Source of the DNA: Bacteroidia bacterium
GTDB lineage: Bacteria > Bacteroidota > Bacteroidia > Chitinophagales > UBA2359
Direction: 5' to 3'
DNA: 60,283 nucleotides
NCBI GenBank assembly: GCA_030427245.1
Contig: JAUHXA010000046.1
Coordinates: 1-60,283, forward strand
The notes under the pieces are model-generated. The model ran no database searches. It was not told the origin of the DNA and saw nothing but the letters and a program-made list of their open reading frames with translations. Each line of letters begins with the position of its first letter. The stretch's first letter is position 1. This document shows positions 1-60,283 of this stretch, piece by piece. The position numbers were made by a program, and so were the translations under genes.

Positions 1-2
1 TA

Positions 3-626
3 CCTACAAATACAAGACAATTATCAAGCTTTAGGGCAAGAATAGGTACAATGTTGGAATATGCTTTAAGCACAGAAATTGATAAGATAATTAGAGAGTA
101 TAATGGAGAGAATTTCTATTTTACATTTGCAGTTTCACATGAATATCCTGATTTTTATCTGCGAGACCATACACTAACAAGCGTGCTTAGAATTGAAATG
201 AAAGCTGTTGATGCTGAATCCGATGAACAAGCGGCAAGATTTGGTGTGCCTACTTTAGACATTGAAAATGAAAGCGATTTATTATTACTGATTGGTTGGA
301 AATGGAAAAAAATCCTATCCAAAAATGTAGAGATTGGAGAATACCCATTTATTTTCACTTCCTTGATTATTCCTGCAAAAGATATTGTTGAAGAGAGAGA
401 TAAAAGACTAAAAATAGCTGGTGGAAAAATTGAAGGAAGACAGGTTTTTGTTCCTAAAAGAGGTCAACCTGAAAATTTTGTTTCCGACTCTGGAAATTAT
501 GGCAAATTGTGGAGACTAATTCATAGAAGCAGAAGAAAAGCCAAAGACCTTTCTCCTGCTGTAAAACGTTTTCTTGAATTCTTGAAAATCATAGACGAAT
601 ACTCTCCAAATAACCGCTTTAAATAA
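3..626 (+). CDS. Probable restriction endonuclease, PD-(D/E)XK fold (5'-partial)
   Basis: The frame is open from base 3, and the residues before the first ATG at base 51 (SSFRARIGT) read smoothly into it, so the true start probably lies left of the window. Counting from that Met, a PD-(D/E)XK nuclease core is visible: Pro-Asp at 33-34 and Glu-Met-Lys at 49-51, with beta-strand-like residues (LRIEMKAVD) around the ExK. The C-terminal third is basic (HRSRRKAK), which would suit DNA contact. The gene runs tail to tail into the methyltransferase gene and overlaps its 3' end by 8 bp. From the motif and this partner I infer the nuclease half of a restriction-modification system. I do not recognise a specific restriction-enzyme family and cannot predict the recognition site. 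Confidence 0.6.
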   Translation, partial: PTNTRQLSSFRARIGTMLEYALSTEIDKIIREYNGENFYFTFAVSHEYPDFYLRDHTLTSVLRIEMKAVDAESDEQAARFGVPTLDIENESDLLLLIGWKWKKILSKNVEIGEYPFIFTSLIIPAKDIVEERDKRLKIAGGKIEGRQVFVPKRGQPENFVSDSGNYGKLWRLIHRSRRKAKDLSPAVKRFLEFLKIIDEYSPNNRFK

Positions 627-2772
627 GATTAGAACAAATTATATTTTTTGCATTATTTTCAGCAGTAGAAACGGCATTTTCTGCCATTTCAATTTCCTTT
701 TTACTTCTTTCAATGTGCATTAAGTATTTTTTACGAGCCACTTTTTGATTTTCAATTATTTCCTTTTGTATTTTTAATGGAGGAAGAGGAATTCGCAAAT
801 TCAATAAAGCCTTAGAATTAATCCTTGGTCTTCCAGTTCCACTTATTTGATAAACAATTTGACCATAAACGATATCGCTCCTAAGAATAAAGGCAAGAAA
901 ATCTGCATTCAATGTTTCATTATTAACAATGTTAAATACAAAACATTCGCTCGATACATAAGCATCTTCTTCTTCTTTTGACACAAAAACTTTGCGTAGC
1001 TCTGGGCGTAATTTTGAAAAGACGACATCATTTTTCTTAAATCTTCGTATGGCACTTTTTACTTGATTACCAAAAACTTCAGTTACATCAAATTGACCTG
1101 ATTTAGCCTCAATATTTGCCAAACCAACATATCTCCAAATATTCAAAGGGTCAACTACATTTGGAACTAAAGAATCGTTTCGAGTAATTACAAGGTCTTT
1201 CAATTTGTAATTGGGGTAATTAGAATTCTTTAAAAATCTATCTGCTTCATCTCTTGAAGGATGATGAAATAGATAGTCTATTCTATTTGTAGTCTTAATA
1301 TTTTTGAGGAATTGTTTGGAATCACAAATAAAGTACGATCCATTAGGTTGGTTATGAATATTCTGGTCTTTATTGAATCTTTTCCATGCAATTAATATAT
1401 CCTCTAAACTATTATCAAGAACAAGTTTACCATCTTCCCCTCGTTTAAATAATGGGTCACCAGTCGGCTTTCTACCCACAGTTTTTGCTTTGCCAAAAAA
1501 GATATTTTTATTAGCTCTGTTATTGACCTCAAATTTTCTTTTCAACAAAAGAATAGAAGTAGCCACCGATGCATAAGGTTTAAATGCCGATTCTGGCAAG
1601 CTTATAATCGCTTCAATGTCACAATTATTTAGTATAAAACTTCTAACATCTTCATTTGAATTTCCATTTAAGATACTATCATCTAAAATGATGGCTAAAT
1701 AACCAGTTCCTTTTTTTATCCAATTAATACATCTTTCAATAAATAATACACCTCTCCTTCTATTGGAACGACCTTTTCCCAAAGTAAACCTATCTAATGA
1801 ATCTTGATTTGTAAAATCACTTCCAAAGGGTGGGTTTGTAATGATTACATCAAAGCCATCTATTGGAACTTTATCAGTTAATTCATTTTCAAAACCAAGT
1901 GCTCCGTCACCTTTTAAATAGGCAACAGTCGCCCCTAACCCATCATGAATCTGCAAATTCATTTGTGCTACCCATGCCATTCTTTTGTCAATCTCCATCC
2001 CATATAAGCCTTTGGGCTTTACTCCCATTTTGAGTGCTTCAATCAAAAAGCCACCACTTCCACAGGCAGGGTCACATAAGGTAAAAGACTTTCCATCTAT
2101 AGGAATTAAATTCATCATGAATTCAACAACAGTCCTCGGTGTAAAAAACTGTTGGTTTTCAGATTTCTCAAATGTATTTCGTATTAGTTCTTCATAAGCA
2201 GTTCCTTTTAAATCTGTTTTTGCTTTGGATAGGCTTACTTCAGAAAGAATATTTGCAATGTTTTCAATAGCGATTTTATCATCACCCAATGAACCTCTAC
2301 CGTTTAACAGCAATTGGTCAAATTGACTAATTGCCTTCCTATATAGGTCATTTAGATTTTCGTAGGTTCTTGTGTCTTTATTAGAAAAAATTGAAGTAGA
2401 GCTTTTTGATTCTTTTTCATCATACAATTTGGTGAAAAGAAGTTTGGTTATTTCTTCAAATCTTTCCATCAAGCCTCCACCAGAAGAATTTCTAAAAGCA
2501 GCACTCATTCTTCTAATTAAAGACCTTATTTCCTTTATACTAAGTGCCTTTTGTTTTTTTACTTCTTCTTTTTCAAGTTCTTTAAAAGGAATGTACATAA
2601 CACCGCTCTCGTGTAAGACATTTTTCACATCCTCAATAGCATAAAGTCTATATTTGTTTTCAGGATTTCTTTCAGGCTTCAATTTTCCCGATTTATCCCA
2701 ATTTCTAAGAGTTGTTGTAGTTACTCCCAATAACTCTGCAACTTCACCAACAGTTAGTTTTTCTTTTTCCAT
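619..2772 (-). CDS. Fused HTH / N6-adenine DNA methyltransferase / HsdS-like specificity protein
   Basis: This is a 717-residue modification enzyme predicted to methylate adenine in a specific DNA site. Residues 1-60 form a MerR/excisionase-type helix-turn-helix (LTVGEVAELLGVTTTTLRNW). An HsdM-like catalytic region follows, with SAM-binding motif I DPACGSGG at about 234 and catalytic NPPF at 313-316. From about 520 there is an HsdS-like target recognition domain (PLPPLKIQKEI near 690) and a C-terminal helix. A methylase and its specificity subunit are thus in one chain, with an added N-terminal DNA-binding domain. The only nuclease beside it is the convergent PD-(D/E)XK gene. Two 20-bp direct repeats lie 27 bp upstream of the start, so the HTH may autoregulate; that part is inference. 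The methyltransferase call is firm; the R-M type (II or atypical I) is not. Confidence 0.88.
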   Translation of the reverse strand: MEKEKLTVGEVAELLGVTTTTLRNWDKSGKLKPERNPENKYRLYAIEDVKNVLHESGVMYIPFKELEKEEVKKQKALSIKEIRSLIRRMSAAFRNSSGGGLMERFEEITKLLFTKLYDEKESKSSTSIFSNKDTRTYENLNDLYRKAISQFDQLLLNGRGSLGDDKIAIENIANILSEVSLSKAKTDLKGTAYEELIRNTFEKSENQQFFTPRTVVEFMMNLIPIDGKSFTLCDPACGSGGFLIEALKMGVKPKGLYGMEIDKRMAWVAQMNLQIHDGLGATVAYLKGDGALGFENELTDKVPIDGFDVIITNPPFGSDFTNQDSLDRFTLGKGRSNRRRGVLFIERCINWIKKGTGYLAIILDDSILNGNSNEDVRSFILNNCDIEAIISLPESAFKPYASVATSILLLKRKFEVNNRANKNIFFGKAKTVGRKPTGDPLFKRGEDGKLVLDNSLEDILIAWKRFNKDQNIHNQPNGSYFICDSKQFLKNIKTTNRIDYLFHHPSRDEADRFLKNSNYPNYKLKDLVITRNDSLVPNVVDPLNIWRYVGLANIEAKSGQFDVTEVFGNQVKSAIRRFKKNDVVFSKLRPELRKVFVSKEEEDAYVSSECFVFNIVNNETLNADFLAFILRSDIVYGQIVYQISGTGRPRINSKALLNLRIPLPPLKIQKEIIENQKVARKKYLMHIERSKKEIEMAENAVSTAENNAKNIICSNLI

Positions 2773-2798
2773 TTTTGATAAATTTGATTACTTTTACA

Positions 2799-2853
2799 AG
2801 GTACAAAGATTATAAAATAATTTCTTTTTTAGAAGGTTCAAACATTATAAAAT
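2799..2853 (-). promoter_or_regulatory. Two 20-bp direct repeats in the methyltransferase promoter
   Basis: Bases 2799-2818 and 2834-2853 match at 18 of 20 positions (core CAAA-G/C-ATTATAAAAT) and are spaced exactly 35 bp, about three helical turns, start to start. Read on the minus strand each copy contains TAATNTTTG, close to the Bacteroidota -7 box TAnnTTTG. The copies lie 27 and 62 bp before the ATG at 2772. They could be tandem promoters, an operator for the enzyme's own HTH domain, or both. The rest of the 336-bp gap to mrp is AT-rich, with no convincing gene. Confidence 0.5.
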
Positions 2854-3108
2854 CTAAAAATTTAACAAAAAAATACAAATTCGTCAATCCCTATCAAAAA
2901 CTGTCGATTGTGTATTCTTTCATTCCCTTCAACTCAAAGTCCAGAACAACCATTCCCTCCCACTTTGATTTTGCCACAGATTCCCCTACCTTTGACATCA
3001 CTTTACAGAGTACATCAATTTTGACGATTAGCACTTGTAATGCTAAACTAAAATAGATATATCCTGTTTCCTTTTGAAAACAAACCTCATTAGAATCAAT
3101 ATCCTACA

Positions 3109-4218
3109 ATGGCAATCACAAAACAAGCAGTAATAAAAGCACTAAGCTACGTTGACGACCCCGATTTGGGCAAAGATTTGGTGACACTCAATATGGTGGA
3201 CAACATCGAAATTGAAGGAAAAAAAGTCAGTTTTCGGTTGATACTGACAACTCCCGCCTGTCCATTGAAGGAACACATCAAAAATGCCTGTATTACCGCC
3301 ATCAAGCACTTCGTTGACAAAGAAGCAGTCGTAGAAGTCGAAATAACCTCACAAGTCACTTCACGCCGAAAAGACAACCGCATGGTATTGCCTTTTGTCA
3401 AGAATATCGTGGCAATCGCTTCGGGCAAAGGCGGTGTGGGTAAATCAACGGTAGCGGTGAATTTGGCAGTAGGTTTGGCAAAACAAGGCGCAAAAGTGGG
3501 CTTGATTGATGCAGATATTTACGGACCATCCATTCCTACCATGATGGATTTGGAAGGCACGAAACCACAAGTCGGCACCTTCAATGGTCAACAAAAAATC
3601 ATTCCTGTCGAAAAATACGGCATCAAAACCCTGTCAATTGGTTTTTTGACCGATGCCAGTCAAGCCGTTGTTTGGCGTGGTCCCATTGCATCTTCGGCAT
3701 TGAAGCAGTTCATTACCGATGCCGAATGGGGTGAATTGGATTATTTGTTGATTGACCTTCCCCCAGGAACTGGCGACATTCATTTGACTTTGGTACAAAC
3801 TGTTCCTGTAACGGCTGCAATCGTTGTCACAACTCCACAAGAGGTCGCCAAAGCAGATGTAGTGCGAGCCGTCACCATGTTCCAAATGCCCAACATCAAC
3901 GTACCTGTTTTGGGAATCGTCGAAAACATGGCCTACTTCACTCCTCCCGAATTACCCAACAAACGCTATTACATTTTCGGCAAAGATGGCGGTAAAGAAT
4001 TGGCTGCTAAATACAAAGTGCCTTTGCTTGGGCAAATTCCGATTGTAGAAGCCATTCGAGAAGGCGGAGATTCAGGTTTGCCGATTGTATTGGATACCAA
4101 CGACCGAAACCGAATCGTAGCAGATGCGTTTGACCTTTTGGCGCAAACGGCTGCAAGGAATATTGCGATGCGAAATGCCAATATTGCACCTACGAAGATG
4201 GTGGAGGTGACGACTTAG
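3109..4218 (+). CDS. mrp: Mrp/ApbC/NBP35-type P-loop ATPase, iron-sulfur cluster carrier
   Basis: The 369-residue protein has an N-terminal MIP18/DUF59 domain (1-85) and a ParA/MinD-like ATPase domain with the deviant Walker A GKGGVGKS at 106-113. It also shows DIYGPSIP and the DLPPGTGD switch motif typical of Mrp proteins. The family carries or inserts Fe-S clusters in the cytosol. The CxxC pair found near the C-terminus of many homologues (usually after ENMSYF) is absent here: the segment reads ENMAYFTPPELPNKRYYIF. I recall the same sequence type in other Bacteroidota. ATG 3109 is the first start in frame and gives a normal length. The gene stands alone and is followed by a large hairpin. 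Family assignment is firm. Confidence 0.95.
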   Translation: MAITKQAVIKALSYVDDPDLGKDLVTLNMVDNIEIEGKKVSFRLILTTPACPLKEHIKNACITAIKHFVDKEAVVEVEITSQVTSRRKDNRMVLPFVKNIVAIASGKGGVGKSTVAVNLAVGLAKQGAKVGLIDADIYGPSIPTMMDLEGTKPQVGTFNGQQKIIPVEKYGIKTLSIGFLTDASQAVVWRGPIASSALKQFITDAEWGELDYLLIDLPPGTGDIHLTLVQTVPVTAAIVVTTPQEVAKADVVRAVTMFQMPNINVPVLGIVENMAYFTPPELPNKRYYIFGKDGGKELAAKYKVPLLGQIPIVEAIREGGDSGLPIVLDTNDRNRIVADAFDLLAQTAARNIAMRNANIAPTKMVEVTT

Positions 4219-4225
4219 TAAGGGT

Positions 4226-4329
4226 AAAAAAATAACTCCTCGTTTTCTTTTGCTAACATACCCCATCCCCCACCGAGAAATCGGGGCAGGCTTTTCAAAA
4301 GGGGAATATTGGTCGATGAGTTATTTTTT
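4226..4329 (+). terminator. Large nested hairpin after mrp
   Basis: A 16-bp outer stem with one mismatch pairs AAAAAATAACTCCTCG (ending 4242) with CGATGAGTTATTTTTT (4314-4329). Inside are further inverted repeats: CCGAGAAATCGG, and CCCC/GGGG arms around TTTTCAAAA. A T-rich tail (TTATTTTTTCTTTTTT) follows the stem. It probably terminates mrp. Bases 4330-4493 beyond it hold only weakly palindromic AT-rich sequence and no gene. Confidence 0.55.
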
Positions 4330-4493
4330 CTTTTTTACTTAGAATAGGAATTTAGGTTGGGAATCCCACATCACAAATCATGTAATCCTATATCATAAAT
4401 CCAAATAAAGTGAGTTTGCGGATTTTCATTTGCCGCATAAAACGGTTGGATGTATGAATTGCGATATGTGATTCTTGATTTAGTCATTACCCC

Positions 4494-4538
4494 AAAAAAA
4501 ACGACTGACGAAGTATTCTCCGTCAGTCGTTTTTTTTG
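4494..4538. terminator. Bidirectional intrinsic terminator
   Basis: A perfect 10-bp stem, ACGACTGACG (4501-4510) and CGTCAGTCGT (4521-4530), has seven A on its left and seven T on its right. It can stop transcription on both strands and sits 18 bp past the end of the response regulator gene. Confidence 0.9.
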
Positions 4539-4555
4539 TCATCCATCGTTTCAAT

Positions 4556-5275
4556 TTAGCGTGGCATATCCACCAACTTATAGCCTTTTCCATGCACATT
4601 GATGATTTCGACATTGGAATCATCCTTGAGGTATTTGCGGAGTTTGGTGATGAACACATCCATACTTCGGGCGGTGAAATAGTTGTCGTCCCCCCAGATT
4701 TTTTCGAGGGCTTGGCTGCGAGACAAAACATCGTTTTTGTTTTCTGCCAGCATCTTCAACAAAGCACTTTCTTTCGTCGTTAGTTTTTGATTTTTTGACT
4801 TGAAGGACAGGATTTGTTGGACGTGATTGAAGGTATATTCACCGATTTCAAATTCTTCAACATTCACAGGAGCAGTTTCTTTCGTTTTAGATCTTCTCAG
4901 AATGGCACTGATTCTCAACTGCAATTCTTCCATGCTGAAAGGTTTGGTCATATAGTCGTCACCGCCCAATTTGAAGCCCTCTACTTTGTCTTCTTTCATG
5001 GACTTCGCCGTCAAGAAAATGATGGGAATATCGGTGTTGGTACTTCGGATTTTTTTGGCGAGGGTAAAACCATCCATTACAGGCATCATCACATCCAAAA
5101 TGGCCATGTCAAATTTATGGTCGGATTTATTGAAGGCTTCGTATCCTTCCAGACCATTGTGACAAAGGGTGGTATTGAAGCCCTTCAATGTTAAATATTC
5201 TTGCAAAATATCTCCTAAGTTAGGGTCGTCTTCTACCAGTAATAATCTTGTTGCTTTAGCATTTTGTGCAGCCAT
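4556..5275 (-). CDS. OmpR-family response regulator
   Basis: This 239-residue protein is the output half of a two-component system. The receiver domain (10-125) shows the acidic pair E15-D16-D17, phospho-acceptor D61 (LDVMMPVMDG), T89 and K111 (TKPF). A winged-helix DNA-binding domain occupies about 140-236 (SMDVFITKLRKYL, VHGKGYKLV). I chose ATG 5275, which gives MAAQNAKATRLLLVEDD. A longer frame opens at 5371, but its extra 32 residues come from the palindromic spacer and do not look like protein. The gene lies 85 bp downstream of the PDZ histidine kinase on the same strand, so the two probably form one transcript. The family is certain; target genes are unknown, though the divergent PDZ protein gene at 8289 is an obvious candidate. 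Confidence 0.95.
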   Translation of the reverse strand: MAAQNAKATRLLLVEDDPNLGDILQEYLTLKGFNTTLCHNGLEGYEAFNKSDHKFDMAILDVMMPVMDGFTLAKKIRSTNTDIPIIFLTAKSMKEDKVEGFKLGGDDYMTKPFSMEELQLRISAILRRSKTKETAPVNVEEFEIGEYTFNHVQQILSFKSKNQKLTTKESALLKMLAENKNDVLSRSQALEKIWGDDNYFTARSMDVFITKLRKYLKDDSNVEIINVHGKGYKLVDMPR

Positions 5276-5307
5276 TGTTATTTGTTTTTTAGGAGGTGTT
5301 AGGAAGC

Positions 5308-5361
5308 AGGTGTCAGGAGTCAGGTAATCTATTTTTACTTGACTCCTCGCACCTGACACCT
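5308..5361. repeat. Imperfect inverted repeat between kinase and response regulator
   Basis: Arms AGGTGTCAGG (5308-5317) and CCTGACACCT (5352-5361) enclose a second pair, GGAGTCAGGT (5316-5325) and ACTTGACTCC (5337-5346). The right arm touches the kinase stop codon. The hairpin lies inside the two-gene unit and could tune response-regulator expression or mRNA stability. A looser sequence of similar flavour occurs at 20103-20178. Confidence 0.6.
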
Positions 5362-7985
5362 CACGCCTCAATGGGTAATGTAAATTCTATTGTACTTCCT
5401 TTGTGTATTTTACTTCTTGCAGTTACCGTTCCATTATGGGCTTCCACCATGTTTTTTACATAGCTCAATCCCAACCCAAACCCTTTGACATTGTGGATAT
5501 TGCCTGTTGGGACTCGGTAAAATTTATCGAAAATGCGCTTGATGGTGTCTTTGGTCATACCGATGCCCTTGTCTGTCACTGCAACCGATAATCCCTCGGG
5601 TGTGCTGTGGGTATAAACGTGAATTTCGGGCGCACCTTCTGAATATTTGTTGGCATTGTCTAATAGGTTGTAAACCACATTGGTTAGATGCAGTTGGTCG
5701 CCTTGTACGACTGATTCATTCGCATCCAAGGAGCAGTTAATGGTGCCTCCTTTTTTGGTTACTTGTAAGCCAATTTTTTGGATGGCTTCACGGATAATTT
5801 CGTGCATGTTGACGGGCACAATGTTGAGTTTTAAGGTGTCTTTCTCAATACGTGCATATTGAAGTACTTTCTCAACGTGTGATTCCAAACGCTCGTTTTC
5901 ATCGTGAATCATGGTCGCATAGCGGTCAATACTATTGGAGGTTTTGGGAAGTGATTTATCCGTTAGCATTTCCGTAGCAAGTTTGATGGTCGAAATAGGC
6001 GTTTTGAGTTCATGCGTCATGTTGTTGATGAAGTCCGTCTTCATTTCAGAGAGTTTCTTCTGCCGCAAAATCGTGTGAATTGTATAGGCAAAAGTCAAGA
6101 TGATGATGAGGTTGAAGAGAATAGACGAACCCAACATCATGGCAGAGGAACGCAAAATGTATTTGTCTTGTTCTGGAAAATGCAAAATGAGTTCTCCTGG
6201 CTGTGAGTAAACCGCATCATTGAAGAGTTTTTTTCGATAGATGCCCGATGCTTGGGAACAGACAAATTGTTCGGGACTTTTAGAATAAATGATTTCATCA
6301 TTGCTTGCCAAGCAGTATTCGTAGGGAATATCAATGCCCGCATCTTCCAAAAAAGCAGCCAAAGTGTTTTCTAACAATTCGGGGCGAACCCGTTCTTGAA
6401 GAGGAATGTCGACCAGCCATTTTTCGATAATGAGACTGTAAACATCGTTTAATTGTTTTTCGATGTGAGCCCACAGCATATCCTCTCGGTTCATCAATTT
6501 GGCAAGCGTTTCTACTTCGTCGGCTTCTGCAATAAATTCTTTTTTGACATTGCTGGCAATGATTATTTTTTGATAGTCATTGGTTACGATGGTTTTAGGG
6601 TCGTCCCCTCCATCCTTTCTACGCTTAAAACCGATGCTGATTTCATCCCCCGGCACATAATCCTCCAATGCTTCGTGTAGGTCTGCAATGTTGCGAACGG
6701 GAACGCTATTGACGGAGGTGAGAATGTCATTTTTGAGCAAGCCTGCTTTGTCCGCAGGACCGCCTTCAGTAATTTTGTTAATCATTACTCCTCCTTCAAG
6801 GTTGTCAAATTCAGATAGATACACGCCCAAAATGACCCGATTTTTATCGCCATCTTTGTACATTTCGTCCAGTTCTGATAAGCTTCTATCCAATTTGTTC
6901 AACTCTTGAATATAGGTTTGAATCCGCACTGCTGCACTCGAAACCTTCCAATTTACGCTTGCATCCTCTTCTTCTGTTGCTTTCAATTGTGCATAATTGA
7001 CAAATTCTTTGCCATTGCGCCAAAAAGTAATGGCCACTTTATCACCGTCTTTGTGATTGCTTAGAGCTTTTTTGATGTCTTTAACCTTATAAATTATTTG
7101 GTCGCCGATACCCACCAAAATGTCCTCTTTCTGCAATCCTGCATCATCTGCGGTCGTGTGACTGATAACATCGGTAATCAGGACACCTTTTTTTGAAGGT
7201 TCATCTTCCTCTGTTTTAGCATCTTTGCAGTAAACGCCTAAGAACAAGCGATTTTTGTTGTGATTAGGATCACGAATTTTATCACTCTCCAAGACAGAGG
7301 GAGTAGTTTTTACTTCGCCATTACGAGCGAAAGTGAAAAAAATGTCGTCTTTTTCGATTAATTGATTCACCTGTCGCTTGGTATCCAAATGATTTTGAAG
7401 AGGCTTGCCATTGATGCCCAACAATATGTCGCCTACTTCAATACCTGCCGTTTGTGCAATGCTGTTGTCCTCTACTTTTTCGACAAACAAACCTGTTCCA
7501 TATTCTGACTTTTGAGCCTTGTATAAACTCAATTCAAGGCCGATAATGGGGTGATAGACCTTTTGTTCGGGACTGTAAATAGTAGGGTCGTTGGATTTAT
7601 TAATGACTGTTGTACTGATTCCAATATGGGTTTTATAAGGAGGAGGATTATCCTGTGTTGTTGGAGTTGTAGGATGATTGTGGCTGTGCTTTTCTTGCTC
7701 GGGACTGTGTGTGTGATTGTGGTTATCTTCTTCGTTGTCTGGATGTTGTACCAATGCCTCGATGTATTCCCTTTTTGGTTTGGGGAAGTTTTTGGTGATC
7801 ATGGAAGCGGCTTCCAATTTTTCGATTTTTTGAGCCACTTTGTCCATGACGTCGTTTACCGTCAGGTCAAACTGCGCTTGTTTGGTCGCTTTGGTCTCTT
7901 GAATCCATTGAAATTGAAGAAACATCAATCCCAACATGGAAAAAGCCATTAGCCCAATAATCAAACGTATATGAGCATTCTTCAT
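5361..7985 (-). CDS. Sensor histidine kinase with three periplasmic PDZ domains
   Basis: The 874-residue membrane kinase starts with TM1 (8-27). A His-rich linker at 81-104 contains HNHTH and HSHNH. Three PDZ domains follow at about 147-225, 247-336 and 384-460, with AGIEVGDILLGING, AGLQKEDIL and AGLLKNDIL as their carboxylate-loop segments. A further periplasmic region with two Cys (YCLASNDE, FVCSQAS) precedes TM2 (about 615-638). The HisKA domain has phospho-acceptor H658 in MTHELKTP. HATPase_c follows with N, G1 (TDKGIGM) and G2 (GFGLGL) boxes. PDZ domains bind protein C-termini, so I infer a sensor of misfolded or C-terminally exposed envelope proteins, perhaps modulated by metal through the His cluster. 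It is co-transcribed with the response regulator at 4556. The ligand is unknown. Confidence 0.93.
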   Translation of the reverse strand: MKNAHIRLIIGLMAFSMLGLMFLQFQWIQETKATKQAQFDLTVNDVMDKVAQKIEKLEAASMITKNFPKPKREYIEALVQHPDNEEDNHNHTHSPEQEKHSHNHPTTPTTQDNPPPYKTHIGISTTVINKSNDPTIYSPEQKVYHPIIGLELSLYKAQKSEYGTGLFVEKVEDNSIAQTAGIEVGDILLGINGKPLQNHLDTKRQVNQLIEKDDIFFTFARNGEVKTTPSVLESDKIRDPNHNKNRLFLGVYCKDAKTEEDEPSKKGVLITDVISHTTADDAGLQKEDILVGIGDQIIYKVKDIKKALSNHKDGDKVAITFWRNGKEFVNYAQLKATEEEDASVNWKVSSAAVRIQTYIQELNKLDRSLSELDEMYKDGDKNRVILGVYLSEFDNLEGGVMINKITEGGPADKAGLLKNDILTSVNSVPVRNIADLHEALEDYVPGDEISIGFKRRKDGGDDPKTIVTNDYQKIIIASNVKKEFIAEADEVETLAKLMNREDMLWAHIEKQLNDVYSLIIEKWLVDIPLQERVRPELLENTLAAFLEDAGIDIPYEYCLASNDEIIYSKSPEQFVCSQASGIYRKKLFNDAVYSQPGELILHFPEQDKYILRSSAMMLGSSILFNLIIILTFAYTIHTILRQKKLSEMKTDFINNMTHELKTPISTIKLATEMLTDKSLPKTSNSIDRYATMIHDENERLESHVEKVLQYARIEKDTLKLNIVPVNMHEIIREAIQKIGLQVTKKGGTINCSLDANESVVQGDQLHLTNVVYNLLDNANKYSEGAPEIHVYTHSTPEGLSVAVTDKGIGMTKDTIKRIFDKFYRVPTGNIHNVKGFGLGLSYVKNMVEAHNGTVTARSKIHKGSTIEFTLPIEA

Positions 7986-8230
7986 TTTTTACTTTTCTCC
8001 TTTTTTGAATTGGATAGAATTCATTAATTTTGGTAGCCCCAATTAGGTTTTATTTAAAACAGCCATTTGTCTCAGAGTGTTTGCTTGATTGCTTATTTTA
8101 TGTTTTTCATTAGCGCAAAATTCGACCCGATTGTTTACAAAATTACAGTTTGAAGCCTATTATAGTTCACTTTTAACAGTATTTAACTTTGATTAACGGC
8201 ATCTTAACGTTATAACAATCAATTGGTTTA

Positions 8231-8238
8231 TATATTTG
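8231..8238 (+). promoter_or_regulatory. Bacteroidota -7 box (TATATTTG) for the secreted PDZ gene
   Basis: TATATTTG matches TAnnTTTG exactly and lies 50 bp before the ATG at 8289. No clear -33 box is seen at the usual distance. The 303-bp gap 7986-8288 is otherwise AT-rich, without a gene, and must also hold the divergent kinase promoter. Confidence 0.55.
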
Positions 8239-8288
8239 TACTTGCAAGCGAACTTATATTTACTTCACTTTTTAAATTTATTTTCAGT

Positions 8289-9833
8289 ATGAAAAATGTT
8301 AGAACACTTCAATTACTAATGGTCTGTATCTTAATGTCGTGCATGACCTTCAATGTATTTGCCCAAGAGGACACCAACGAAAATCGAAAAGCCACTATTA
8401 AAATCGTAAAAAAAGTAGATGGTGAAACTACTGTAATTGACCGAACAATCAAACTGCAAAACGGCGAAAGCCTTGAAGATGCGATGGAACGCACAGGGCT
8501 AAACAAAGAAATAGAAGCTGTGGAAGAAAGCGGAAAAGATGTGAATATTGATGTACATACAGACGTGCACACGAATGGAAAGCGCACTAAAAAAATGAAA
8601 AAGGTCATCATCATTGAAGAAGATGGTGAGAGCAAAAAGATGGATTTGGAAGAAGGTACTCACCTCAACTTCAATACGGATGGAGACAAAAATGTAGAAA
8701 TCATTGAAAAAGATGGTGTGAATACTATTATCATCAAAGACAATGATGGAGTCGAAAAAATCATCGAAATCAAAGGCAATGACGTGAAAGTAAATGGCGA
8801 ATCAAAAGACGTGATGTACTTCCACAAAGGCGAAAAATGCTGCAAAAAAGGAGAGGAGGGTAACTGCTGTGCAAACAAAATGAAAAAGGTTGAAAAAATA
8901 AAACACAACAGCAACAAGGCTTCTTTGGGGGTGATGCTCAGTCAAGAAATCACAAATGAAAACGGAGTGGAAACCAATTCTGGAATTGTGGTGAAGGAGG
9001 TTGTCAAAGAAAGTGCAGCCGAAGCAGCAGGTTTGAAGGCGGGTGATATCATCAAAGCGGTTGACGGAAAAGAAGTGGCTGATTCTAAGGAATTGGTCGA
9101 GGCTTTGGGCAAATTTGATGTTGGAGATAAGGTGAAAATTGGCTACGAACGTGATGGAAAAAGGGCTTCAACAGAGGCTACTTTAAAGGCAAATACACAT
9201 CAATGGACAAGTCATGGCGAATCAGATGACAATCACAAAATCATCATCAAGAAAAGAATCGGCGAAAATGGTGAGGAAATGGATGAGGTGATGGAATTGT
9301 TAGAAGACATTGAAGTAGAGAAAGGTTCGGCAGGAGAGGTGTTCATTATCAAAAGAACAGAGGATGGCGAAGAGGTAGAAATTGAAAAAATCATGGAAGG
9401 TCTTGAAAGCGAAGATGGCAAAAAAACTGGTCGTAGAGTGATGATTTTCAAAGATGAAGATGGAAAGGTCACCAAAAAAGAAATGAACTTCAATGTTTGG
9501 ATTCAAGATGTAGAAACAACAGATGTGGACAAAATAGAAAATTCTTCTTTGAAGAAAGCGGCGGCTGAAAATACTTTGACCGTTGAATCCCTCCAATTTT
9601 ACCCCAATCCAAGTGACGGACGTTTTGACATCAGCTTCAATCTACCGAGCAAAGGCAAAACCGTTGTGAGAGTTGTTGATATGGCGGGTAAAGAGGTATT
9701 TCAAGATAAATTGGGCAACTTTTCTGGCACGTACGAAAAACAAATAGATATTTCTAACAATACCAAAGGCGTTTATTTCCTTCAAGTAGAACAAGGAGAT
9801 AAAGTGATGATGAAGAAAATTGTGGTGCAATAA
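8289..9833 (+). CDS. Secreted PDZ-domain protein with T9SS C-terminal sorting domain
   Basis: The protein has 514 residues from ATG 8289, the start that exposes a clean signal peptide (ending ...FNVFAQ); a longer frame from 8223 adds 22 residues in front of it. After the signal come low-complexity, charged beta-rich segments (EEDGESKKMDLEEG and similar). A Cys cluster with two CC pairs (EKCCKKGEEGNCC) suggests metal or disulfide binding. One PDZ domain sits at about 212-300 (SAAEAAGLKAGDIIKAVDGKEV). The last 80 residues (YPNPSDGRF ... GVYFLQVEQGDKVMMKKIVVQ) are a type A T9SS sorting domain, so the protein should reach the cell surface. It is divergent from the three-PDZ kinase operon, which suggests a shared pathway. 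No protease or other catalytic domain is visible. Function is unknown. Confidence 0.85.
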   Translation: MKNVRTLQLLMVCILMSCMTFNVFAQEDTNENRKATIKIVKKVDGETTVIDRTIKLQNGESLEDAMERTGLNKEIEAVEESGKDVNIDVHTDVHTNGKRTKKMKKVIIIEEDGESKKMDLEEGTHLNFNTDGDKNVEIIEKDGVNTIIIKDNDGVEKIIEIKGNDVKVNGESKDVMYFHKGEKCCKKGEEGNCCANKMKKVEKIKHNSNKASLGVMLSQEITNENGVETNSGIVVKEVVKESAAEAAGLKAGDIIKAVDGKEVADSKELVEALGKFDVGDKVKIGYERDGKRASTEATLKANTHQWTSHGESDDNHKIIIKKRIGENGEEMDEVMELLEDIEVEKGSAGEVFIIKRTEDGEEVEIEKIMEGLESEDGKKTGRRVMIFKDEDGKVTKKEMNFNVWIQDVETTDVDKIENSSLKKAAAENTLTVESLQFYPNPSDGRFDISFNLPSKGKTVVRVVDMAGKEVFQDKLGNFSGTYEKQIDISNNTKGVYFLQVEQGDKVMMKKIVVQ

Positions 9834-9864
9834 GTTTTGACACGATAGACGACTGCAAAAAAAC

Positions 9865-9902
9865 AAAAGCCCGATTGGAGTTCACTTCAATCGGGCTTTT
9901 TT
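9865..9902. terminator. Intrinsic terminator after the PDZ protein
   Basis: AAAAGCCCGATTG and CAATCGGGCTTTT form a strong 13-bp stem around a short loop and are followed by more T, 31 bp past the stop codon. The A-flanked left side would also let it work on the minus strand. Confidence 0.9.
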
Positions 9903-9938
9903 GACACCTCACATGCTGTCTTTCACTTGTGGTTTTTA

Positions 9939-10073
9939 CCATACTACTGTACATTTTTAATTTAACCACAAAAGGCACAAAGAAAACAAAAGTAAAGGAC
10001 TGAAATTCAACCATCTCTATTGTGCCCTTTTGAGACTTTTGTGGTTCAAAAATCATTTTGTACAGCAGTATGG
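9939..10073. mobile_element. 135-bp palindromic MITE-like element, copy A (reverse)
   Basis: One of four exactly 135-bp copies in the window. The termini are inverted repeats (CCATACTACTGTACA at the left, TGTACAGCAGTATGG at the right), and much of the interior is self-complementary (AACCACAAAAGGCACAAA against the other arm). GTTTTTA occurs directly on both flanks, as expected of a 7-bp target duplication. It ends 4 bp from the stop codon of the Spy-like gene. Confidence 0.85.
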
Positions 10074-10077
10074 GTTT

Positions 10078-10530
10078 TTACAGTAAAATGATTCTTACTG
10101 CTTGGTTGACAAAATCTTCAAAATAAGGCTTTTGTTCCTTCCTTAAAATGGATTTTACTTCTTCAAAGTGTTGGTAAGTTTTTTCGATTTTGCTGCGTTC
10201 CAATTGTTGTACTTCCTTCAAAATAGACTCAGAATTTTTATCCTTTGTAGTGTCTATTAGGCTCGAAAAGTAAGGCTTCAATAATTCACGTTGTTTCAAA
10301 TGAATCGTCTCCATTTGGTTCTTGTGTTTTTTTGTAAACTCAAAAAAAGCACTACTTTGTTGCTCGTCTAAATCTAATATTTGTATGGCTTTTTGGATAA
10401 AGCCTTTATTGTTGTTTTGATGAGGAGGTGGTGGGCCAGGAGGTCTGCCCAACAAAAAAAAGGCAATCATAGCGAGGTTCAGAACCAACAATCCAATTGC
10501 CGAATATTTGTAAAATTGTGATTTCTTCAT
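10078..10530 (-). CDS. Spy/CpxP-like periplasmic protein with N-terminal membrane anchor
   Basis: The 150-residue protein has one N-terminal membrane segment (about 10-28), then a Pro-rich linker (RPPGPPPPHQ) and a long helical region rich in Gln, Glu and Lys. Its DLDEQQSSAFFEF segment resembles the LTxxQ motif of Spy/CpxP/CnrR heavy-metal-sensing proteins. It is the last gene of an ECF-sigma operon; its ATG overlaps the stop of the preceding gene by one base. By analogy with CnrR/RseA-type modules it may sense envelope or metal stress and control the sigma factor. The family match is by pattern only, so the name is tentative. Confidence 0.65.
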   Translation of the reverse strand: MKKSQFYKYSAIGLLVLNLAMIAFFLLGRPPGPPPPHQNNNKGFIQKAIQILDLDEQQSSAFFEFTKKHKNQMETIHLKQRELLKPYFSSLIDTTKDKNSESILKEVQQLERSKIEKTYQHFEEVKSILRKEQKPYFEDFVNQAVRIILL

Positions 10531-10829
10531 TATTCGTAGAGTTTGTAATCTGATATAAGCGAAGTTTGGTGACTGCTTTCTGTCACTTGATTTTCATAGT
10601 TAGATTTTTGGCTTTGAGTGTATTGCAGAAGCGCCCCAATGTTTAAGATCAACAACACAATCGCTGCTGCTGCAATCATTCGGAGTTGACGCAATGGAAT
10701 CGCCTTTGTATCAGGGCTTTCAATCTCCGTTTCGATTCTGGCAAACAAATCATCATTTGGCTTTGCCCGTTTGCTTCCTTTCAGGCTATCAAAAACATCT
10801 TCTATCCATTGTTCTTTGTCGTCTTTCAT
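10530..10829 (-). CDS. Probable single-pass anti-sigma-like protein
   Basis: This 99-residue protein starts at ATG 10829 (MKDDKEQWIEDVFDSL); an upstream ATG at 10859 adds only MPINLKLLTN. The N-terminal half is cytoplasmic and acidic with a conserved-looking WIEDVFDSLKGSKRAKPNDDLFARIE stretch. One membrane helix (about 50-70, LRMIAAAAIVLLILNIGALLQ) and a short outer tail follow. Its place directly after an ECF sigma gene and overlapping the Spy-like gene argues for an anti-sigma role, but no zinc-binding HxxxCxxC motif is present. Role inferred from context. Confidence 0.65.
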   Translation of the reverse strand: MKDDKEQWIEDVFDSLKGSKRAKPNDDLFARIETEIESPDTKAIPLRQLRMIAAAAIVLLILNIGALLQYTQSQKSNYENQVTESSHQTSLISDYKLYE

Positions 10830-10929
10830 GTTCGTTAGTAGTTTAAGGTTTATAGGCAAATCTATGTATTGTAGATCTCTGTTGGCACTTCACTTCCCCT
10901 TTATTGTGATATTCTTTAGACACTTTTTT

Positions 10930-11487
10930 TTATCTTTTCCTTCGGTTTGGGTACAAGTTTTCGAGCCTGTCTCGCAAATTCTTTTTTGCTCGCTGCAATA
11001 AAGATTCCACAGCCTTCAATGAAATCTCCATAATATCTGCTACCTCCTGCCTCGGCAATTCCTCTACAAAGCTCAAAATAAATGCCGTTTTTTGATTGGT
11101 AGGCAGCGTATCAATGACTTTGAACAAAGTTTTGGCAGCTTCCCTTTTCTCCAATAAAATACCAGGATGTTCAAAGTCAGGTTTATCGGTTTTCACCTCC
11201 CCAAATTGAAGGAAAGAAAATCGGTTTTTCTTTTTGAGGTAATTGAGAGAAGTGTTGACAGTAATTCGATAAATCCACGTACCTACCGCAGATTTTCCTT
11301 CAAATTTTGCCGCATTTCGGAATACTTTGGTAAACACATCTTGGGTGATTTCCTCCGCATCTTCTTCATTTTGGGAATAACTAATGGCGGCATTATACAC
11401 CTTTTCCGAAAACAATTCATACAATTGTCGAAAGGCTGTTTTGTCTCCATTAGCAATGGATTGAAGGAGATGGAGGTCGTTGGTCAA
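10930..11487 (-). CDS. ECF-type RNA polymerase sigma factor
   Basis: The 185-residue protein has sigma region 2 (about 20-95: DAEEITQDVFTKVF and WIYRITVNTSLNYLKKK) and region 4 (about 128-180: LPTNQKTAFILSFVEELPRQEVADIM and SLLQRAKKNLR). The frame begins with TTG at 11487; no ATG occurs in frame nearby, and alignment from TTG gives the usual ECF start (NDLHLLQSIANGDKTAF), so a TTG start is likely. It heads the operon sigma, anti-sigma-like, Spy-like. ECF factors of this layout answer envelope stress. It probably recognises its own promoter, but I could not identify a matching -35/-10 pair. Confidence 0.93.
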   Translation of the reverse strand: MTNDLHLLQSIANGDKTAFRQLYELFSEKVYNAAISYSQNEEDAEEITQDVFTKVFRNAAKFEGKSAVGTWIYRITVNTSLNYLKKKNRFSFLQFGEVKTDKPDFEHPGILLEKREAAKTLFKVIDTLPTNQKTAFILSFVEELPRQEVADIMEISLKAVESLLQRAKKNLRDRLENLYPNRRKR

Positions 11488-11507
11488 TGTGGAAAGTATA
11501 AATATTT

Positions 11508-12077
11508 TTATCGAAGATACAATTCTAAATCATGATCTATGTTACAAGGTCTATCTGCAAATTTGTATTTGAAAATTGGGTGTTCTTCATACTCAAAACG
11601 GTGGTTTTTGATTTTTTTCTTCTTTCGCATTTTAGAGGTTTCGCCACCTGTATAAAACAGCAAACAACGGTATTCTATATTCTCAAAATGTTTTTTGAGA
11701 TAACCTTCCAACATTCCCACCAAGTATTCTGCAATTCCCAAACCAGCCTTTACCTGCCGATGCCAATCATCTTTGTTGTCTGACTTCAATTCTACTGCAA
11801 TGACATAAATCTTATCATCAATAGTGCGATTCTCACAGAAAATCAAGTAATCAGGGCATTTCTTCAATTTTCGTACACCATTTTTCAACATAGGATGAAT
11901 TTCAAAACTGGGTAAGTCCAATTCCAAAGTCAGCGTTTTTGTATTTCCTTTTTTGATGACAAAAGGTTTGCATTTTGATTCATTTTTCTCTTGAAGTGTG
12001 ATAAATGTACCCTTATCATTTTCGCTAATATGCCTTTCATCAATGACATCCCTCAATTTATCTATCAATGAAATCAT
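11508..12077 (-). CDS. PD-(D/E)XK nuclease-like protein paired with an ATPase
   Basis: I do not recognise this 189-residue protein as a named family. It contains a likely PD-(D/E)XK nuclease core: Pro-Asp at 75-76 (KCPDYLIF), then Glu-Leu-Lys at 96-98 inside a beta strand (YVIAVELKSD). A following helix (QVKAGLGIAEYLVGML) is expected to pack on the core. The C-terminal part has a KKKKIK basic patch. It starts one base after the stop of the SMC-like ATPase gene, so the two are almost certainly translated together. Overcoming-lysogeny-like ATPase plus nuclease pairs are a recurrent anti-phage design, and I infer a defence role. Nuclease fold moderately supported; function unproven. Confidence 0.6.
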   Translation of the reverse strand: MISLIDKLRDVIDERHISENDKGTFITLQEKNESKCKPFVIKKGNTKTLTLELDLPSFEIHPMLKNGVRKLKKCPDYLIFCENRTIDDKIYVIAVELKSDNKDDWHRQVKAGLGIAEYLVGMLEGYLKKHFENIEYRCLLFYTGGETSKMRKKKKIKNHRFEYEEHPIFKYKFADRPCNIDHDLELYLR

Positions 12078-12078
12078 A

Positions 12079-13407
12079 TTATCCTACTTTCTCAAATAGT
12101 TGAAAATAAATGTCTTCTGCCGAAATATTCATCTGTTCGATTACCTCATCTATCGTTTTTACGGTCAATCCCGATTCATCTACTTCAATTTTTGTAGGCT
12201 TTCGACTGTCTTTCGTAAACAAAAGGGCTTCAACTTGTTGAGGCTTCACCAATTGATTTTTTTGATACCCATACTTTTCCAATAAAGCATCTCTATTTTC
12301 GTGTTCTTGACTCAACATAATCATATTGTTCAACTCTCGAACAATGTAATCGCTGTGTGTACTTACAATCACCTTAAAACCTTCATTGACCAATCTCCCT
12401 AAAAATCGGGCAATCAATCGCTGATTATCGGGATGTAAATTCAATTCAGGTTCGTCTATGATGATGGTATCATAGGGTTTCGCCAAGTGTCGAAGGTAGA
12501 AAACGATGTTTGCCAAAGACTTCACAATTGAGCCTGTCAGATGCAATTCTAAATTTAATGAATCTTCATTGTCGGGTAAATATTCGGCCTGTCCATGTTC
12601 TGAAATAATAATTTTTCCCTTCAATAAATCCTGTTCTAATTCTTCTGCAAGGTGAGTAAAGTCGCTTTTTTGTTTACTTAGATTAGCTAAGTCTTCGGCA
12701 ATTTCGAGATTGTCTCGGATAGGTTTAGGGTATCGGTTAATAGTGTCTTTTGCTTGCCTTATCAAGGGCGAATTGTCGCCATTGGAATGTAAAATGGCGT
12801 TCAATACTTTGTTTTTAGATAAGGCTAATTCTTTGCTAAAAATATTTACAGCGTTCCTTTCTGATGGGGCAATATAGATGTTATTAAACAATAATGTTTG
12901 AATGCAATCTAATATGACATCCTTGTATATTTCTTCAAAATAATATGAACTAAAACTGTCAGAGTTACTGATATAAATGATTTCTAATAGTGTGGTATTC
13001 TTTTGTTTTCTGAATTCTATTTTTAAGTCATTAGCATCATTTACCTTGATTTCTTTGTAGTATTCAAATTTTAAAATTTTTAATTTTAGGGTGGATTGTA
13101 AAAAAGCTAATTCGAACTTTGTACTTTTGAAATTATTTAATCTGCCAGCATAGAATTTAGCTAACTCAAGTTCAATCATATTCTTGAAAGAAACCTTTTG
13201 GATAGTTGCTAGCAAGTCAATTTCCAAAGATGCTTCTCCCAAGCTTAACTCACACCATTCCAATGGGTAATGTTTATTTAGTCCATAAATAGCATAAGCC
13301 AAGTAAGTTTTGCCTGTATTATTATGACCTGTCAGAAGAATCAAATCCTTACCCAAATCCACTTCTGCTTCTTCAATAATGCCCAGATTTTTGACTTTGA
13401 AAATCAT
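12079..13407 (-). CDS. SMC/OLD-like AAA ATPase of a two-gene candidate defence module
   Basis: The 442-residue ATPase has an ABC/RecF-type head. Walker A is GHNNTGKT (27-34), a signature-like segment SIVKSLANI lies in the C-terminal half, and Walker B is IIIDEPELNLHPDNQ. An H-loop STHSDY follows. The middle (about 90-260) is an insertion of unclear fold. No Toprim nuclease domain is fused at the C-terminus, unlike OLD proteins; instead a separate PD-(D/E)XK protein follows one base later. The start ATG 13407 places Walker A at the expected distance. The pair sits as an island between glyA and an ECF operon. I infer an anti-phage or DNA-damage-response ATPase-nuclease complex. It differs from Septu (HNH partner) and PARIS (Toprim partner). 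Confidence 0.8.
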   Translation of the reverse strand: MIFKVKNLGIIEEAEVDLGKDLILLTGHNNTGKTYLAYAIYGLNKHYPLEWCELSLGEASLEIDLLATIQKVSFKNMIELELAKFYAGRLNNFKSTKFELAFLQSTLKLKILKFEYYKEIKVNDANDLKIEFRKQKNTTLLEIIYISNSDSFSSYYFEEIYKDVILDCIQTLLFNNIYIAPSERNAVNIFSKELALSKNKVLNAILHSNGDNSPLIRQAKDTINRYPKPIRDNLEIAEDLANLSKQKSDFTHLAEELEQDLLKGKIIISEHGQAEYLPDNEDSLNLELHLTGSIVKSLANIVFYLRHLAKPYDTIIIDEPELNLHPDNQRLIARFLGRLVNEGFKVIVSTHSDYIVRELNNMIMLSQEHENRDALLEKYGYQKNQLVKPQQVEALLFTKDSRKPTKIEVDESGLTVKTIDEVIEQMNISAEDIYFQLFEKVG

Positions 13408-13429
13408 AATACCTTTTTTTCGTTTCTTA

Positions 13430-13437
13430 CAAACCTA
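13430..13437 (-). promoter_or_regulatory. -7 box (TAGGTTTG) of the ATPase-nuclease operon
   Basis: On the minus strand TAGGTTTG matches TAnnTTTG and lies 23 bp before the ATPase ATG. The -33 region is not convincing. Confidence 0.4.
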
Positions 13438-13456
13438 AGAAATTTTGTCAAATTTA

Positions 13457-13486
13457 AATTGCACTATCCAAAAAGACAGTGCAATT
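13457..13486. terminator. Hairpin downstream of glyA
   Basis: AATTGCACT and AGTGCAATT form a perfect 9-bp stem with a 12-nt loop, 36 bp past the glyA stop. The following minus-strand sequence is AT-rich but lacks a solid T run, so it may be a weak terminator or an operator of the ATPase operon. Confidence 0.5.
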
Positions 13487-13522
13487 CAAATAAGAACATT
13501 AACACACCAACACTAAAAACTC

Positions 13523-14818
13523 TCACCAAGTAAACAAAGGAAAATTCCCCATCATCTCATTCACTTCTCCCTTCACACGAGCATGAACCGCCGTATCATC
13601 AGGATTAGAAATCACTTGGTCAATCCAATCCACAATCTGCAAACAATCTGCTTCTTTCAATCCACGAGTCGTAATCGCAGGCGTACCAAGGCGAATACCC
13701 GAAGTGATAAAAGGAGAACGAGTATCAAAAGGAACGAGGTTTTTGTTGACTGTAATATCGGATTCACCCAAAATACGGTCGGCTTTTTTGCCTGAAATAT
13801 CTTTGTTGCGAAGGTCAATCAACATCAAGTGATTGTCTGTTCCCTGCGAAATGATGTCGTAGCCACGTTCCACCAAAGCATTCGCCATAGCTTGAGCGTT
13901 TTTGATGATTTGTTCACAATACGTTCCAAACTCATTGGTCAAAGCCTCCCCATAAGCAATTGCCTTTGCACCAATGATATGTTCCAAAGGCCCTCCTTGC
14001 ATTCCAGGGAAAACACCGCTATCCAAAATGCTGCTCATTTTGCGGACAACGCCTTTTTTAGTCGTAATACCCCAAGGATTATCTATGTCTTCTCCAATCA
14101 TGATCATCCCTCCACGAGGCCCTCGAAGAGTTTTGTGAGTCGTTGTAGTTACGATATGACAATGAGGGAAAGGGTGATTCAACAAACCTTTCACAATCAA
14201 GCCCGCAGGATGCGCCACATCAGCCATCAACAAAGCACCAACTTTATCTGCAATCGCTCTAAATCGTGCATAATCCCAATCTCTTGCATACGCCGAAGCT
14301 CCACAAACGATCAGCTTGGGTTTGTTCGCCAAAGCGATTTCCTCCACTTTGTCCATGTCAATCAAGCCCGTTTCTTGCTCTACTCCATAAAAAACAGGAT
14401 TGTAAACCTTGCCTGAATAATTGACAGGTGAACCATGTGATAGGTGACCACCATGCGACAAGTTGAAGCCCATAAAAGTATCACCAGGCTGCAATACCGC
14501 CAAAAATACAGCAGCATTTGCCTGTGCGCCTGAGTGAGGCTGAACATTTGCCCAAGCTGCTCCAAAAAGTTCTTTGGCTCGGTCAATGGCGATTTGTTCT
14601 ACTTGGTCTATTACTTCACAACCTCCGTAGTAGCGTTTGCCGGGCAAGCCTTCCGCATATTTGTGTGTGAGTGTGCTACTCATCGCCTTGCGGATTTGAG
14701 GACTGATAAAGTTTTCGGATGCAATCAGTTCTACGCCCCTGATTTGGCGATTTTCTTCTTCTTGAAAGAGTTCAAAAAGCTGTGCATCGTGTTCGATGAT
14801 GTTGTCTAAGGCAATCAT
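13523..14818 (-). CDS. glyA: Serine hydroxymethyltransferase
   Basis: This PLP enzyme converts serine and tetrahydrofolate to glycine and methylene-tetrahydrofolate in the cytosol. The 431-residue sequence has family-wide motifs: [14 protein letters not shown] near the start, [15 protein letters not shown], and [14 protein letters not shown] with the PLP lysine K229. The length is normal for the family. It is transcribed alone; a -7 box lies 53 bp upstream. Its methylene-THF product is also the cofactor of the ThyA encoded at 38456, but the two are not clustered. Confidence 0.98.
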
Positions 14819-14870
14819 ATTTTTGGATTATTTTGAAGGTTTAATCGTTTGTTTCAAATTGGTAAAAAGG

Positions 14871-14878
14871 CAAAGATA
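14871..14878 (-). promoter_or_regulatory. -7 box (TATCTTTG) of glyA
   Basis: TATCTTTG on the minus strand matches TAnnTTTG, 53 bp upstream of the glyA ATG. A -33 box is not clear. Confidence 0.5.
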
Positions 14879-14942
14879 GGTCAAGAATGGGAAGTATCGA
14901 AACTTGCAGTCAAGCAAATGTAGTAACTAAAGAGAAGTTCTC

Positions 14943-14950
14943 TATATTTG
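14943..14950 (+). promoter_or_regulatory. -7 box (TATATTTG) of the sigma-like gene
   Basis: TATATTTG matches TAnnTTTG exactly and lies 67 bp before the ATG at 15018. Confidence 0.5.
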
Positions 14951-15017
14951 CTATTATTAAATATCAATAAAGCCGTTATTTTAGTAGAAAAATCGAGGGC
15001 GAAATCGAACTATAAAA

Positions 15018-16037
15018 ATGCCTCAATCTATATTAAAAGAATATCAATCATTAATTCATAAGGTTTTTATAACCTATTGTCTGAAACAAAACATGCACCT
15101 CTCAGCAGATGTAAGAAAGGAATTCTACAAAAAACTGCTGCTTTATCTTCAAAAGAAATGGACAAGTATGGATCCAAGCGATGTAGACTCCATTCCTGTT
15201 GATTCCTTGATAACTGAGTTGGTGAGAGAGGCCTGTCTAAAGCTTTTTAAAAAGAACAATGTAGAAGACATGGAATTACTTCATGGAGAAGCTTTGAAGC
15301 TGGTGGTCAAATACCAACCCATGATCAAGCACATTGTCTATAAACAAACTGCCAAAGGGGAAACTCTCAACGCAGATGTTCAGGCGGACTTAATTGCCAA
15401 TATACAAGCCAAACTTTTGCAGAAAGCGGCTAGCGGGAAGTTGGCTACACAATACAAAGGGAATTCACTTTTCAGCACCTACCTTTACAAGGTTGCCTAT
15501 CACACAATGATAGATGAGTGGCGAAAACTTAATCGTAAAAAAAAGAATACTTCCTCAAACGATTCCATATTAGATGAAGGCAACCAAACTGCTGCACCTG
15601 TCAGTAATATAAAATACAAAGAACTTTTAGAAAACCATGTTCGCAGGCTACAAACGCTACTCAAAATGTTGTCAAGCAAAAGGCGAAAACGCTTTGAATT
15701 TGCCCTGCAAGTGGTGTATAGAATCCAGTTTGTGGCATTAGACCTTCAAAGGTTGTACCCCGACTGTTCGGATGATTTGCTCGTTGAAGTACTATCCAAT
15801 TTTGGCAAAAGCTACCACAATTTGGCACAATCTAAATTATTTGTACTCATTGGGGATTTTATCACCGAATTGGAAGGAGGCGAAGTACTTGTCAATAGTG
15901 AATCTTTCCGAATTTGGTTTCAAAACGTATTGAATAAGGTGAAGAAAACACTTTTTGAAGGTTTACCGACTAAAGACAAAAAAATATTAGATGCTTATTT
16001 TGAGTTCTTGATTTATAAATTTTACGGAAAAAATTAA
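15018..16037 (+). CDS. Divergent sigma-70-like protein, 339 residues
   Basis: The protein resembles an ECF sigma factor in its middle but is nearly twice as long. Residues 120-180 carry a region-2-like segment (DVQADLIANIQAKLL, then FSTYLYKVAYHTMIDEWRKLNRKKK). The C-terminal half (KMLSSKRRKRFEFALQ and on) is helical, without a clear region 4 signature. The N-terminal 100 residues are also helical and unlike normal sigma factors. It is followed by the Ig-like gene at 16161, the same arrangement as the ECF/Ig-like pair at 42278-43529. I infer a specialised or degenerate sigma factor; it may be a non-transcriptional derivative. Confident that it is a real gene, less so in its activity. Confidence 0.65.
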   Translation: MPQSILKEYQSLIHKVFITYCLKQNMHLSADVRKEFYKKLLLYLQKKWTSMDPSDVDSIPVDSLITELVREACLKLFKKNNVEDMELLHGEALKLVVKYQPMIKHIVYKQTAKGETLNADVQADLIANIQAKLLQKAASGKLATQYKGNSLFSTYLYKVAYHTMIDEWRKLNRKKKNTSSNDSILDEGNQTAAPVSNIKYKELLENHVRRLQTLLKMLSSKRRKRFEFALQVVYRIQFVALDLQRLYPDCSDDLLVEVLSNFGKSYHNLAQSKLFVLIGDFITELEGGEVLVNSESFRIWFQNVLNKVKKTLFEGLPTKDKKILDAYFEFLIYKFYGKN

Positions 16038-16160
16038 TTTTTTAAATTAAACCTTACAAAAACAACTTACTGAAACGTCTATTTAAGATACGAAGCAACG
16101 ATTATTTTTTAAAACTGAACCGCAACCAAAACTCATTCTTTTTTCTTTAACTGATTATTG

Positions 16161-16826
16161 ATGACTTTATTAAAACGTATATTTGATGCACAAGGAAGCC
16201 TCACTTTAGAAGGTCGGGTTTTATATGCCCATGCTATGCACTTATCCAAAGTAGATGATTTGCCAGAAGAATTGGTGGATTATGTGTGGCAAAACGATGA
16301 AAGTAGAAATGCCATTGCAGAATTGTATGAATTATTAGACACCTCAATGGTGCAGAAAAATCCTCACTCTTATTTCACAGATACTTTTATAAATGAGTCA
16401 CTTGTGTCAATAGATTGGATGAACTTGGATGCTGCAATGGAGGATATTTTGCGGCAAGCACTTGCCGAACAAACGACTCCCAATCGAAAAATGGAGCGCA
16501 AAATGGCAATTAGTTTCAAAACTGGAGCTGCTGCTGTTCGGGTAACTATTCCCCAAAAAGACGCTGTATGTGTAAATACCATCACCTTTGTTTTTTCTCA
16601 CAAAACCTCAAATTCTTACTGGCTTCACTTCAAAAATGCAAAAGGTGAAAGCAAAGGAGAGTTTGAAGTGCCTAAAGGTAGTAGCGAATTTCAAATCTCC
16701 ATTAAAGATGAGCAAGAATTTCCCACTGGCTTGTATTATTGGACCTTTTTAGTGGACGGAACTCCTACGACCAATCGCCTGTACATTTGCACGGAGGAGG
16801 AAGCGAAGGGGATAATAGAGAGTTGA
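16161..16826 (+). CDS. Anti-sigma-like protein with C-terminal Ig-like domain
   Basis: This 221-residue protein pairs with the sigma-like gene 123 bp upstream. ATG 16161 is preceded in frame by TTG 16158; ATG is preferred. The N-terminal 80 residues are helical (ELVDYVWQNDESRNAIAELYELL), like the cytoplasmic head of anti-sigma proteins. The C-terminal 100 residues form a beta-rich domain ending in FPTGLYYWTFLVDG. The same domain type closes the protein at 42278 (FKPGRYYWKL). No membrane helix or Cys motif is seen, so it would be a soluble partner. I do not recognise a named family; the role as sigma partner is inferred from two independent examples in this window. Confidence 0.6.
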   Translation: MTLLKRIFDAQGSLTLEGRVLYAHAMHLSKVDDLPEELVDYVWQNDESRNAIAELYELLDTSMVQKNPHSYFTDTFINESLVSIDWMNLDAAMEDILRQALAEQTTPNRKMERKMAISFKTGAAAVRVTIPQKDAVCVNTITFVFSHKTSNSYWLHFKNAKGESKGEFEVPKGSSEFQISIKDEQEFPTGLYYWTFLVDGTPTTNRLYICTEEEAKGIIES

Positions 16827-16904
16827 AAATTGATAACGAAAAAGGTTAATTATACAAAAAAACTCATCTAATTTTTTGGAACGACTCTGCAATAGTGACA
16901 CGAA

Positions 16905-17039
16905 CCATACTGCTGTACAAAATGATTTTTGAACCACAAAAGTCTCAAAAGGGCACAAAAGAGATGGTTGAATTTCAGTTTTTTACTTTTGTTTTCTTTG
17001 TGCCTTTTGTGGTTGAATTAAAAATGTAAAGTAGTATGG
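16905..17039. mobile_element. 135-bp palindromic MITE-like element, copy B
   Basis: Same element as at 9939 in the opposite orientation, exactly 135 bp. Ends are CCATACTGCTGTACA and AAGTAGTATGG. Flanks show only a degraded 5-of-7 similarity (ACACGAA and ATACCAA). A 40-codon frame inside starts MIFEPQKSQKG and stops at the right end of the element. Confidence 0.85.
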
Positions 17040-17185
17040 ATACCAACTTCAATGATAAAACCTCCTCTGGATTTTACAATCCTGAGTTTGCATCAAAACT
17101 TCAATCTGCGCTCGATTTACAGTCATCATTCCTTCCCTTTGCTGTAGCTTGTCCATACTCTACTTTCATTAGACAATGGACGTAT

Positions 17186-17320
17186 GCATATTGCTGTACA
17201 AAATGATTTTTGAACCACAAAAGTCTCAAAAGGGCACAAAAGAGATGGCTGAATTTCAGTCCTTTACTTTTGTTTTCTTGTTGTCTTTTGTGGTTGAATT
17301 AAAAATGTACAGTAGCATGA
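17186..17320. mobile_element. 135-bp palindromic MITE-like element, copy C
   Basis: Same orientation as copy B and 146 bp beyond it, exactly 135 bp, with one or two changes at each tip (GCATATTGCTGTACA left, GTACAGTAGCATGA right). No clear target duplication. The 698-bp gap 16827-17524 holds copies B and C, the cellulase promoter and no convincing gene. A 56-codon frame from 17036, using an ATG at the tip of copy B, is unsupported. Confidence 0.8.
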
Positions 17321-17438
17321 TTTTGATTGTCAACTTTATACGTCTTGTTTTTTATCCCCTACTTCTTTCGTCCAAAGTCCAATTGTGACATACACTTCAA
17401 AAATAAAAATGAATAGGAAATGAAAAGCGGTTTTGTCA

Positions 17439-17467
17439 TTGGAATTTCAAAAAAATGTCATATCTTG
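17439..17467 (+). promoter_or_regulatory. Candidate promoter of the GH9 cellulase
   Basis: TTG (17439-17441) and TATCTTG (17461-17467) are separated by 19 bp, near the Bacteroidota -33/-7 spacing, 57 bp upstream of the ATG. The -7 match is imperfect. Confidence 0.4.
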
Positions 17468-17524
17468 AAACTTAAAACTTCACCTACCTTGAAAAATTAA
17501 TTCATGCTCAAAATATAGTTATAA

Positions 17525-20101
17525 ATGAATTTACCCCCTAGTTTTTCTAAAAACCCCTCAACATATATAGTTCTCCTAATCACACTTCTTTGCACCTTCA
17601 ATACGTTTTCCATAGCCGAACCCACGACGATAGACAACCACATCAAAGTCGACCAGTTTGGTTACACACCCGATGCCCAAAAAATAGCAGTCATCAGCAA
17701 TCCCATCACAGGCTTCAATGCAGGGGATTCATTCACAGCAGGCAGTACCTATCAAATCCGAGATTGGGACAGTGATGCAGTGGTATTCAGCGCTGCCCCA
17801 ACTGCTTGGAATAATGGCGAAACCCACAGTCAATCAGGTGATAAGGTTTGGTGGTTTGATTTTTCGACAGTCACCGAAGCTGGGAGCTACTATGTTTTTG
17901 ATGTCACCAATCAAGTAGGTTCGGGGCGGTTTGAGATTGCAGAAGACGTGTATACCGAAGTATTGAAGGCAGCAGTTCGCACCTTTTTCTACCAACGTTG
18001 CAATTTTGCCAAAGAAGCCCCTTATGCCGAAACGGGTTGGACAGATGCGGCGAGTTTTGTGGGAACAGAACAGGACGGTGATTGTCGTTTGGTCAGCAAT
18101 CCTTCGCCTTCAACTTCCAAAGATTTGACAGGCGGTTGGTTCGATGCAGGAGATTACAACAAATACATCAACTTTGCGGATGGAGTCGTGCATGATTTGC
18201 TTTCGGCTTATGAAGAAAATTCTGCGATTTGGACAGACAACTTCAATATTCCCGAATCCAACAATGGCGTACCTGATATTTTGGACGAATTGAAGTGGGA
18301 ATTGGATTGGTTCTTGAAAATGCAGGAAGAAAGTGGGGCTGTATTGCACAAAATATCCTCAACCAACTTCAATACTTCCAGTCCTCCAAGCACCGATACT
18401 GAAGTGCGCCGATACGCTCCTGCAACAGCTTCTGCCACGATTTCGGCTTGTGGAGCATTTGCTCACGCCGCCATCGTGTATCAATCATTGGACGATACAG
18501 ATATGCAGGCTTATGGAGATGTATTGGAAGCGGCTGCCCTTAATGCGTGGAATTGGCTGCAATTAAATTCGGAGCAAATTCCTTCTTCTTACAATAATTC
18601 TGGCTTTGTCAATGCAGTGGCAGAAGATACACCTTATCAGCAAACTGCCAATCGAATTGCAGCAGCCGTTTACCTCTATGCTTTGACCGACGATACTTCT
18701 TACCGCACTTATTTTGATGACAATTGGCCCGAATTGCATTTGTATCAATGGTGGTTTGCCTATCCTTTTGAAGATGAGTTTCAAGATCCAGCTTTGTATT
18801 ATACCACATTGGACGGAGCAACTCCTGCAATCGTGAATGAAGTTTTGGAGCGATATGGTGTTTCGGTAGAGCAGAGTGATGTGAATTTGCCGACTTTCAC
18901 GAATAGCGATGATGCATACAGGGCTTTTTTGACGGACAACAACCATGTTTGGGGCAGTAATGGCGTGAAATCCGTCAAAGGTTCGGTGTTTTACAACATG
19001 ATACAGTATGGCATAGATTCTTCCAACGAAACCAATTATCGCAATGCTGCAATGGGATATTTGCACTATATTCATGGAGTCAATCCATTGGGCTTGGTAT
19101 ACTTGTCGAATATGGGCAGCTATGGTGCCGAAAATTCGGTGACGGAGTTTTATCATGCTTGGTTCACAAATGGAAGTTCTTTGTGGGACAAAGTAGACGT
19201 GTCGACTTACGGTCCTGCGCCTGGATTTTTGACAGGTGGGGTGAATCCTTCTTTTGCACCTGATGCATCTTATGGCGGCATCATTTCCCCTCCTCAAAAT
19301 CAGCCTGTCCTCAAATCCTACAAAGATTGGAACACGAGCTATCCTGAAAATTCATGGGAAATCACCGAAAATTCTATTACTTATCAAAGTGCTTATATCA
19401 AACTTTTGTCGAAGTTTGTAAGTGTTTCTGTCAATGAGGATATACGAGTGAAGGCAAAAGTATGGCTAGGAGCTGCTTACGATGAAAGTACGGGTGAAAT
19501 GAAAACCGATTTGTTGGATAGAGGATTGCTACCTTTGCAGCAACCCTTCAATGTTTCGCCGTGGAACTACAATGGTTCGGAAACTTTTGCTGCTCTTCCA
19601 GCTAATAGTGTAGATTGGCTGCTTTTGGAATTGCGAAATGGAGCAGACAAGTCCGAAATCCTTGCTCAAAGAGCTGGAATTTTATTGAAGGATGGAACAA
19701 TTGTTGGGCTTGACGGTTTGGAAGGAATAACAGTTGATGCGTTACCGAGTGGAGAATATTATCTTTCGGTTAAAAGTCGACATCATCTGGGGCTTTTGAG
19801 TTCAAATACACTATCCTTGCCGAATCAAACGCCTTTTGATTTTGGTTTGGCGAGCAATATAGAAGGTGGAGTTTCACAATTGGTAGACTTGGGGGCAGGC
19901 ATAATGGCTTGTATTGCAGGAGATTTTGATAGCAATGGGATTGTGAATGTAGAGGACTTCAATTTTTTTACCAATCACATGGCCCAACTAAATGGGTATT
20001 CGGATGCTGACTGCAACATGGACGGAAATGTGACCGTAGAAGACTACAATTTTTATCAACAAAATGCGAGTGTGATAGGAGTGGAGGATATTAGATACTG
20101 A
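17525..20101 (+). CDS. Secreted GH9 cellulase (endoglucanase) with dockerin-like C-terminal module
   Basis: The 858-residue protein hydrolyses beta-1,4-glucan by family resemblance. It has a signal peptide (1-31), an N-terminal Ig-like CelD_N domain (about 38-130, VDQFGYTPDAQKIAV), and a GH9 (alpha/alpha)6 catalytic domain (about 140-630). Catalytic residues are visible: D207 and D210 in GGWFDAGDYNKY, and acid E615 in SWEITENSITYQSAY. The C-terminal 220 residues (640-858) are a separate module shared with the protein at 52116. It has the landmarks LLPLQQPFNVSPWNYNGSE and VDWLLLELRNG and ends in two Ca-binding-like dockerin repeats (FDSNGIVNVEDFN, CNMDGNVTVEDYN) and the tail NASVIGVEDIRY. This tail probably targets or anchors the enzyme at the cell surface; that is inference. 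No cohesin gene is nearby. Confidence 0.93.
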   Translation: MNLPPSFSKNPSTYIVLLITLLCTFNTFSIAEPTTIDNHIKVDQFGYTPDAQKIAVISNPITGFNAGDSFTAGSTYQIRDWDSDAVVFSAAPTAWNNGETHSQSGDKVWWFDFSTVTEAGSYYVFDVTNQVGSGRFEIAEDVYTEVLKAAVRTFFYQRCNFAKEAPYAETGWTDAASFVGTEQDGDCRLVSNPSPSTSKDLTGGWFDAGDYNKYINFADGVVHDLLSAYEENSAIWTDNFNIPESNNGVPDILDELKWELDWFLKMQEESGAVLHKISSTNFNTSSPPSTDTEVRRYAPATASATISACGAFAHAAIVYQSLDDTDMQAYGDVLEAAALNAWNWLQLNSEQIPSSYNNSGFVNAVAEDTPYQQTANRIAAAVYLYALTDDTSYRTYFDDNWPELHLYQWWFAYPFEDEFQDPALYYTTLDGATPAIVNEVLERYGVSVEQSDVNLPTFTNSDDAYRAFLTDNNHVWGSNGVKSVKGSVFYNMIQYGIDSSNETNYRNAAMGYLHYIHGVNPLGLVYLSNMGSYGAENSVTEFYHAWFTNGSSLWDKVDVSTYGPAPGFLTGGVNPSFAPDASYGGIISPPQNQPVLKSYKDWNTSYPENSWEITENSITYQSAYIKLLSKFVSVSVNEDIRVKAKVWLGAAYDESTGEMKTDLLDRGLLPLQQPFNVSPWNYNGSETFAALPANSVDWLLLELRNGADKSEILAQRAGILLKDGTIVGLDGLEGITVDALPSGEYYLSVKSRHHLGLLSSNTLSLPNQTPFDFGLASNIEGGVSQLVDLGAGIMACIAGDFDSNGIVNVEDFNFFTNHMAQLNGYSDADCNMDGNVTVEDYNFYQQNASVIGVEDIRY

Positions 20102-20102
20102 G

Positions 20103-20178
20103 GGAGTAGGAGTTAGATATCGGGAGTGAGAAACTAATGTATCATTGCCGAGGCCTGATTCCTCTCGCCTAACCCTAA
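20103..20178. repeat. Purine-rich/pyrimidine-rich imperfect inverted repeat
   Basis: A left half GGGAGTAGGAGTTAG...GGGAGTGAG and a right half CCTGATTCCTCTCGCCTAACC can fold loosely on each other between the cellulase stop and the antiporter start. It recalls the element at 5308-5361 and may be a degenerate dispersed repeat. Confidence 0.35.
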
Positions 20179-20205
20179 ATAAACTTTAAAATTTTTACGA
20201 TAAAT

Positions 20206-22086
20206 ATGCTTGAGTTAGGAGGAATAGTAATATTGGGAATTTTGGGGCAGTGGATAGCTTGGAAGACAAGAGTTCCTGCTATTTTGCCACTGATTTTGAT
20301 AGGTTTGGGAGTAGGGCCTATTTCAGAATATTTTATGGGGCATAAGTTCATAACCCCTATTTTGGATGAAGCAGGACGTGGTTTGTTTCCGGCCGCTAGT
20401 TTTTTCTACTTTGTATCCATGTCTATTGGTGTAATACTTTTTGAAGGAGGATTAACCCTCAAACTCGAAGAGGTACAAAAAAGTGGAACAACCATCTTGA
20501 GACTGATTACAGTAGGCTCACTCATCACTTTTTTAGGAGGTACATTGGCGGCTTATTTCGCAGTCGGTCTGACTTGGAATATGGCGTTTTTGTTTGCCGC
20601 TTTGATCATCGTGACAGGCCCAACGGTTATTGCCCCAATTCTTAGAAATTTGCCCTTGAATAAAAATGCTTCAACGGTATTGAAGTGGGAAGGAATTTTG
20701 ATTGACCCGATTGGCGCATTGGTAGCGGTATTGGTATTTGAATTTATTTTAGTAGGTGCTTCAGGACATGCGGGCGAAGCCTTTACGAGTGTAGCTTTTG
20801 GAGAATTTTCCAAAATCTTGGTAGTGGGCACGGGTTTAGGATTTGGAGGAGCATATTTATTGAAGTATTTGCTAACCCATCACTTAGTGCCACATTACCT
20901 AATCAATGTTTTTACCTTAGCATTGGTATTACTTGTTTTTGTCGTTTCGGATTTACTGGCTCACGAATCAGGATTATTGACAGTAGTAGTAATGGGCATG
21001 GCAGTTGGCAATATGAATGTGCCTTATCTTAAGGACATTCTAAATTTTAAAGAATCCATAACAGTTTTGTTAATTTCTGTTTTGTTTATCACCCTTTCTG
21101 CCAATATAAGTGTAGCTGACTTAGAATTGCTCAATACAAATACACTTATCTTGTTTTTGATAGTTTTGTTATTGCTACGTCCTTTGAGTGTCTTTGTGAG
21201 TACCTATGGAGGTATTTTGAGTTTCAAGGAAAAAATATTTATTTCGATGGTCGGTCCTCGTGGAATAGTCGCAGCAGGGATTGCCTCTGTGTTTGGATTG
21301 AAGCTTGTAGAAAAGGGAATCGAAGGCGCAAATATGTTGACCCCTTTGGTCTTTTTGATTGTATTAGGGACGGTATTGTTTACAGCTTTGACTGCACGAT
21401 TTTTTGCAAAAAGACTGAATATCATCATGGACGATTCAACAGGTGTCACCATCATTGGAGCAAATGCAGGGGCACGCTTGATCGCCAAATTTTTGCAGGA
21501 CAATGGTCGCCATGTTGTATTAATTGACAACTCTGAAGTAAAAGTAAACAGAGCACATGAATTAGGCTTAGAAGCCTTCAAGGACAATATTTTTGATGAA
21601 AACTTACCCAACCAATTTGACTTATTGGATATGGGTTATTTGCTGGCACTTAGCGAAAACGAAAGGGTAAATCAGTATGCTTGCGAAAATCTTCAAAGTA
21701 CTTTAGGAGAACATGGAAGTTATCGTCTTTTGACTCCATCCGAAGTGAAAGATAGAAATCAATCTCCTCCAAAAAATGCCTTGTTTGATACAACGGTTGA
21801 TTTTCTGAACTTTATTGAAGCCGCTCGTGACTTCCCCGAAATTTTGGAAGCTTTCTATGAAAAGGAGGAAGACTTTGATATTTTGCTAAAAAAATGCCAC
21901 GATTCTCGTGAGCGAATCCCTTTATTTGTTCGTCGAAAAGACGAGCAGTTTGAAGTGGTTCCAGCCAATCGAGAAAATTTTAGAGTAGAGGATGGAGTTG
22001 CATTGGTTTATATGGGCAGAGAAATTACGGAGGAGGAGATTGAAGCAGAAAGAAAGGTGAGGGAAGAAAAAATGGTGGAAGGATAG
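20206..22086 (+). CDS. CPA-family cation:proton antiporter with C-terminal TrkA-N domain
   Basis: The 626-residue membrane protein has about 12 membrane segments in residues 1-405 (Na_H_Exchanger fold), including VGPRGIVAAGIASVFGL and ALIIVTGPTVIAPILRNLP. A Rossmann-type TrkA-N (RCK) domain starts at about 412 (TGVTIIGANAGARLIAKFL, then VVLIDNS at 437). The layout is that of NhaP/Kef-like antiporters that exchange Na+ or K+ for H+ and are gated by nucleotide. The C-terminus is acidic (EITEEEIEAERKVREE). It appears to be a monocistronic gene. Ion specificity cannot be read from sequence. Confidence 0.9.
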   Translation: MLELGGIVILGILGQWIAWKTRVPAILPLILIGLGVGPISEYFMGHKFITPILDEAGRGLFPAASFFYFVSMSIGVILFEGGLTLKLEEVQKSGTTILRLITVGSLITFLGGTLAAYFAVGLTWNMAFLFAALIIVTGPTVIAPILRNLPLNKNASTVLKWEGILIDPIGALVAVLVFEFILVGASGHAGEAFTSVAFGEFSKILVVGTGLGFGGAYLLKYLLTHHLVPHYLINVFTLALVLLVFVVSDLLAHESGLLTVVVMGMAVGNMNVPYLKDILNFKESITVLLISVLFITLSANISVADLELLNTNTLILFLIVLLLLRPLSVFVSTYGGILSFKEKIFISMVGPRGIVAAGIASVFGLKLVEKGIEGANMLTPLVFLIVLGTVLFTALTARFFAKRLNIIMDDSTGVTIIGANAGARLIAKFLQDNGRHVVLIDNSEVKVNRAHELGLEAFKDNIFDENLPNQFDLLDMGYLLALSENERVNQYACENLQSTLGEHGSYRLLTPSEVKDRNQSPPKNALFDTTVDFLNFIEAARDFPEILEAFYEKEEDFDILLKKCHDSRERIPLFVRRKDEQFEVVPANRENFRVEDGVALVYMGREITEEEIEAERKVREEKMVEG

Positions 22087-22152
22087 CAGAATAGTAAATG
22101 AGTGTTAGATTGTTTTTCAAATTAACTCAAGTAAGGCTGTGGGAATCTTACT

Positions 22153-22190
22153 AAAAAAGGGAAACAAGTTGAAGCTCCAACTCATTTCCC
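22153..22190 (-). terminator. Intrinsic terminator of the blaI-blaR/tonB unit
   Basis: GGGAAA and TTTCCC with inner AAGTTG/CCAACT arms form a hairpin (22159-22190). On the minus strand it is followed by six T (22153-22158), 54 bp past the stop at 22244. Confidence 0.65.
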
Positions 22191-22243
22191 CTCTATCCAA
22201 TTATTTCCATCAATCTTTACAATAACTCAATTCGTTCTTTTGT

Positions 22244-23497
22244 TCAGTTCAATTGGAAGTTAATCGGCAAAGTCAATTCCACTTTTACTTTTTCGCCTTT
22301 GTTCATACCTGGAGTCCAGTTTGGCATTGCGTTGATGACCCTCAAAGCTTCAGCATCACATTCAGGGTGAAACCCTTTTGTTACCTTTGCATTGGTCACC
22401 TCTCCTTTTTCGTTGATGACAAAGCTAACGAAAGACTTTCCTTCAATCTTTGCGTCATGTGGAGCCTTAGGATATTTCACATTATCTATCATAAACTTCA
22501 CCAAGGCTTCAAATCCACCTGCAAATTCAGGCATTTGGTCGACCTCTTGATAAACATCGCCTTCGCCTTTATCTGCTACAACTTCCGAAATAGGAGTTTG
22601 TTTTTCAACTGATTCTGCTTCCGAACAAGAAAACAACAAAAAGCTCAATCCCAACAAAGGAATCGCTAAAAAATAAGTCCAGAGCGTGCGGTTTTGTGTT
22701 TGTGTGTTTTTCATCATGAGAATACGTTTTTTAATTTGATGTTTAGAAAAATGATTACTAATTTGAATGACATTGCAATGTATCGCTTGTTGCACAATCA
22801 GTTGTGCATACGTTTTTCGGTTTTGGGGATACTGCTTCAATACAACACTATCCGCTAAATATTCATGTACTTCCTGCAATTTTTGCTGGTACAAATACAC
22901 AATCGGGTTGAACCAACACACCACCTTCAAGACCTCCAACAACAAAATGTCATAACTGTGTTGCTGCTCTATGTGAGCCTCTTCGTGCAAGAGAATTTGT
23001 TCTTTTGCCAATTGAGAAAGTTGTTGGGTGTTGATAACCAAATATTTGAGAAAAGAAAAAGTGGGCAACTGTTGGGTTTCTATGAGGTAATAACCTTTTT
23101 CTGAGACAATACTGTTGGCTTTGTGTTTTTGGACGAAATGTCCAAACGACCACAACTGCCCCAACAATCGAAAACTGAACAACAATACGCCTGTAAAATA
23201 GATGATACTCAATACTTCAACCAAACCCATATTTTGCTGCAATCGTTGACTCGCCTCTGCTTCAATAGAAATGCTCTGTAAAACATAGGACCAAGCTGGA
23301 GCATCTGCAATCGCCTGATCGCCATACACCAATGGTATTTGTAGCAAAGGCAATATCAAAGCAGTGACTGCACTCAACAATAGGAAACAGCGATTCCATT
23401 GAAGGGAAGTCTGTTTTTGTAGCAAAAAGCAATAGAATAGATAAAACAAGGTCATGCAGAGGCTGACCTCTGTTAGGTATATTAGTAGGTTTTGCAT
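22244..23497 (-). CDS. BlaR1/MecR1-like M56 peptidase fused to a TonB C-terminal domain
   Basis: The 417-residue protein has four N-terminal membrane segments with an M56 metalloprotease domain. The zinc motif HEEAH is at 171-175 (ILLHEEAHIEQQHS), followed by a Trp-Phe-Asn-Pro membrane motif (CWFNPIVYLY). A further membrane helix (about 272-290) precedes a TonB_C domain (about 325-417: GGFEALVKFMIDNVKYP, GEVTNAKVTKGFHPECDAEAL). In Bacteroidota such fusions sit next to BlaI repressors and are thought to cleave the repressor after an envelope signal. The penicillin-binding sensor domain of classical BlaR1 is absent, so the signal is probably not a beta-lactam. It lies 114 bp downstream of blaI on the same strand. 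Confidence 0.9.
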   Translation of the reverse strand: MQNLLIYLTEVSLCMTLFYLFYCFLLQKQTSLQWNRCFLLLSAVTALILPLLQIPLVYGDQAIADAPAWSYVLQSISIEAEASQRLQQNMGLVEVLSIIYFTGVLLFSFRLLGQLWSFGHFVQKHKANSIVSEKGYYLIETQQLPTFSFLKYLVINTQQLSQLAKEQILLHEEAHIEQQHSYDILLLEVLKVVCWFNPIVYLYQQKLQEVHEYLADSVVLKQYPQNRKTYAQLIVQQAIHCNVIQISNHFSKHQIKKRILMMKNTQTQNRTLWTYFLAIPLLGLSFLLFSCSEAESVEKQTPISEVVADKGEGDVYQEVDQMPEFAGGFEALVKFMIDNVKYPKAPHDAKIEGKSFVSFVINEKGEVTNAKVTKGFHPECDAEALRVINAMPNWTPGMNKGEKVKVELTLPINFQLN

Positions 23498-23611
23498 GGG
23501 AATTTATTTAATATTTAGGTATTACAGAGCTTTGAACGACAAGAATTCACAGTAAAAAAGGAATCGCATTTGAAGTTAGGGGTGCATTTTTTAATTTCCA
23601 TTCATTCTTGT

Positions 23612-23971
23612 TCAATCTTCCTCCAACTCTTTCAATAAATCTTCAATATCCTCCTTATCCAGCTTCTCTTCCTTCGCAAAAAAAGATACCATTTTTTTGA
23701 AAGAGCCGTCAAAATAATTGCTCACCATACTGTTCATCAAAAATTTTCGATAATCAGATTTATTGAAAGTAGGGGAGTAGATATTCGTTCTTCCAAAAGT
23801 TTCATAACTCACATAGCCTTTTTTCACCAAGACCTTTACCATTGAAGCCACCGTAGTAGGCGGAATTTCTTCTCCTTTCGGCAACGAGGTACGAATATCT
23901 CCCAATGCCGCCCTTTCGAGTTTCCAAAGAGCTTGCATGATTCTTTCTTCTGCTTTTGTCAGTTTTTCCAT
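23612..23971 (-). CDS. blaI: BlaI/MecI-family transcriptional repressor
   Basis: The 119-residue protein has a winged helix in residues 1-75 (LTKAEERIMQALWKLERAALGDI, PPTTVASMVKVLVKKGYV) and a C-terminal dimerisation helix region. BlaI repressors bind palindromic TACA/TGTA-type operators as dimers and are inactivated by proteolysis by the membrane M56 partner, here encoded next door. A near-perfect inverted repeat overlaps the -33 region of its own promoter (see 24001-24049), in keeping with autorepression. The C-terminus ends in an acidic run (EDIEDLLKELEED). Confidence 0.93.
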   Translation of the reverse strand: MEKLTKAEERIMQALWKLERAALGDIRTSLPKGEEIPPTTVASMVKVLVKKGYVSYETFGRTNIYSPTFNKSDYRKFLMNSMVSNYFDGSFKKMVSFFAKEEKLDKEDIEDLLKELEED

Positions 23972-24000
23972 TGATTATGTGATTGTCTTTAACGATGGTT

Positions 24001-24049
24001 CAAAGATAAAACTTATTTTTCAATTTTACAACTGTTTTTACAGTTATAA
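24001..24049 (-). promoter_or_regulatory. blaI promoter with overlapping palindromic operator
   Basis: On the minus strand TATCTTTG (24001-24008) matches the -7 consensus, and TTG (24029-24031) lies 20 bp upstream of it. The inverted repeat TTACAACTGT (24026-24035) / ACAGTTATAA (24040-24049), one mismatch, covers the -33 box. This is the expected position for a BlaI operator, 55-78 bp before the ATG. Confidence 0.7.
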
Positions 24050-24106
24050 AACTATTTCTTGAAATAAATCATCGTTCTGTCAAATAATGTTAAATATTTT
24101 AGTTTA

Positions 24107-24139
24107 TTGCTCAAAATTTGTTATTTTTGGTTATGTTTG
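24107..24139 (+). promoter_or_regulatory. Promoter of the DUF899 gene
   Basis: TTG (24107-24109), 22 bp, then TATGTTTG (24132-24139), a full match to TAnnTTTG. Predicted transcription start is near 24146, about 95 nt before the ATG. Confidence 0.55.
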
Positions 24140-24143
24140 AGTT

Positions 24144-24184
24144 CAGACTATAAATGTCTTCAAAGCTTTTGTAGTCTGTTTTTT
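24144..24184 (+). terminator. Terminator-like hairpin at the 5' end of the DUF899 leader
   Basis: CAGACTATAAA (24144-24154) pairs with TTTGTAGTCTG (24168-24178), 11 bp with one G-U pair, followed directly by six T. It begins at the predicted transcript start and lies 57 bp before the ATG. It could be an attenuator or a 5' stabiliser; both ideas are inference. Confidence 0.5.
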
Positions 24185-24241
24185 CAAAATACCTTTCCCA
24201 AAATTTCGGGATAAGCTATTCAACATTCAAAATTAGAAACC

Positions 24242-24826
24242 ATGACTTTAGACGACAACACACTTCAAGAACGCATCCATGAACTCGAAAAAGAAATCAT
24301 GGACAAAAAACAAGCTCTTGCCAAACTCCGTAAAGACCTCATTCCACAGGAAATGAAAGACTATGAGCTGACGAATCACAAAGGCGAATCGGTTCAACTA
24401 TCTGATTTGTTCGGAGATTCGAATGAAATGCTGTTGGTCTTCAATATGGGAAAATCTTGCCAATGGTGCACACTTTGGGCAGACGGTTACAATGGCATCA
24501 GTCAGCACATTCAAAACCGAGCCGCTTTCATAGTTGTGTCTCCCGATTCGCCCGAAGTTCAAAAAGAATTTGCAGCTTCCCGAAATTGGGATTTTCCAAT
24601 GTTGAGCTATAAAGGCTCTGAAATTGGCAAAGATTTAGGCTATCAAACCGCCGAAGGCTATTATATGCCAGGCGTGATTTCGTTGAGTAAGTCAGAGGAT
24701 GGAAAAATTTGCTATCATAGCAAAGCCTTTTTCGGACCAAGCGACAACTATTGTGTACAATACGACTTTATGGATTTGCTGCCAAAAGGGGCGAAAAATT
24801 GGCAGCCGAAATTTGAGTATTCTTAG
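24242..24826 (+). CDS. DUF899-family thioredoxin-like protein
   Basis: The 194-residue cytosolic protein starts with a helical stretch (LQERIHELEKEIMDKKQALAKLRKDL), then a thioredoxin-like domain with the pair C73-Q-W-C76 (MGKSCQWCTLWADG) and the segment FIVVSPDSPEVQKEFAASRNW. DUF899 members are predicted dithiol-disulfide oxidoreductases; substrates are unknown. There is no signal peptide. A C-terminal fragment of an unrelated membrane protein follows the stop codon in the same frame (24827-24964). The gene has its own promoter and a terminator-like leader hairpin, so conditional expression is possible. Confidence 0.88.
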   Translation: MTLDDNTLQERIHELEKEIMDKKQALAKLRKDLIPQEMKDYELTNHKGESVQLSDLFGDSNEMLLVFNMGKSCQWCTLWADGYNGISQHIQNRAAFIVVSPDSPEVQKEFAASRNWDFPMLSYKGSEIGKDLGYQTAEGYYMPGVISLSKSEDGKICYHSKAFFGPSDNYCVQYDFMDLLPKGAKNWQPKFEYS

Positions 24827-24964
24827 ATTGGTCTTATTGCAGGAAAGGTTTTGGCAAAAGCTGGGTTTTTTGCCCTTTTATTGAAGTTCTGGAAAATGAT
24901 TGCGATTGGAGCAGTTGCCTTTTTTGCCTTTATCAAACGGATTTTTACAGGCGGAGGGAATTGA
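24827..24964 (+). pseudogene. Relic: C-terminal end of a DUF2167-like membrane protein
   Basis: Directly after the DUF899 stop, in the same frame, 45 codons read as a coherent protein end: GKVLAKAGFFALLLKFWK, then IAIGAVAFFAFIKRIF and GGGN before TGA at 24962. The pattern of a Gly/Ala/Phe membrane helix with Lys-rich edges resembles the C-terminus of DUF2167 membrane-anchored proteins, as I remember that family. No upstream part of such a gene exists here, so this is a remnant of a deletion that joined the DUF899 gene to its tail. The rest of the gap (24965-25194) shows nothing. Confidence 0.5.
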
Positions 24965-25194
24965 TATGGTGAGAGTTGGGGAATGGTGAATGAATTGTTT
25001 ATTCTACTGAAAGTCAATTTCTCATTCCTCCTTCTATAAGATTTAGGATTCTTTAACATCTTGAACCACTTCAACTTGAAACTTTAATAAGGGTATCATA
25101 GTTATTAGGATTGAATTAAGCAAACAAACAAAATGAGTTCGCTTTCCTAGTTTTTTTTATAAATACTCAACTTAGAGTTGAAAAAGGTCGAAGA

Positions 25195-27630
25195 ATGAAA
25201 AGAATTATTACTCTATCACTTATCGTATTCAGTTTTTGCAGTCAAATGAACGCTGCAAGTATCAAAGGACAATTGCAGGATGCCAATGGTGAAGCATTGA
25301 TTTTTGCAGCAGTCGCTTTATACAACAATGCCGACAGCACCTTAGCCAAAGTCGAAACCTCCAATGAAACAGGCATTTTTCAGATGAAAGGTTTGAAGGC
25401 AGGCAGTTATTACCTTCAAGCTACCTATGTTGGGTTGTCTGATTTCAAGAAAACGGGGATTGTTTTGATCGAAAATCAAGACCTCGATTTGGGGATTTTG
25501 GCTTTTGAACCTGCTTCGGTCAAACTGGAAGAAACCACCGTAACGGCTTCAAGAGTCATGGTGGAAACCAAACCTGATAGAACCATCTTCAATGTCAGTG
25601 GAACAATCAACAGCACAGGTTCGGACGGTATCTCGTTGCTGCGAAAAGCTCCTGCGGTGATGGTCGACAACAATGACAATATCAGCGTGTTGGGTCGTTC
25701 AGGTGTTTTGCTTTATGTAGATGGCAAACGCCTTCCATTGACAGGTGCAGACCTCACAAACTACCTCCAAAACCTTCCAGCCGACCAAATTGACCGCATC
25801 GAAATCATCACCAATCCTAGTGCCAAATACGAAGCAGAAGGCAATGCAGGAATTATTGATATCCGATTGAAGAAAGACAAGAGTTTGGGTACAAATGGTT
25901 CTGTCAGCGCTACTTTCAGCCAAGGACGATATGCAAAAGGCAACCTCAACGGAAGCGGAAATTATCGCAACAAAAACCTCAATGCTTTCGGAACAGTGGG
26001 CTTAGCAGATGGTAGAGGCTTCAACGAGATGCGTTTTGAAAGCTATCAAAATGGCATACAATTGCTGGAAAGTAACAAGGCTCGCCATGATTGGGACAAT
26101 TACAATTATCGTTTTGGAACAGATTTTTTCTTGAATAAAAACAATACAATTGGGTTTCTAATCAGTGGAATGGATGCAACAGGAAAGAGCCTAAATACCA
26201 ACCGCATTGCTATTGCGCTCGAATCAGCTCCTTTTCAGATCGACAGTATTTTGGTGGCCAACAATGTTGGGACCAATGACAGAACCCAAAATTCTTACAA
26301 CATCAATTATCGCTTTGACAATGGAGAAGGGCGCAGCCTAAATGTGGATTTTGACTATGGCAAATATGGAAACGAGGCCGAACGTTATCAGCCCAATCAG
26401 TATTTTGATGCCAATGAAGAAGTCGTATTGACGGAAGTAATCAACCGCTTTGAAACGCCTACCGACATTGATATTTATACCTTTAAGGTGGACTACGAGG
26501 AAGAAATGTTGGGTGGAACAGTGGGGATTGGCTCTAAGTTGAGTCAAGTTGTCTCTGAAAATACTTTTTTGGTTTTTGATGAAGAAAATGGCAGTTCAAT
26601 TCAAAACAACCAACGCTCCAATTTCTTCAAATACGACGAAAAAGTATATGCGGGTTATCTCAATTATGCACGAAAACTAAACGACAAATGGAGTCTTTCG
26701 GCAGGTTTGAGGGCTGAACAAACCAATGCAATGGGCAATCTGGAAGCTTTTTTGCCTGAACTGCAAGAACCGCCTGTGGAATTGGACTACCTCAGTTGGT
26801 TTCCAAGCGCAGGATTGACTTGGCAAGTTGCACCCAAACACAGTTTGGCCTTAAATTATGGTCGCCGAATCAACCGTCCTGACTACAATGTGTTGAACCC
26901 TTTCAACAATCAATTGAGTCAAATCTCTTATGAAAAAGGCAATCCTTTCTTGCGTCCCGAAATTGTGAACAATTTGGAATTGGGTTACACGATGAATTAC
27001 CGCTATAACTTCAAATTGGGATACAGCCGAACCATTGACCAAATCACTCGTTTGATTGGCCCTGACGAAAACGATCCACGAGCCAATTTTATCACTTGGG
27101 ACAACTTAGCCGAAAAAACAGTGGTTAGTTTCAATGCCAGTGCGCCAGCGCAAATCACCAAAAAATGGAGCGCTTACTTCAATCTGAGTGCTTCACACAT
27201 AGACAATCAAGCCGATTATGGGGAAGGTGCGGTCGTGGATATTCAAGCATTTACTTACTCGATTTATCAACAACATACCTTTGACTTGCCTGCTGGTTTC
27301 AAAGGTGAAATATCGGGTTGGTTTTCAGGTCCTGGTATTTGGGGTGGTGTATTTGAATACGAAACAAGTTGGAGTCTAAATTTTGGCCTTCAAAAGAAAT
27401 TCTTCAACGATAAATTGAATGCTCGATTGAGTTTTGATGATGTCTTTTATGAGTCGGGTTGGGATGGTATTTCTGTCTTCAATGGTTTGGTGTCAGAAGG
27501 GGGTGGAAATTGGGATAGTCGAAGAGCCAGCTTGAGTCTGGGCTACAATTTTGGCAATCAAAACGTAAAATCTCGCAAACGTAAAACAGGTATTGAAGAG
27601 GAGGCTGGTAGAGTAGGGGGTGGAAATTGA
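25195..27630 (+). CDS. Outer-membrane beta-barrel receptor (TonB-dependent-receptor-like)
   Basis: The 811-residue protein has a signal peptide (1-21), a carboxypeptidase-regulatory-like beta domain (about 22-105, IKGQLQDANGEALIFAAVAL), and a plug (about 125-225: LLRKAPAVMVDNNDNISVLG, IDRIEIITNPSAKYEAEGNAGIIDI). A large OMP_b-brl_3-type barrel fills the rest. The YGRRINRPDYNVLNPF and YEKGNPFLRPE motifs are typical of this Bacteroidota barrel family. It ends LSLGYNFGNQNVKSRKRKTG plus a Gly-rich tail rather than with the usual aromatic residue. No SusD or TonB gene adjoins it, so the ligand is unknown. A clear terminator follows. Confidence 0.92.
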   Translation: MKRIITLSLIVFSFCSQMNAASIKGQLQDANGEALIFAAVALYNNADSTLAKVETSNETGIFQMKGLKAGSYYLQATYVGLSDFKKTGIVLIENQDLDLGILAFEPASVKLEETTVTASRVMVETKPDRTIFNVSGTINSTGSDGISLLRKAPAVMVDNNDNISVLGRSGVLLYVDGKRLPLTGADLTNYLQNLPADQIDRIEIITNPSAKYEAEGNAGIIDIRLKKDKSLGTNGSVSATFSQGRYAKGNLNGSGNYRNKNLNAFGTVGLADGRGFNEMRFESYQNGIQLLESNKARHDWDNYNYRFGTDFFLNKNNTIGFLISGMDATGKSLNTNRIAIALESAPFQIDSILVANNVGTNDRTQNSYNINYRFDNGEGRSLNVDFDYGKYGNEAERYQPNQYFDANEEVVLTEVINRFETPTDIDIYTFKVDYEEEMLGGTVGIGSKLSQVVSENTFLVFDEENGSSIQNNQRSNFFKYDEKVYAGYLNYARKLNDKWSLSAGLRAEQTNAMGNLEAFLPELQEPPVELDYLSWFPSAGLTWQVAPKHSLALNYGRRINRPDYNVLNPFNNQLSQISYEKGNPFLRPEIVNNLELGYTMNYRYNFKLGYSRTIDQITRLIGPDENDPRANFITWDNLAEKTVVSFNASAPAQITKKWSAYFNLSASHIDNQADYGEGAVVDIQAFTYSIYQQHTFDLPAGFKGEISGWFSGPGIWGGVFEYETSWSLNFGLQKKFFNDKLNARLSFDDVFYESGWDGISVFNGLVSEGGGNWDSRRASLSLGYNFGNQNVKSRKRKTGIEEEAGRVGGGN

Positions 27631-27663
27631 TAATGGATAATGGACAATTGATATTTGATAATC

Positions 27664-27700
27664 AAGGGCTACAGGAGTTTTACTTTTGTAGCCTTTTTTT
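27664..27700 (+). terminator. Intrinsic terminator after the outer-membrane receptor
   Basis: GGCTACA (27667-27673) and TGTAGCC (27687-27693) are followed by seven T. Bases 27701-27971 beyond it show no convincing gene; the only readable fragment (FQEIQAHLRRKDRLQVSE near 27787) could not be assigned. Confidence 0.85.
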
Positions 27701-27971
27701 GTATATGCGTCAAAGCTCCAAAACCGAAGGCTCAAAATTTTTGTTGATAAAAAAGACCCAAACACCAAGCCATTCAAACAAGCTTTGATTTTTCAAGAAA
27801 TTCAGGCGCATCTGAGAAGGAAAGACAGACTGCAAGTTTCCGAGAAGAATATTGAAGGTCGTCTATATCGCTGAATTTTTCAATTGAACCTTAAACAAAC
27901 CTCTATCTGATTTTACATTCACTCTAAAAGGTCAAAAGACACATTTTATTCTATCCTATAAACCTTCAAAA

Positions 27972-30035
27972 ATGAACACTTCACCAACTGTCAAAATCCT
28001 ATTATTTCTAATCCTTTGTTTTTTCACTCAATTCAGCACAGCTCAGACTTCCTCTGTTACTTTTTACAGTGAAGCCAAATATTGGGGAGACCAGATAACC
28101 TTGAAGGCAGGCAATCATTCGAGTTTGCCCAATTCAGTCAAAGGTAGAGGAAATGTAGCAAGTATGAATGACCGAATTTCCTCCATCAAAATTCCCCCAA
28201 GCTGGAAAGTCGTAGCCTATGAACACTCCAACTTTAGAGGAAGGTCTATTACACTCACCCAAAGTATTTCTAACTTACAGACCCAAAAATTCAATGATAT
28301 TATTTCCTCGGTGAAAATAACAGCTCCTAAAAAAAGCCCACTTTCTTCAAGATTTGACAAATTCAAACCTACCGCCCCTTCTGGTTCAACTATAAGCCCT
28401 CCGTCTCCTAAACCTGTGGCGAATACTACGACTCCCTGTGAAAAAATCAAGAATAAAATGGATGAAATAAGAGCAGAGGCTACTGAAGGTGCGAAAAGTG
28501 TGATTATTAACTGCAATCTAACTTTGAGTCCCAATGATGTTATCACAAAACAATTGATTTTTGAAGGAAGCGATGCCTCTGGTATTACATGCGATTGTAA
28601 TGGAGCAACCTTGGATGGAAGTGAAGGAAAAATCAATTATAGAACAGACATGATAGAAGTGAGGTCAAGTCATAACAAAAAAAACAATACTTGGAAAAGA
28701 CCCGAAAACATTACTATCAAAAACTGCAATATCATAGGTTCGGTACGTATTTGGGGAATGGGTAGAACGGGCGAAGATATAGACATTAGAGAATCATCCA
28801 GAAAAGAAACCGTTAATTCTAAACATCCACAAAGAGTAAGGAACAATGCGCCCAAAAACATCCATCTTGAAAAACTCATCATCACTGGCGTAGGGCGAAA
28901 CCCTCTGTACTTCTCACCCGGTGTGACCTACTCCAAGTTAATCAATTCCGAAATAAAAGGAAAATCCGACGTAGTAGGGATGTATCTCGATACAGAATCT
29001 GCCTACAATACAATTAAAAACAACTTCATCCATGTCGCCACACCAAGAGAAGGTTTTGTAGAAAAAGAAAAAAGCCGCCCTCAATTAGCCATAGATGGTT
29101 CGAGTCGAAATAAAATTATCAATAATACGTTTGCGGAATTGTACAATGGAGGTATTTATTTGTATCGAAATTGCGGCGAAGGCGGGACTATTAGACATAC
29201 TCCTCCTGAGCACAATACCATTGTAAACAATGTGTTCATTTACAAACGCTACAAAAAAGATAAACCTGCAATATACTTGGGTTCTCGTGATGGGAATAAA
29301 AATTATTGTGACGATGATAAAGGCTGGGCTTTTGGCAGCAGTGCCTCCAACAAAGATTTTGCACGCTACAACGTCATCATGCAAAATCAGTTCTATCGAA
29401 GGGGAATCTACAAAAACTCAAAATTAGAAGCCGCAACCCTAAGTGATATGATTAAAAGCAAAAATTATACGAACAATTCACCCAATTATATTAAATACAA
29501 TGACTTAGTCTCCAATAAAATAAACAGAAAAGCGGGCTGTTATGTCAAAAATGGATACAAAGACTTTCTTTTGCATGGGGAATCTATGGATGCCTTCAAT
29601 ATAAATGGAAAACTGGCTTGCAACGGTCAAAAATTTACCTGCAATGACGGAGAATTGATTGTATCTTCTTCCTCCAATTGCAGTATCACCGAAGTTCCGT
29701 TTGAATGTCTTATTGAAGGAAACAACAATGGTTGCAGCAAGACCATAACTGCTCCACCAGGAAAACACATAGTAGGAATCAAAGTAGCGTGTAATTTGGA
29801 GTTTGGCACTATTTCTAATAGTCAATTATCGTCTATACCAATCAATGAAATGAAAGTAGTCAAAACTTCTGAGGATGTGAATAAAGGAATCTGTTATATA
29901 GGATCAAATAGTATAAGAAAAGGAGCAAAAACACTCTCTGACATCCAAGACCAGTTGAAACTCTTAATTGGCTGCAAAGAACACGATAAAAATGGAGGCG
30001 ACTGCCATATTAAGGGGATATTGTATTGTAGATAA
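27972..30035 (+). CDS. Secreted beta/gamma-crystallin plus parallel beta-helix protein
   Basis: The 687-residue protein begins with a signal peptide (1-25). Residues 29-115 carry two Greek-key beta/gamma-crystallin motifs (VTFYSEAKYWGDQITL and WKVVAYEHSNFRGRSITL), a fold that often binds calcium in microbes. After a Pro/Ser linker (SGSTISPPSPKP), residues 150-500 show parallel beta-helix features: repeated I/V-I-N-N turns (NTIKNNFIH, KIINNTFAELYNGGIYLY, NTIVNNVFIYK). The C-terminal 170 residues are Cys-rich (CNGQKFTCNDGE, CSKTITAPPGKHIVG). It may be a polysaccharide lyase-like or adhesin-like protein; no catalytic triad was identified. A frame-shifted T9SS tail relic follows the stop, so the protein may have lost its secretion tail. 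Confidence 0.75.
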   Translation: MNTSPTVKILLFLILCFFTQFSTAQTSSVTFYSEAKYWGDQITLKAGNHSSLPNSVKGRGNVASMNDRISSIKIPPSWKVVAYEHSNFRGRSITLTQSISNLQTQKFNDIISSVKITAPKKSPLSSRFDKFKPTAPSGSTISPPSPKPVANTTTPCEKIKNKMDEIRAEATEGAKSVIINCNLTLSPNDVITKQLIFEGSDASGITCDCNGATLDGSEGKINYRTDMIEVRSSHNKKNNTWKRPENITIKNCNIIGSVRIWGMGRTGEDIDIRESSRKETVNSKHPQRVRNNAPKNIHLEKLIITGVGRNPLYFSPGVTYSKLINSEIKGKSDVVGMYLDTESAYNTIKNNFIHVATPREGFVEKEKSRPQLAIDGSSRNKIINNTFAELYNGGIYLYRNCGEGGTIRHTPPEHNTIVNNVFIYKRYKKDKPAIYLGSRDGNKNYCDDDKGWAFGSSASNKDFARYNVIMQNQFYRRGIYKNSKLEAATLSDMIKSKNYTNNSPNYIKYNDLVSNKINRKAGCYVKNGYKDFLLHGESMDAFNINGKLACNGQKFTCNDGELIVSSSSNCSITEVPFECLIEGNNNGCSKTITAPPGKHIVGIKVACNLEFGTISNSQLSSIPINEMKVVKTSEDVNKGICYIGSNSIRKGAKTLSDIQDQLKLLIGCKEHDKNGGDCHIKGILYCR

Positions 30036-30127
30036 GAATAGGTAATACATTTCATCCCAAAGGCTTGTATTTTTTAGAAGTAAAGACTACCAAAGGGAAA
30101 TCCGTCAAACGATTTGTATTGGATTAG
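30032..30127 (+). pseudogene. Relic of a T9SS C-terminal sorting domain
   Basis: In another frame than the preceding gene, and overlapping its stop codon, the sequence encodes HPKGLYFLEVKTTKGKSV then KRFVLD and TAG (30125-30127). This is the strongly conserved end of type A T9SS sorting domains (pattern G-x-Y-x-L ... K-x-V-x). Only about 30 codons remain open. Either the crystallin/beta-helix gene lost its tail by frameshift and decay, or the tail is what remains of a neighbour. Confidence 0.6.
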
Positions 30128-30178
30128 TGCATAGAAAAACAGGAAAGGAAATTTATTTTTACAAATAAATGATAACAC

Positions 30179-32131
30179 TCACCTCAAACTCTCCAAATAC
30201 CCCTCATCTATTTTCATACCTAATTCTTGCGCCTTCAGTGCATCCTTCAAAGCTGCTGGACTGTTGCCCATTTTGTTGTGTGTCAAGGAACGGTGAAAGT
30301 AATTTGCAGCAGTATTGGGCTTCAATTGAAGGGCAAGATTGAAGTCTTGCAGAGCTGCCTCTAATTGTCCTGCCTCTCGTTTTGAAATACCTCGCCAACC
30401 GATTGCTTGAGCGTGATTGAGGCGGTATTTCAAGAAAAAATTGAAGTCTTCAATTGCCTTATCATGTTGGTTTGAAGTGGCATACAAAACTGCTCGATTG
30501 AGGTAGGCATCCGTATAAAGCGGATCAATTCGTATCGCCTCATTGAAGTCGGCAATTGCAGGTCCGTATTGTTGTTTGCGGTAATAAACTGCTCCTCGAT
30601 TGTTGAGCGCTTTTTCATTGTTGGGATTGAGTTGCAGTGTTTTGTTGTAATCTGCCAATGCCAAGTCGTTTTGGTTTTGACCAAAATAGACATTGCCCCG
30701 ATTGTTGAAAGCCAAGTCATAGTTGGGGCGTACTTCAAGGGCTTTGGTGTATTCCGCTAAGGCTTTGTCTTGCTGTCCTTTATCTCGATAGTAATTTCCT
30801 CGATTATTATAGGCAACGGCTACTTGCGGATAGTGTTTGACCACATTTGTCCAAAGGGTTTCACTGTTTTGCCACACTTTGTTTTGTTGAAAAGTGATGC
30901 CCAACATGCCCACCATATAAATGCCCAACATCGCCATTGTCGCCTGTTTGACGGCAGGTTTTTCCTTCAATAAATAGTTAATGCTTTCTGCAACTACAAA
31001 GAATAAACCGAGGTAGGCAATGTATGTAAATCGGTCTGCAAGATAGGCTTCTCCTGCACTCACGACTTGCAGTAGAAATACAATATTGACTAAGAAAAAG
31101 AAAGTTCCGAAAGCCACAACTCTTGTGTATTTGGTGCTTTTCCAAATGCCCCAAATCATCGCCCCTAACAGAAACGGACTGATATAATAAGCCATTGGCA
31201 GCAAACCGTTTACCTTATCAGGATAGGGATAGTAGGTCGATAAAGGGAAGGGAACGAATACTTTGTAAATATAAATCAACAGACCATGTGGTGCAAACAA
31301 CAATTTGTCCAAAATGGTGAAGTCGTGAGTTGTGGCATTGAGGCTACCTTTACTGCCAAGTATGAACACGCCTGTCAGCCCAAAAGCCAAAGAAATCAAA
31401 AACATCGGTATTTTCTCGACAATTAGGTTAATTTTGAGGGGGCGTTTGAAATAATAATCAATCGCTAATAAAGACAAAGGCAACGAAACGGCTTGTATTT
31501 TGGAAAAGCCAGAGAGAATGAAAAGAACGTAGAGGCTGACCAAATATTTGGTTTTGTGTATTTTTCGACTGCGATAATAGATGTAACTAATCATTGCACC
31601 GAGGTAAAAAACGGCAAATAGTACATCTTTGCGTTCGGTAATCCAAGCCACCGATTCGACTCGCATGGGATGAAAGCCAAACAAAGCAGTGACAATAAGT
31701 GTGACCATCAAATTGGCTCGCAGCAAAAGCATCAGCCAAAAAACGAGTGCGGTTGCTAATAAATGCAGCCATAAATTGTTGAAGTGGTACCAAAAGGCAT
31801 CCAAACCAAACAAGGAACGTTCTATCAAGTGAGTAAAAATGGGGAGAGGATTGTAGTTACCGCTAATTTGATGGGTAAATATATTGACCACATTTTCCAT
31901 CGTGAAGGCCACTAAATAAGGGTTTTCGGTGACATACAAATTGTCGTCCCAATTGGTAAATTCGGCCGAGAGTGCTGGCAAAAAGGCAATGAAGCTGATG
32001 ACCAAAATCGCCAATAAGCCCATTTTGGTGCGAGGATTTGCCCACATCCATTTGGAGTACGCAATAGGATGGTTCAAATTGGGTTTCTTGCGTTTTGGGG
32101 CAGAACGAATTGGAGTGCTTTTTTTTGCCAT
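30179..32131 (-). CDS. TMTC-like multi-pass membrane protein with C-terminal TPR repeats
   Basis: The 650-residue protein has about ten membrane segments in residues 35-405, and the conserved first-loop and PMRVESVAWITERKDVLFAVFYL features of TMTC/DUF1736 proteins, a GT-C-like glycosyltransferase family. Residues 425-640 contain about six TPR units (YNNRGNYYRDKGQQDKALAEY, NNRGNVYFGQNQNDLALADY and so on). Animal TMTC proteins are O-mannosyltransferases; the activity of bacterial ones is mostly untested. The start at 32131 lies 100 bp from the divergent lolD start, with a 33-bp palindrome between them. Family likely; enzymatic role inferred. Confidence 0.8.
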   Translation of the reverse strand: MAKKSTPIRSAPKRKKPNLNHPIAYSKWMWANPRTKMGLLAILVISFIAFLPALSAEFTNWDDNLYVTENPYLVAFTMENVVNIFTHQISGNYNPLPIFTHLIERSLFGLDAFWYHFNNLWLHLLATALVFWLMLLLRANLMVTLIVTALFGFHPMRVESVAWITERKDVLFAVFYLGAMISYIYYRSRKIHKTKYLVSLYVLFILSGFSKIQAVSLPLSLLAIDYYFKRPLKINLIVEKIPMFLISLAFGLTGVFILGSKGSLNATTHDFTILDKLLFAPHGLLIYIYKVFVPFPLSTYYPYPDKVNGLLPMAYYISPFLLGAMIWGIWKSTKYTRVVAFGTFFFLVNIVFLLQVVSAGEAYLADRFTYIAYLGLFFVVAESINYLLKEKPAVKQATMAMLGIYMVGMLGITFQQNKVWQNSETLWTNVVKHYPQVAVAYNNRGNYYRDKGQQDKALAEYTKALEVRPNYDLAFNNRGNVYFGQNQNDLALADYNKTLQLNPNNEKALNNRGAVYYRKQQYGPAIADFNEAIRIDPLYTDAYLNRAVLYATSNQHDKAIEDFNFFLKYRLNHAQAIGWRGISKREAGQLEAALQDFNLALQLKPNTAANYFHRSLTHNKMGNSPAALKDALKAQELGMKIDEGYLESLR

Positions 32132-32155
32132 TGTACACTTTTTTAGTAGAACAAT

Positions 32156-32188
32156 AGATTACAAAAGTTTTCAAAACTTTTGTAATCT
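32156..32188. promoter_or_regulatory. 33-bp perfect palindrome between divergent genes
   Basis: AGATTACAAAAGTTTT (32156-32171) and AAAACTTTTGTAATCT (32173-32188) are perfect 16-bp arms around a single C. It lies 24 bp upstream of the TPR protein ATG and 43 bp upstream of the lolD ATG. It may be a shared operator, a bidirectional terminator-like hairpin or a dispersed repeat. Confidence 0.7.
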
Positions 32189-32231
32189 TACTTTTCAAGC
32201 TTTTTTTTAGAAAAAATAATAAAAATACTTC

Positions 32232-32885
32232 ATGGTTAAAGGAACAAATATAAGAAAAGCTTACGGCAATTTGCAGGTATTGAAGGGCGTAGATATTGAG
32301 ATTCAAAAAGGCGAAGTCGTGTCCATTGTTGGAGCTTCTGGTGCAGGAAAAAGCACACTTCTGCATATTTTAGGAACATTGGACAGACCCGATACAGGAG
32401 AAGTGACCATTGATGGTCAGGTGATTAATAAATTATCGGACAGAAACTTGGCAAAATTCCGCAATCAAAAAATAGGTTTTGTCTTTCAGTTTCACCACCT
32501 CTTACCCGAATTTACCGCCCTCGAAAACGTCTGTATTCCTGCCTACTTGATGGGAAAAAGTGAAAAGGAAGCGGTCAAAGAGGCGCATCGCTTACTGGAA
32601 TTTTTGGGGCTTAACGACCGAGTGACCCACAAACCAAACGAACTTTCTGGAGGTGAACAGCAGCGAGTTGCAGTAGCCCGTGCCTTAATCAACCGCCCTT
32701 CGGTTTTGTTGGCGGATGAACCTTCGGGTAACTTGGATTCGGACAATTCTACAGATTTACACCAATTGTTTTTCAAACTCCGAGACGAATTTGACCAAAC
32801 TTTTATTATTGTAACCCACAATGAACAGTTGGCAAATATGGCGGATAGGAAGTTGGTGATGCGGGATGGAGGGTTGGTTTTATAG
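32232..32885 (+). CDS. LolD-type ABC transporter ATP-binding protein
   Basis: The 217-residue ATPase has Walker [10 protein letters not shown] (about 34-42), Q-loop [16 protein letters not shown], signature [15 protein letters not shown], Walker [13 protein letters not shown] and an H-loop TH. The [14 protein letters not shown] segment is typical of LolD, the ATPase of the lipoprotein-release complex LolCDE, within the MacB/LolD group. No permease gene (lolC/E) is adjacent, so the partner must be encoded elsewhere. Start ATG 32232 ([12 protein letters not shown]) gives the usual family start. Confidence 0.9.
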
Positions 32886-32970
32886 AATTTGGTAATGGAA
32901 GTTAATGACTAAACCGACTAGTAAATAAAATATTCTGTTTGCCACGTTGATTTTTTTAAGCGGATTCTAT

Positions 32971-33006
32971 TTTGCTTTAAATCAGGTTGTTCTGATTCTA
33001 TCTTTG
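32971..33006 (+). promoter_or_regulatory. Promoter with embedded inverted repeat before the TPR kinase
   Basis: TTTG (32971-32974) and TATCTTTG (32999-33006, full -7 match) are 24 bp apart, slightly long. Between them AATCAG-6 bp-CTGATT (32980-32997) forms an operator-like inverted repeat. The kinase ATG lies 321 bp downstream, so the leader would be long. A weak hairpin (33064-33111) lies inside it. Nothing else is evident in the 442-bp gap 32886-33327. Confidence 0.4.
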
Positions 33007-33327
33007 TATAATTAAAAGAATCTACGAAACCCTAAACCACGATAAACAATTCTTCAGATAATCAAGCCAAAGAAATTATTTGACCTCTCTGTGATAATTG
33101 GTTTGGTTTTTGTATTTATGAGGATGAAAACAAATCCAACTCAACTAAGAAGCCACAAGCTCCATTTAGTCCCCCCTCCCCAAATACAGCTTTGACATCA
33201 AAAAGTAGTACATCTGATTTTTTCTAACAATTAAATCAACCCGATTGATAGCCTATCAATTTTTTAATTGTCGTTTAATGATTTTGATTTGCTACCACAC
33301 TATTTGAAAAAACCAAAGTAAAGGACT

Positions 33328-35160
33328 ATGACAACGACAGCTACACAAGCTCAAACACAAGCCCCCACTTCAACAGATAGCCAAAAAAGACTGAATCGCT
33401 TACTTCAATTAGCCGAATGGCACGCATCTATTCAGCCTGAAAAAGCCATTGCACAGGCAGAAGAAGCAATGAAAATAGCTGCGCAACAGGCAGATAAATC
33501 GGCAGAATGTAAACTCACCTATATATTAGGCAGCACTTATTTGCATCAAGGACGCTTGGAAATAGCCACTGAATACTTCAATCAGGCCTTACAGCTTTGT
33601 AGACAACACTGCGATACCGCAACTTTGGTAAAGGTTTTTAATGCCATAGGTAATATTCACAAGCTCAAAGGCAACTACAAATTGGCATTGGAATATTTCT
33701 TCAAAGGCTTAAAATACGATGTCAAATCCTTCAATGCGACTCTATACAACAACATTGCTCACGCCTATGCCATTCTCAAAAAATACGACAAAGCTGTTGA
33801 CTACCTTCAAAAAGGGATGAGTCTCGCCCAATGTCAAAATGAACCTGAACCCCTCATCAGATGCTTGATCAACATTGGCAGCAATTACTACCTACAAGGA
33901 AAATATAAAAAAGCCATCGAACACTTCAATCAAGCACTGGAGACCGCAATCCAATATCCCAATTTCACCAAGCAAAGTGTGAAATGTTTGCATGATATTG
34001 GAGCTGCACATGAATACTTAGGAAATCACGATTTGGCTTTGGAGAACTATCGAAAAGCACTGGAAATCAGCCGAAAATGTGGCTATTTTTTGGATGCTTG
34101 CTGCAATATTTACAAAATCGGAAACATCCGCTTAAAGCAAAAAAACTACGTCAAGGCATTGAAGTATTTTTACAAATGCCTGGAAATGATTGACGAATAT
34201 TCATTTGAGTCACAGCGAATTGATTGCTTGAAAGCAATGTACGAGTGTTATGAGCTGCAAGAGGATTATGCCAAAGCCAACCATTTTTTGAAGGCAGTCA
34301 TAAAAGCACAAGACCAACAACGGAATCACCGTATGGAATGTGAAATGGCGGCTTTATTGATTGACAAAGAAGAAGAGGTCGCTCTTTTGGAGGAAAAACG
34401 AAAGAAGATGGAAATCCAAAACAAAACTCTTTCAAGTTCTTACAAAATACTGGAACAAACCAACAAAGAGTTGCAACAATATGCCTATGTGGTAGCACAT
34501 GACCTCAAAGAACCTCTCCGAAACATTGGTAGTTTTACGGCTTTACTTCAAAAAAGATATGGGACGGATTTGGATTCGACTGCTTTAGAGTTTATGCAGT
34601 ACATCTTGAAGAATACCAAACACATGAATCAATTGTTGTCGGATTTGTTGAAGTATGCAACTGTGAACAAAGATGTGCAGAGATTGATTATTGAAGAAGT
34701 TAAAACCCAATCGGTTGTCGAAGAAGTTCAGCGAATTTTGGCTTCTCGCATCCGCACGACACAGGCGGTTATTGAAGTAGGTGCACTGCCAATTGTGTAC
34801 TGCAATCGCTTACATTTGACCCAATTATTGATGAATCTCATCAACAATGCCATCAAATTTCGCAGTGATCGCCCTTGTCATGTCCGAGTACGAGCCAAAA
34901 CAAAAGATGATTGTTATATTTTTTCGATTGAAGACAATGGCATCGGAATTGAAGAAGATTACCAACAGCAAATCTTCAAGATTTTCAATCAATTGGAAAG
35001 ACACAATCACACAGGTACGGGCATCGGTTTGGCGATTTGTGACAAAATTATCAAATTCTATAGTGGCGAAATTTGGGTCAATTCCGACAAAGATAAAGGC
35101 TCGACTTTCTATTTTTCACTGCCTCGATTTCCAAAAATCAAGCATCAAATAATGCCTTGA
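33328..35160 (+). CDS. Cytoplasmic TPR histidine kinase
   Basis: The 610-residue protein has no signal peptide or membrane helix. Residues 25-325 hold about seven TPR units (CLINIGSNYYLQGKYKKAIEHF, CLHDIGAAHEYLGNHDLALENY). A coiled coil (about 345-380, EEEVALLEEKRKKMEIQNKTL) leads into a HisKA domain with phospho-acceptor H391 in YVVAHDLKEPLRNI. HATPase_c (about 440-605) has N box NLINNAIKF, G1 EDNGIGI and G2 GTGIGLAI. Such soluble TPR kinases take input from protein partners. No response regulator is adjacent, so it is an orphan. The start ATG 33328 is followed by a Thr/Gln-rich lead of about 20 residues. Confidence 0.92.
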   Translation: MTTTATQAQTQAPTSTDSQKRLNRLLQLAEWHASIQPEKAIAQAEEAMKIAAQQADKSAECKLTYILGSTYLHQGRLEIATEYFNQALQLCRQHCDTATLVKVFNAIGNIHKLKGNYKLALEYFFKGLKYDVKSFNATLYNNIAHAYAILKKYDKAVDYLQKGMSLAQCQNEPEPLIRCLINIGSNYYLQGKYKKAIEHFNQALETAIQYPNFTKQSVKCLHDIGAAHEYLGNHDLALENYRKALEISRKCGYFLDACCNIYKIGNIRLKQKNYVKALKYFYKCLEMIDEYSFESQRIDCLKAMYECYELQEDYAKANHFLKAVIKAQDQQRNHRMECEMAALLIDKEEEVALLEEKRKKMEIQNKTLSSSYKILEQTNKELQQYAYVVAHDLKEPLRNIGSFTALLQKRYGTDLDSTALEFMQYILKNTKHMNQLLSDLLKYATVNKDVQRLIIEEVKTQSVVEEVQRILASRIRTTQAVIEVGALPIVYCNRLHLTQLLMNLINNAIKFRSDRPCHVRVRAKTKDDCYIFSIEDNGIGIEEDYQQQIFKIFNQLERHNHTGTGIGLAICDKIIKFYSGEIWVNSDKDKGSTFYFSLPRFPKIKHQIMP

Positions 35161-35172
35161 GGAATTGTGAAG

Positions 35173-35212
35173 GAATGAATTTTGAACCTTCGTACAAATT
35201 CAAAATTCATTC
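35173..35212. terminator. Hairpin between convergent kinase and glpK
   Basis: GAATGAATTTTGAA (35173-35186) and TTCAAAATTCATTC (35199-35212) are perfect 14-bp arms, midway between two convergent stop codons. There is no strong T tail, so termination may be partial or act through the hairpin alone. Confidence 0.65.
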
Positions 35213-35228
35213 ATCCAAAAATTCAAAA

Positions 35229-36770
<1,542 letters not shown>

Positions 36771-36927
36771 TTAATATATAGAAATATGTATTTATACAGC
36801 GATATTACTGTTTTTTGGTCAAAAACAGATTATAAAACTATGTTTTTTTTGTTAAATAAACTTTTATTTTAGATGAAAATATAGTAGCTTTATCGTACTC
36901 CAAATTATTTAACCAAAAATTGAAGAT

Positions 36928-37209
36928 ATGGATCTTAAAGGTATGAACATCACATTCAATGAGTTGAGAAAAATCAAAGACAGTTTACCAGATGGCAGTA
37001 TTCACAAAATTGCCGAAACACTTAAAGTTTCTGATGAAACAGTAAGAAACTACTTTGGTGGTTATAATTATGAACAAGGACAGGCAGTAGGAATACATTT
37101 TGAACCTGGTCCCGATGGTGGTATTGTTCATTTAGATGATAGCCGAATTATTGAAATGGCTCAACAAATTATTGAAGCTCAGGAAGCAAACGCAACGGTT
37201 GAAGATTAA
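36928..37209 (+). CDS. Small helix-turn-helix DNA-binding protein
   Basis: The 93-residue protein shows a helix-turn-helix at about 22-45 (IHKIAETLKVSDETVRNYFGG), preceded by NELRKIKDSLPDGS and followed by an acidic C-terminal helix (DDSRIIEMAQQIIEAQEA). The middle stretch FEPGPDGGIVHLDD is Gly/Asp-rich. I recall similar small proteins across Bacteroidota but know no function. A candidate -7 box TAGCTTTA lies at 36885-36892, and a strong terminator follows, so it is an independent unit. It could be a nucleoid or regulatory protein. Confidence 0.75.
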   Translation: MDLKGMNITFNELRKIKDSLPDGSIHKIAETLKVSDETVRNYFGGYNYEQGQAVGIHFEPGPDGGIVHLDDSRIIEMAQQIIEAQEANATVED

Positions 37210-37242
37210 GCAAATACTTGCTACTACTCTTTTTTTCTCAAG

Positions 37243-37286
37243 TCCTCCATACGCTAATACAATGCGTGTATGGAGGATTTTTTTTT
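37243..37286 (+). terminator. Intrinsic terminator after the small HTH gene
   Basis: TCCTCCATACGC (37243-37254) pairs with GCGTGTATGGAGGA (37264-37277), with a two-base bulge, followed by nine T. Confidence 0.88.
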
Positions 37287-37317
37287 ATGAAAATCTTACT
37301 TCAATAGGGGAGGTGGA

Positions 37318-37452
37318 TTATGCTACCGTACATTTTTAATGTAATCACAAAAGGCACAAATAAAACAAAAGTAAAGAACTGAAATTCCATCATCTCTTTT
37401 GCTCCGTTTTGATACTTTTGGGGTTCAAAAATCATTTTATACAGTCGTATCA
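37318..37452. mobile_element. 135-bp palindromic MITE-like element, copy D (reverse)
   Basis: Fourth copy, in the same orientation as copy A, exactly 135 bp and more diverged at the tips (TTATGCTACCGTACA left, TACAGTCGTATCA right). GTGGA flanks it directly on both sides (37313-37317 and 37453-37457), a likely target duplication; GTGGATT matches over 7 bp if the left edge is moved two bases. Confidence 0.8.
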
Positions 37453-37516
37453 GTGGATTTAAGAATTGCGATAGACGAGGCTTGAATTGTGATATTAGAG
37501 GAGGTGGGAGAGGTTG

Positions 37517-37667
37517 TTTGAAGAGGCATTTTACCAAATTTAGGGTTTGCCTTAAAAGAACATAGCACCCCACAAGGAGATGCTATGCCTAAAACCCTAA
37601 TTGTTTAACCCTAAAAACCTAAAGCCATGAAAAAGCAATGTAAATATAAGACTATTTTGTTGGTTTG
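37517..37667 (+). promoter_or_regulatory. Orphan promoter, leader hairpin and 13-codon reading frame
   Basis: TTTG (37517-37520) and TAGGGTTTG (37541-37549) are 20 bp apart, a near-consensus promoter with one extra base. A hairpin CATAGCA (37561-37567) / TGCTATG (37581-37587) follows, with an AGGAG-like stretch in the loop. Then come three CCTAAAA-type repeats and ATGAAAAAGCAATG at 37627, which opens only 13 codons (MKKQCKYKTILLV). The layout is like the 5' leader of an outer-membrane receptor gene whose body is missing, or a small RNA. Bases 37668-37816 show only AT-rich sequence. Confidence 0.35.
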
Positions 37668-37816
37668 ACCAAAAAAAAAATAACAAAAAGTATAAAAATT
37701 CTTGTTGGACATATTTTTTTTGGCATAAATATTTCATTTAGTTGTGCTTAGGAAACAGGGTAAACTGAAATTTCAGATTAAAAAAAATATTTACCTAATT
37801 TTATTTCGAGAGGCCT

Positions 37817-38395
37817 TCAACGATACAAATTCATTTTGTCAATATAATCAGAGACGGTCTCCGAAACCATATAGCGAATAGATTTGCCTTTTTTTTGAAG
37901 TTCTCTGATGTAGGTTGCAGATATTTCGATTTTGGGAACATACAATCGTTGGACTTTGGGGTGGTCTTTATACAATTCGTTTTCGTAGCCAGGTCGAGGA
38001 TAAACAATCAATTGATACTGCTCCAAAATTTTTTCATAGTTTTTCCATTTGTGAAAGTGCTTCAAGTTATCTTCTCCCATAATCAAATAAAAATGATTAT
38101 CGGGATATTTTTCACGTAAATAGGTAAGCGTATCTATCGTATAAGACGGAATTGGGAGTTTGAACTCAATTGTTGAAGCTTTTATTCGATCATTTCCCTC
38201 TACCGCTAGATTCACCAAATGTAAGCGATCGTATTGATTCAACAAAGTCTGTTTCTTTTTGAATGGATTTTGGGGCGAAATCACCATCCAAACTTGATCT
38301 ATCTCTTCTAAGTTGACCACCGTTTCTGCAATAATCAAATGCCCAACATGAATGGGATTGAAAGAACCGAAAAATAAACCGATTTTTTTGGACAT
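37817..38395 (-). CDS. nadD: Nicotinate-nucleotide adenylyltransferase
   Basis: This NAD biosynthesis enzyme adenylates nicotinate mononucleotide. From ATG 38395 it has 192 residues; a longer frame from 38470 would run into the divergent thyA start and adds no family sequence. Motifs: [12 protein letters not shown] (nucleotidyltransferase HxGH signature) near the N-terminus, [12 protein letters not shown], and the C-terminal [28 protein letters not shown], which carries the ISxTxxR motif. The gene is divergent from thyA, with overlapping palindromic -7 boxes between them. Confidence 0.96.
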
Positions 38396-38402
38396 AATGT
38401 TT

Positions 38403-38420
38403 TTATTTTTGCAAAAATAA
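38403..38420. promoter_or_regulatory. Symmetric divergent promoter of nadD and thyA
   Basis: TTATTTTTGCAAAAATAA is a perfect 18-bp palindrome. On each strand it contains TATTTTTG, a full TAnnTTTG -7 match (38404-38411 plus, 38412-38419 minus). The minus-strand box has TTG 17 bp upstream (38437-38439). Predicted nadD and thyA starts lie 8 and 36 bp from the palindrome edges. Confidence 0.55.
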
Positions 38421-38455
38421 CAATAAAACAATTCAACAATAGAGCAATCTTCGAT

Positions 38456-39250
38456 ATGAAACAATACCACGAACTACTTCAAAAAATAATTAATGAGGGA
38501 AATTACAAAGACGATCGAACAGGCACGGGAACATTGAGCATTTTTGGACATCAGATGCGCTTCAACTTGCAAGAAGGTTTCCCCTTAGTGACGACTCGCA
38601 AAATCCACACCCGCTCTTTGATTTATGAATTGCTGTGGTTTTTGAAAGGAGACACCAACATTCAATATCTAAACGACCACAAAGTGCGTATATGGGACGA
38701 ATGGGCAGATGAAAACGGAAATTTAGGACCTATCTATGGTTCTCAGTGGCGGTCTTGGCATGGACAAAATGGCGAAGTTGTCGATCAAATCAGCCAATTG
38801 ATGCAAGACCTCCAAAGCAAGCCTCATTCTCGCCGATTGATTGTCAGTGCCTGGAATGTTGCAGACCTTCCCAAAATGGCCTTGGTGCCTTGCCATAGCC
38901 TTTTTCAGTTTTATGTGAACGACGGTAAAATCTCTTGTCAGCTCTATCAGCGTTCTGCCGATGTGCCAATAGGCATACCCTACAATATTGCGAGTTATGC
39001 CTTACTGCTTTGTATGATTGCCCAACAAACGGGGTTAGAACCTTACGAATTCGTCCATACTTTGGGCGATGCTCATATCTATGTAAATCAAATGGACGGC
39101 ATCAAAGAACAATTGAAGCGAGAAATCCGACCGCTACCTCAATTGAAGATTCGAGAAGGGGTTTCCTCCGTTTTTGACTACGATTACGAGGATTTTACCA
39201 TTGAAGGATACGTTCCACATCCGCATATCAAAATGCCTGTAGCGGTTTAA
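38456..39250 (+). CDS. thyA: Thymidylate synthase
   Basis: The 264-residue folate-dependent enzyme methylates dUMP to dTMP. It has the same length as the E. coli protein and the same position of the catalytic Cys, C146 in [13 protein letters not shown]. The dUMP-binding segment [21 protein letters not shown] and the C-terminal MPVAV are also present. [20 protein letters not shown] marks the N-terminus. No dihydrofolate reductase gene follows it here. It is divergent from nadD. Confidence 0.98.
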
Positions 39251-39403
39251 TGGGTAAGCGTTGGATTCTTAATAAATAATGTAGGATGAACAGGTATGTC
39301 TTTTGATGCGTTTGTCATTCTAATTCAAGAAATTTATTGAGAATTAATATCGAAAATCTTCTATTACATAGTATTTTTAACCATTACTGAATCTAATGTA
39401 ATT

Positions 39404-40180
39404 ATGTGCCTTATCATCTTTGCTTACAAAGCTCACCCGAAATATCCTCTCATTGTTACCGCCAATCGGGACGAATTTTATGAAAGACCTACTCAGCAAG
39501 CCCATTGGTGGAAGTCCAATCCCAATATTTTAGCTGGCAAAGACTTGAAAGGCGGTGGTACATGGTTGGGAGTGTCGAAATCGGGAAGATTTGCAGCCTT
39601 GACCAATTATAGAGACCTCCAACACATCCGAGCGGATGCCCCAACTCGTGGAACTTTGGTGACACAATTTTTGGAACAAGACCACCTTTCTGCTCTGCAA
39701 TACATTGAAGGAATAGAAAACGATGAAGCCTACAATGGCTACAACTTACTACTATATGAAAACGATACCCTCGTTTGGCATTCCAATATAAGTGGTGAAA
39801 GTCGAGAATTGAAGGCCGGAGTTTATGGAGTCAGCAATGCGCTTTTAGATACTTCGTGGCCCAAGGTGGAACATGGAAAGGACTTTTTGAAGGACTTATT
39901 GCAGAAAAATAAGGATACTTTTGAAGTCGAGAAAGCGTTTGACTATCTACAAAATACTTTGAAGCCCAGCGATCAAGAATTGCCCGACACAGGCGTAGGA
40001 ATTGAATTGGAACGTTTGTTATCTCCCTTGTTTATCCAAAGTCCCAAGTATGGAACTCGTTCTTCCTCTGTTGTTTTGGTGGATACAAAAGGAAATATTC
40101 GCTTTGAAGAACGAGTATATCAAGGAGCGCAAGGAAGCAGGGTTTTTGAGGTGAAGGGAGTTAGAGGACAGAAATCATAG
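39404..40180 (+). CDS. NRDE (TANGO2-like) family protein
   Basis: The 258-residue protein starts MCLIIFAYKAHPKYPLIVTANRDEFYERP, showing the conserved N-terminal Cys and the NRDE motif that names the family. Further family landmarks are LAGKDLKGGGTWLGVSKSGRFAALTNYR, YGVSNALLDTSWPKV and TRSSSVVLVDTKG. The human homologue TANGO2 is linked to lipid or heme handling; bacterial function is unclear. The start is fixed by the conserved Met-Cys. A terminator-like hairpin separates it from the next gene. Confidence 0.9.
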   Translation: MCLIIFAYKAHPKYPLIVTANRDEFYERPTQQAHWWKSNPNILAGKDLKGGGTWLGVSKSGRFAALTNYRDLQHIRADAPTRGTLVTQFLEQDHLSALQYIEGIENDEAYNGYNLLLYENDTLVWHSNISGESRELKAGVYGVSNALLDTSWPKVEHGKDFLKDLLQKNKDTFEVEKAFDYLQNTLKPSDQELPDTGVGIELERLLSPLFIQSPKYGTRSSSVVLVDTKGNIRFEERVYQGAQGSRVFEVKGVRGQKS

Positions 40181-40194
40181 CAGAAAGATTCTGC

Positions 40195-40231
40195 ACATCT
40201 GTTGGATTTTCAAGACCTAACAGATGTTTTC
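40195..40231 (+). terminator. Probable terminator after the NRDE gene
   Basis: ACATCTGTTGG (40195-40205) pairs with CCTAACAGATGT (40216-40227), with one bulged base, and is followed by a short T run. It lies within the 60-bp gap before the next ORF. Confidence 0.5.
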
Positions 40232-40269
40232 CTAAAACCATGAAAATTGAATTTTTTAAAGGGAAAATC

Positions 40270-41865
40270 ATGTTCACATACATCATCATAGGAGCAGGTT
40301 CGGCAGGTTGTGTCTTAGCCAATCGCCTATCTGCTAATCCACACAACAAAGTTTTGTTATTGGAAGCGGGTAAAGCCGACACTTCACCCGACATATTGTT
40401 ACCTTCGAGCTATTCCAAACTCTTCAAATCCGAATTGGATTGGGCTTTTGAAACCACGCCCCAAACACATGTAGATAACCGAAAGCTGTTTGTGCCAAGA
40501 GGAAAAGTTTTGGGCGGATCCAGCAGCATCAATGCCATGATTTATATGCGAGGCAACCGATTGGACTACGACGAATGGGAGAAAATGGGTGCTAAAGGTT
40601 GGGACTACGAATCGGTATTGCCTTACTTCAAAAAATCCGAGAATCAAGAAAATGGCGGCAACGATTTTCATGGAACATCCGGACCGCTATCGGTCTGTAA
40701 TCTTCGCTCTCCCTTCAAAATTTCCAAAACATTTGTGCAAGCGGCAAAAGAACTTGGTTTTGCACACAATCTTGACTTCAATGGCCAATCGCAGGAAGGT
40801 TTTGGATTGTTTCAGGTTACACAGAAAAACGGAGAACGTCATAGTGCTTCGGCGGCTTATTTGCAGCCTATCGCTCACCGTTCCAATTTGGAAATTATCA
40901 CGGAAGCTCATGTCCACAAAATTTTGATAGAAAATGTTCAACGAGAGGGATTCAGAGCAGTCGGGGTGCAATACGAAAAGGCGGGGCAAATCCATAGGGC
41001 AAAAGCTTCATCGGAGGTGATTCTGTCGGCGGGAGCCATCGCCAGCCCTCAAATACTGATGCTTTCGGGGATTGGGCATCAACGGCATTTGTATGACAAA
41101 GGGATTGTTTGTATCAAGCACTTACCAGGCGTTGGGCAAAACTTACAAGACCATTTGCTGGTGCCGATTGTGGTAGAGTTGAAGGGAATGTACCGAACTT
41201 TTGACAGTGCGGGAACTTGGCTCGACCACCGACAATACGAGCATTTCGGCTCAGGGCCTTTGAGTAGCAATACTTCGGAAGCGGGAGGGTTTCTAAAAAC
41301 TCGTCCTGAGTTGGACGCACCCGATCTGCAGTTTCATTTCAGTCCAGCCTTTTACTATCAGCACAGCTTTGCCCGTCCAAAAGGAAAGGGCTGCACGCTT
41401 GCGCCCACTTTATTACAGCCCAAAAGTGTGGGAGAAATCACCTTAGATACGCCAAATCCGACAGACGCTCCTCTGATAGATCCTCGATATTTGAGTCATG
41501 AAGAAGATTTGAAGACCATGATTGAAGGAGTGAAAGTAGCCTATCGTTTACTCAAAACTCGTCCTTTTCAGCGCTATTTCAAAGACTATCATTTGCCCAA
41601 TTCCATGCTGCAAACGGACGAAGAAATAGCTCAACACATTCGAGCCTATATGAAAACAGTTTATCATTCGTGTGGAACTTGCAAAATGGGAAACGATACG
41701 ATGTCGGTGGTCAATCCGCAATTGCAGGTGCATGGTATTCGAAATTTGAGGGTCGTTGACGCTTCGGTAATGCCCAAAGTACCGAGAGGAAACACCAATG
41801 CTCCTGCAATTATGGTCGGAGAAAAAGGAGCAGATTTAATTTCTTTTGGGTATAACAATGCCTAA
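40270..41865 (+). CDS. GMC-family FAD-dependent oxidoreductase (choline dehydrogenase-like)
   Basis: The 531-residue flavoenzyme starts best at ATG 40270 (MFTYIIIGAGSAGCVLANRL), which puts the FAD-binding GxGxxG at the very N-terminus as in relatives; ATG 40240 adds ten unrelated residues. GMC motifs include FVPRGKVLGGSSSINAMIYMRG, ILSAGAIASPQILMLSGIG, active-site His in YHSCGTCKMG and the closing NTNAPAIMVGEKGADLI. The family oxidises alcohols such as choline. No betaine aldehyde dehydrogenase gene is nearby, so the substrate is open. Confidence 0.93.
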   Translation: MFTYIIIGAGSAGCVLANRLSANPHNKVLLLEAGKADTSPDILLPSSYSKLFKSELDWAFETTPQTHVDNRKLFVPRGKVLGGSSSINAMIYMRGNRLDYDEWEKMGAKGWDYESVLPYFKKSENQENGGNDFHGTSGPLSVCNLRSPFKISKTFVQAAKELGFAHNLDFNGQSQEGFGLFQVTQKNGERHSASAAYLQPIAHRSNLEIITEAHVHKILIENVQREGFRAVGVQYEKAGQIHRAKASSEVILSAGAIASPQILMLSGIGHQRHLYDKGIVCIKHLPGVGQNLQDHLLVPIVVELKGMYRTFDSAGTWLDHRQYEHFGSGPLSSNTSEAGGFLKTRPELDAPDLQFHFSPAFYYQHSFARPKGKGCTLAPTLLQPKSVGEITLDTPNPTDAPLIDPRYLSHEEDLKTMIEGVKVAYRLLKTRPFQRYFKDYHLPNSMLQTDEEIAQHIRAYMKTVYHSCGTCKMGNDTMSVVNPQLQVHGIRNLRVVDASVMPKVPRGNTNAPAIMVGEKGADLISFGYNNA

Positions 41866-41941
41866 TAAACTGTTTGTGTTTAAATAAAAAAACTATGTTC
41901 TGTGTTGAAAACAACGAAAATAGATGCAGTTTTATGGACTG

Positions 41942-42021
41942 CTAATATTACATAACATTTGAAATATTAGTTGGTTGTTGAAATAAAAACTTGACTATCT
42001 AAAATATTAATAGTATATTGC
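41942..42021 (+). promoter_or_regulatory. Promoter and candidate operator of the GG-leader peptide gene
   Basis: TTG (41991-41993) and TATATTG (42014-42020) are exactly 20 bp apart, a good Bacteroidota promoter, about 45 bp before the ATG. Twenty base pairs upstream of the -33 box, CTAATATT (41942-41949) and AATATTAG (41963-41970) form a perfect inverted repeat that could bind a regulator. Confidence 0.55.
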
Positions 42022-42065
42022 AGCTACCATTAAGTTTTTTAATAACCATAAAATTTTTAAACCAG

Positions 42066-42194
42066 ATGAAAACACAGAACAATGTTTCACTTGAAGATTT
42101 GAAAAACTTGGCACTTACCAGCCAAGAAATTACGCAAATTAAAGGCGGAGAAAGAGGTAATGCCGTAATCATTGTAGATTGGGGTGAAAACTGA
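42066..42194 (+). CDS. Double-glycine leader peptide (candidate secreted peptide or RiPP precursor)
   Basis: This 42-residue gene lies in a 412-bp gap. Residues 1-28 look like a double-glycine leader: a helical acidic stretch (VSLEDLKNLALTSQEI) ending TQIKGG at 23-28, close to the pattern L-S-x-x-E-L-x-x-I-x-G-G cleaved by C39 peptidase exporters. The predicted 14-residue core is ERGNAVIIVDWGEN. It has its own promoter, upstream inverted repeat and intrinsic terminator, which argues for a real unit. Similar GG-Bacteroidales natural-product precursors are known as a class. No C39 exporter, modifying enzyme or immunity gene is visible within the window, so export and function are open. The core has no Cys and only one aromatic residue. 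Confidence 0.7.
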   Translation: MKTQNNVSLEDLKNLALTSQEITQIKGGERGNAVIIVDWGEN

Positions 42195-42241
42195 TAACTC
42201 GTCCTTTATCGCCATATTATTTGGCTTGAATTAATTAGCAG

Positions 42242-42279
42242 TAGCCTTCAAATTTATCACTTGAAGGCTATTGTTTTTT
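42242..42279 (+). terminator. Intrinsic terminator after the GG-leader peptide
   Basis: TAGCCTTCAA (42242-42251) and TTGAAGGCTA (42261-42270) are perfect 10-bp arms followed by TTGTTTTTT, at the convergent end with the Ig-like anti-sigma gene (stop at 42278). Confidence 0.88.
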
Positions 42280-42913
42280 AAAAAGTAGGAGGCATTAAGT
42301 TTTTCTGTATGAAAAAAGAGCGTAAGACCATTCCATATTTTTTAGAACGCAATTTCCAATAATAGCGCCCAGGTTTGAACCCTTTTAGGTCAATTGTGAA
42401 GGTAGCAGTATTGGCTGCAATATTTTGCTTCAAAACCTCATCTTCTTCACTATTTTCGATGGTCAACTTCAATGCCTCGTTTACAGGATTTTCCAATTGA
42501 AAAGTAATTTGCTCCAAAAAATCCGCTTCATTTTCAGGTTGAATGACCTTCAAGTTGCCCATACTTCGAATTCCGACCAACTCCTTAGCAATTCGACTTT
42601 CATACGCACCAACAGGCTGAAACATAGCCAATAATTCGTCTAAGGTATAGGTTTCGGATGCTTCCTCTTCCGATTCTTCTTCAAAATCACTTCTACCCAG
42701 TTTGTATTTTTGCTCCCAAGAAGCGACTTTGGCTTCAAAATCAAAAGCCCCGACAGCTACAATTCCTTCAATAAGAAAATGATAATCAGCTACTTCCTGA
42801 GCCAATACTGGATTCTGTTCTATGTCTGTTTTCATGGCGGTCATTTCATTTGGAGGCAACTCGCCTCGCAGATATTTTTGGATACGGTCTATATGTTGTT
42901 CTTGTGGTGTCAT
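42278..42913 (-). CDS. Anti-sigma-like protein with C-terminal Ig-like domain
   Basis: The 211-residue protein follows the ECF sigma gene by 52 bp. Its N-terminus (IQKYLRGELPPNEMTAMKTDIEQNP, then VLAQEVADYHFLI) has the pattern of anti-sigma heads and tetratricopeptide-like regulatory starts. A linker is very acidic (FEEESEEEASETY). The last 100 residues form a beta-rich domain ending in GFKPGRYYWKL and RSFFIQKN, the same domain as in the 16161 protein. No membrane helix is seen. I infer that it binds the ECF sigma factor encoded upstream; the Ig-like domain may contact a signal protein. Not a named family to my knowledge. Confidence 0.6.
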   Translation of the reverse strand: MTPQEQHIDRIQKYLRGELPPNEMTAMKTDIEQNPVLAQEVADYHFLIEGIVAVGAFDFEAKVASWEQKYKLGRSDFEEESEEEASETYTLDELLAMFQPVGAYESRIAKELVGIRSMGNLKVIQPENEADFLEQITFQLENPVNEALKLTIENSEEDEVLKQNIAANTATFTIDLKGFKPGRYYWKLRSKKYGMVLRSFFIQKNLMPPTF

Positions 42914-42965
42914 ATTCTATGCTAATTTTGAAGGGTCAATTTAGAATGTTGAATGATTGTTTTTG

Positions 42966-43529
42966 CTATTTTTTCATCAATTCCCTCAACTGCTTCAAGC
43001 AAACACTTTTGCGTTTGCTGACCACTCTTTCGTCTTTGTAACCCATCGTTATGGCAATCGCTTCAACAGAGTAGTTTTTGAAGAAAAAGAGGTGCAAGAC
43101 GGTTTTACAGGGTTCGCCAATGCGCTGCAAAAGCCTTGCAACAACCTTTTTTTGATGCTCTTTTTTGTAAGTTTCATCAATGTCATAGTCCACTTCTTGA
43201 ATGGCAGCCCCTTGTTCAATATCGCTTGTTTTATTGTGTTTGTCTCGAAATCGTTCTCTGAACACATTTTTGGCGATGGCAAACAAATAGGTTTTCAAGC
43301 TGCTTTTCAATTCTGTAATTTTACCGTCTTTGATATTGTAATACAAGATGATAAATGCTCGCTGATACACCTCTGCCGAAGTATCGTCCGCACAATTGTA
43401 GCGCCGACCAGCCCAAATAATGAACTCACTTCGGTACTGAGCATACAGCCTTTCAAGCAATTGTTCGTCACCTTTTTGGATGTCCTCCAGCAATTTGGTT
43501 TTATTTGAATAACTGTTTTCCATTTTCAT
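42966..43529 (-). CDS. ECF-type RNA polymerase sigma factor
   Basis: The 187-residue protein has region 2 (about 25-95: DDTSAEVYQRAFIILYYNI, LKTYLFAIAKNVFRERFRDK) and region 4 (about 130-180: IGEPCKTVLHLFFFKNYSVEAIAITMGYKDERVVSKRKSVCLKQL). Starts at 43529 (MKMENS) or 43523 (MENS) are equally possible. It is divergent from the CHAT-STAND gene and upstream of the Ig-like anti-sigma-like gene. In Saprospiria-type genomes I recall sigma genes of this kind beside CHAT-protein genes, so a functional link is plausible. The gap to the CHAT gene (43530-43743) contains a clear promoter for the latter. Confidence 0.9.
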   Translation of the reverse strand: MKMENSYSNKTKLLEDIQKGDEQLLERLYAQYRSEFIIWAGRRYNCADDTSAEVYQRAFIILYYNIKDGKITELKSSLKTYLFAIAKNVFRERFRDKHNKTSDIEQGAAIQEVDYDIDETYKKEHQKKVVARLLQRIGEPCKTVLHLFFFKNYSVEAIAITMGYKDERVVSKRKSVCLKQLRELMKK

Positions 43530-43623
43530 TCATTCAATTAATGTAGCGTTTGGTAGGAATGTTACCGCTACGAATATAAGAAAATTAGCGATAATCAGAG
43601 TTAAAACTGAACGAAGAGAAGAA

Positions 43624-43654
43624 TTGTTGATTTAGGTAAATTTGGTTAGATTTG
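43624..43654 (+). promoter_or_regulatory. Promoter of the CHAT-STAND gene
   Basis: TTG (43624-43626), 20 bp, then TAGATTTG (43647-43654), a full match to TAnnTTTG. The ATG at 43744 lies 89 bp further on. Between them three tandem TTGCAC units (43706-43725) occur. Confidence 0.65.
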
Positions 43655-43743
43655 TAACCTATGCTTATTGAAGTCCTTCAATAAGAAGAAATGCGTAACT
43701 TGAATTTTGCACTTGCACTTGCACTTGCATTTGAATTTCTCCC

Positions 43744-46700
43744 ATGTCAAAACCCCTCATATTCCTCGCCTTTGCAGATTACCGCACGACTGACGACCAT
43801 CTCCGAGAATTGGGCGCAGAACAAGACGGTATTGTGTCGGCATTGCAGAGAGCAAAAGCGGCGGGTTTGTGCGACATCATCACTTTAGCAGATGCTACGG
43901 TCAGCAAAATTCAAGCAGTTTTCAACGAAAGTCAGCAATCCATTTCCATCTTTCACTTTGCAGGACATGCAAGTGGTTATGAATTGTTATTGAAAGAAGA
44001 AAACATTCATGCAGAAGCTTTTGCGAGATTTTTGGGGCGACAGTCGGGGCTGCAATTGGTGTTTTTGAATGGCTGTTCCACACAACGACAAGTCAAAGCA
44101 TTGCAGGAAAACGGTGTGCCTTTGGTGATAGCAACGGCTCGCTCGATTGAGGATGGAATAGCTTGTGAATTTGCCACTTATTTTTACCAACAACTGGGCG
44201 CAGGCAAGAGCATTGCAGAAGCGTATCAACAATATGAGTACGGTCACGAAATCAAAAACACTTCCCTTCGGCGTTTGTACAGTTCCAAAACACCCGCACT
44301 TGCGATAGACCGTTTTCCGTGGGAACTGTATGTAAAAGATGGGGCAGACGCTGCAAAAGCTTGGAATTTACCCGAAGTCGTTGGAAATCCACTGTTTTCG
44401 CTTCCTTCAATCCCGCAAAACTACGACTTACCGAGCCAGCCCTTTCGCTATTTGCATTGGTTTGAGCGCAAACACGCAGAGGTGTTTTTTGGTCGAGCCT
44501 ATCCGATTCGAGAACTGTATGAACGGGTAAATGACCCTTTGGGTGCGCCCATTATTTTGCTTTACGGCAAGTCGGGAGTCGGCAAATCTTCACTGCTTCA
44601 TGCGGGGCTTTTTCCGAGATTGGAAAAGAAAATAAGCCTTCAATATTTGCGTCGCCAAAAGGAAAAAGGTTTGAAGGAAACTCTGCAAGCGAGCTTGGAA
44701 ATGGAAGAAGATAGTTTGAGTTGGAGTAAACTTTGGAATTCAAAAGAAAAGAACAACCAATCTTTGCTTATCATACTCGACCAAGTAGAAGAAAGTTTTA
44801 CCCAACCTTTGAAGAACAAAGCAATAGGAGAGGAGTGGGAGAATTTTTTAGCAGTGCTTCAAGAATTATTTGCGAATCCAAGTGAGCGACCGAATGGAAA
44901 ATTGATATTGAGTTTCAGGAAAGAATATCTGTCCGAAATCGAAGAAATGTTGGAAGAAAAAGGGCTGCCACGTGCCAAGTTGTTTTTGCAGCCCCTTCAA
45001 AAAAAAGACATTCTACAAGCTATCATCGGTATCACCCAAAACGAGCGCACCCAAAAACACTATCAACTTCAAATAGAGGAGGGGCTGCCCGAAATCATTG
45101 CAGACGACCTACTCGAAGACCATGATTCTGCCATTGCTCCTGTCCTCCAAATATTACTCACCAAACTTTGGGAGGCTGCTATTGAAGTCGACGAAGCGCA
45201 GCCCAAATTCACGATTGCAGCCTATCAACAATTGAAGAAAGAGGGCATTTTATTGTCCGATTTTTTGCAACAGCAATTGTTGGCGATGGAAAAATTGCAG
45301 CCCAAAGCGAGTGAATCGGGTTTGGTTTTGGCATTACTAACCTATCATACTACGCCACTCGGAACGGCTGCTAAACGTACTCTGGAGGATTTGCAAGCAA
45401 GTTTTGGAGAGAATGGAAATAATTTGGATTTGAAGAATTTATTGACCCAACTTCAAAACCATTATTTGTTGGTCGCCACCAAAAATGATGAATTTAGCTT
45501 GGCACACGATACACTTGCGCCTTTGGTGAGAGAGCGTTTTGACAGCTCCAACAAACCCGCTCAACAGGCTGCAAGGATATTGAAAAACAAACAATTGGAG
45601 CAGCAGTATAGCCGTCAAAAGGTTTTTTTGAATGAGTCTGAATTGCAGATTGTGGAGGAAGGAAAGGTCGGTTTGGGAAAACTGGACAAAACGACTGAAC
45701 GGTTATTGAAGGAAAGTCGAGCCGAAATTGAAAGATTGAAGAAGGAGAATGTTTGGGTAGATAGGATTGCGAAAGTAGGAGGTACTTTGTTGATTTTGTC
45801 ATTGGTGGCAGTGGTTTGGTTTTGGAATTCAAATAGTGAGAGTCAAAAGATTGCGGAAGCGAATGAATGGTTGAGGAAGGCTGCTGCGGAGGCAAATTCT
45901 GACCCTACGGAGAGTTTTTTTCATGCTGTCAATGCGTGGCAGATTTACCCGTCTGGGAAAGCTTTGGGCTATGCTAATAATGCGGTATATGGACATGCCT
46001 ACGAAGATTCGGTATCGGGCAAATTTTACAGCACACCTTTTTACCGAAACTTGAATGTGGTGGGTGATTATGTGACGGCTGCGAATTTTTCGGCGGATGG
46101 ACAATGGATTGTGATGGCTACGGGGTCAGGCATGGCAAAACTGTTTAACTTGAAAGGAGAACAGTTTGTGTGGCGAGAGGGGAAATTGCTGCAAATCGTG
46201 GAGGATTACAGCGAAAGAGGTGGGTTGGTTTTGATGGTGAAGGGTGAAGATGGAAAATTGAAGATGGAGAATTTTGGAGGGGATTCAAAAAAGTACAGAG
46301 CGTTTTTTCCACATTATCAAGAGACTAAGCCGATTACCAAAGTTGCGTTTTCAAAAGATAATTCTTTGCTTTGGATGCAGTTAGAAGACAGCACTGCTTT
46401 TGTCTGGAGTTTGCAGGAAGGTAAAGGAGAGATACTGAAAGGTGAATCTTCTGCAATTAATGAAATGTTTGGAGGTGCGGAAAGTTCCAATAAAGCAACT
46501 TATATAGGAGAAAACCAACTGCAAATTTTTCCCAAACCCCAACTGTATATGGAGCATCCGACTAAGCCTTATGTACTGACTTTGGGTGGAGGAAATGCAC
46601 TTTTGTGGAATTTGAAAACGATGGAAATACCTCTATTGACTTCTGATAATGAAGATTTTGATTTAATTGACTCTTTGTTCTTCAAGACCAACAAAGTACA

Positions 46701-46989
46701 ACATTTTTTACGCCATCAAAAGCTTTCATTGAAAGATGATTCTTACCGAGTCAATTTTTTGGGCTTTCGTCCGAGTGAGGTGACGATAGCTTTGGAGGAT
46801 GATATTGAGGCAGTTGTTCACCGCTTCCGTAACCCAGATGGACAAGATTTTGCAGGTGCTTGTTTGGTCAATGAAAATCGCCAAATTGCAGCAATGTCAA
46901 AAGATAGTACAGTTCGATTATGGACAATTGACCCCGAATTGTTGGCGGATAGTGTGGGAAGGGCTTTGCATTTGGAAGAAGAAAGATAA
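43744..46989 (+). CDS. CHAT caspase-like protease / STAND ATPase / WD40-like protein
   Basis: The 1081-residue protein begins with a CHAT domain (1-165): catalytic His75 in HFAGHAS and Cys111 in FLNGCST, the caspase-fold dyad. A STAND NTPase of the nSTAND1 type follows (about 245-560): FFGRAYPIRELYE, Walker A GKSGVGKSS at 275-283 and Walker B LLIILDQVEES. A coiled region leads to one membrane helix (about 676-695). The C-terminal 380 residues have degenerate WD40-like strands (AANFSADGQWIVMATGSGMAKLFNL, AAMSKDSTVRLWTID). STAND proteins with effector domains act as intracellular alarm switches, and CHAT proteases can cut partner proteins in abortive infection. I infer a surveillance or cell-death protein, held at a membrane. 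It is divergent from an ECF sigma gene and converges, with a 1-bp gap, on the Septu-like pair. The target is unknown. Confidence 0.9.
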   Translation: MSKPLIFLAFADYRTTDDHLRELGAEQDGIVSALQRAKAAGLCDIITLADATVSKIQAVFNESQQSISIFHFAGHASGYELLLKEENIHAEAFARFLGRQSGLQLVFLNGCSTQRQVKALQENGVPLVIATARSIEDGIACEFATYFYQQLGAGKSIAEAYQQYEYGHEIKNTSLRRLYSSKTPALAIDRFPWELYVKDGADAAKAWNLPEVVGNPLFSLPSIPQNYDLPSQPFRYLHWFERKHAEVFFGRAYPIRELYERVNDPLGAPIILLYGKSGVGKSSLLHAGLFPRLEKKISLQYLRRQKEKGLKETLQASLEMEEDSLSWSKLWNSKEKNNQSLLIILDQVEESFTQPLKNKAIGEEWENFLAVLQELFANPSERPNGKLILSFRKEYLSEIEEMLEEKGLPRAKLFLQPLQKKDILQAIIGITQNERTQKHYQLQIEEGLPEIIADDLLEDHDSAIAPVLQILLTKLWEAAIEVDEAQPKFTIAAYQQLKKEGILLSDFLQQQLLAMEKLQPKASESGLVLALLTYHTTPLGTAAKRTLEDLQASFGENGNNLDLKNLLTQLQNHYLLVATKNDEFSLAHDTLAPLVRERFDSSNKPAQQAARILKNKQLEQQYSRQKVFLNESELQIVEEGKVGLGKLDKTTERLLKESRAEIERLKKENVWVDRIAKVGGTLLILSLVAVVWFWNSNSESQKIAEANEWLRKAAAEANSDPTESFFHAVNAWQIYPSGKALGYANNAVYGHAYEDSVSGKFYSTPFYRNLNVVGDYVTAANFSADGQWIVMATGSGMAKLFNLKGEQFVWREGKLLQIVEDYSERGGLVLMVKGEDGKLKMENFGGDSKKYRAFFPHYQETKPITKVAFSKDNSLLWMQLEDSTAFVWSLQEGKGEILKGESSAINEMFGGAESSNKATYIGENQLQIFPKPQLYMEHPTKPYVLTLGGGNALLWNLKTMEIPLLTSDNEDFDLIDSLFFKTNKVQHFLRHQKLSLKDDSYRVNFLGFRPSEVTIALEDDIEAVVHRFRNPDGQDFAGACLVNENRQIAAMSKDSTVRLWTIDPELLADSVGRALHLEEER

Positions 46990-46990
46990 A

Positions 46991-47842
46991 TTACCAAGTC
47001 AATGCTTCTGGAATATCTTCAAATAATTGCCAAAGTTCGGGGATTCGTTGCTGCATGGCTTGGGGAAAATTCTTGTATTGTCTTTTCATTTCTGCCCATA
47101 CTGTAGGGTGGGCTTCTTTTTGTATGCCTACCTTTATTTTTTGAAGTTCGGTATTATTTGCACCTACAAGTTTTCGAGTTCGATAACGGCTCAATCTGCT
47201 CAAATAATTATCAAAAGCAATTTCTCGAGCTTCTACCAGATATTCTCTTTCATTCAATCTCAAAATATCTTTGAGAGTATATTCTGCTCTTCTTTTGTCT
47301 TTTGCATTCAAAGTAGGAAGCTCAGAAAATCGAAAAGTGGCAGGATTGCCCATAATATCTAAAAATAGAAATTCTAAAGGGTTTTCAACTCTGGGATTGA
47401 TTAAGACTGAATTGCCTGGAATTGGTTCAATAGGAATGTATCCTCTTGTTCTTGGAGGAGTGATGTCTTCAAAGGCATCATTATCGGTTCTGAAAATGGC
47501 AAATTTGTTGTTTTTCGGACCATTACAAGGACCACAAGCATAGAGGTAGTTTTCCCACTCAAAAGCTTTATCTGGATAGATGTTTTTGGGGTGAATGTGT
47601 TCGACTTCATCCGCTACCGAATCCTCACAATAAGAGCAACGTCTTGCACCTACACACATATCCGTTAGCATTTTTTTTACTTCGTCAAAAGTGGCATTGC
47701 CCTTTTTGTTTCTCAAATTCCAAAGTCGTTTTGCTTCCTCTACTTTTTCTGGAAAAGTGGTTTTGGCATCGATTTCTCCTTGCCAAGTATCGAGTTCGGT
47801 TTGAGCAGTTGTAATGATGTTTGTATGAGGGATTTGAATCAT
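46991..47842 (-). CDS. HNH endonuclease, Septu PtuB-like
   Basis: The 283-residue protein has a zinc-ribbon HNH core: CSYC at about 72-75, EHIHPKNIYPDKAFEWEN, then CGPCNGPKNNKF. The order C-x-x-C, E-H-x-x-P-K, C-x-x-C-N matches the TIGR02646/PtuB group that pairs with AAA ATPases. Its ATG overlaps the stop of the ATPase gene by 4 bp, so translation is coupled. Septu systems (PtuA ATPase plus PtuB HNH) block phages, by nucleic-acid cleavage as far as is known. It lies beside the CHAT-STAND gene in a likely defence island. Family call by motif; activity untested. Confidence 0.85.
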   Translation of the reverse strand: MIQIPHTNIITTAQTELDTWQGEIDAKTTFPEKVEEAKRLWNLRNKKGNATFDEVKKMLTDMCVGARRCSYCEDSVADEVEHIHPKNIYPDKAFEWENYLYACGPCNGPKNNKFAIFRTDNDAFEDITPPRTRGYIPIEPIPGNSVLINPRVENPLEFLFLDIMGNPATFRFSELPTLNAKDKRRAEYTLKDILRLNEREYLVEAREIAFDNYLSRLSRYRTRKLVGANNTELQKIKVGIQKEAHPTVWAEMKRQYKNFPQAMQQRIPELWQLFEDIPEALTW

Positions 47843-49107
47843 TGTCCTGTGGGTAAAATTTCTTTGAGATTTTGTAGTTCTTCTTCTTCTGAAGGGGCAA
47901 TGATTCCCATAATAGATTTGGTATTCAGTTGCGCCATTCTATTGAATTTTTCTTGCGAAGATTTAGAACGGCTTACATTCTCACCAAATGCCTCCGTACT
48001 AAAAGCATCCAATACATTGCCAAATACCAATCTTTGTTTTTCCAATCCTGTGATTTCGCCCGAAGCTTGGTTACTTCCTGGTGCTGCCAATCGCCAAATA
48101 GTGCCATTTTCGGCAGCTTGACAAATCAAAGGGCTGTGAGTTGTTACTATGAATTGAATTTTTGGAAAATACTTAGTCAGCCATTTACCTATTTTTACCT
48201 GCCATGTTGGGTGAAGGTGGGCATCTATTTCGTCAATTAAAACAACTCCAGGAAGGTCAACATACATTTGTCTCTCAGCAGTCTTTTTAAATACATTCTC
48301 TACTCCATAGGTTTCTCGCAAACGGTAAATTAAATCAAGTGTTAAGGACAATATAGAGCGATAGCCATCTCCCAACTCTGTAACAGAAATAATTTTATTG
48401 TTTCCATCTTTGACGAATATTCCATCGGGCGTGATAGGTTGAAGTATAGAATTATATGGTAATAATTCTCCTGTATTAATGAATTGAATAATATTGTTTA
48501 ATGTTTTTCTTGCAGAATGATTACCCATTGATTGTCGATAATTCAAGTCATGAAGCCATGCCAAGGAACTTCCCAAAGCAATACCTTCTTCAAAAATTGA
48601 GATGTGTGAGGCTACTCTTGGATAAGAAGAAAGACTTTCTAATTCTGTAGCATTGCCTATAAAGCGTCTTATAGCTCCATAGCCTACCGAAAACCATCCA
48701 TGTCTATTGCTCCAAAAGGAGTTGTCAGCATCTATGATAGTTTGTAAAGAAATATTATTGACATTGCTTTGTAGAGGTCTATTTCTTTTTTGTTTATTGA
48801 GGGTAATTTTTGCAGAAACAGTTGAAAAACTAGTAGGATTGACAAACGAATCCAAATTTTCATCTTTTATCACTTCAATTGTTAGAGTACCTTTATTTGT
48901 ATCTTTTCTTAACCATTCATTCCACTGTGGTCTCAAGGCAGCAGCGCTATTTGAGCCAATTAATAATAAAGCAATAGAACGTATTATTGTTGATTTTCCT
49001 GCTCCATTGTCTCCAATAATAACATGCCAACCTGCATAATTAGAGAAGTTAATAGATATTTTTTCAATAGCACGAATATTAGATATATTTACGCTCTGTA
49101 TATACAT
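47839..49107 (-). CDS. AAA ATPase, Septu PtuA-like
   Basis: The 422-residue ATPase has a RecF/SMC-type head: Walker A GDNGAGKST (about 34-42), a signature-like segment TELGDGYRSILSLTLDLIYR, Walker B VVLIDEIDAHLHPTWQ and H-loop FIVTTHSPLI. The ELGDGYRS form is common in ATPases paired with TIGR02646 HNH nucleases. There is no fused Toprim or nuclease domain. It overlaps the HNH gene by 4 bp in an ATGA-type arrangement. It is distinct from the ATPase at 12079, whose partner is a PD-(D/E)XK protein. Inferred role: sensor and ATP-driven gate of the nuclease. Confidence 0.85.
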   Translation of the reverse strand: MYIQSVNISNIRAIEKISINFSNYAGWHVIIGDNGAGKSTIIRSIALLLIGSNSAAALRPQWNEWLRKDTNKGTLTIEVIKDENLDSFVNPTSFSTVSAKITLNKQKRNRPLQSNVNNISLQTIIDADNSFWSNRHGWFSVGYGAIRRFIGNATELESLSSYPRVASHISIFEEGIALGSSLAWLHDLNYRQSMGNHSARKTLNNIIQFINTGELLPYNSILQPITPDGIFVKDGNNKIISVTELGDGYRSILSLTLDLIYRLRETYGVENVFKKTAERQMYVDLPGVVLIDEIDAHLHPTWQVKIGKWLTKYFPKIQFIVTTHSPLICQAAENGTIWRLAAPGSNQASGEITGLEKQRLVFGNVLDAFSTEAFGENVSRSKSSQEKFNRMAQLNTKSIMGIIAPSEEEELQNLKEILPTGQ

Positions 49108-49285
49108 ATTTTGTTAATTTAATACTTTTATTTTCTAAAGGTAAAAAAAATAAAAGAAATTCAATTAGAAATTAGAAGATGAAACGCCCATGATTAAATA
49201 AATTGGTTTTCGAGAAATAAACGGGTATTTTAAAACCTGTATTCTCATTCAGACAATGATAGCAATTCTAAGATTTATGAAATGG

Positions 49286-49348
49286 AGCCACAAGATATTT
49301 ACAATATGACACTCCCTCTTTTTGTCATATTGTAAATATCCTGTGACT
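49286..49348. repeat. Long inverted repeat in a gene-free gap
   Basis: CACAAGATATTTACAATATG (49289-49308) pairs with CATATTGTAAATATCCTGTG (49326-49345) with one mismatch, and the stem can extend three bases outward. The 15-17 nt loop is pyrimidine-rich. There is no T run. It sits alone in the 413-bp gap 49108-49520, which holds no recognisable gene. Confidence 0.65.
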
Positions 49349-49520
49349 AAGCTTCTCTGAATCAGATTTATAGGCAAAATCTTTTAGGAAAAACCAAGTT
49401 AAAAATTACCTGATTAATTTTTGTATCATAATTTATTTAATCACAAAGGTAAATGATTATTTCATTCATTGTAAGTTCCATCTGACCTTCAAAAAGAAAA
49501 AATAAACAGATGAAAATCCA

Positions 49521-50336
49521 TCACTCAAACCGCATCCCCGTATAACCCACTTTCAATTTATTCACATCCACATTCTCGCCCAACAAAGCCTTTAAATTAT
49601 CATAAGCCGTTTGTCGAATTTCGGGGTAAGCCGCTTCATTTTTGGTTTTCAAATAATCCGCATACAGCATCCACAACATTCCCGTAGTTACCGCCAAAGA
49701 TTCTGCCACTTCTTGCTTTTGACTATTGTTCATGCTTGTAAAAAAAGCATTCGTTTCGATGAACTGTTGGAATTGGTTGTGAATCGCCCGTTCATACGCC
49801 ACATCAAGTTGGTTTTGCCGTTGCATTTGCCTTGCCATTTCCCATGCGATTGCCATCGGGTCGTTAGGATTGGTTTCTTCCTGCTTGTACAAGTTGTGGT
49901 AAATAATGTAGTTGTGAATCAAGTAGTAGTTGAGTGCATACGCCATGTCATTGGGTATGAATCCATCTTTGTGCGCTACATTTTCATAATTACACAAAAC
50001 GTGTTCATACAAGTCTCTGGTCGTTTTATCTTGTACTCCTTTGGTCACTACACGTTGATTAGAAGCATCAAATATACTCACTGCTCTTGGGGGAGCTTTA
50101 GGAGTTGGAGCAGTAGTAGTTGTATTATTGCTGTTGTTATCACGAAGCATTTTATTTGCCCGCATATTGTTGAGAATACGGTTATTCAGCGTGTTTCTTT
50201 CGATATTGTGTCGAATGACCATGTTGCTAAATGAATTGCCGCCACCATATTGTGCGTTTGCAGTAAAGGAGAAGCAAACAGTCAAAAGTGTGCTAAAAAA
50301 CAGAAGGATAAAACCATTGATTTTGAAGATGTTCAT
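49521..50336 (-). CDS. Secreted protein of unknown function (DUF6683-like)
   Basis: The 271-residue protein has a signal peptide (1-28, ...SFTANAQ), a low-complexity Asn/Thr linker (NNSNNTTTTAPTPKAPPRA, about 68-88) and a helical C-terminal domain. That domain includes GFIPNDMAYALNYYLIHNYIIYH, DPMAIAWEMARQMQRQ and a conserved-looking TTGMLWMLYADYL. I have a weak memory of the DUF6683 group for the NDMAYALNYY pattern. It is probably periplasmic or outer-membrane associated. No catalytic motif was found, and neighbours give no clue. Confidence 0.6.
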   Translation of the reverse strand: MNIFKINGFILLFFSTLLTVCFSFTANAQYGGGNSFSNMVIRHNIERNTLNNRILNNMRANKMLRDNNSNNTTTTAPTPKAPPRAVSIFDASNQRVVTKGVQDKTTRDLYEHVLCNYENVAHKDGFIPNDMAYALNYYLIHNYIIYHNLYKQEETNPNDPMAIAWEMARQMQRQNQLDVAYERAIHNQFQQFIETNAFFTSMNNSQKQEVAESLAVTTGMLWMLYADYLKTKNEAAYPEIRQTAYDNLKALLGENVDVNKLKVGYTGMRFE

Positions 50337-50452
50337 GCTTGTAAGGGTTTTGAAGTGAACAAATTGTGTGGGAGCGGCAGATATTATTTATTGGGTGAGT
50401 AGCAATAATAACGCAGATTGTTAAATAAAAGTTCTTCTCTTACTATTTGTCC

Positions 50453-51892
50453 CTACACCAATTCACAATCTCCTTTTTCTAAATCTTTCTGTACCACTTT
50501 GAATTTCACATTCTCTTTCATTGTACCATCTTTGTAACGTACTGTCACCTTTTCGTTTCTTCCAAATTTTCGAGGCAATACTACTTTGGGTTCTTTTGGT
50601 ATTGGTGGAGATTCAAGACGGTTTTTGGGTTGTATAGACATGGTTTCTTCCACTTCAATACCTTGCTTTTCATCTTCATCTATTAGGCTGGTAAAATCGT
50701 ATTCCTTAGAAGGAATAAATGGTTCACGTTCAGTTTTTTGTGTGAAATTGTTTTCAAATACTTTTTGTTCTTTTTCCCAATCCTCTTCGGAAACACTCTC
50801 AGGTTTGCTCCAATCCATAACATAATCATATTTCCAAATAAGAGGTTTCATATTTACCATAAGAGTATGTTTAGAATCAGTATAATAGCTCTTAAAAGAT
50901 TGATGCGTTTTCTTGTCAATTAACTCTGTTAGTAGTAAAAAATCGTATATATAGCAACTGCCCCACAAAGCTGCAAAAATATTGACGCTATAATCCATAA
51001 ACATTCCACTAAGACCAGCCAAAAATCTATCAAAGGTTTTATGTTTGACAGCGAAAAAACGATTTGAATCTCTTTTCTGTTTTGCATTATCTTCCATCCA
51101 ATAACCCAAAATCAAATTCCAAATCTCACCACTTATCATAAAAGATACCTTCCTTTGATACATGTATATATGGAAAAGTATACCTAATTTGTCTAAAAAT
51201 CTATCTCGATTTTTTTTAAAATCAATTTTTAGCTGCGTTATAGCTTCTTTTGAATCGAAGTCAAATTGGAAAGCCTCTGCAATATGGGTGAAGTAATCAC
51301 CTGTAAAATTGAAATCAAATTCGGACAGCTCTTGATTCAGAGTTTCCAAAGTCAGTTCATTGGAATTCAGATAATGTTCATACTTTTTTTGTAATTCAAT
51401 AAAAAGCAATGGTCTCGCCAACTCAAATGCTCCACCAAGTACTTCGGACGAATCATTTATTGTTCTATAACTCTTTCGTGCAAGTTCTTCAATCAAATCT
51501 GAGTGATTGTGGAAGATTAAAAATCTCGATGACTTCAATAAATAATCAATATCTTTTAAGGGGTCTTCAATGTACCTTTCTAAATAAGAAGATAGTTTTT
51601 CCTTATCTTTCATGTAGCAGTAATATTCGGTCAATGACTCCATGAAATGTATTTCTAAATCTTCATATAGTGTGGGGTGTTTTAATTTTAGTAAGGCTTC
51701 AAAAGCAATCACTTCTTCGTATCTTTTCACATCTTCGAGAGCATTTTTTAATTCCAATACTACTTCCTCCAATTCGTATTCTTCATAAACCTCCTCGGGA
51801 ATCTCGCCATTGAAGTATTCTATTACCTTATCAGAAATTTCCAAGATATCCTTATTGATATATTCTTCCCAAAATTCTTTGATATCCATCAT
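50453..51892 (-). CDS. Uncharacterised 479-residue protein with SEC-C-associated tail
   Basis: I do not recognise the main body. It is a soluble, acidic, mostly helical protein (start MMDIKEFWEEYINKDILEISD) with TPR-like helix pairs in the first half. A second half is rich in aromatic residues (GYWMEDNAKQKRDSNRFFAVKH). The C-terminus FGRNEKVTVRYKDGTMKENV...KDLEKGDCELV matches the extension found beside SEC-C zinc motifs, but the Cys cluster itself (GRNDPCPCGSGKKYKKC) is missing. Start could be 51892 or 51889. It is monocistronic. Function unknown. Confidence 0.65.
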   Translation of the reverse strand: MMDIKEFWEEYINKDILEISDKVIEYFNGEIPEEVYEEYELEEVVLELKNALEDVKRYEEVIAFEALLKLKHPTLYEDLEIHFMESLTEYYCYMKDKEKLSSYLERYIEDPLKDIDYLLKSSRFLIFHNHSDLIEELARKSYRTINDSSEVLGGAFELARPLLFIELQKKYEHYLNSNELTLETLNQELSEFDFNFTGDYFTHIAEAFQFDFDSKEAITQLKIDFKKNRDRFLDKLGILFHIYMYQRKVSFMISGEIWNLILGYWMEDNAKQKRDSNRFFAVKHKTFDRFLAGLSGMFMDYSVNIFAALWGSCYIYDFLLLTELIDKKTHQSFKSYYTDSKHTLMVNMKPLIWKYDYVMDWSKPESVSEEDWEKEQKVFENNFTQKTEREPFIPSKEYDFTSLIDEDEKQGIEVEETMSIQPKNRLESPPIPKEPKVVLPRKFGRNEKVTVRYKDGTMKENVKFKVVQKDLEKGDCELV

Positions 51893-52115
51893 AAAACTGT
51901 TGTATTTTGATTCATTCAGAAAGACAAAATCTCAAAAAGTTATGTAAAAAACAACTTTTTTTCGAAAAAGATAGGATTAACAAACCAACTCTTTATTTCC
52001 GAATTTCTTTGTACTTGCTTAAATTTGTTCTTTTCTATCATTACTTATGAAATAACTTTCCAGCTCTCCCACATTACATTTACCAATCCAAAGCGATTAT
52101 CAAAATAAAAACTCC

Positions 52116-55100
52116 ATGCAAAAAATCAATTTTACCCCTAAGTTCTTAATTCTCCTATTCCTCCTTCTATCCACCTCCCATTCCCTTCAATCCCAACTCC
52201 CTGCAAACGAGGACAGCCCACTTGCCATCAATCTATCAGGCATTGTATCATGGGCAGAAGGCTATGCCTTTGTAGATGTCTTCAAATCCTCAAGACCTTG
52301 GATATCACAGCATCCCGATGCAGGATGGGGACAAGGACCTGCCATAGCCACCGACGATTTGGGCTGGGTCACGAGCCTGTCCGAAGGTCAATATGTTGAA
52401 ACCGTTATGTTGGATGGTGTGGCAGACCGACCTTCTGGGGTTTACAATCTCTACTATGAAGGCGAAGGAACATTTGATTTTGTGGGCGATGTAAGTTCAT
52501 GGGCAGAAGTAGGAGCAGGACACATTGAAGTAAATGTAGCCGCAGGAACAGGCGGTATTTGGCTGAGAATCATGGCTACCGACCCCAACAATACAGGCGA
52601 TTACCTCCGAAATATTCGTATCGTAATGCCAGGTTTTGAATCCACATACGAAACCGAACCCTTTTACCCCGATTTTTTGGAGACATGGAAAAACTTCAAA
52701 ACCATTCGCTTCATGGATTGGCTCGACACCAACAACAATCCCCTTGAAACTTGGTCAGAGCGCACCACCAAAAACCACCAAAGCCAAATGCGTAGTGGCG
52801 GAGTCGCCTTGGAGTATTGCATCGACTTGGCGAATACTTTGCAGACCGACGCGTGGATTTGTATTCCGCACCGAGCCGACGACAACTACATCACCCAATT
52901 TGCGACCATGCTCAAAAACGACTTAGACCCCAACCTAAAAGTCTATATCGAATACTCCAATGAAGTCTGGAACGGACAGTTTGACCAAGCCACTTATGCG
53001 GGCGAACAAGGTTTAGCACAAGGTCTGTCCGAAAATCAATGGGAGGCAGGAAACTTTTTTTACTCCAAACGCTCCGTTGAGATATTCGATATTTTTGAAA
53101 CCGTCTTTGGAGGCACTGACCAATTGCAGCGAGTCATGGCGTGGCAAAATGTCAATGTTTGGGGTTCCGCCCAGATTTTGGACTACAACGATGCCTATTT
53201 GAAAACCGATGCCTTAGCGATTGCGCCTTATTTTAGCGGGAATTTGGGGAGTCCAGATACTCAAAACGAAGTAGCAGCCATGTCCGTAGATGAAATACTG
53301 GACCATTGTGAACACGATATTTCGGTGATGATGGAAGGCGTTCGCAAGCAGGGCATCAACGCCGCTGACCACAATGTTTCATTGATTGCCTACGAAGGCG
53401 GACCGCATTTGGTTGGTTACTATGGCGCAGAAAACAATCAAGCCCTGACCGACCTGTTTATTGAAGCCAACCGACATCCCCGAATGAAAGACTTGTATCT
53501 CGATTATTTGGAGCGTTGGAAGCTGGCAGGAGGTGAACTTTTTGCGGTTTTTAGCTCGATGGCAAGTCCAAGCAAGTGGGGCAGTTGGGGAGTTTTGGAA
53601 AACTATGGACAGGACTATCTATCCACTCCCAAATACGCTGCCGTACAGCAGTTTATGGAGTGCAATACACCTGCTTGGTGGCTCAATCCAACAACAGAAA
53701 CCAGTCCTCCCGATGGTACGGTTTTGATTGATTTTCAAGGCGATGAACTATTGTCCTCCAATGTCACCACCAATCGTGCGCCAAACATTGAAGCCAACCG
53801 ATTGTTTCTGCCTTTCAGCACCGATGAGGGCGACCACAGCTTCAATTGCAGTGCCTATCCACAAGGTGAATTTTATGGAGGTTTGACGATAGACTATGGG
53901 AGCAATCCTTTGGGTAGCTACCTTTACAACTTGAGCAATTGGGGAGCAGGAAATGTATTTGTAGCGGCTTCACATGCTGGAGAGAGCGTTCCCTCCAAAC
54001 TGAACGGCATCTTTTTGTGGAAAAAAGCACAGTTTCTGAACGGCATGGATGCGGCTGCAAATGTCACCGTAGGAAAATTGCAGCTTCACGCTTCTTCCTT
54101 GTTTTCGGAAAGCGCATTGCGTTTTGTCGTCAAAAATGGCTCGACCTACTACATTTCCGATTACCTGCGTTCTGGTCCTGATGGAACTTTTGAATTAGAA
54201 CTTTTCAACCAATCAAGTCAGCCGACCAAACGCTGGCGAGTCTTCAATCCAACTGCCAACAATTTTGAAATCCCCTTTCCATTGGTGGATTTTGAAGCGG
54301 TGAATTTTGATGATGTCACCGAAGTAGGCTTTGTGTATCAAGCCGAAAGAAGCGGTTGGGCGCACGATTTGCAGTTTGATGCTTTCACCGTTCACAGCCG
54401 AAATGCAGAAGAATTTACGGTCACGCTCAATCAAGCCGACACCCAAAACGACCCAACCGCCAGCAGCCCGATTCATTTCACCGCAAAATTCAGCGAACCT
54501 ACCACCAACTTCAACAACGGCGATGTAACGATAAGCGGCACAGCTTTGCCGACAAATGTGGCAGTCACCCAAATAGCTCCCAACGATGGCACGACCTACG
54601 ATATAGCCATTAGCGGAATGAGTCTATCGGGTTCAGTCATTGCAGAAATCCCCGCCAATATTTGTACCAATGTCGCAGGGCATCCCAACCGAGCCGCAAC
54701 TTCAGACAACCACATTGTCCAGTTCAACGTAGCCAATCCGCCAACCGTCACGCTCAATCAAGCCACTAATCAAGCCGACCCCGCTTTGACCGCACCCGTA
54801 TATTTTACCGCCATTTTCAGCGAACCCATTACGGGATTTGAAGCAGCGGATATACAACTGAGTGGAACGGCAAACCCTTCAATGGCAGTGATTTCGGAAC
54901 TGTCGCCAAACGATGGCACGACTTTTCAGATTGAAGTAAGCGGCATGAATGCAGACGGAACAGTCATTGCAGCGATTCCGCAAGGCGCAGTTTTCAACGC
55001 TTTGGGCGCAGCCAATTTGCCTTCAACGAGTACCGACAATGTGATTGATTTTTACATTTCCAATCCGCCTTTGGTCACCATCAATCAAGCCTCGACACAA

Positions 55101-56825
55101 GCCGACCCCGCTTTTGCGGAAAATGTGCATTTTACGGCAGTGTTCAGCCAATCGGTTGTGGGCTTCGATGCAAGCGATGTCGATTTGGGCGGTTCTTCCA
55201 GCCCTTCAATGGCAGTCATTACGGAAAGTGCGCCTTTCAATGGTACGACTTTCGACATTGAAGTAAGCGGCATGACTTCTGACGGAACGGTTACTGCCCA
55301 CATTGCAGCAGGAAGCGCACAGAATAGCAGCACAGGAACGGACAATTTGGCGGCAACGAGTACGGACAACGAAGTGCAGTATTTTCTTGAATTGCCTTCC
55401 AATGGAACGGTCATCAATTTTCAAGGAGCGAATGTGCCAGATGAGGTGGGTTTGAATCGAGAATTGCAGGGCATCAACGGCAATACGCAATATTTGGCAG
55501 AATTTAGCACAGCCGATGGCGACAATTTTTTCAACACAGGCGAGTCACAATCTGAGTTTTATGGAGGAGCATTTATAGACTACACGCCGATGGCAGATGT
55601 GGGCTACAATTGGGAACTTCGCACAAACGATGACGGTTTTGCCTCCAACCGTTTTTGGGCTTTTGCCATCGCACCCGAAGGACAGCCGAGCACGCTTCGG
55701 ACTTTGTTTATGTGGCGCAAAGACCAGTTTTTGGAGAATATGGAATTGGTGCAAGTTGGATTTGACGACGATTCAGAAAACAGCTCTTTTGACCTCAATC
55801 TATTGATAGGAAGTGGAGAAGGTTTTGAAGTGCGTTTTGTGGTCAAGCAAAACGGGAGTTATTACATCTCGGAATTTGTGGGAGATGCAGAGGGAGCGAT
55901 AAGTTTGAATGGCTTCAATGACTCCAATGCGACAGGCAAACGCTGGTCCATCTTCCAACCCACTGCAACGGATTTTTATTTCGATAACAGTGCCGCAACT
56001 TATGAAGCGGTTGATTTTGACGACATCGAGGAGGTGGGATTTTATTATGAGGGAGTGCGGTCGGGTTGGGCGCACGCTTTGGAGTTTGATGCTTTTAGCG
56101 TCAATGCGGTGAATCGTACACCTGTAGAGGAAACGCCCTTGCAGGTTCGGGTAAATGCAAGATTAGAAGGGGCTTACAATCCTTCAATGGGAATGATGAA
56201 CACCGATTTGCGTCAAAATAATTTACTGCCTTTGAGTCAGCCCTTCAATACTGCGCCGTGGAACTACAATGGCGCAGAAAGTGTGGAAAGCAGTGGTGAA
56301 TTTCCTGCAAACGTGGTGGATTGGTGTTTGGTTGAGCTACGAGATGTGAACGATTCGGAGCAGATTTTGCAGCAAAAAGCAGCTTGGTTGTTGGCGGACG
56401 GGCGTGTGGTCGACATTGCAGTCAAAGACGATGCGAATGTAGAAGGAGTGATTTTTGAAGGATTGGAGATTGGAGATAATTATTTCGTTTCCATCAAATT
56501 CCGCAATCATTTGGCGGTGCTTTCTGCCAATGCGATTTCGATAGACCATTCCCAAATTCTCGACTTTACCAACCCTTCTCAAGTGCTGCAAGGCGGCTCA
56601 CAGTTGGCAGATTTGGGCAATGGCGTTTATGCCTGTTTTGCAGGGGATATGGACGGAAATGGCGTGGTGAATGTGGAGGACTTCAATCGTTTTGTATCCG
56701 AAATTTCACAGTTGAATGGCTATCTTTCAGGCGACTGCAATTTGGATGGTGCGGCTACGGTGACGGATTACAATTGGTATTCGGGCAATGCGAGTGTGAT
56801 AGGAGTGGAGGAGGTGAGGTATTGA
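52116..56825 (+). CDS. Large modular secreted glycosidase-like protein
   Basis: The 1569-residue protein has a signal peptide (1-27) and a catalytic-looking region (about 30-530) that resembles clan GH-A TIM barrels. Candidate acid/base is E283 in IEYSNEVWN and candidate nucleophile E427 in AYEGGPHL, 144 residues apart. Then comes an internally duplicated beta-sandwich domain at 534-760 and 1097-1330 (shared GTV-I-FQG, EFYGG, FLWKK/FMWRK, RFVVK-GS-YYIS, RSGWAH-L-FDAF), likely carbohydrate-binding. Between the copies lie three Ig-like repeats starting at 769, 878 and 987. The last 228 residues (1342-1569) are the same dockerin-like module as in the GH9 cellulase, ending NASVIGVEEVRY. I infer a surface polysaccharide-degrading enzyme, perhaps for cellulose. 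The exact GH family is not known to me. Confidence 0.8.
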   Translation: MQKINFTPKFLILLFLLLSTSHSLQSQLPANEDSPLAINLSGIVSWAEGYAFVDVFKSSRPWISQHPDAGWGQGPAIATDDLGWVTSLSEGQYVETVMLDGVADRPSGVYNLYYEGEGTFDFVGDVSSWAEVGAGHIEVNVAAGTGGIWLRIMATDPNNTGDYLRNIRIVMPGFESTYETEPFYPDFLETWKNFKTIRFMDWLDTNNNPLETWSERTTKNHQSQMRSGGVALEYCIDLANTLQTDAWICIPHRADDNYITQFATMLKNDLDPNLKVYIEYSNEVWNGQFDQATYAGEQGLAQGLSENQWEAGNFFYSKRSVEIFDIFETVFGGTDQLQRVMAWQNVNVWGSAQILDYNDAYLKTDALAIAPYFSGNLGSPDTQNEVAAMSVDEILDHCEHDISVMMEGVRKQGINAADHNVSLIAYEGGPHLVGYYGAENNQALTDLFIEANRHPRMKDLYLDYLERWKLAGGELFAVFSSMASPSKWGSWGVLENYGQDYLSTPKYAAVQQFMECNTPAWWLNPTTETSPPDGTVLIDFQGDELLSSNVTTNRAPNIEANRLFLPFSTDEGDHSFNCSAYPQGEFYGGLTIDYGSNPLGSYLYNLSNWGAGNVFVAASHAGESVPSKLNGIFLWKKAQFLNGMDAAANVTVGKLQLHASSLFSESALRFVVKNGSTYYISDYLRSGPDGTFELELFNQSSQPTKRWRVFNPTANNFEIPFPLVDFEAVNFDDVTEVGFVYQAERSGWAHDLQFDAFTVHSRNAEEFTVTLNQADTQNDPTASSPIHFTAKFSEPTTNFNNGDVTISGTALPTNVAVTQIAPNDGTTYDIAISGMSLSGSVIAEIPANICTNVAGHPNRAATSDNHIVQFNVANPPTVTLNQATNQADPALTAPVYFTAIFSEPITGFEAADIQLSGTANPSMAVISELSPNDGTTFQIEVSGMNADGTVIAAIPQGAVFNALGAANLPSTSTDNVIDFYISNPPLVTINQASTQADPAFAENVHFTAVFSQSVVGFDASDVDLGGSSSPSMAVITESAPFNGTTFDIEVSGMTSDGTVTAHIAAGSAQNSSTGTDNLAATSTDNEVQYFLELPSNGTVINFQGANVPDEVGLNRELQGINGNTQYLAEFSTADGDNFFNTGESQSEFYGGAFIDYTPMADVGYNWELRTNDDGFASNRFWAFAIAPEGQPSTLRTLFMWRKDQFLENMELVQVGFDDDSENSSFDLNLLIGSGEGFEVRFVVKQNGSYYISEFVGDAEGAISLNGFNDSNATGKRWSIFQPTATDFYFDNSAATYEAVDFDDIEEVGFYYEGVRSGWAHALEFDAFSVNAVNRTPVEETPLQVRVNARLEGAYNPSMGMMNTDLRQNNLLPLSQPFNTAPWNYNGAESVESSGEFPANVVDWCLVELRDVNDSEQILQQKAAWLLADGRVVDIAVKDDANVEGVIFEGLEIGDNYFVSIKFRNHLAVLSANAISIDHSQILDFTNPSQVLQGGSQLADLGNGVYACFAGDMDGNGVVNVEDFNRFVSEISQLNGYLSGDCNLDGAATVTDYNWYSGNASVIGVEEVRY
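54420..55403 (+). repeat. Three tandem Ig-like domain repeats, 327-bp period
   Basis: Within the 52116 gene three copies begin VTLNQADTQND, VTLNQATNQAD and VTINQASTQAD at residues 769, 878 and 987, spaced exactly 109 codons. Each ends with T-D-N-x-V/I before the next. DNA identity is strongest near the TTCAGCGAACC and AACGATGGCACGAC segments. The regular period indicates tandem duplication of a single domain. Confidence 0.85.
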
Positions 56826-56865
56826 GAAGCGAATCAGAAGGTTCAGCGAAGATTGTAGTAGTAAT

Positions 56866-56942
56866 AGACTTTTGAAGTTTATACTCAAAGATTAAAACTA
56901 TCTGGAAATTAGATGTTTATCAAAAGGAATCTTCAAAAGTCT
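56866..56942. terminator. Long stem-loop between convergent genes
   Basis: AGACTTTTGAAG (56866-56877) and CTTCAAAAGTCT (56931-56942) are perfect 12-bp arms around 53 nt that include a smaller ATCT...AGAT hairpin. It lies between the stop at 56825 and the convergent stop at 56949. It lacks a T tail on either strand, so it may be a weak two-way terminator. Confidence 0.55.
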
Positions 56943-56948
56943 TAGCCC

Positions 56949-57734
56949 TCAAAGTTGGCTTGTCTTTACAAAAGTTGCCATGTCGGTGAATCCATATAGA
57001 CTAAAATGGTGGAAGGTAATGGTTTTGTTTTCAGTCATTAGCTTCCACGTTTTTGTCCATTCTTCAATTTCTGTTAGGGTGAGTTCGCCGCCCTCTTTAT
57101 TGGCAAAATAACCCAATGAGATATGTGGTGTGTAGTCCTTTAGTTCTGGTCGTTTGGAAAAGCCCAATGGACATAAAAAATTCTCGAAAATCCTCTTTCG
57201 ATTTCGTAGCAATATCTGGTAAACTTCCTTGCTTTCTAAGCTGGGCTTTAGTCGAGCAGCCAAAACTTTGTTTCCCCAATTGCTTAGTTTGTCAAATTCA
57301 AAGTGAATGGGATGCTCTAACTTTTCTGACAAATGAGGGACTTGAAAGCGAGTGAATTTTGTATCGGATTTTAAGCTGTCAGGGAGGTTTTTCAAAAAAG
57401 TATTGAAGGCGACTCTATCGGCAGGATTCAAATTTGCCTTGTTTTTATCGTTTATCCCATCCAAATAAGTGACGTGATAGGAGTGAAATGGGAGTGGACA
57501 GAATGAATAAGGATTGGTAGAACTGCCCAAGCCTATATCCACAAGCCGTTCATTCAAAACTCGATAAAACGCTATTGAAGTGTCGGATTTGGAGCAATTG
57601 ACTTTGTGCAAATTATGGTTGATGTCAAGAAGGTTTGCTGCTGAATTTGGATTGTCAAAAAGGAATGTGAAACCTCTGAAATCTGCCCATGTTGGAGCTA
57701 AATCTGTTATTTTATGGTTGGTGATATTTGGCAT
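56949..57734 (-). CDS. 2H phosphoesterase (LigT-like, DUF1868-type)
   Basis: The 261-residue cytosolic protein shows two H-x-T/S motifs, FHSYHVTYLDG at about 86-96 and YTPHISLGYF near 205-214. These are the paired catalytic histidines of the 2H phosphoesterase fold. The surrounding hydrophobic strands (FTFLFDNP, FTRFQVPHL, FHHFSLYGF) fit the duplicated alpha-beta lobes. 2H enzymes hydrolyse cyclic phosphates in tRNA splicing products, 2',5'-oligoadenylates or cyclic nucleotides; the substrate here is unknown. It is followed upstream, 9 bp away, by the SLC13 transporter on the same strand, so co-transcription is likely. Confidence 0.75.
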   Translation of the reverse strand: MPNITNHKITDLAPTWADFRGFTFLFDNPNSAANLLDINHNLHKVNCSKSDTSIAFYRVLNERLVDIGLGSSTNPYSFCPLPFHSYHVTYLDGINDKNKANLNPADRVAFNTFLKNLPDSLKSDTKFTRFQVPHLSEKLEHPIHFEFDKLSNWGNKVLAARLKPSLESKEVYQILLRNRKRIFENFLCPLGFSKRPELKDYTPHISLGYFANKEGGELTLTEIEEWTKTWKLMTENKTITFHHFSLYGFTDMATFVKTSQL

Positions 57735-57743
57735 CTTGTAGGG

Positions 57744-59291
57744 TTATTTTTTCATCCACTCCAACGGAAAACTTGAAGGGTCGAAATTCCACAAATAAGG
57801 CAGTACAAAAAAAGTAATCAAGGTCAATAAAACAATGGAAAGTAGATTCATCCAAATTCCCGCTTTGACCATATCGGGTATGGTCAAATAGCCCGAACCA
57901 AAAACCACCGCATTGGGAGGAGTCGCCACAGGCAGCATAAAAGCACAAGAGGCGGCAACCGTTGCGCCAACCATCAAAACATAGGGGTGAACGTCAATGA
58001 CAACTGCCATTGAAGCCAAAACGGGTAGTATCATGGCAGTTGTGGCGAGATTAGAGGTGATTTCGGTGAGGAAATTGACCGAAGCGACCAGAATAAGCAA
58101 CAATAGAATCAAAGATACGCCCTCCAATAAGGTCATTTGATTGCCAATCCAAACCGCCAAGCCACTGACTTTGAAGCCCTGAGCCAATGCCAATCCTCCT
58201 CCAAAAAGCAATAAGATTCCCCACGGCAGTTTTACGGCTTCTTCCCAAGTGATGAGGGCTCTTTTCTCCTTATCCGCATTGGATGGGGATGAAGAAATGG
58301 GTAATAAAAACAATACGATTCCTGCAATGATGGCAATAATGGTATCGTCTATCTGGGCAATTGTCGTAGATTGATATACTTCAATGCTTTCGTAAGTCGA
58401 TTTGATGAAATTTTGAAGTGGTGACCGACCTATCCATGCGATTGCAGTGGCTGCAAAAACAACCAAAACCGTTTTTTCTTCATAGCTAATTCTACCAAGT
58501 GCCTGCAATTGTCTTTTGATTTCGGCTTTGCCGCCAGGAAAAGTAGTCTGCGTAAAGTGGAAGGCAAATGTGGTGAGGTATTTCCAGCAGATAAACAACA
58601 AACAGAGGGAAATGGGCAAACCAAATACAATCCATTTGGAGAAGGTGATTTCAACGCCATAGGTTTCTTGGACAATGCCCGCCAAAACCAAGTTGGGAGG
58701 TGTGCCAATGAGCGTTGCCATGCCGCCTATTGAAGCGCTGTAAGCAATCGCCAACATCAAGGCTTTTCCAAAAATGCGGTTTTCGTTTTCTATCGTATTG
58801 GGATTGTCTCGGAGTTGGGCAACAATTGCCATGCCGATGGGTAGCATCATTACCGAAGTGGCAGTATTGGAAATCCACATGGAAAGGAAAGCCGTAGCGA
58901 CCATAAACCCCAAAATAATACTTTTGATATTGGTGCCGATTAGGTTGATGATGTTGAGTGCGATGCGTTTGTGTAAGTTCCAGCGCTCTATCGCAATCGC
59001 TAAAATGAAACCTCCAATGTATAAGAAAATGTATTTGTGACCAAAGGATTGGGTTGTTTCGCTTAGACTCAAACCGCCTGTCAATGGAAACAAAATGATG
59101 GGCAATAGGGAGGTGACTGCAATGGGAATGGCTTCGGTAATCCACCAAACGGCTATCCACAGAGTACAGGCAAGGATGGCATTTGCTTCTTTGCTCAATC
59201 CTTCGGGGTGGAAAAATTGGAGGGTCAACGCAAAGAGTGTTGGACCGAGGAGTAAGCCTATTTTTTTGGAGTTGATATTTGTCTTTGTCAT
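57744..59291 (-). CDS. SLC13/DASS-family sodium:anion symporter
   Basis: The 515-residue permease has about 11-12 membrane segments. Family signatures are present: WITEAIPIAVTSLLPIILFPLTG, SNTATSVMMLPIGMAI (the S-N-T motif of the substrate/Na+ site) and a second N-L-T/S-N motif EITSNLATTAMILPVLASM. SFGHKYIFLYIGGFILAIAIERW is typical of the divalent-anion group. It imports dicarboxylates or sulfate with Na+ by family knowledge; the exact anion cannot be read from sequence. The 2H phosphoesterase gene follows 9 bp downstream. Confidence 0.92.
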   Translation of the reverse strand: MTKTNINSKKIGLLLGPTLFALTLQFFHPEGLSKEANAILACTLWIAVWWITEAIPIAVTSLLPIILFPLTGGLSLSETTQSFGHKYIFLYIGGFILAIAIERWNLHKRIALNIINLIGTNIKSIILGFMVATAFLSMWISNTATSVMMLPIGMAIVAQLRDNPNTIENENRIFGKALMLAIAYSASIGGMATLIGTPPNLVLAGIVQETYGVEITFSKWIVFGLPISLCLLFICWKYLTTFAFHFTQTTFPGGKAEIKRQLQALGRISYEEKTVLVVFAATAIAWIGRSPLQNFIKSTYESIEVYQSTTIAQIDDTIIAIIAGIVLFLLPISSSPSNADKEKRALITWEEAVKLPWGILLLFGGGLALAQGFKVSGLAVWIGNQMTLLEGVSLILLLLILVASVNFLTEITSNLATTAMILPVLASMAVVIDVHPYVLMVGATVAASCAFMLPVATPPNAVVFGSGYLTIPDMVKAGIWMNLLSIVLLTLITFFVLPYLWNFDPSSFPLEWMKK

Positions 59292-59564
59292 ATTGGATTG
59301 TTTTAGGCAAACTAAAATATTAAATTAGTCATTTGTGAAACATAATCTACTTGCTTATAAAGTATTGCTTGAATTTGTATTTGCCTCAGGGATTTGATAC
59401 TTATCTGCTTATGCTGCAATGAGGTGCGTCTTTGTGACATTCCAACGGATGATTGATGGGACACAATATGCAAAAAAATGTACAGATGGTCAAATAAGTG
59501 CTAAATGTTGAAAGAGGACTGTCATTGGAGTCCTGCAAATCTAAACTATAGCCAAATTCCAGCC

Positions 59565-59594
59565 TTGAAAGTTTCTTGTTTTTTGTTATCTTTA
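59565..59594 (+). promoter_or_regulatory. Promoter of the small TPR gene
   Basis: TTG (59565-59567), 19 bp, then TATCTTTA (59587-59594), one base from TAnnTTTG, and 33 bp before the chosen ATG 59628. This position supports the short start over the longer frame that opens at 59505. The gap 59292-59564 shows nothing else. Confidence 0.5.
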
Positions 59595-59627
59595 GCAAGG
59601 TTTGTTTTACTCAATGCGTTATGTACC

Positions 59628-60095
59628 ATGTCAGAAGATACTCTTTTCAACAAAGCAATTGAATATATTGGTAGCAAAGAATATGCGAAAGCTCTTAGCC
59701 TGTTGAACAAAGGCATCGAAAAAATGCCTGAAGATTACCGATTGTACGATTTGCGAGGCACGATTTATCATCGTTCAGGAAAACCCACCGAAGCTGTTGC
59801 CGATTATGATATGGCTATTTCTCTCCAACAAAACGACTTTAGCCTCTATTATGGGAGAGGAATGTCTCTCCTCAAGCTGAAAGACTACGAATTGGCTTTA
59901 TTGGATTTTGAAATAGCTGCCGAATTGAATCCGCAATATGTGGAGGCAGTACAGCGTCGGAATCAACTGCGAAAGAAGTTGGGGATTGTGGTGGAAGAAG
60001 AACTGCAAAGTGTAGGAATGGAGAAAAAAGGATGTATGGGGGTGGTTTTGATGGTGATTTGTATAAAAATCGGATTGGTATTGTGGATGGGGTAA
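59628..60095 (+). CDS. Small TPR protein with C-terminal hydrophobic tail
   Basis: From ATG 59628 (MSEDTLFNKAIEYIGSKEYAK) the protein has 155 residues. Three TPR units cover 5-110 (AKALSLLNKGIEKMPEDYRLYDLRG, AVADYDMAISLQQNDFSLYYGRG, ALLDFEIAAELNPQYVEA). A basic stretch (RRNQLRKKLG) precedes a C-terminal hydrophobic segment (GCMGVVLMVICIKIGLVLWMG), possibly a tail anchor. The 41-residue extension from 59505 crosses the likely promoter and was rejected. Scaffold role inferred; partner unknown. Confidence 0.8.
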   Translation: MSEDTLFNKAIEYIGSKEYAKALSLLNKGIEKMPEDYRLYDLRGTIYHRSGKPTEAVADYDMAISLQQNDFSLYYGRGMSLLKLKDYELALLDFEIAAELNPQYVEAVQRRNQLRKKLGIVVEEELQSVGMEKKGCMGVVLMVICIKIGLVLWMG

Positions 60096-60151
60096 AAATA
60101 CCTTATGTAAAACAAATGTCTTTACAATTATTTCGTTTCAACGAGAGGCAA

Positions 60152-60192
60152 AAGAAAAAATGCCTCGTAAATCATAGACTTACAAGGCATTA
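60152..60192 (-). terminator. Intrinsic terminator of the tRNA-Lys gene
   Basis: On the minus strand AATGCCTTGTAA pairs with TTACGAGGCATT (one mismatch) and is followed by TTTTTTCTTTT. It starts about 10 bp past the tRNA 3' end. Confidence 0.8.
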
Positions 60193-60202
60193 TGTTTGGT
60201 TG

Positions 60203-60275
60203 TGATCCCGCTGGGGCTCGAACCCAGGACCCACGGCTTAAAAGGCCGTTGCTCTACCAACTGAGCTACGGAATC
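60203..60275 (-). tRNA. tRNA-Lys (anticodon TTT)
   Basis: The 73-nt sequence on the minus strand folds as a full cloverleaf. Acceptor GATTCCG pairs with CGGGATC (one T-G pair), and the D arm is GCTC/GAGC. Anticodon stem ACGGC/GCCGT carries loop CTTTTAA, and the T arm is CTGGG TTCGAGC CCCAG. The anticodon TTT reads Lys codons. The discriminator is A, and CCA is not encoded. Its own terminator follows. Confidence 0.97.
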
Positions 60276-60283
60276 AACCGTTT

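Follow-up and report, generated by a model that had tools for sequence, protein, structure and literature searches.

A probable stand-alone double-glycine precursor in a Bacteroidia genome with candidate exporters on other contigs

We report that a 42-codon open reading frame (ORF) in a 60,283-nucleotide stretch of DNA from a Bacteroidia bacterium (the window) is probably an ordinary stand-alone double-glycine (GG) precursor with its exporter elsewhere, which would add a member to a kind of gene that is already known. The reading that we favour, with modest confidence and from the sequence, is that an unlinked C39 exporter secretes its unmodified 14-residue core, which would more likely be a signal than a bacteriocin. 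In this model, the peptide would be encoded by a single-gene transcription unit, and its 28-amino-acid leader would bind the C39 peptidase domain of one of three unlinked transporters, most likely the PCAT on contig C180 or C83 with its HlyD partner. The precursor would be cut after Gly-Gly and the core, exported without modification, would act outside the cell as a secreted peptide, a signal rather than a membrane-active bacteriocin. If real, it is one more stand-alone GG peptide from a phylum in which genes of this sort readily escape notice and in which a precursor can be encoded apart from its exporter.

The ORF (42066-42194, +) is present as originally predicted: it runs from ATG to TGA and encodes a 42-amino-acid precursor, MKTQNNVSLEDLKNLALTSQEITQIKGG followed by ERGNAVIIVDWGEN. 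Its codon usage scores 0.34 bits per codon in frame over the composition of intergenic DNA, placing it at the 60th percentile among 340 stretches of equal length from the 26 long ORFs of the window, and none of 5,000 random stop-free sequences scored as high. The other five frames score at most 0.095 bits per codon, and an antisense ORF (41999-42172, −) was rejected on codon usage, the minus-strand frames falling within the same bound. These results suggest that the ORF is probably a real gene. It is followed by an intrinsic terminator hairpin with a U-tract (42237-42275, +), which the original prediction had also described. The 15-pair stem folds at −20.9 kcal/mol, compared with a mean of −6.6 kcal/mol for shuffled sequences (z −6.8), and 0 of 200 shuffles were as stable. 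The hairpin is absent from a terminator scan that allowed loops of 3-8 bases, probably because its own loop has 9. Terminator hairpins also lie 3′ of the GG genes at C12 and C118 and of the precursor in genome G333 described below. Upstream, a promoter with −33/−7 elements and 20-bp spacing had been proposed; a TTG-N20-TATATTG site does exist (41991..42020, +), but shuffling the 200-bp upstream region 3,000 times yields a similar pattern in 31% of cases, and upstream of the ORF there is no strict TAnnTTTG box. The proposed 8-bp inverted repeat, CTAATATT/AATATTAG (41942..41970; arms 41942-41949 and 41963-41970), is likewise present, but its like is found in 32% of shuffled upstream regions. Because each is matched in about one-third of shuffles, we rejected both as evidence.

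The leader (42066..42149, +) comprises 28 amino acids, ends in Gly-Gly and carries Leu at −12, Glu at −8 and Ile at −7 and −4, with positions numbered as in PMC6363468 and PMC7018657. It passes the double-glycine test, having the GG end and hydrophobic residues at −4, −7 and −12; residue −15 is Asn, which is not hydrophobic. As described in PMC6363468, leaders that are hydrophobic at −4, −7 and −12 and have Glu at −8 are bound by LahT150 and ComA, and the window leader fits what C39 domains bind. Among 11 leaders compared, all three positions are hydrophobic in those of the window peptide, C12, C118, G333 and C160, and two of the three in those of C83, C122, C180, G009 and two from G003. Scored with a matrix of 20 positions derived from 24 other leaders, a set that is not fully independent because G009 is also among the weak hits of the window peptide and the G003:C733 row lies in a cluster brought in by the window-peptide search, the window leader comes first among the 22 Met..GG candidates of the window, with a lead of 13 bits over the next one. 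With the same matrix, 6 of 200 simulated windows held a leader as good or better.

Assignment to the GG-Bacteroidales class of precursors, which the original prediction named as a known class, holds only loosely. No Pfam or NCBIfam model matched the window peptide at E<=10; these include the class model TIGR04149 (cut-off 25 bits), which nevertheless hits the nearest outside relative and, at E<=1e-3, has matches in 9 of 248 genomes searched from the order. With the window peptide as query, 3 of 396 genomes of the order, its own included, gave a match at E<=0.05 (E per one genome); the two outside matches have E 0.0039 and 0.033, each for one genome, with 396 searched. The better of these is a 40-amino-acid GG precursor, MKNVHVISLKDLKQNQLSREEMKALKGG followed by SGGDVVTIVWPS, in G333, a genome of another family. 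It scores 36.5 bits against the 25-bit cut-off of TIGR04149, and among the ORFs read by eye in the surrounding 12.2 kb we saw no exporter or maturase. The same match recurs in Saprospiraceae bacterium MAG-132 (JAHDCK010000007.1), apparently on the same contig. The second match is a 51-amino-acid precursor in G003, a genome of the window genome's own family, within a grasp-with-spasm cluster with a PCAT; it matches the window leader at 42% over residues 5-41. That contig (C733; L036) holds three ATP-grasp-like genes, three SPASM-like genes, four GG precursors and a PCAT in 16.8 kb, of which one protein of each of the two maturase types was tested with a model and the others and the PCAT were recognized by eye.

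A whole-genome search with a profile of eight other leaders recovers the window peptide at E 1.5e-5, with up to four of the eight rows brought in by the window peptide or adjoining such a row; the other four hits at E<=10 are rows of the model itself. Profiles of other rows fail to recover it (genome-scale E 92 for two rows and 640 for four), and it is not among the four best hits listed for a 23-row profile. Because some rows are tied to the window peptide and the other profiles fail, the similarity is suggestive of common descent with other GG precursors, not proof of it. At E<=1e-3, a profile of three rows, the window peptide among them, had matches in 6 of the 396 order genomes, the peptide's own included and three of the six only at 2.7e-4 to 7.6e-4; at E<=1e-4, it matched just 1 of 395 class genomes, namely the peptide's own. 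Neither the order nor the class genome searches yielded a close homologue.

The original prediction had placed the exporter elsewhere in the genome and proposed a genome-wide search for C39 exporters. That search found three C39-peptidase ABC transporters, on contigs C83, C160 and C180 and none in the window's contig, and the genome also holds other GG precursors. An HlyD-type gene adjoins each transporter; the one on C83 lies in a grasp-with-spasm cluster, and the one on C160 is also accompanied by a second ABC protein. Gln, Cys, His and Asp are invariant in all three, and these correspond to the C39 catalytic residues (PMC6363468). No exporter or receptor gene adjoins the window peptide itself. 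A PCAT that exports a peptide encoded elsewhere is known in pneumococcus, where ComAB contributes to the export of BriC (PMC7595303).

The predicted core, ERGNAVIIVDWGEN (42150..42191, +), has 14 residues, a net charge of −2 and a computed monoisotopic mass of 1570.77 when unmodified. It is short, acidic and free of cysteine, and we prefer a signal over a bacteriocin for these reasons. Graspetide links join a Ser, Thr or Lys donor to Asp or Glu. None of the 14 residues is Ser, Thr, Lys or Cys, so that graspetide or lanthipeptide chemistry on this core is unlikely, as judged from its sequence. The ester or amide links of graspetides are made by ATP-grasp ligases (PMC8939145). An unmodified secreted 14-mer is the simplest reading of the core, and a carbon–carbon bond made by a radical-SAM enzyme is possible. 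We rejected a conserved core motif, V-x-[IL]-[IV]-W, as only 2 of 13 cores reached p < 0.05 against shuffles (0.026 and 0.047), both from relatives picked by whole-peptide similarity. Genome matches to the ATP-grasp and SPASM maturases of grasp-with-spasm systems lie on C122 and C83, and none lies on the window's contig. At C122 (L043:8149-10711) there is a complete second grasp-with-spasm set consisting of a GG precursor (MKKNQDALQ...VKGG) with a strong hairpin 3′ of it, an ATP-grasp protein, a small protein that, judged by eye, may contain an LPL-like motif, and a SPASM protein. For the SPASM maturase of C83 (L020:10169-11398), the match to model positions 1-90 falls in a separate stretch that is interrupted by five stops.

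Could the core be modified in trans instead? The window peptide might be an orphan RiPP precursor served by the grasp-with-spasm maturases of C122 or C83 and exported by the C83 PCAT. Both maturase families are present in its own genome, its second-best outside relative sits inside a grasp-with-spasm cluster, and its core shares AVxIxD with that of the G003 relative, at a p of 0.026 against shuffled cores that is uncorrected for 13 comparisons and for the choice of G003 by similarity. Precursors encoded far from the enzyme have moreover been suggested for another ATP-grasp branch, branch 2 (PMC8939145). Against this, the core offers no Ser, Thr or Lys donor and no Cys, each maturase set already owns a GG precursor and the SPASM gene of C83 seems frame-broken. 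Given the missing donor and the precursors that both sets already have, we consider modification in trans unlikely.

We assign a similarly small probability to the ORF being a decaying remnant of a former GG-peptide cluster, intact as a reading frame but with its expression or export lost. In favour of decay, matches among the 19 genomes of the same family are all weak (best E 0.033), the ORF lacks linked genes of the kind and the core is very short; against it, the codon usage is gene-like, the strong terminator is intact and a relative of the same size and layout exists in another family (G333). Still less probable, and in our judgement very unlikely, is an ORF that arose by chance and happens to look like a leader. 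Gene-like codon usage, a terminator and the leader pattern all occur together here, and both non-self matches at E<=0.05 across 396 genomes are GG precursors that align at Gly-Gly; what speaks for chance is that profiles built of other rows miss the peptide and that 6 of 200 simulated windows matched its leader score. A stand-alone precursor served by an unlinked exporter is the reading that we retain.

The genes around the ORF had been described as a sigma/CHAT/Septu island to which the peptide might be tied. On one side it adjoins a GMC oxidoreductase gene (40240-41865, +). On the other lies a convergent gene (42278-42913, −) named anti-sigma-like from its place beside a sigma gene, whose product has DUF3244 as its sole Pfam match, below cut-off. 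This gene and an ECF-sigma-like gene form a pair (42278-43529) divergent from that of a CHAT-nSTAND1 protein with weak WD40 matches (43744-46989), after which come Septu-type PtuB (HNH) and PtuA (ATPase) genes (46991-49107). The Septu call is borne out by model, with best PADLOC E-values of 4e-102 for PtuB and 1e-140 for PtuA. The suggested tie of the peptide to the sigma/CHAT locus was not supported. The anti-sigma-like protein has 17 matches in its own genome and occurs in 19 of 99 genomes searched, its own included, and beside 43 other copies (16 others from the same genome and 27 from relatives, each with some 1.5-2 kb of flanking DNA unless the contig ended sooner) we found no convincing GG leader. 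When 46 stretches (the 16 other own copies and 30 loci, one of which is the window and two of which repeat own copies) were searched with a leader profile in their ORF segments of 20-149 codons, the window peptide came up together with three further hits (E 4.2 to 6.9). Scanning these stretches for the leader pattern added one unconvincing 31-amino-acid ORF (L083). As no GG peptide accompanies the other copies, the neighbourhood of the window peptide is most likely incidental. We also rejected a mobile or phage origin of the locus: plasmids gave no DNA match for 40240-49107 and no protein match, phages gave no protein match, and 0 of 148 candidate stretches in viral contigs were confirmed.

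Elsewhere in the genome, GG peptides lie beside histidine kinases with TPR domains. At C12 (L034:9105-11550), a GG peptide is encoded directly upstream of a TPR-HisKA kinase on the same strand, and at C118 (L035:48-2065) a GG peptide and such a kinase are convergent. At C173 (~196.8-200.5 kb; L140:16794-20000 and L141:1-513), found in an 800,000-base sample of the genome, there are six tandem GG peptides, arranged as three alternating pairs and each carrying YPPPF in its core; the protein encoded downstream on the same strand, called a kinase by profile match, scores 575 bits to a TPR-histidine-kinase profile. The window has its own TPR-histidine kinase (33328-35160), 7 kb to the left of the peptide and with no GG peptide within 1 kb. 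It is related to the C12 and C118 kinases, the C12 kinase sharing 30% identity with either of the other two. By a crude hydropathy test, the C12, C173 and L133 kinases have a transmembrane-like segment in the middle, with their TPR part lying N-terminal of it, whereas the C118 and window kinases have none; L133, which shares the layout of C12, lacks a GG peptide.

Over two samples and the three loci that seeded the kinase model, a GG peptide lay within 1 kb of 3 of 6 kinases scoring >350 bits, two of these three being themselves seeds (C12 and C118, with the window kinase as the negative seed), and of 0 of 11 scoring between 100 and 350 bits. A pre-set test on the second sample (792,649 bases) yielded one further kinase >350 bits (L186) with no GG peptide near it. 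The GG criterion used sees two of the six C173 peptides and so misses some GG peptides; in both samples it listed 13 other ORFs, away from these kinases and most of them unlike leaders by eye. That the window peptide is one ligand of a signalling network, in which shared PCATs export GG peptides and TPR-histidine kinases sense them, is an idea that we consider quite improbable. If true, the network would be a Gram-negative counterpart of ComC/ComD. The wider pairing of GG peptides with TPR-histidine kinases would amount to a peptide-signalling system of Bacteroidota that is open to test. Among the papers searched, none joined double-glycine peptides, TPR-histidine kinases and Bacteroidota, and those listed by a looser search were mostly on streptococci or on quorum sensing in general.

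Among known systems, the TIGR04149 (GG_sam_targ_CFB) precursors of Bacteroidota resemble the window leader in length and style (LxxLK..., [IL]KGG). The G333 relative exceeds the cut-off of that family, whereas the window peptide goes unmatched at E<=10 and has no radical SAM gene beside it in the ORF list. The precursors of grasp-with-spasm systems (TIGR04192/TIGR04193), which by our own reading of PMC8939145 may correspond to its ATP-grasp branch 5, include the G003 precursor that the window leader resembles; the window peptide differs in having no adjoining maturase that we could see and no donor residue in its core. Literature searches on grasp-with-spasm and on Saprospir- RiPP precursor peptides found nothing. 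Bacteroidetocins also come from Bacteroidota, with a GG leader and an exporter that has a double-glycine peptidase domain (PMC6671954). As described there, however, their leaders have 15-16 amino acids rather than 28, their mature peptides (42 amino acids in the first two studied) contain at least two cysteines whereas the window core has none, and their genes are linked to transporter and membrane-protein genes, whereas the window's contig has no C39 match. Finally, although the pneumococcal GG peptides such as BriC are Gram-positive and the export and signalling role of the window peptide are predictions, the two are alike in being GG peptides with an exporter encoded elsewhere and in the −4/−7/−12 pattern of their leaders.
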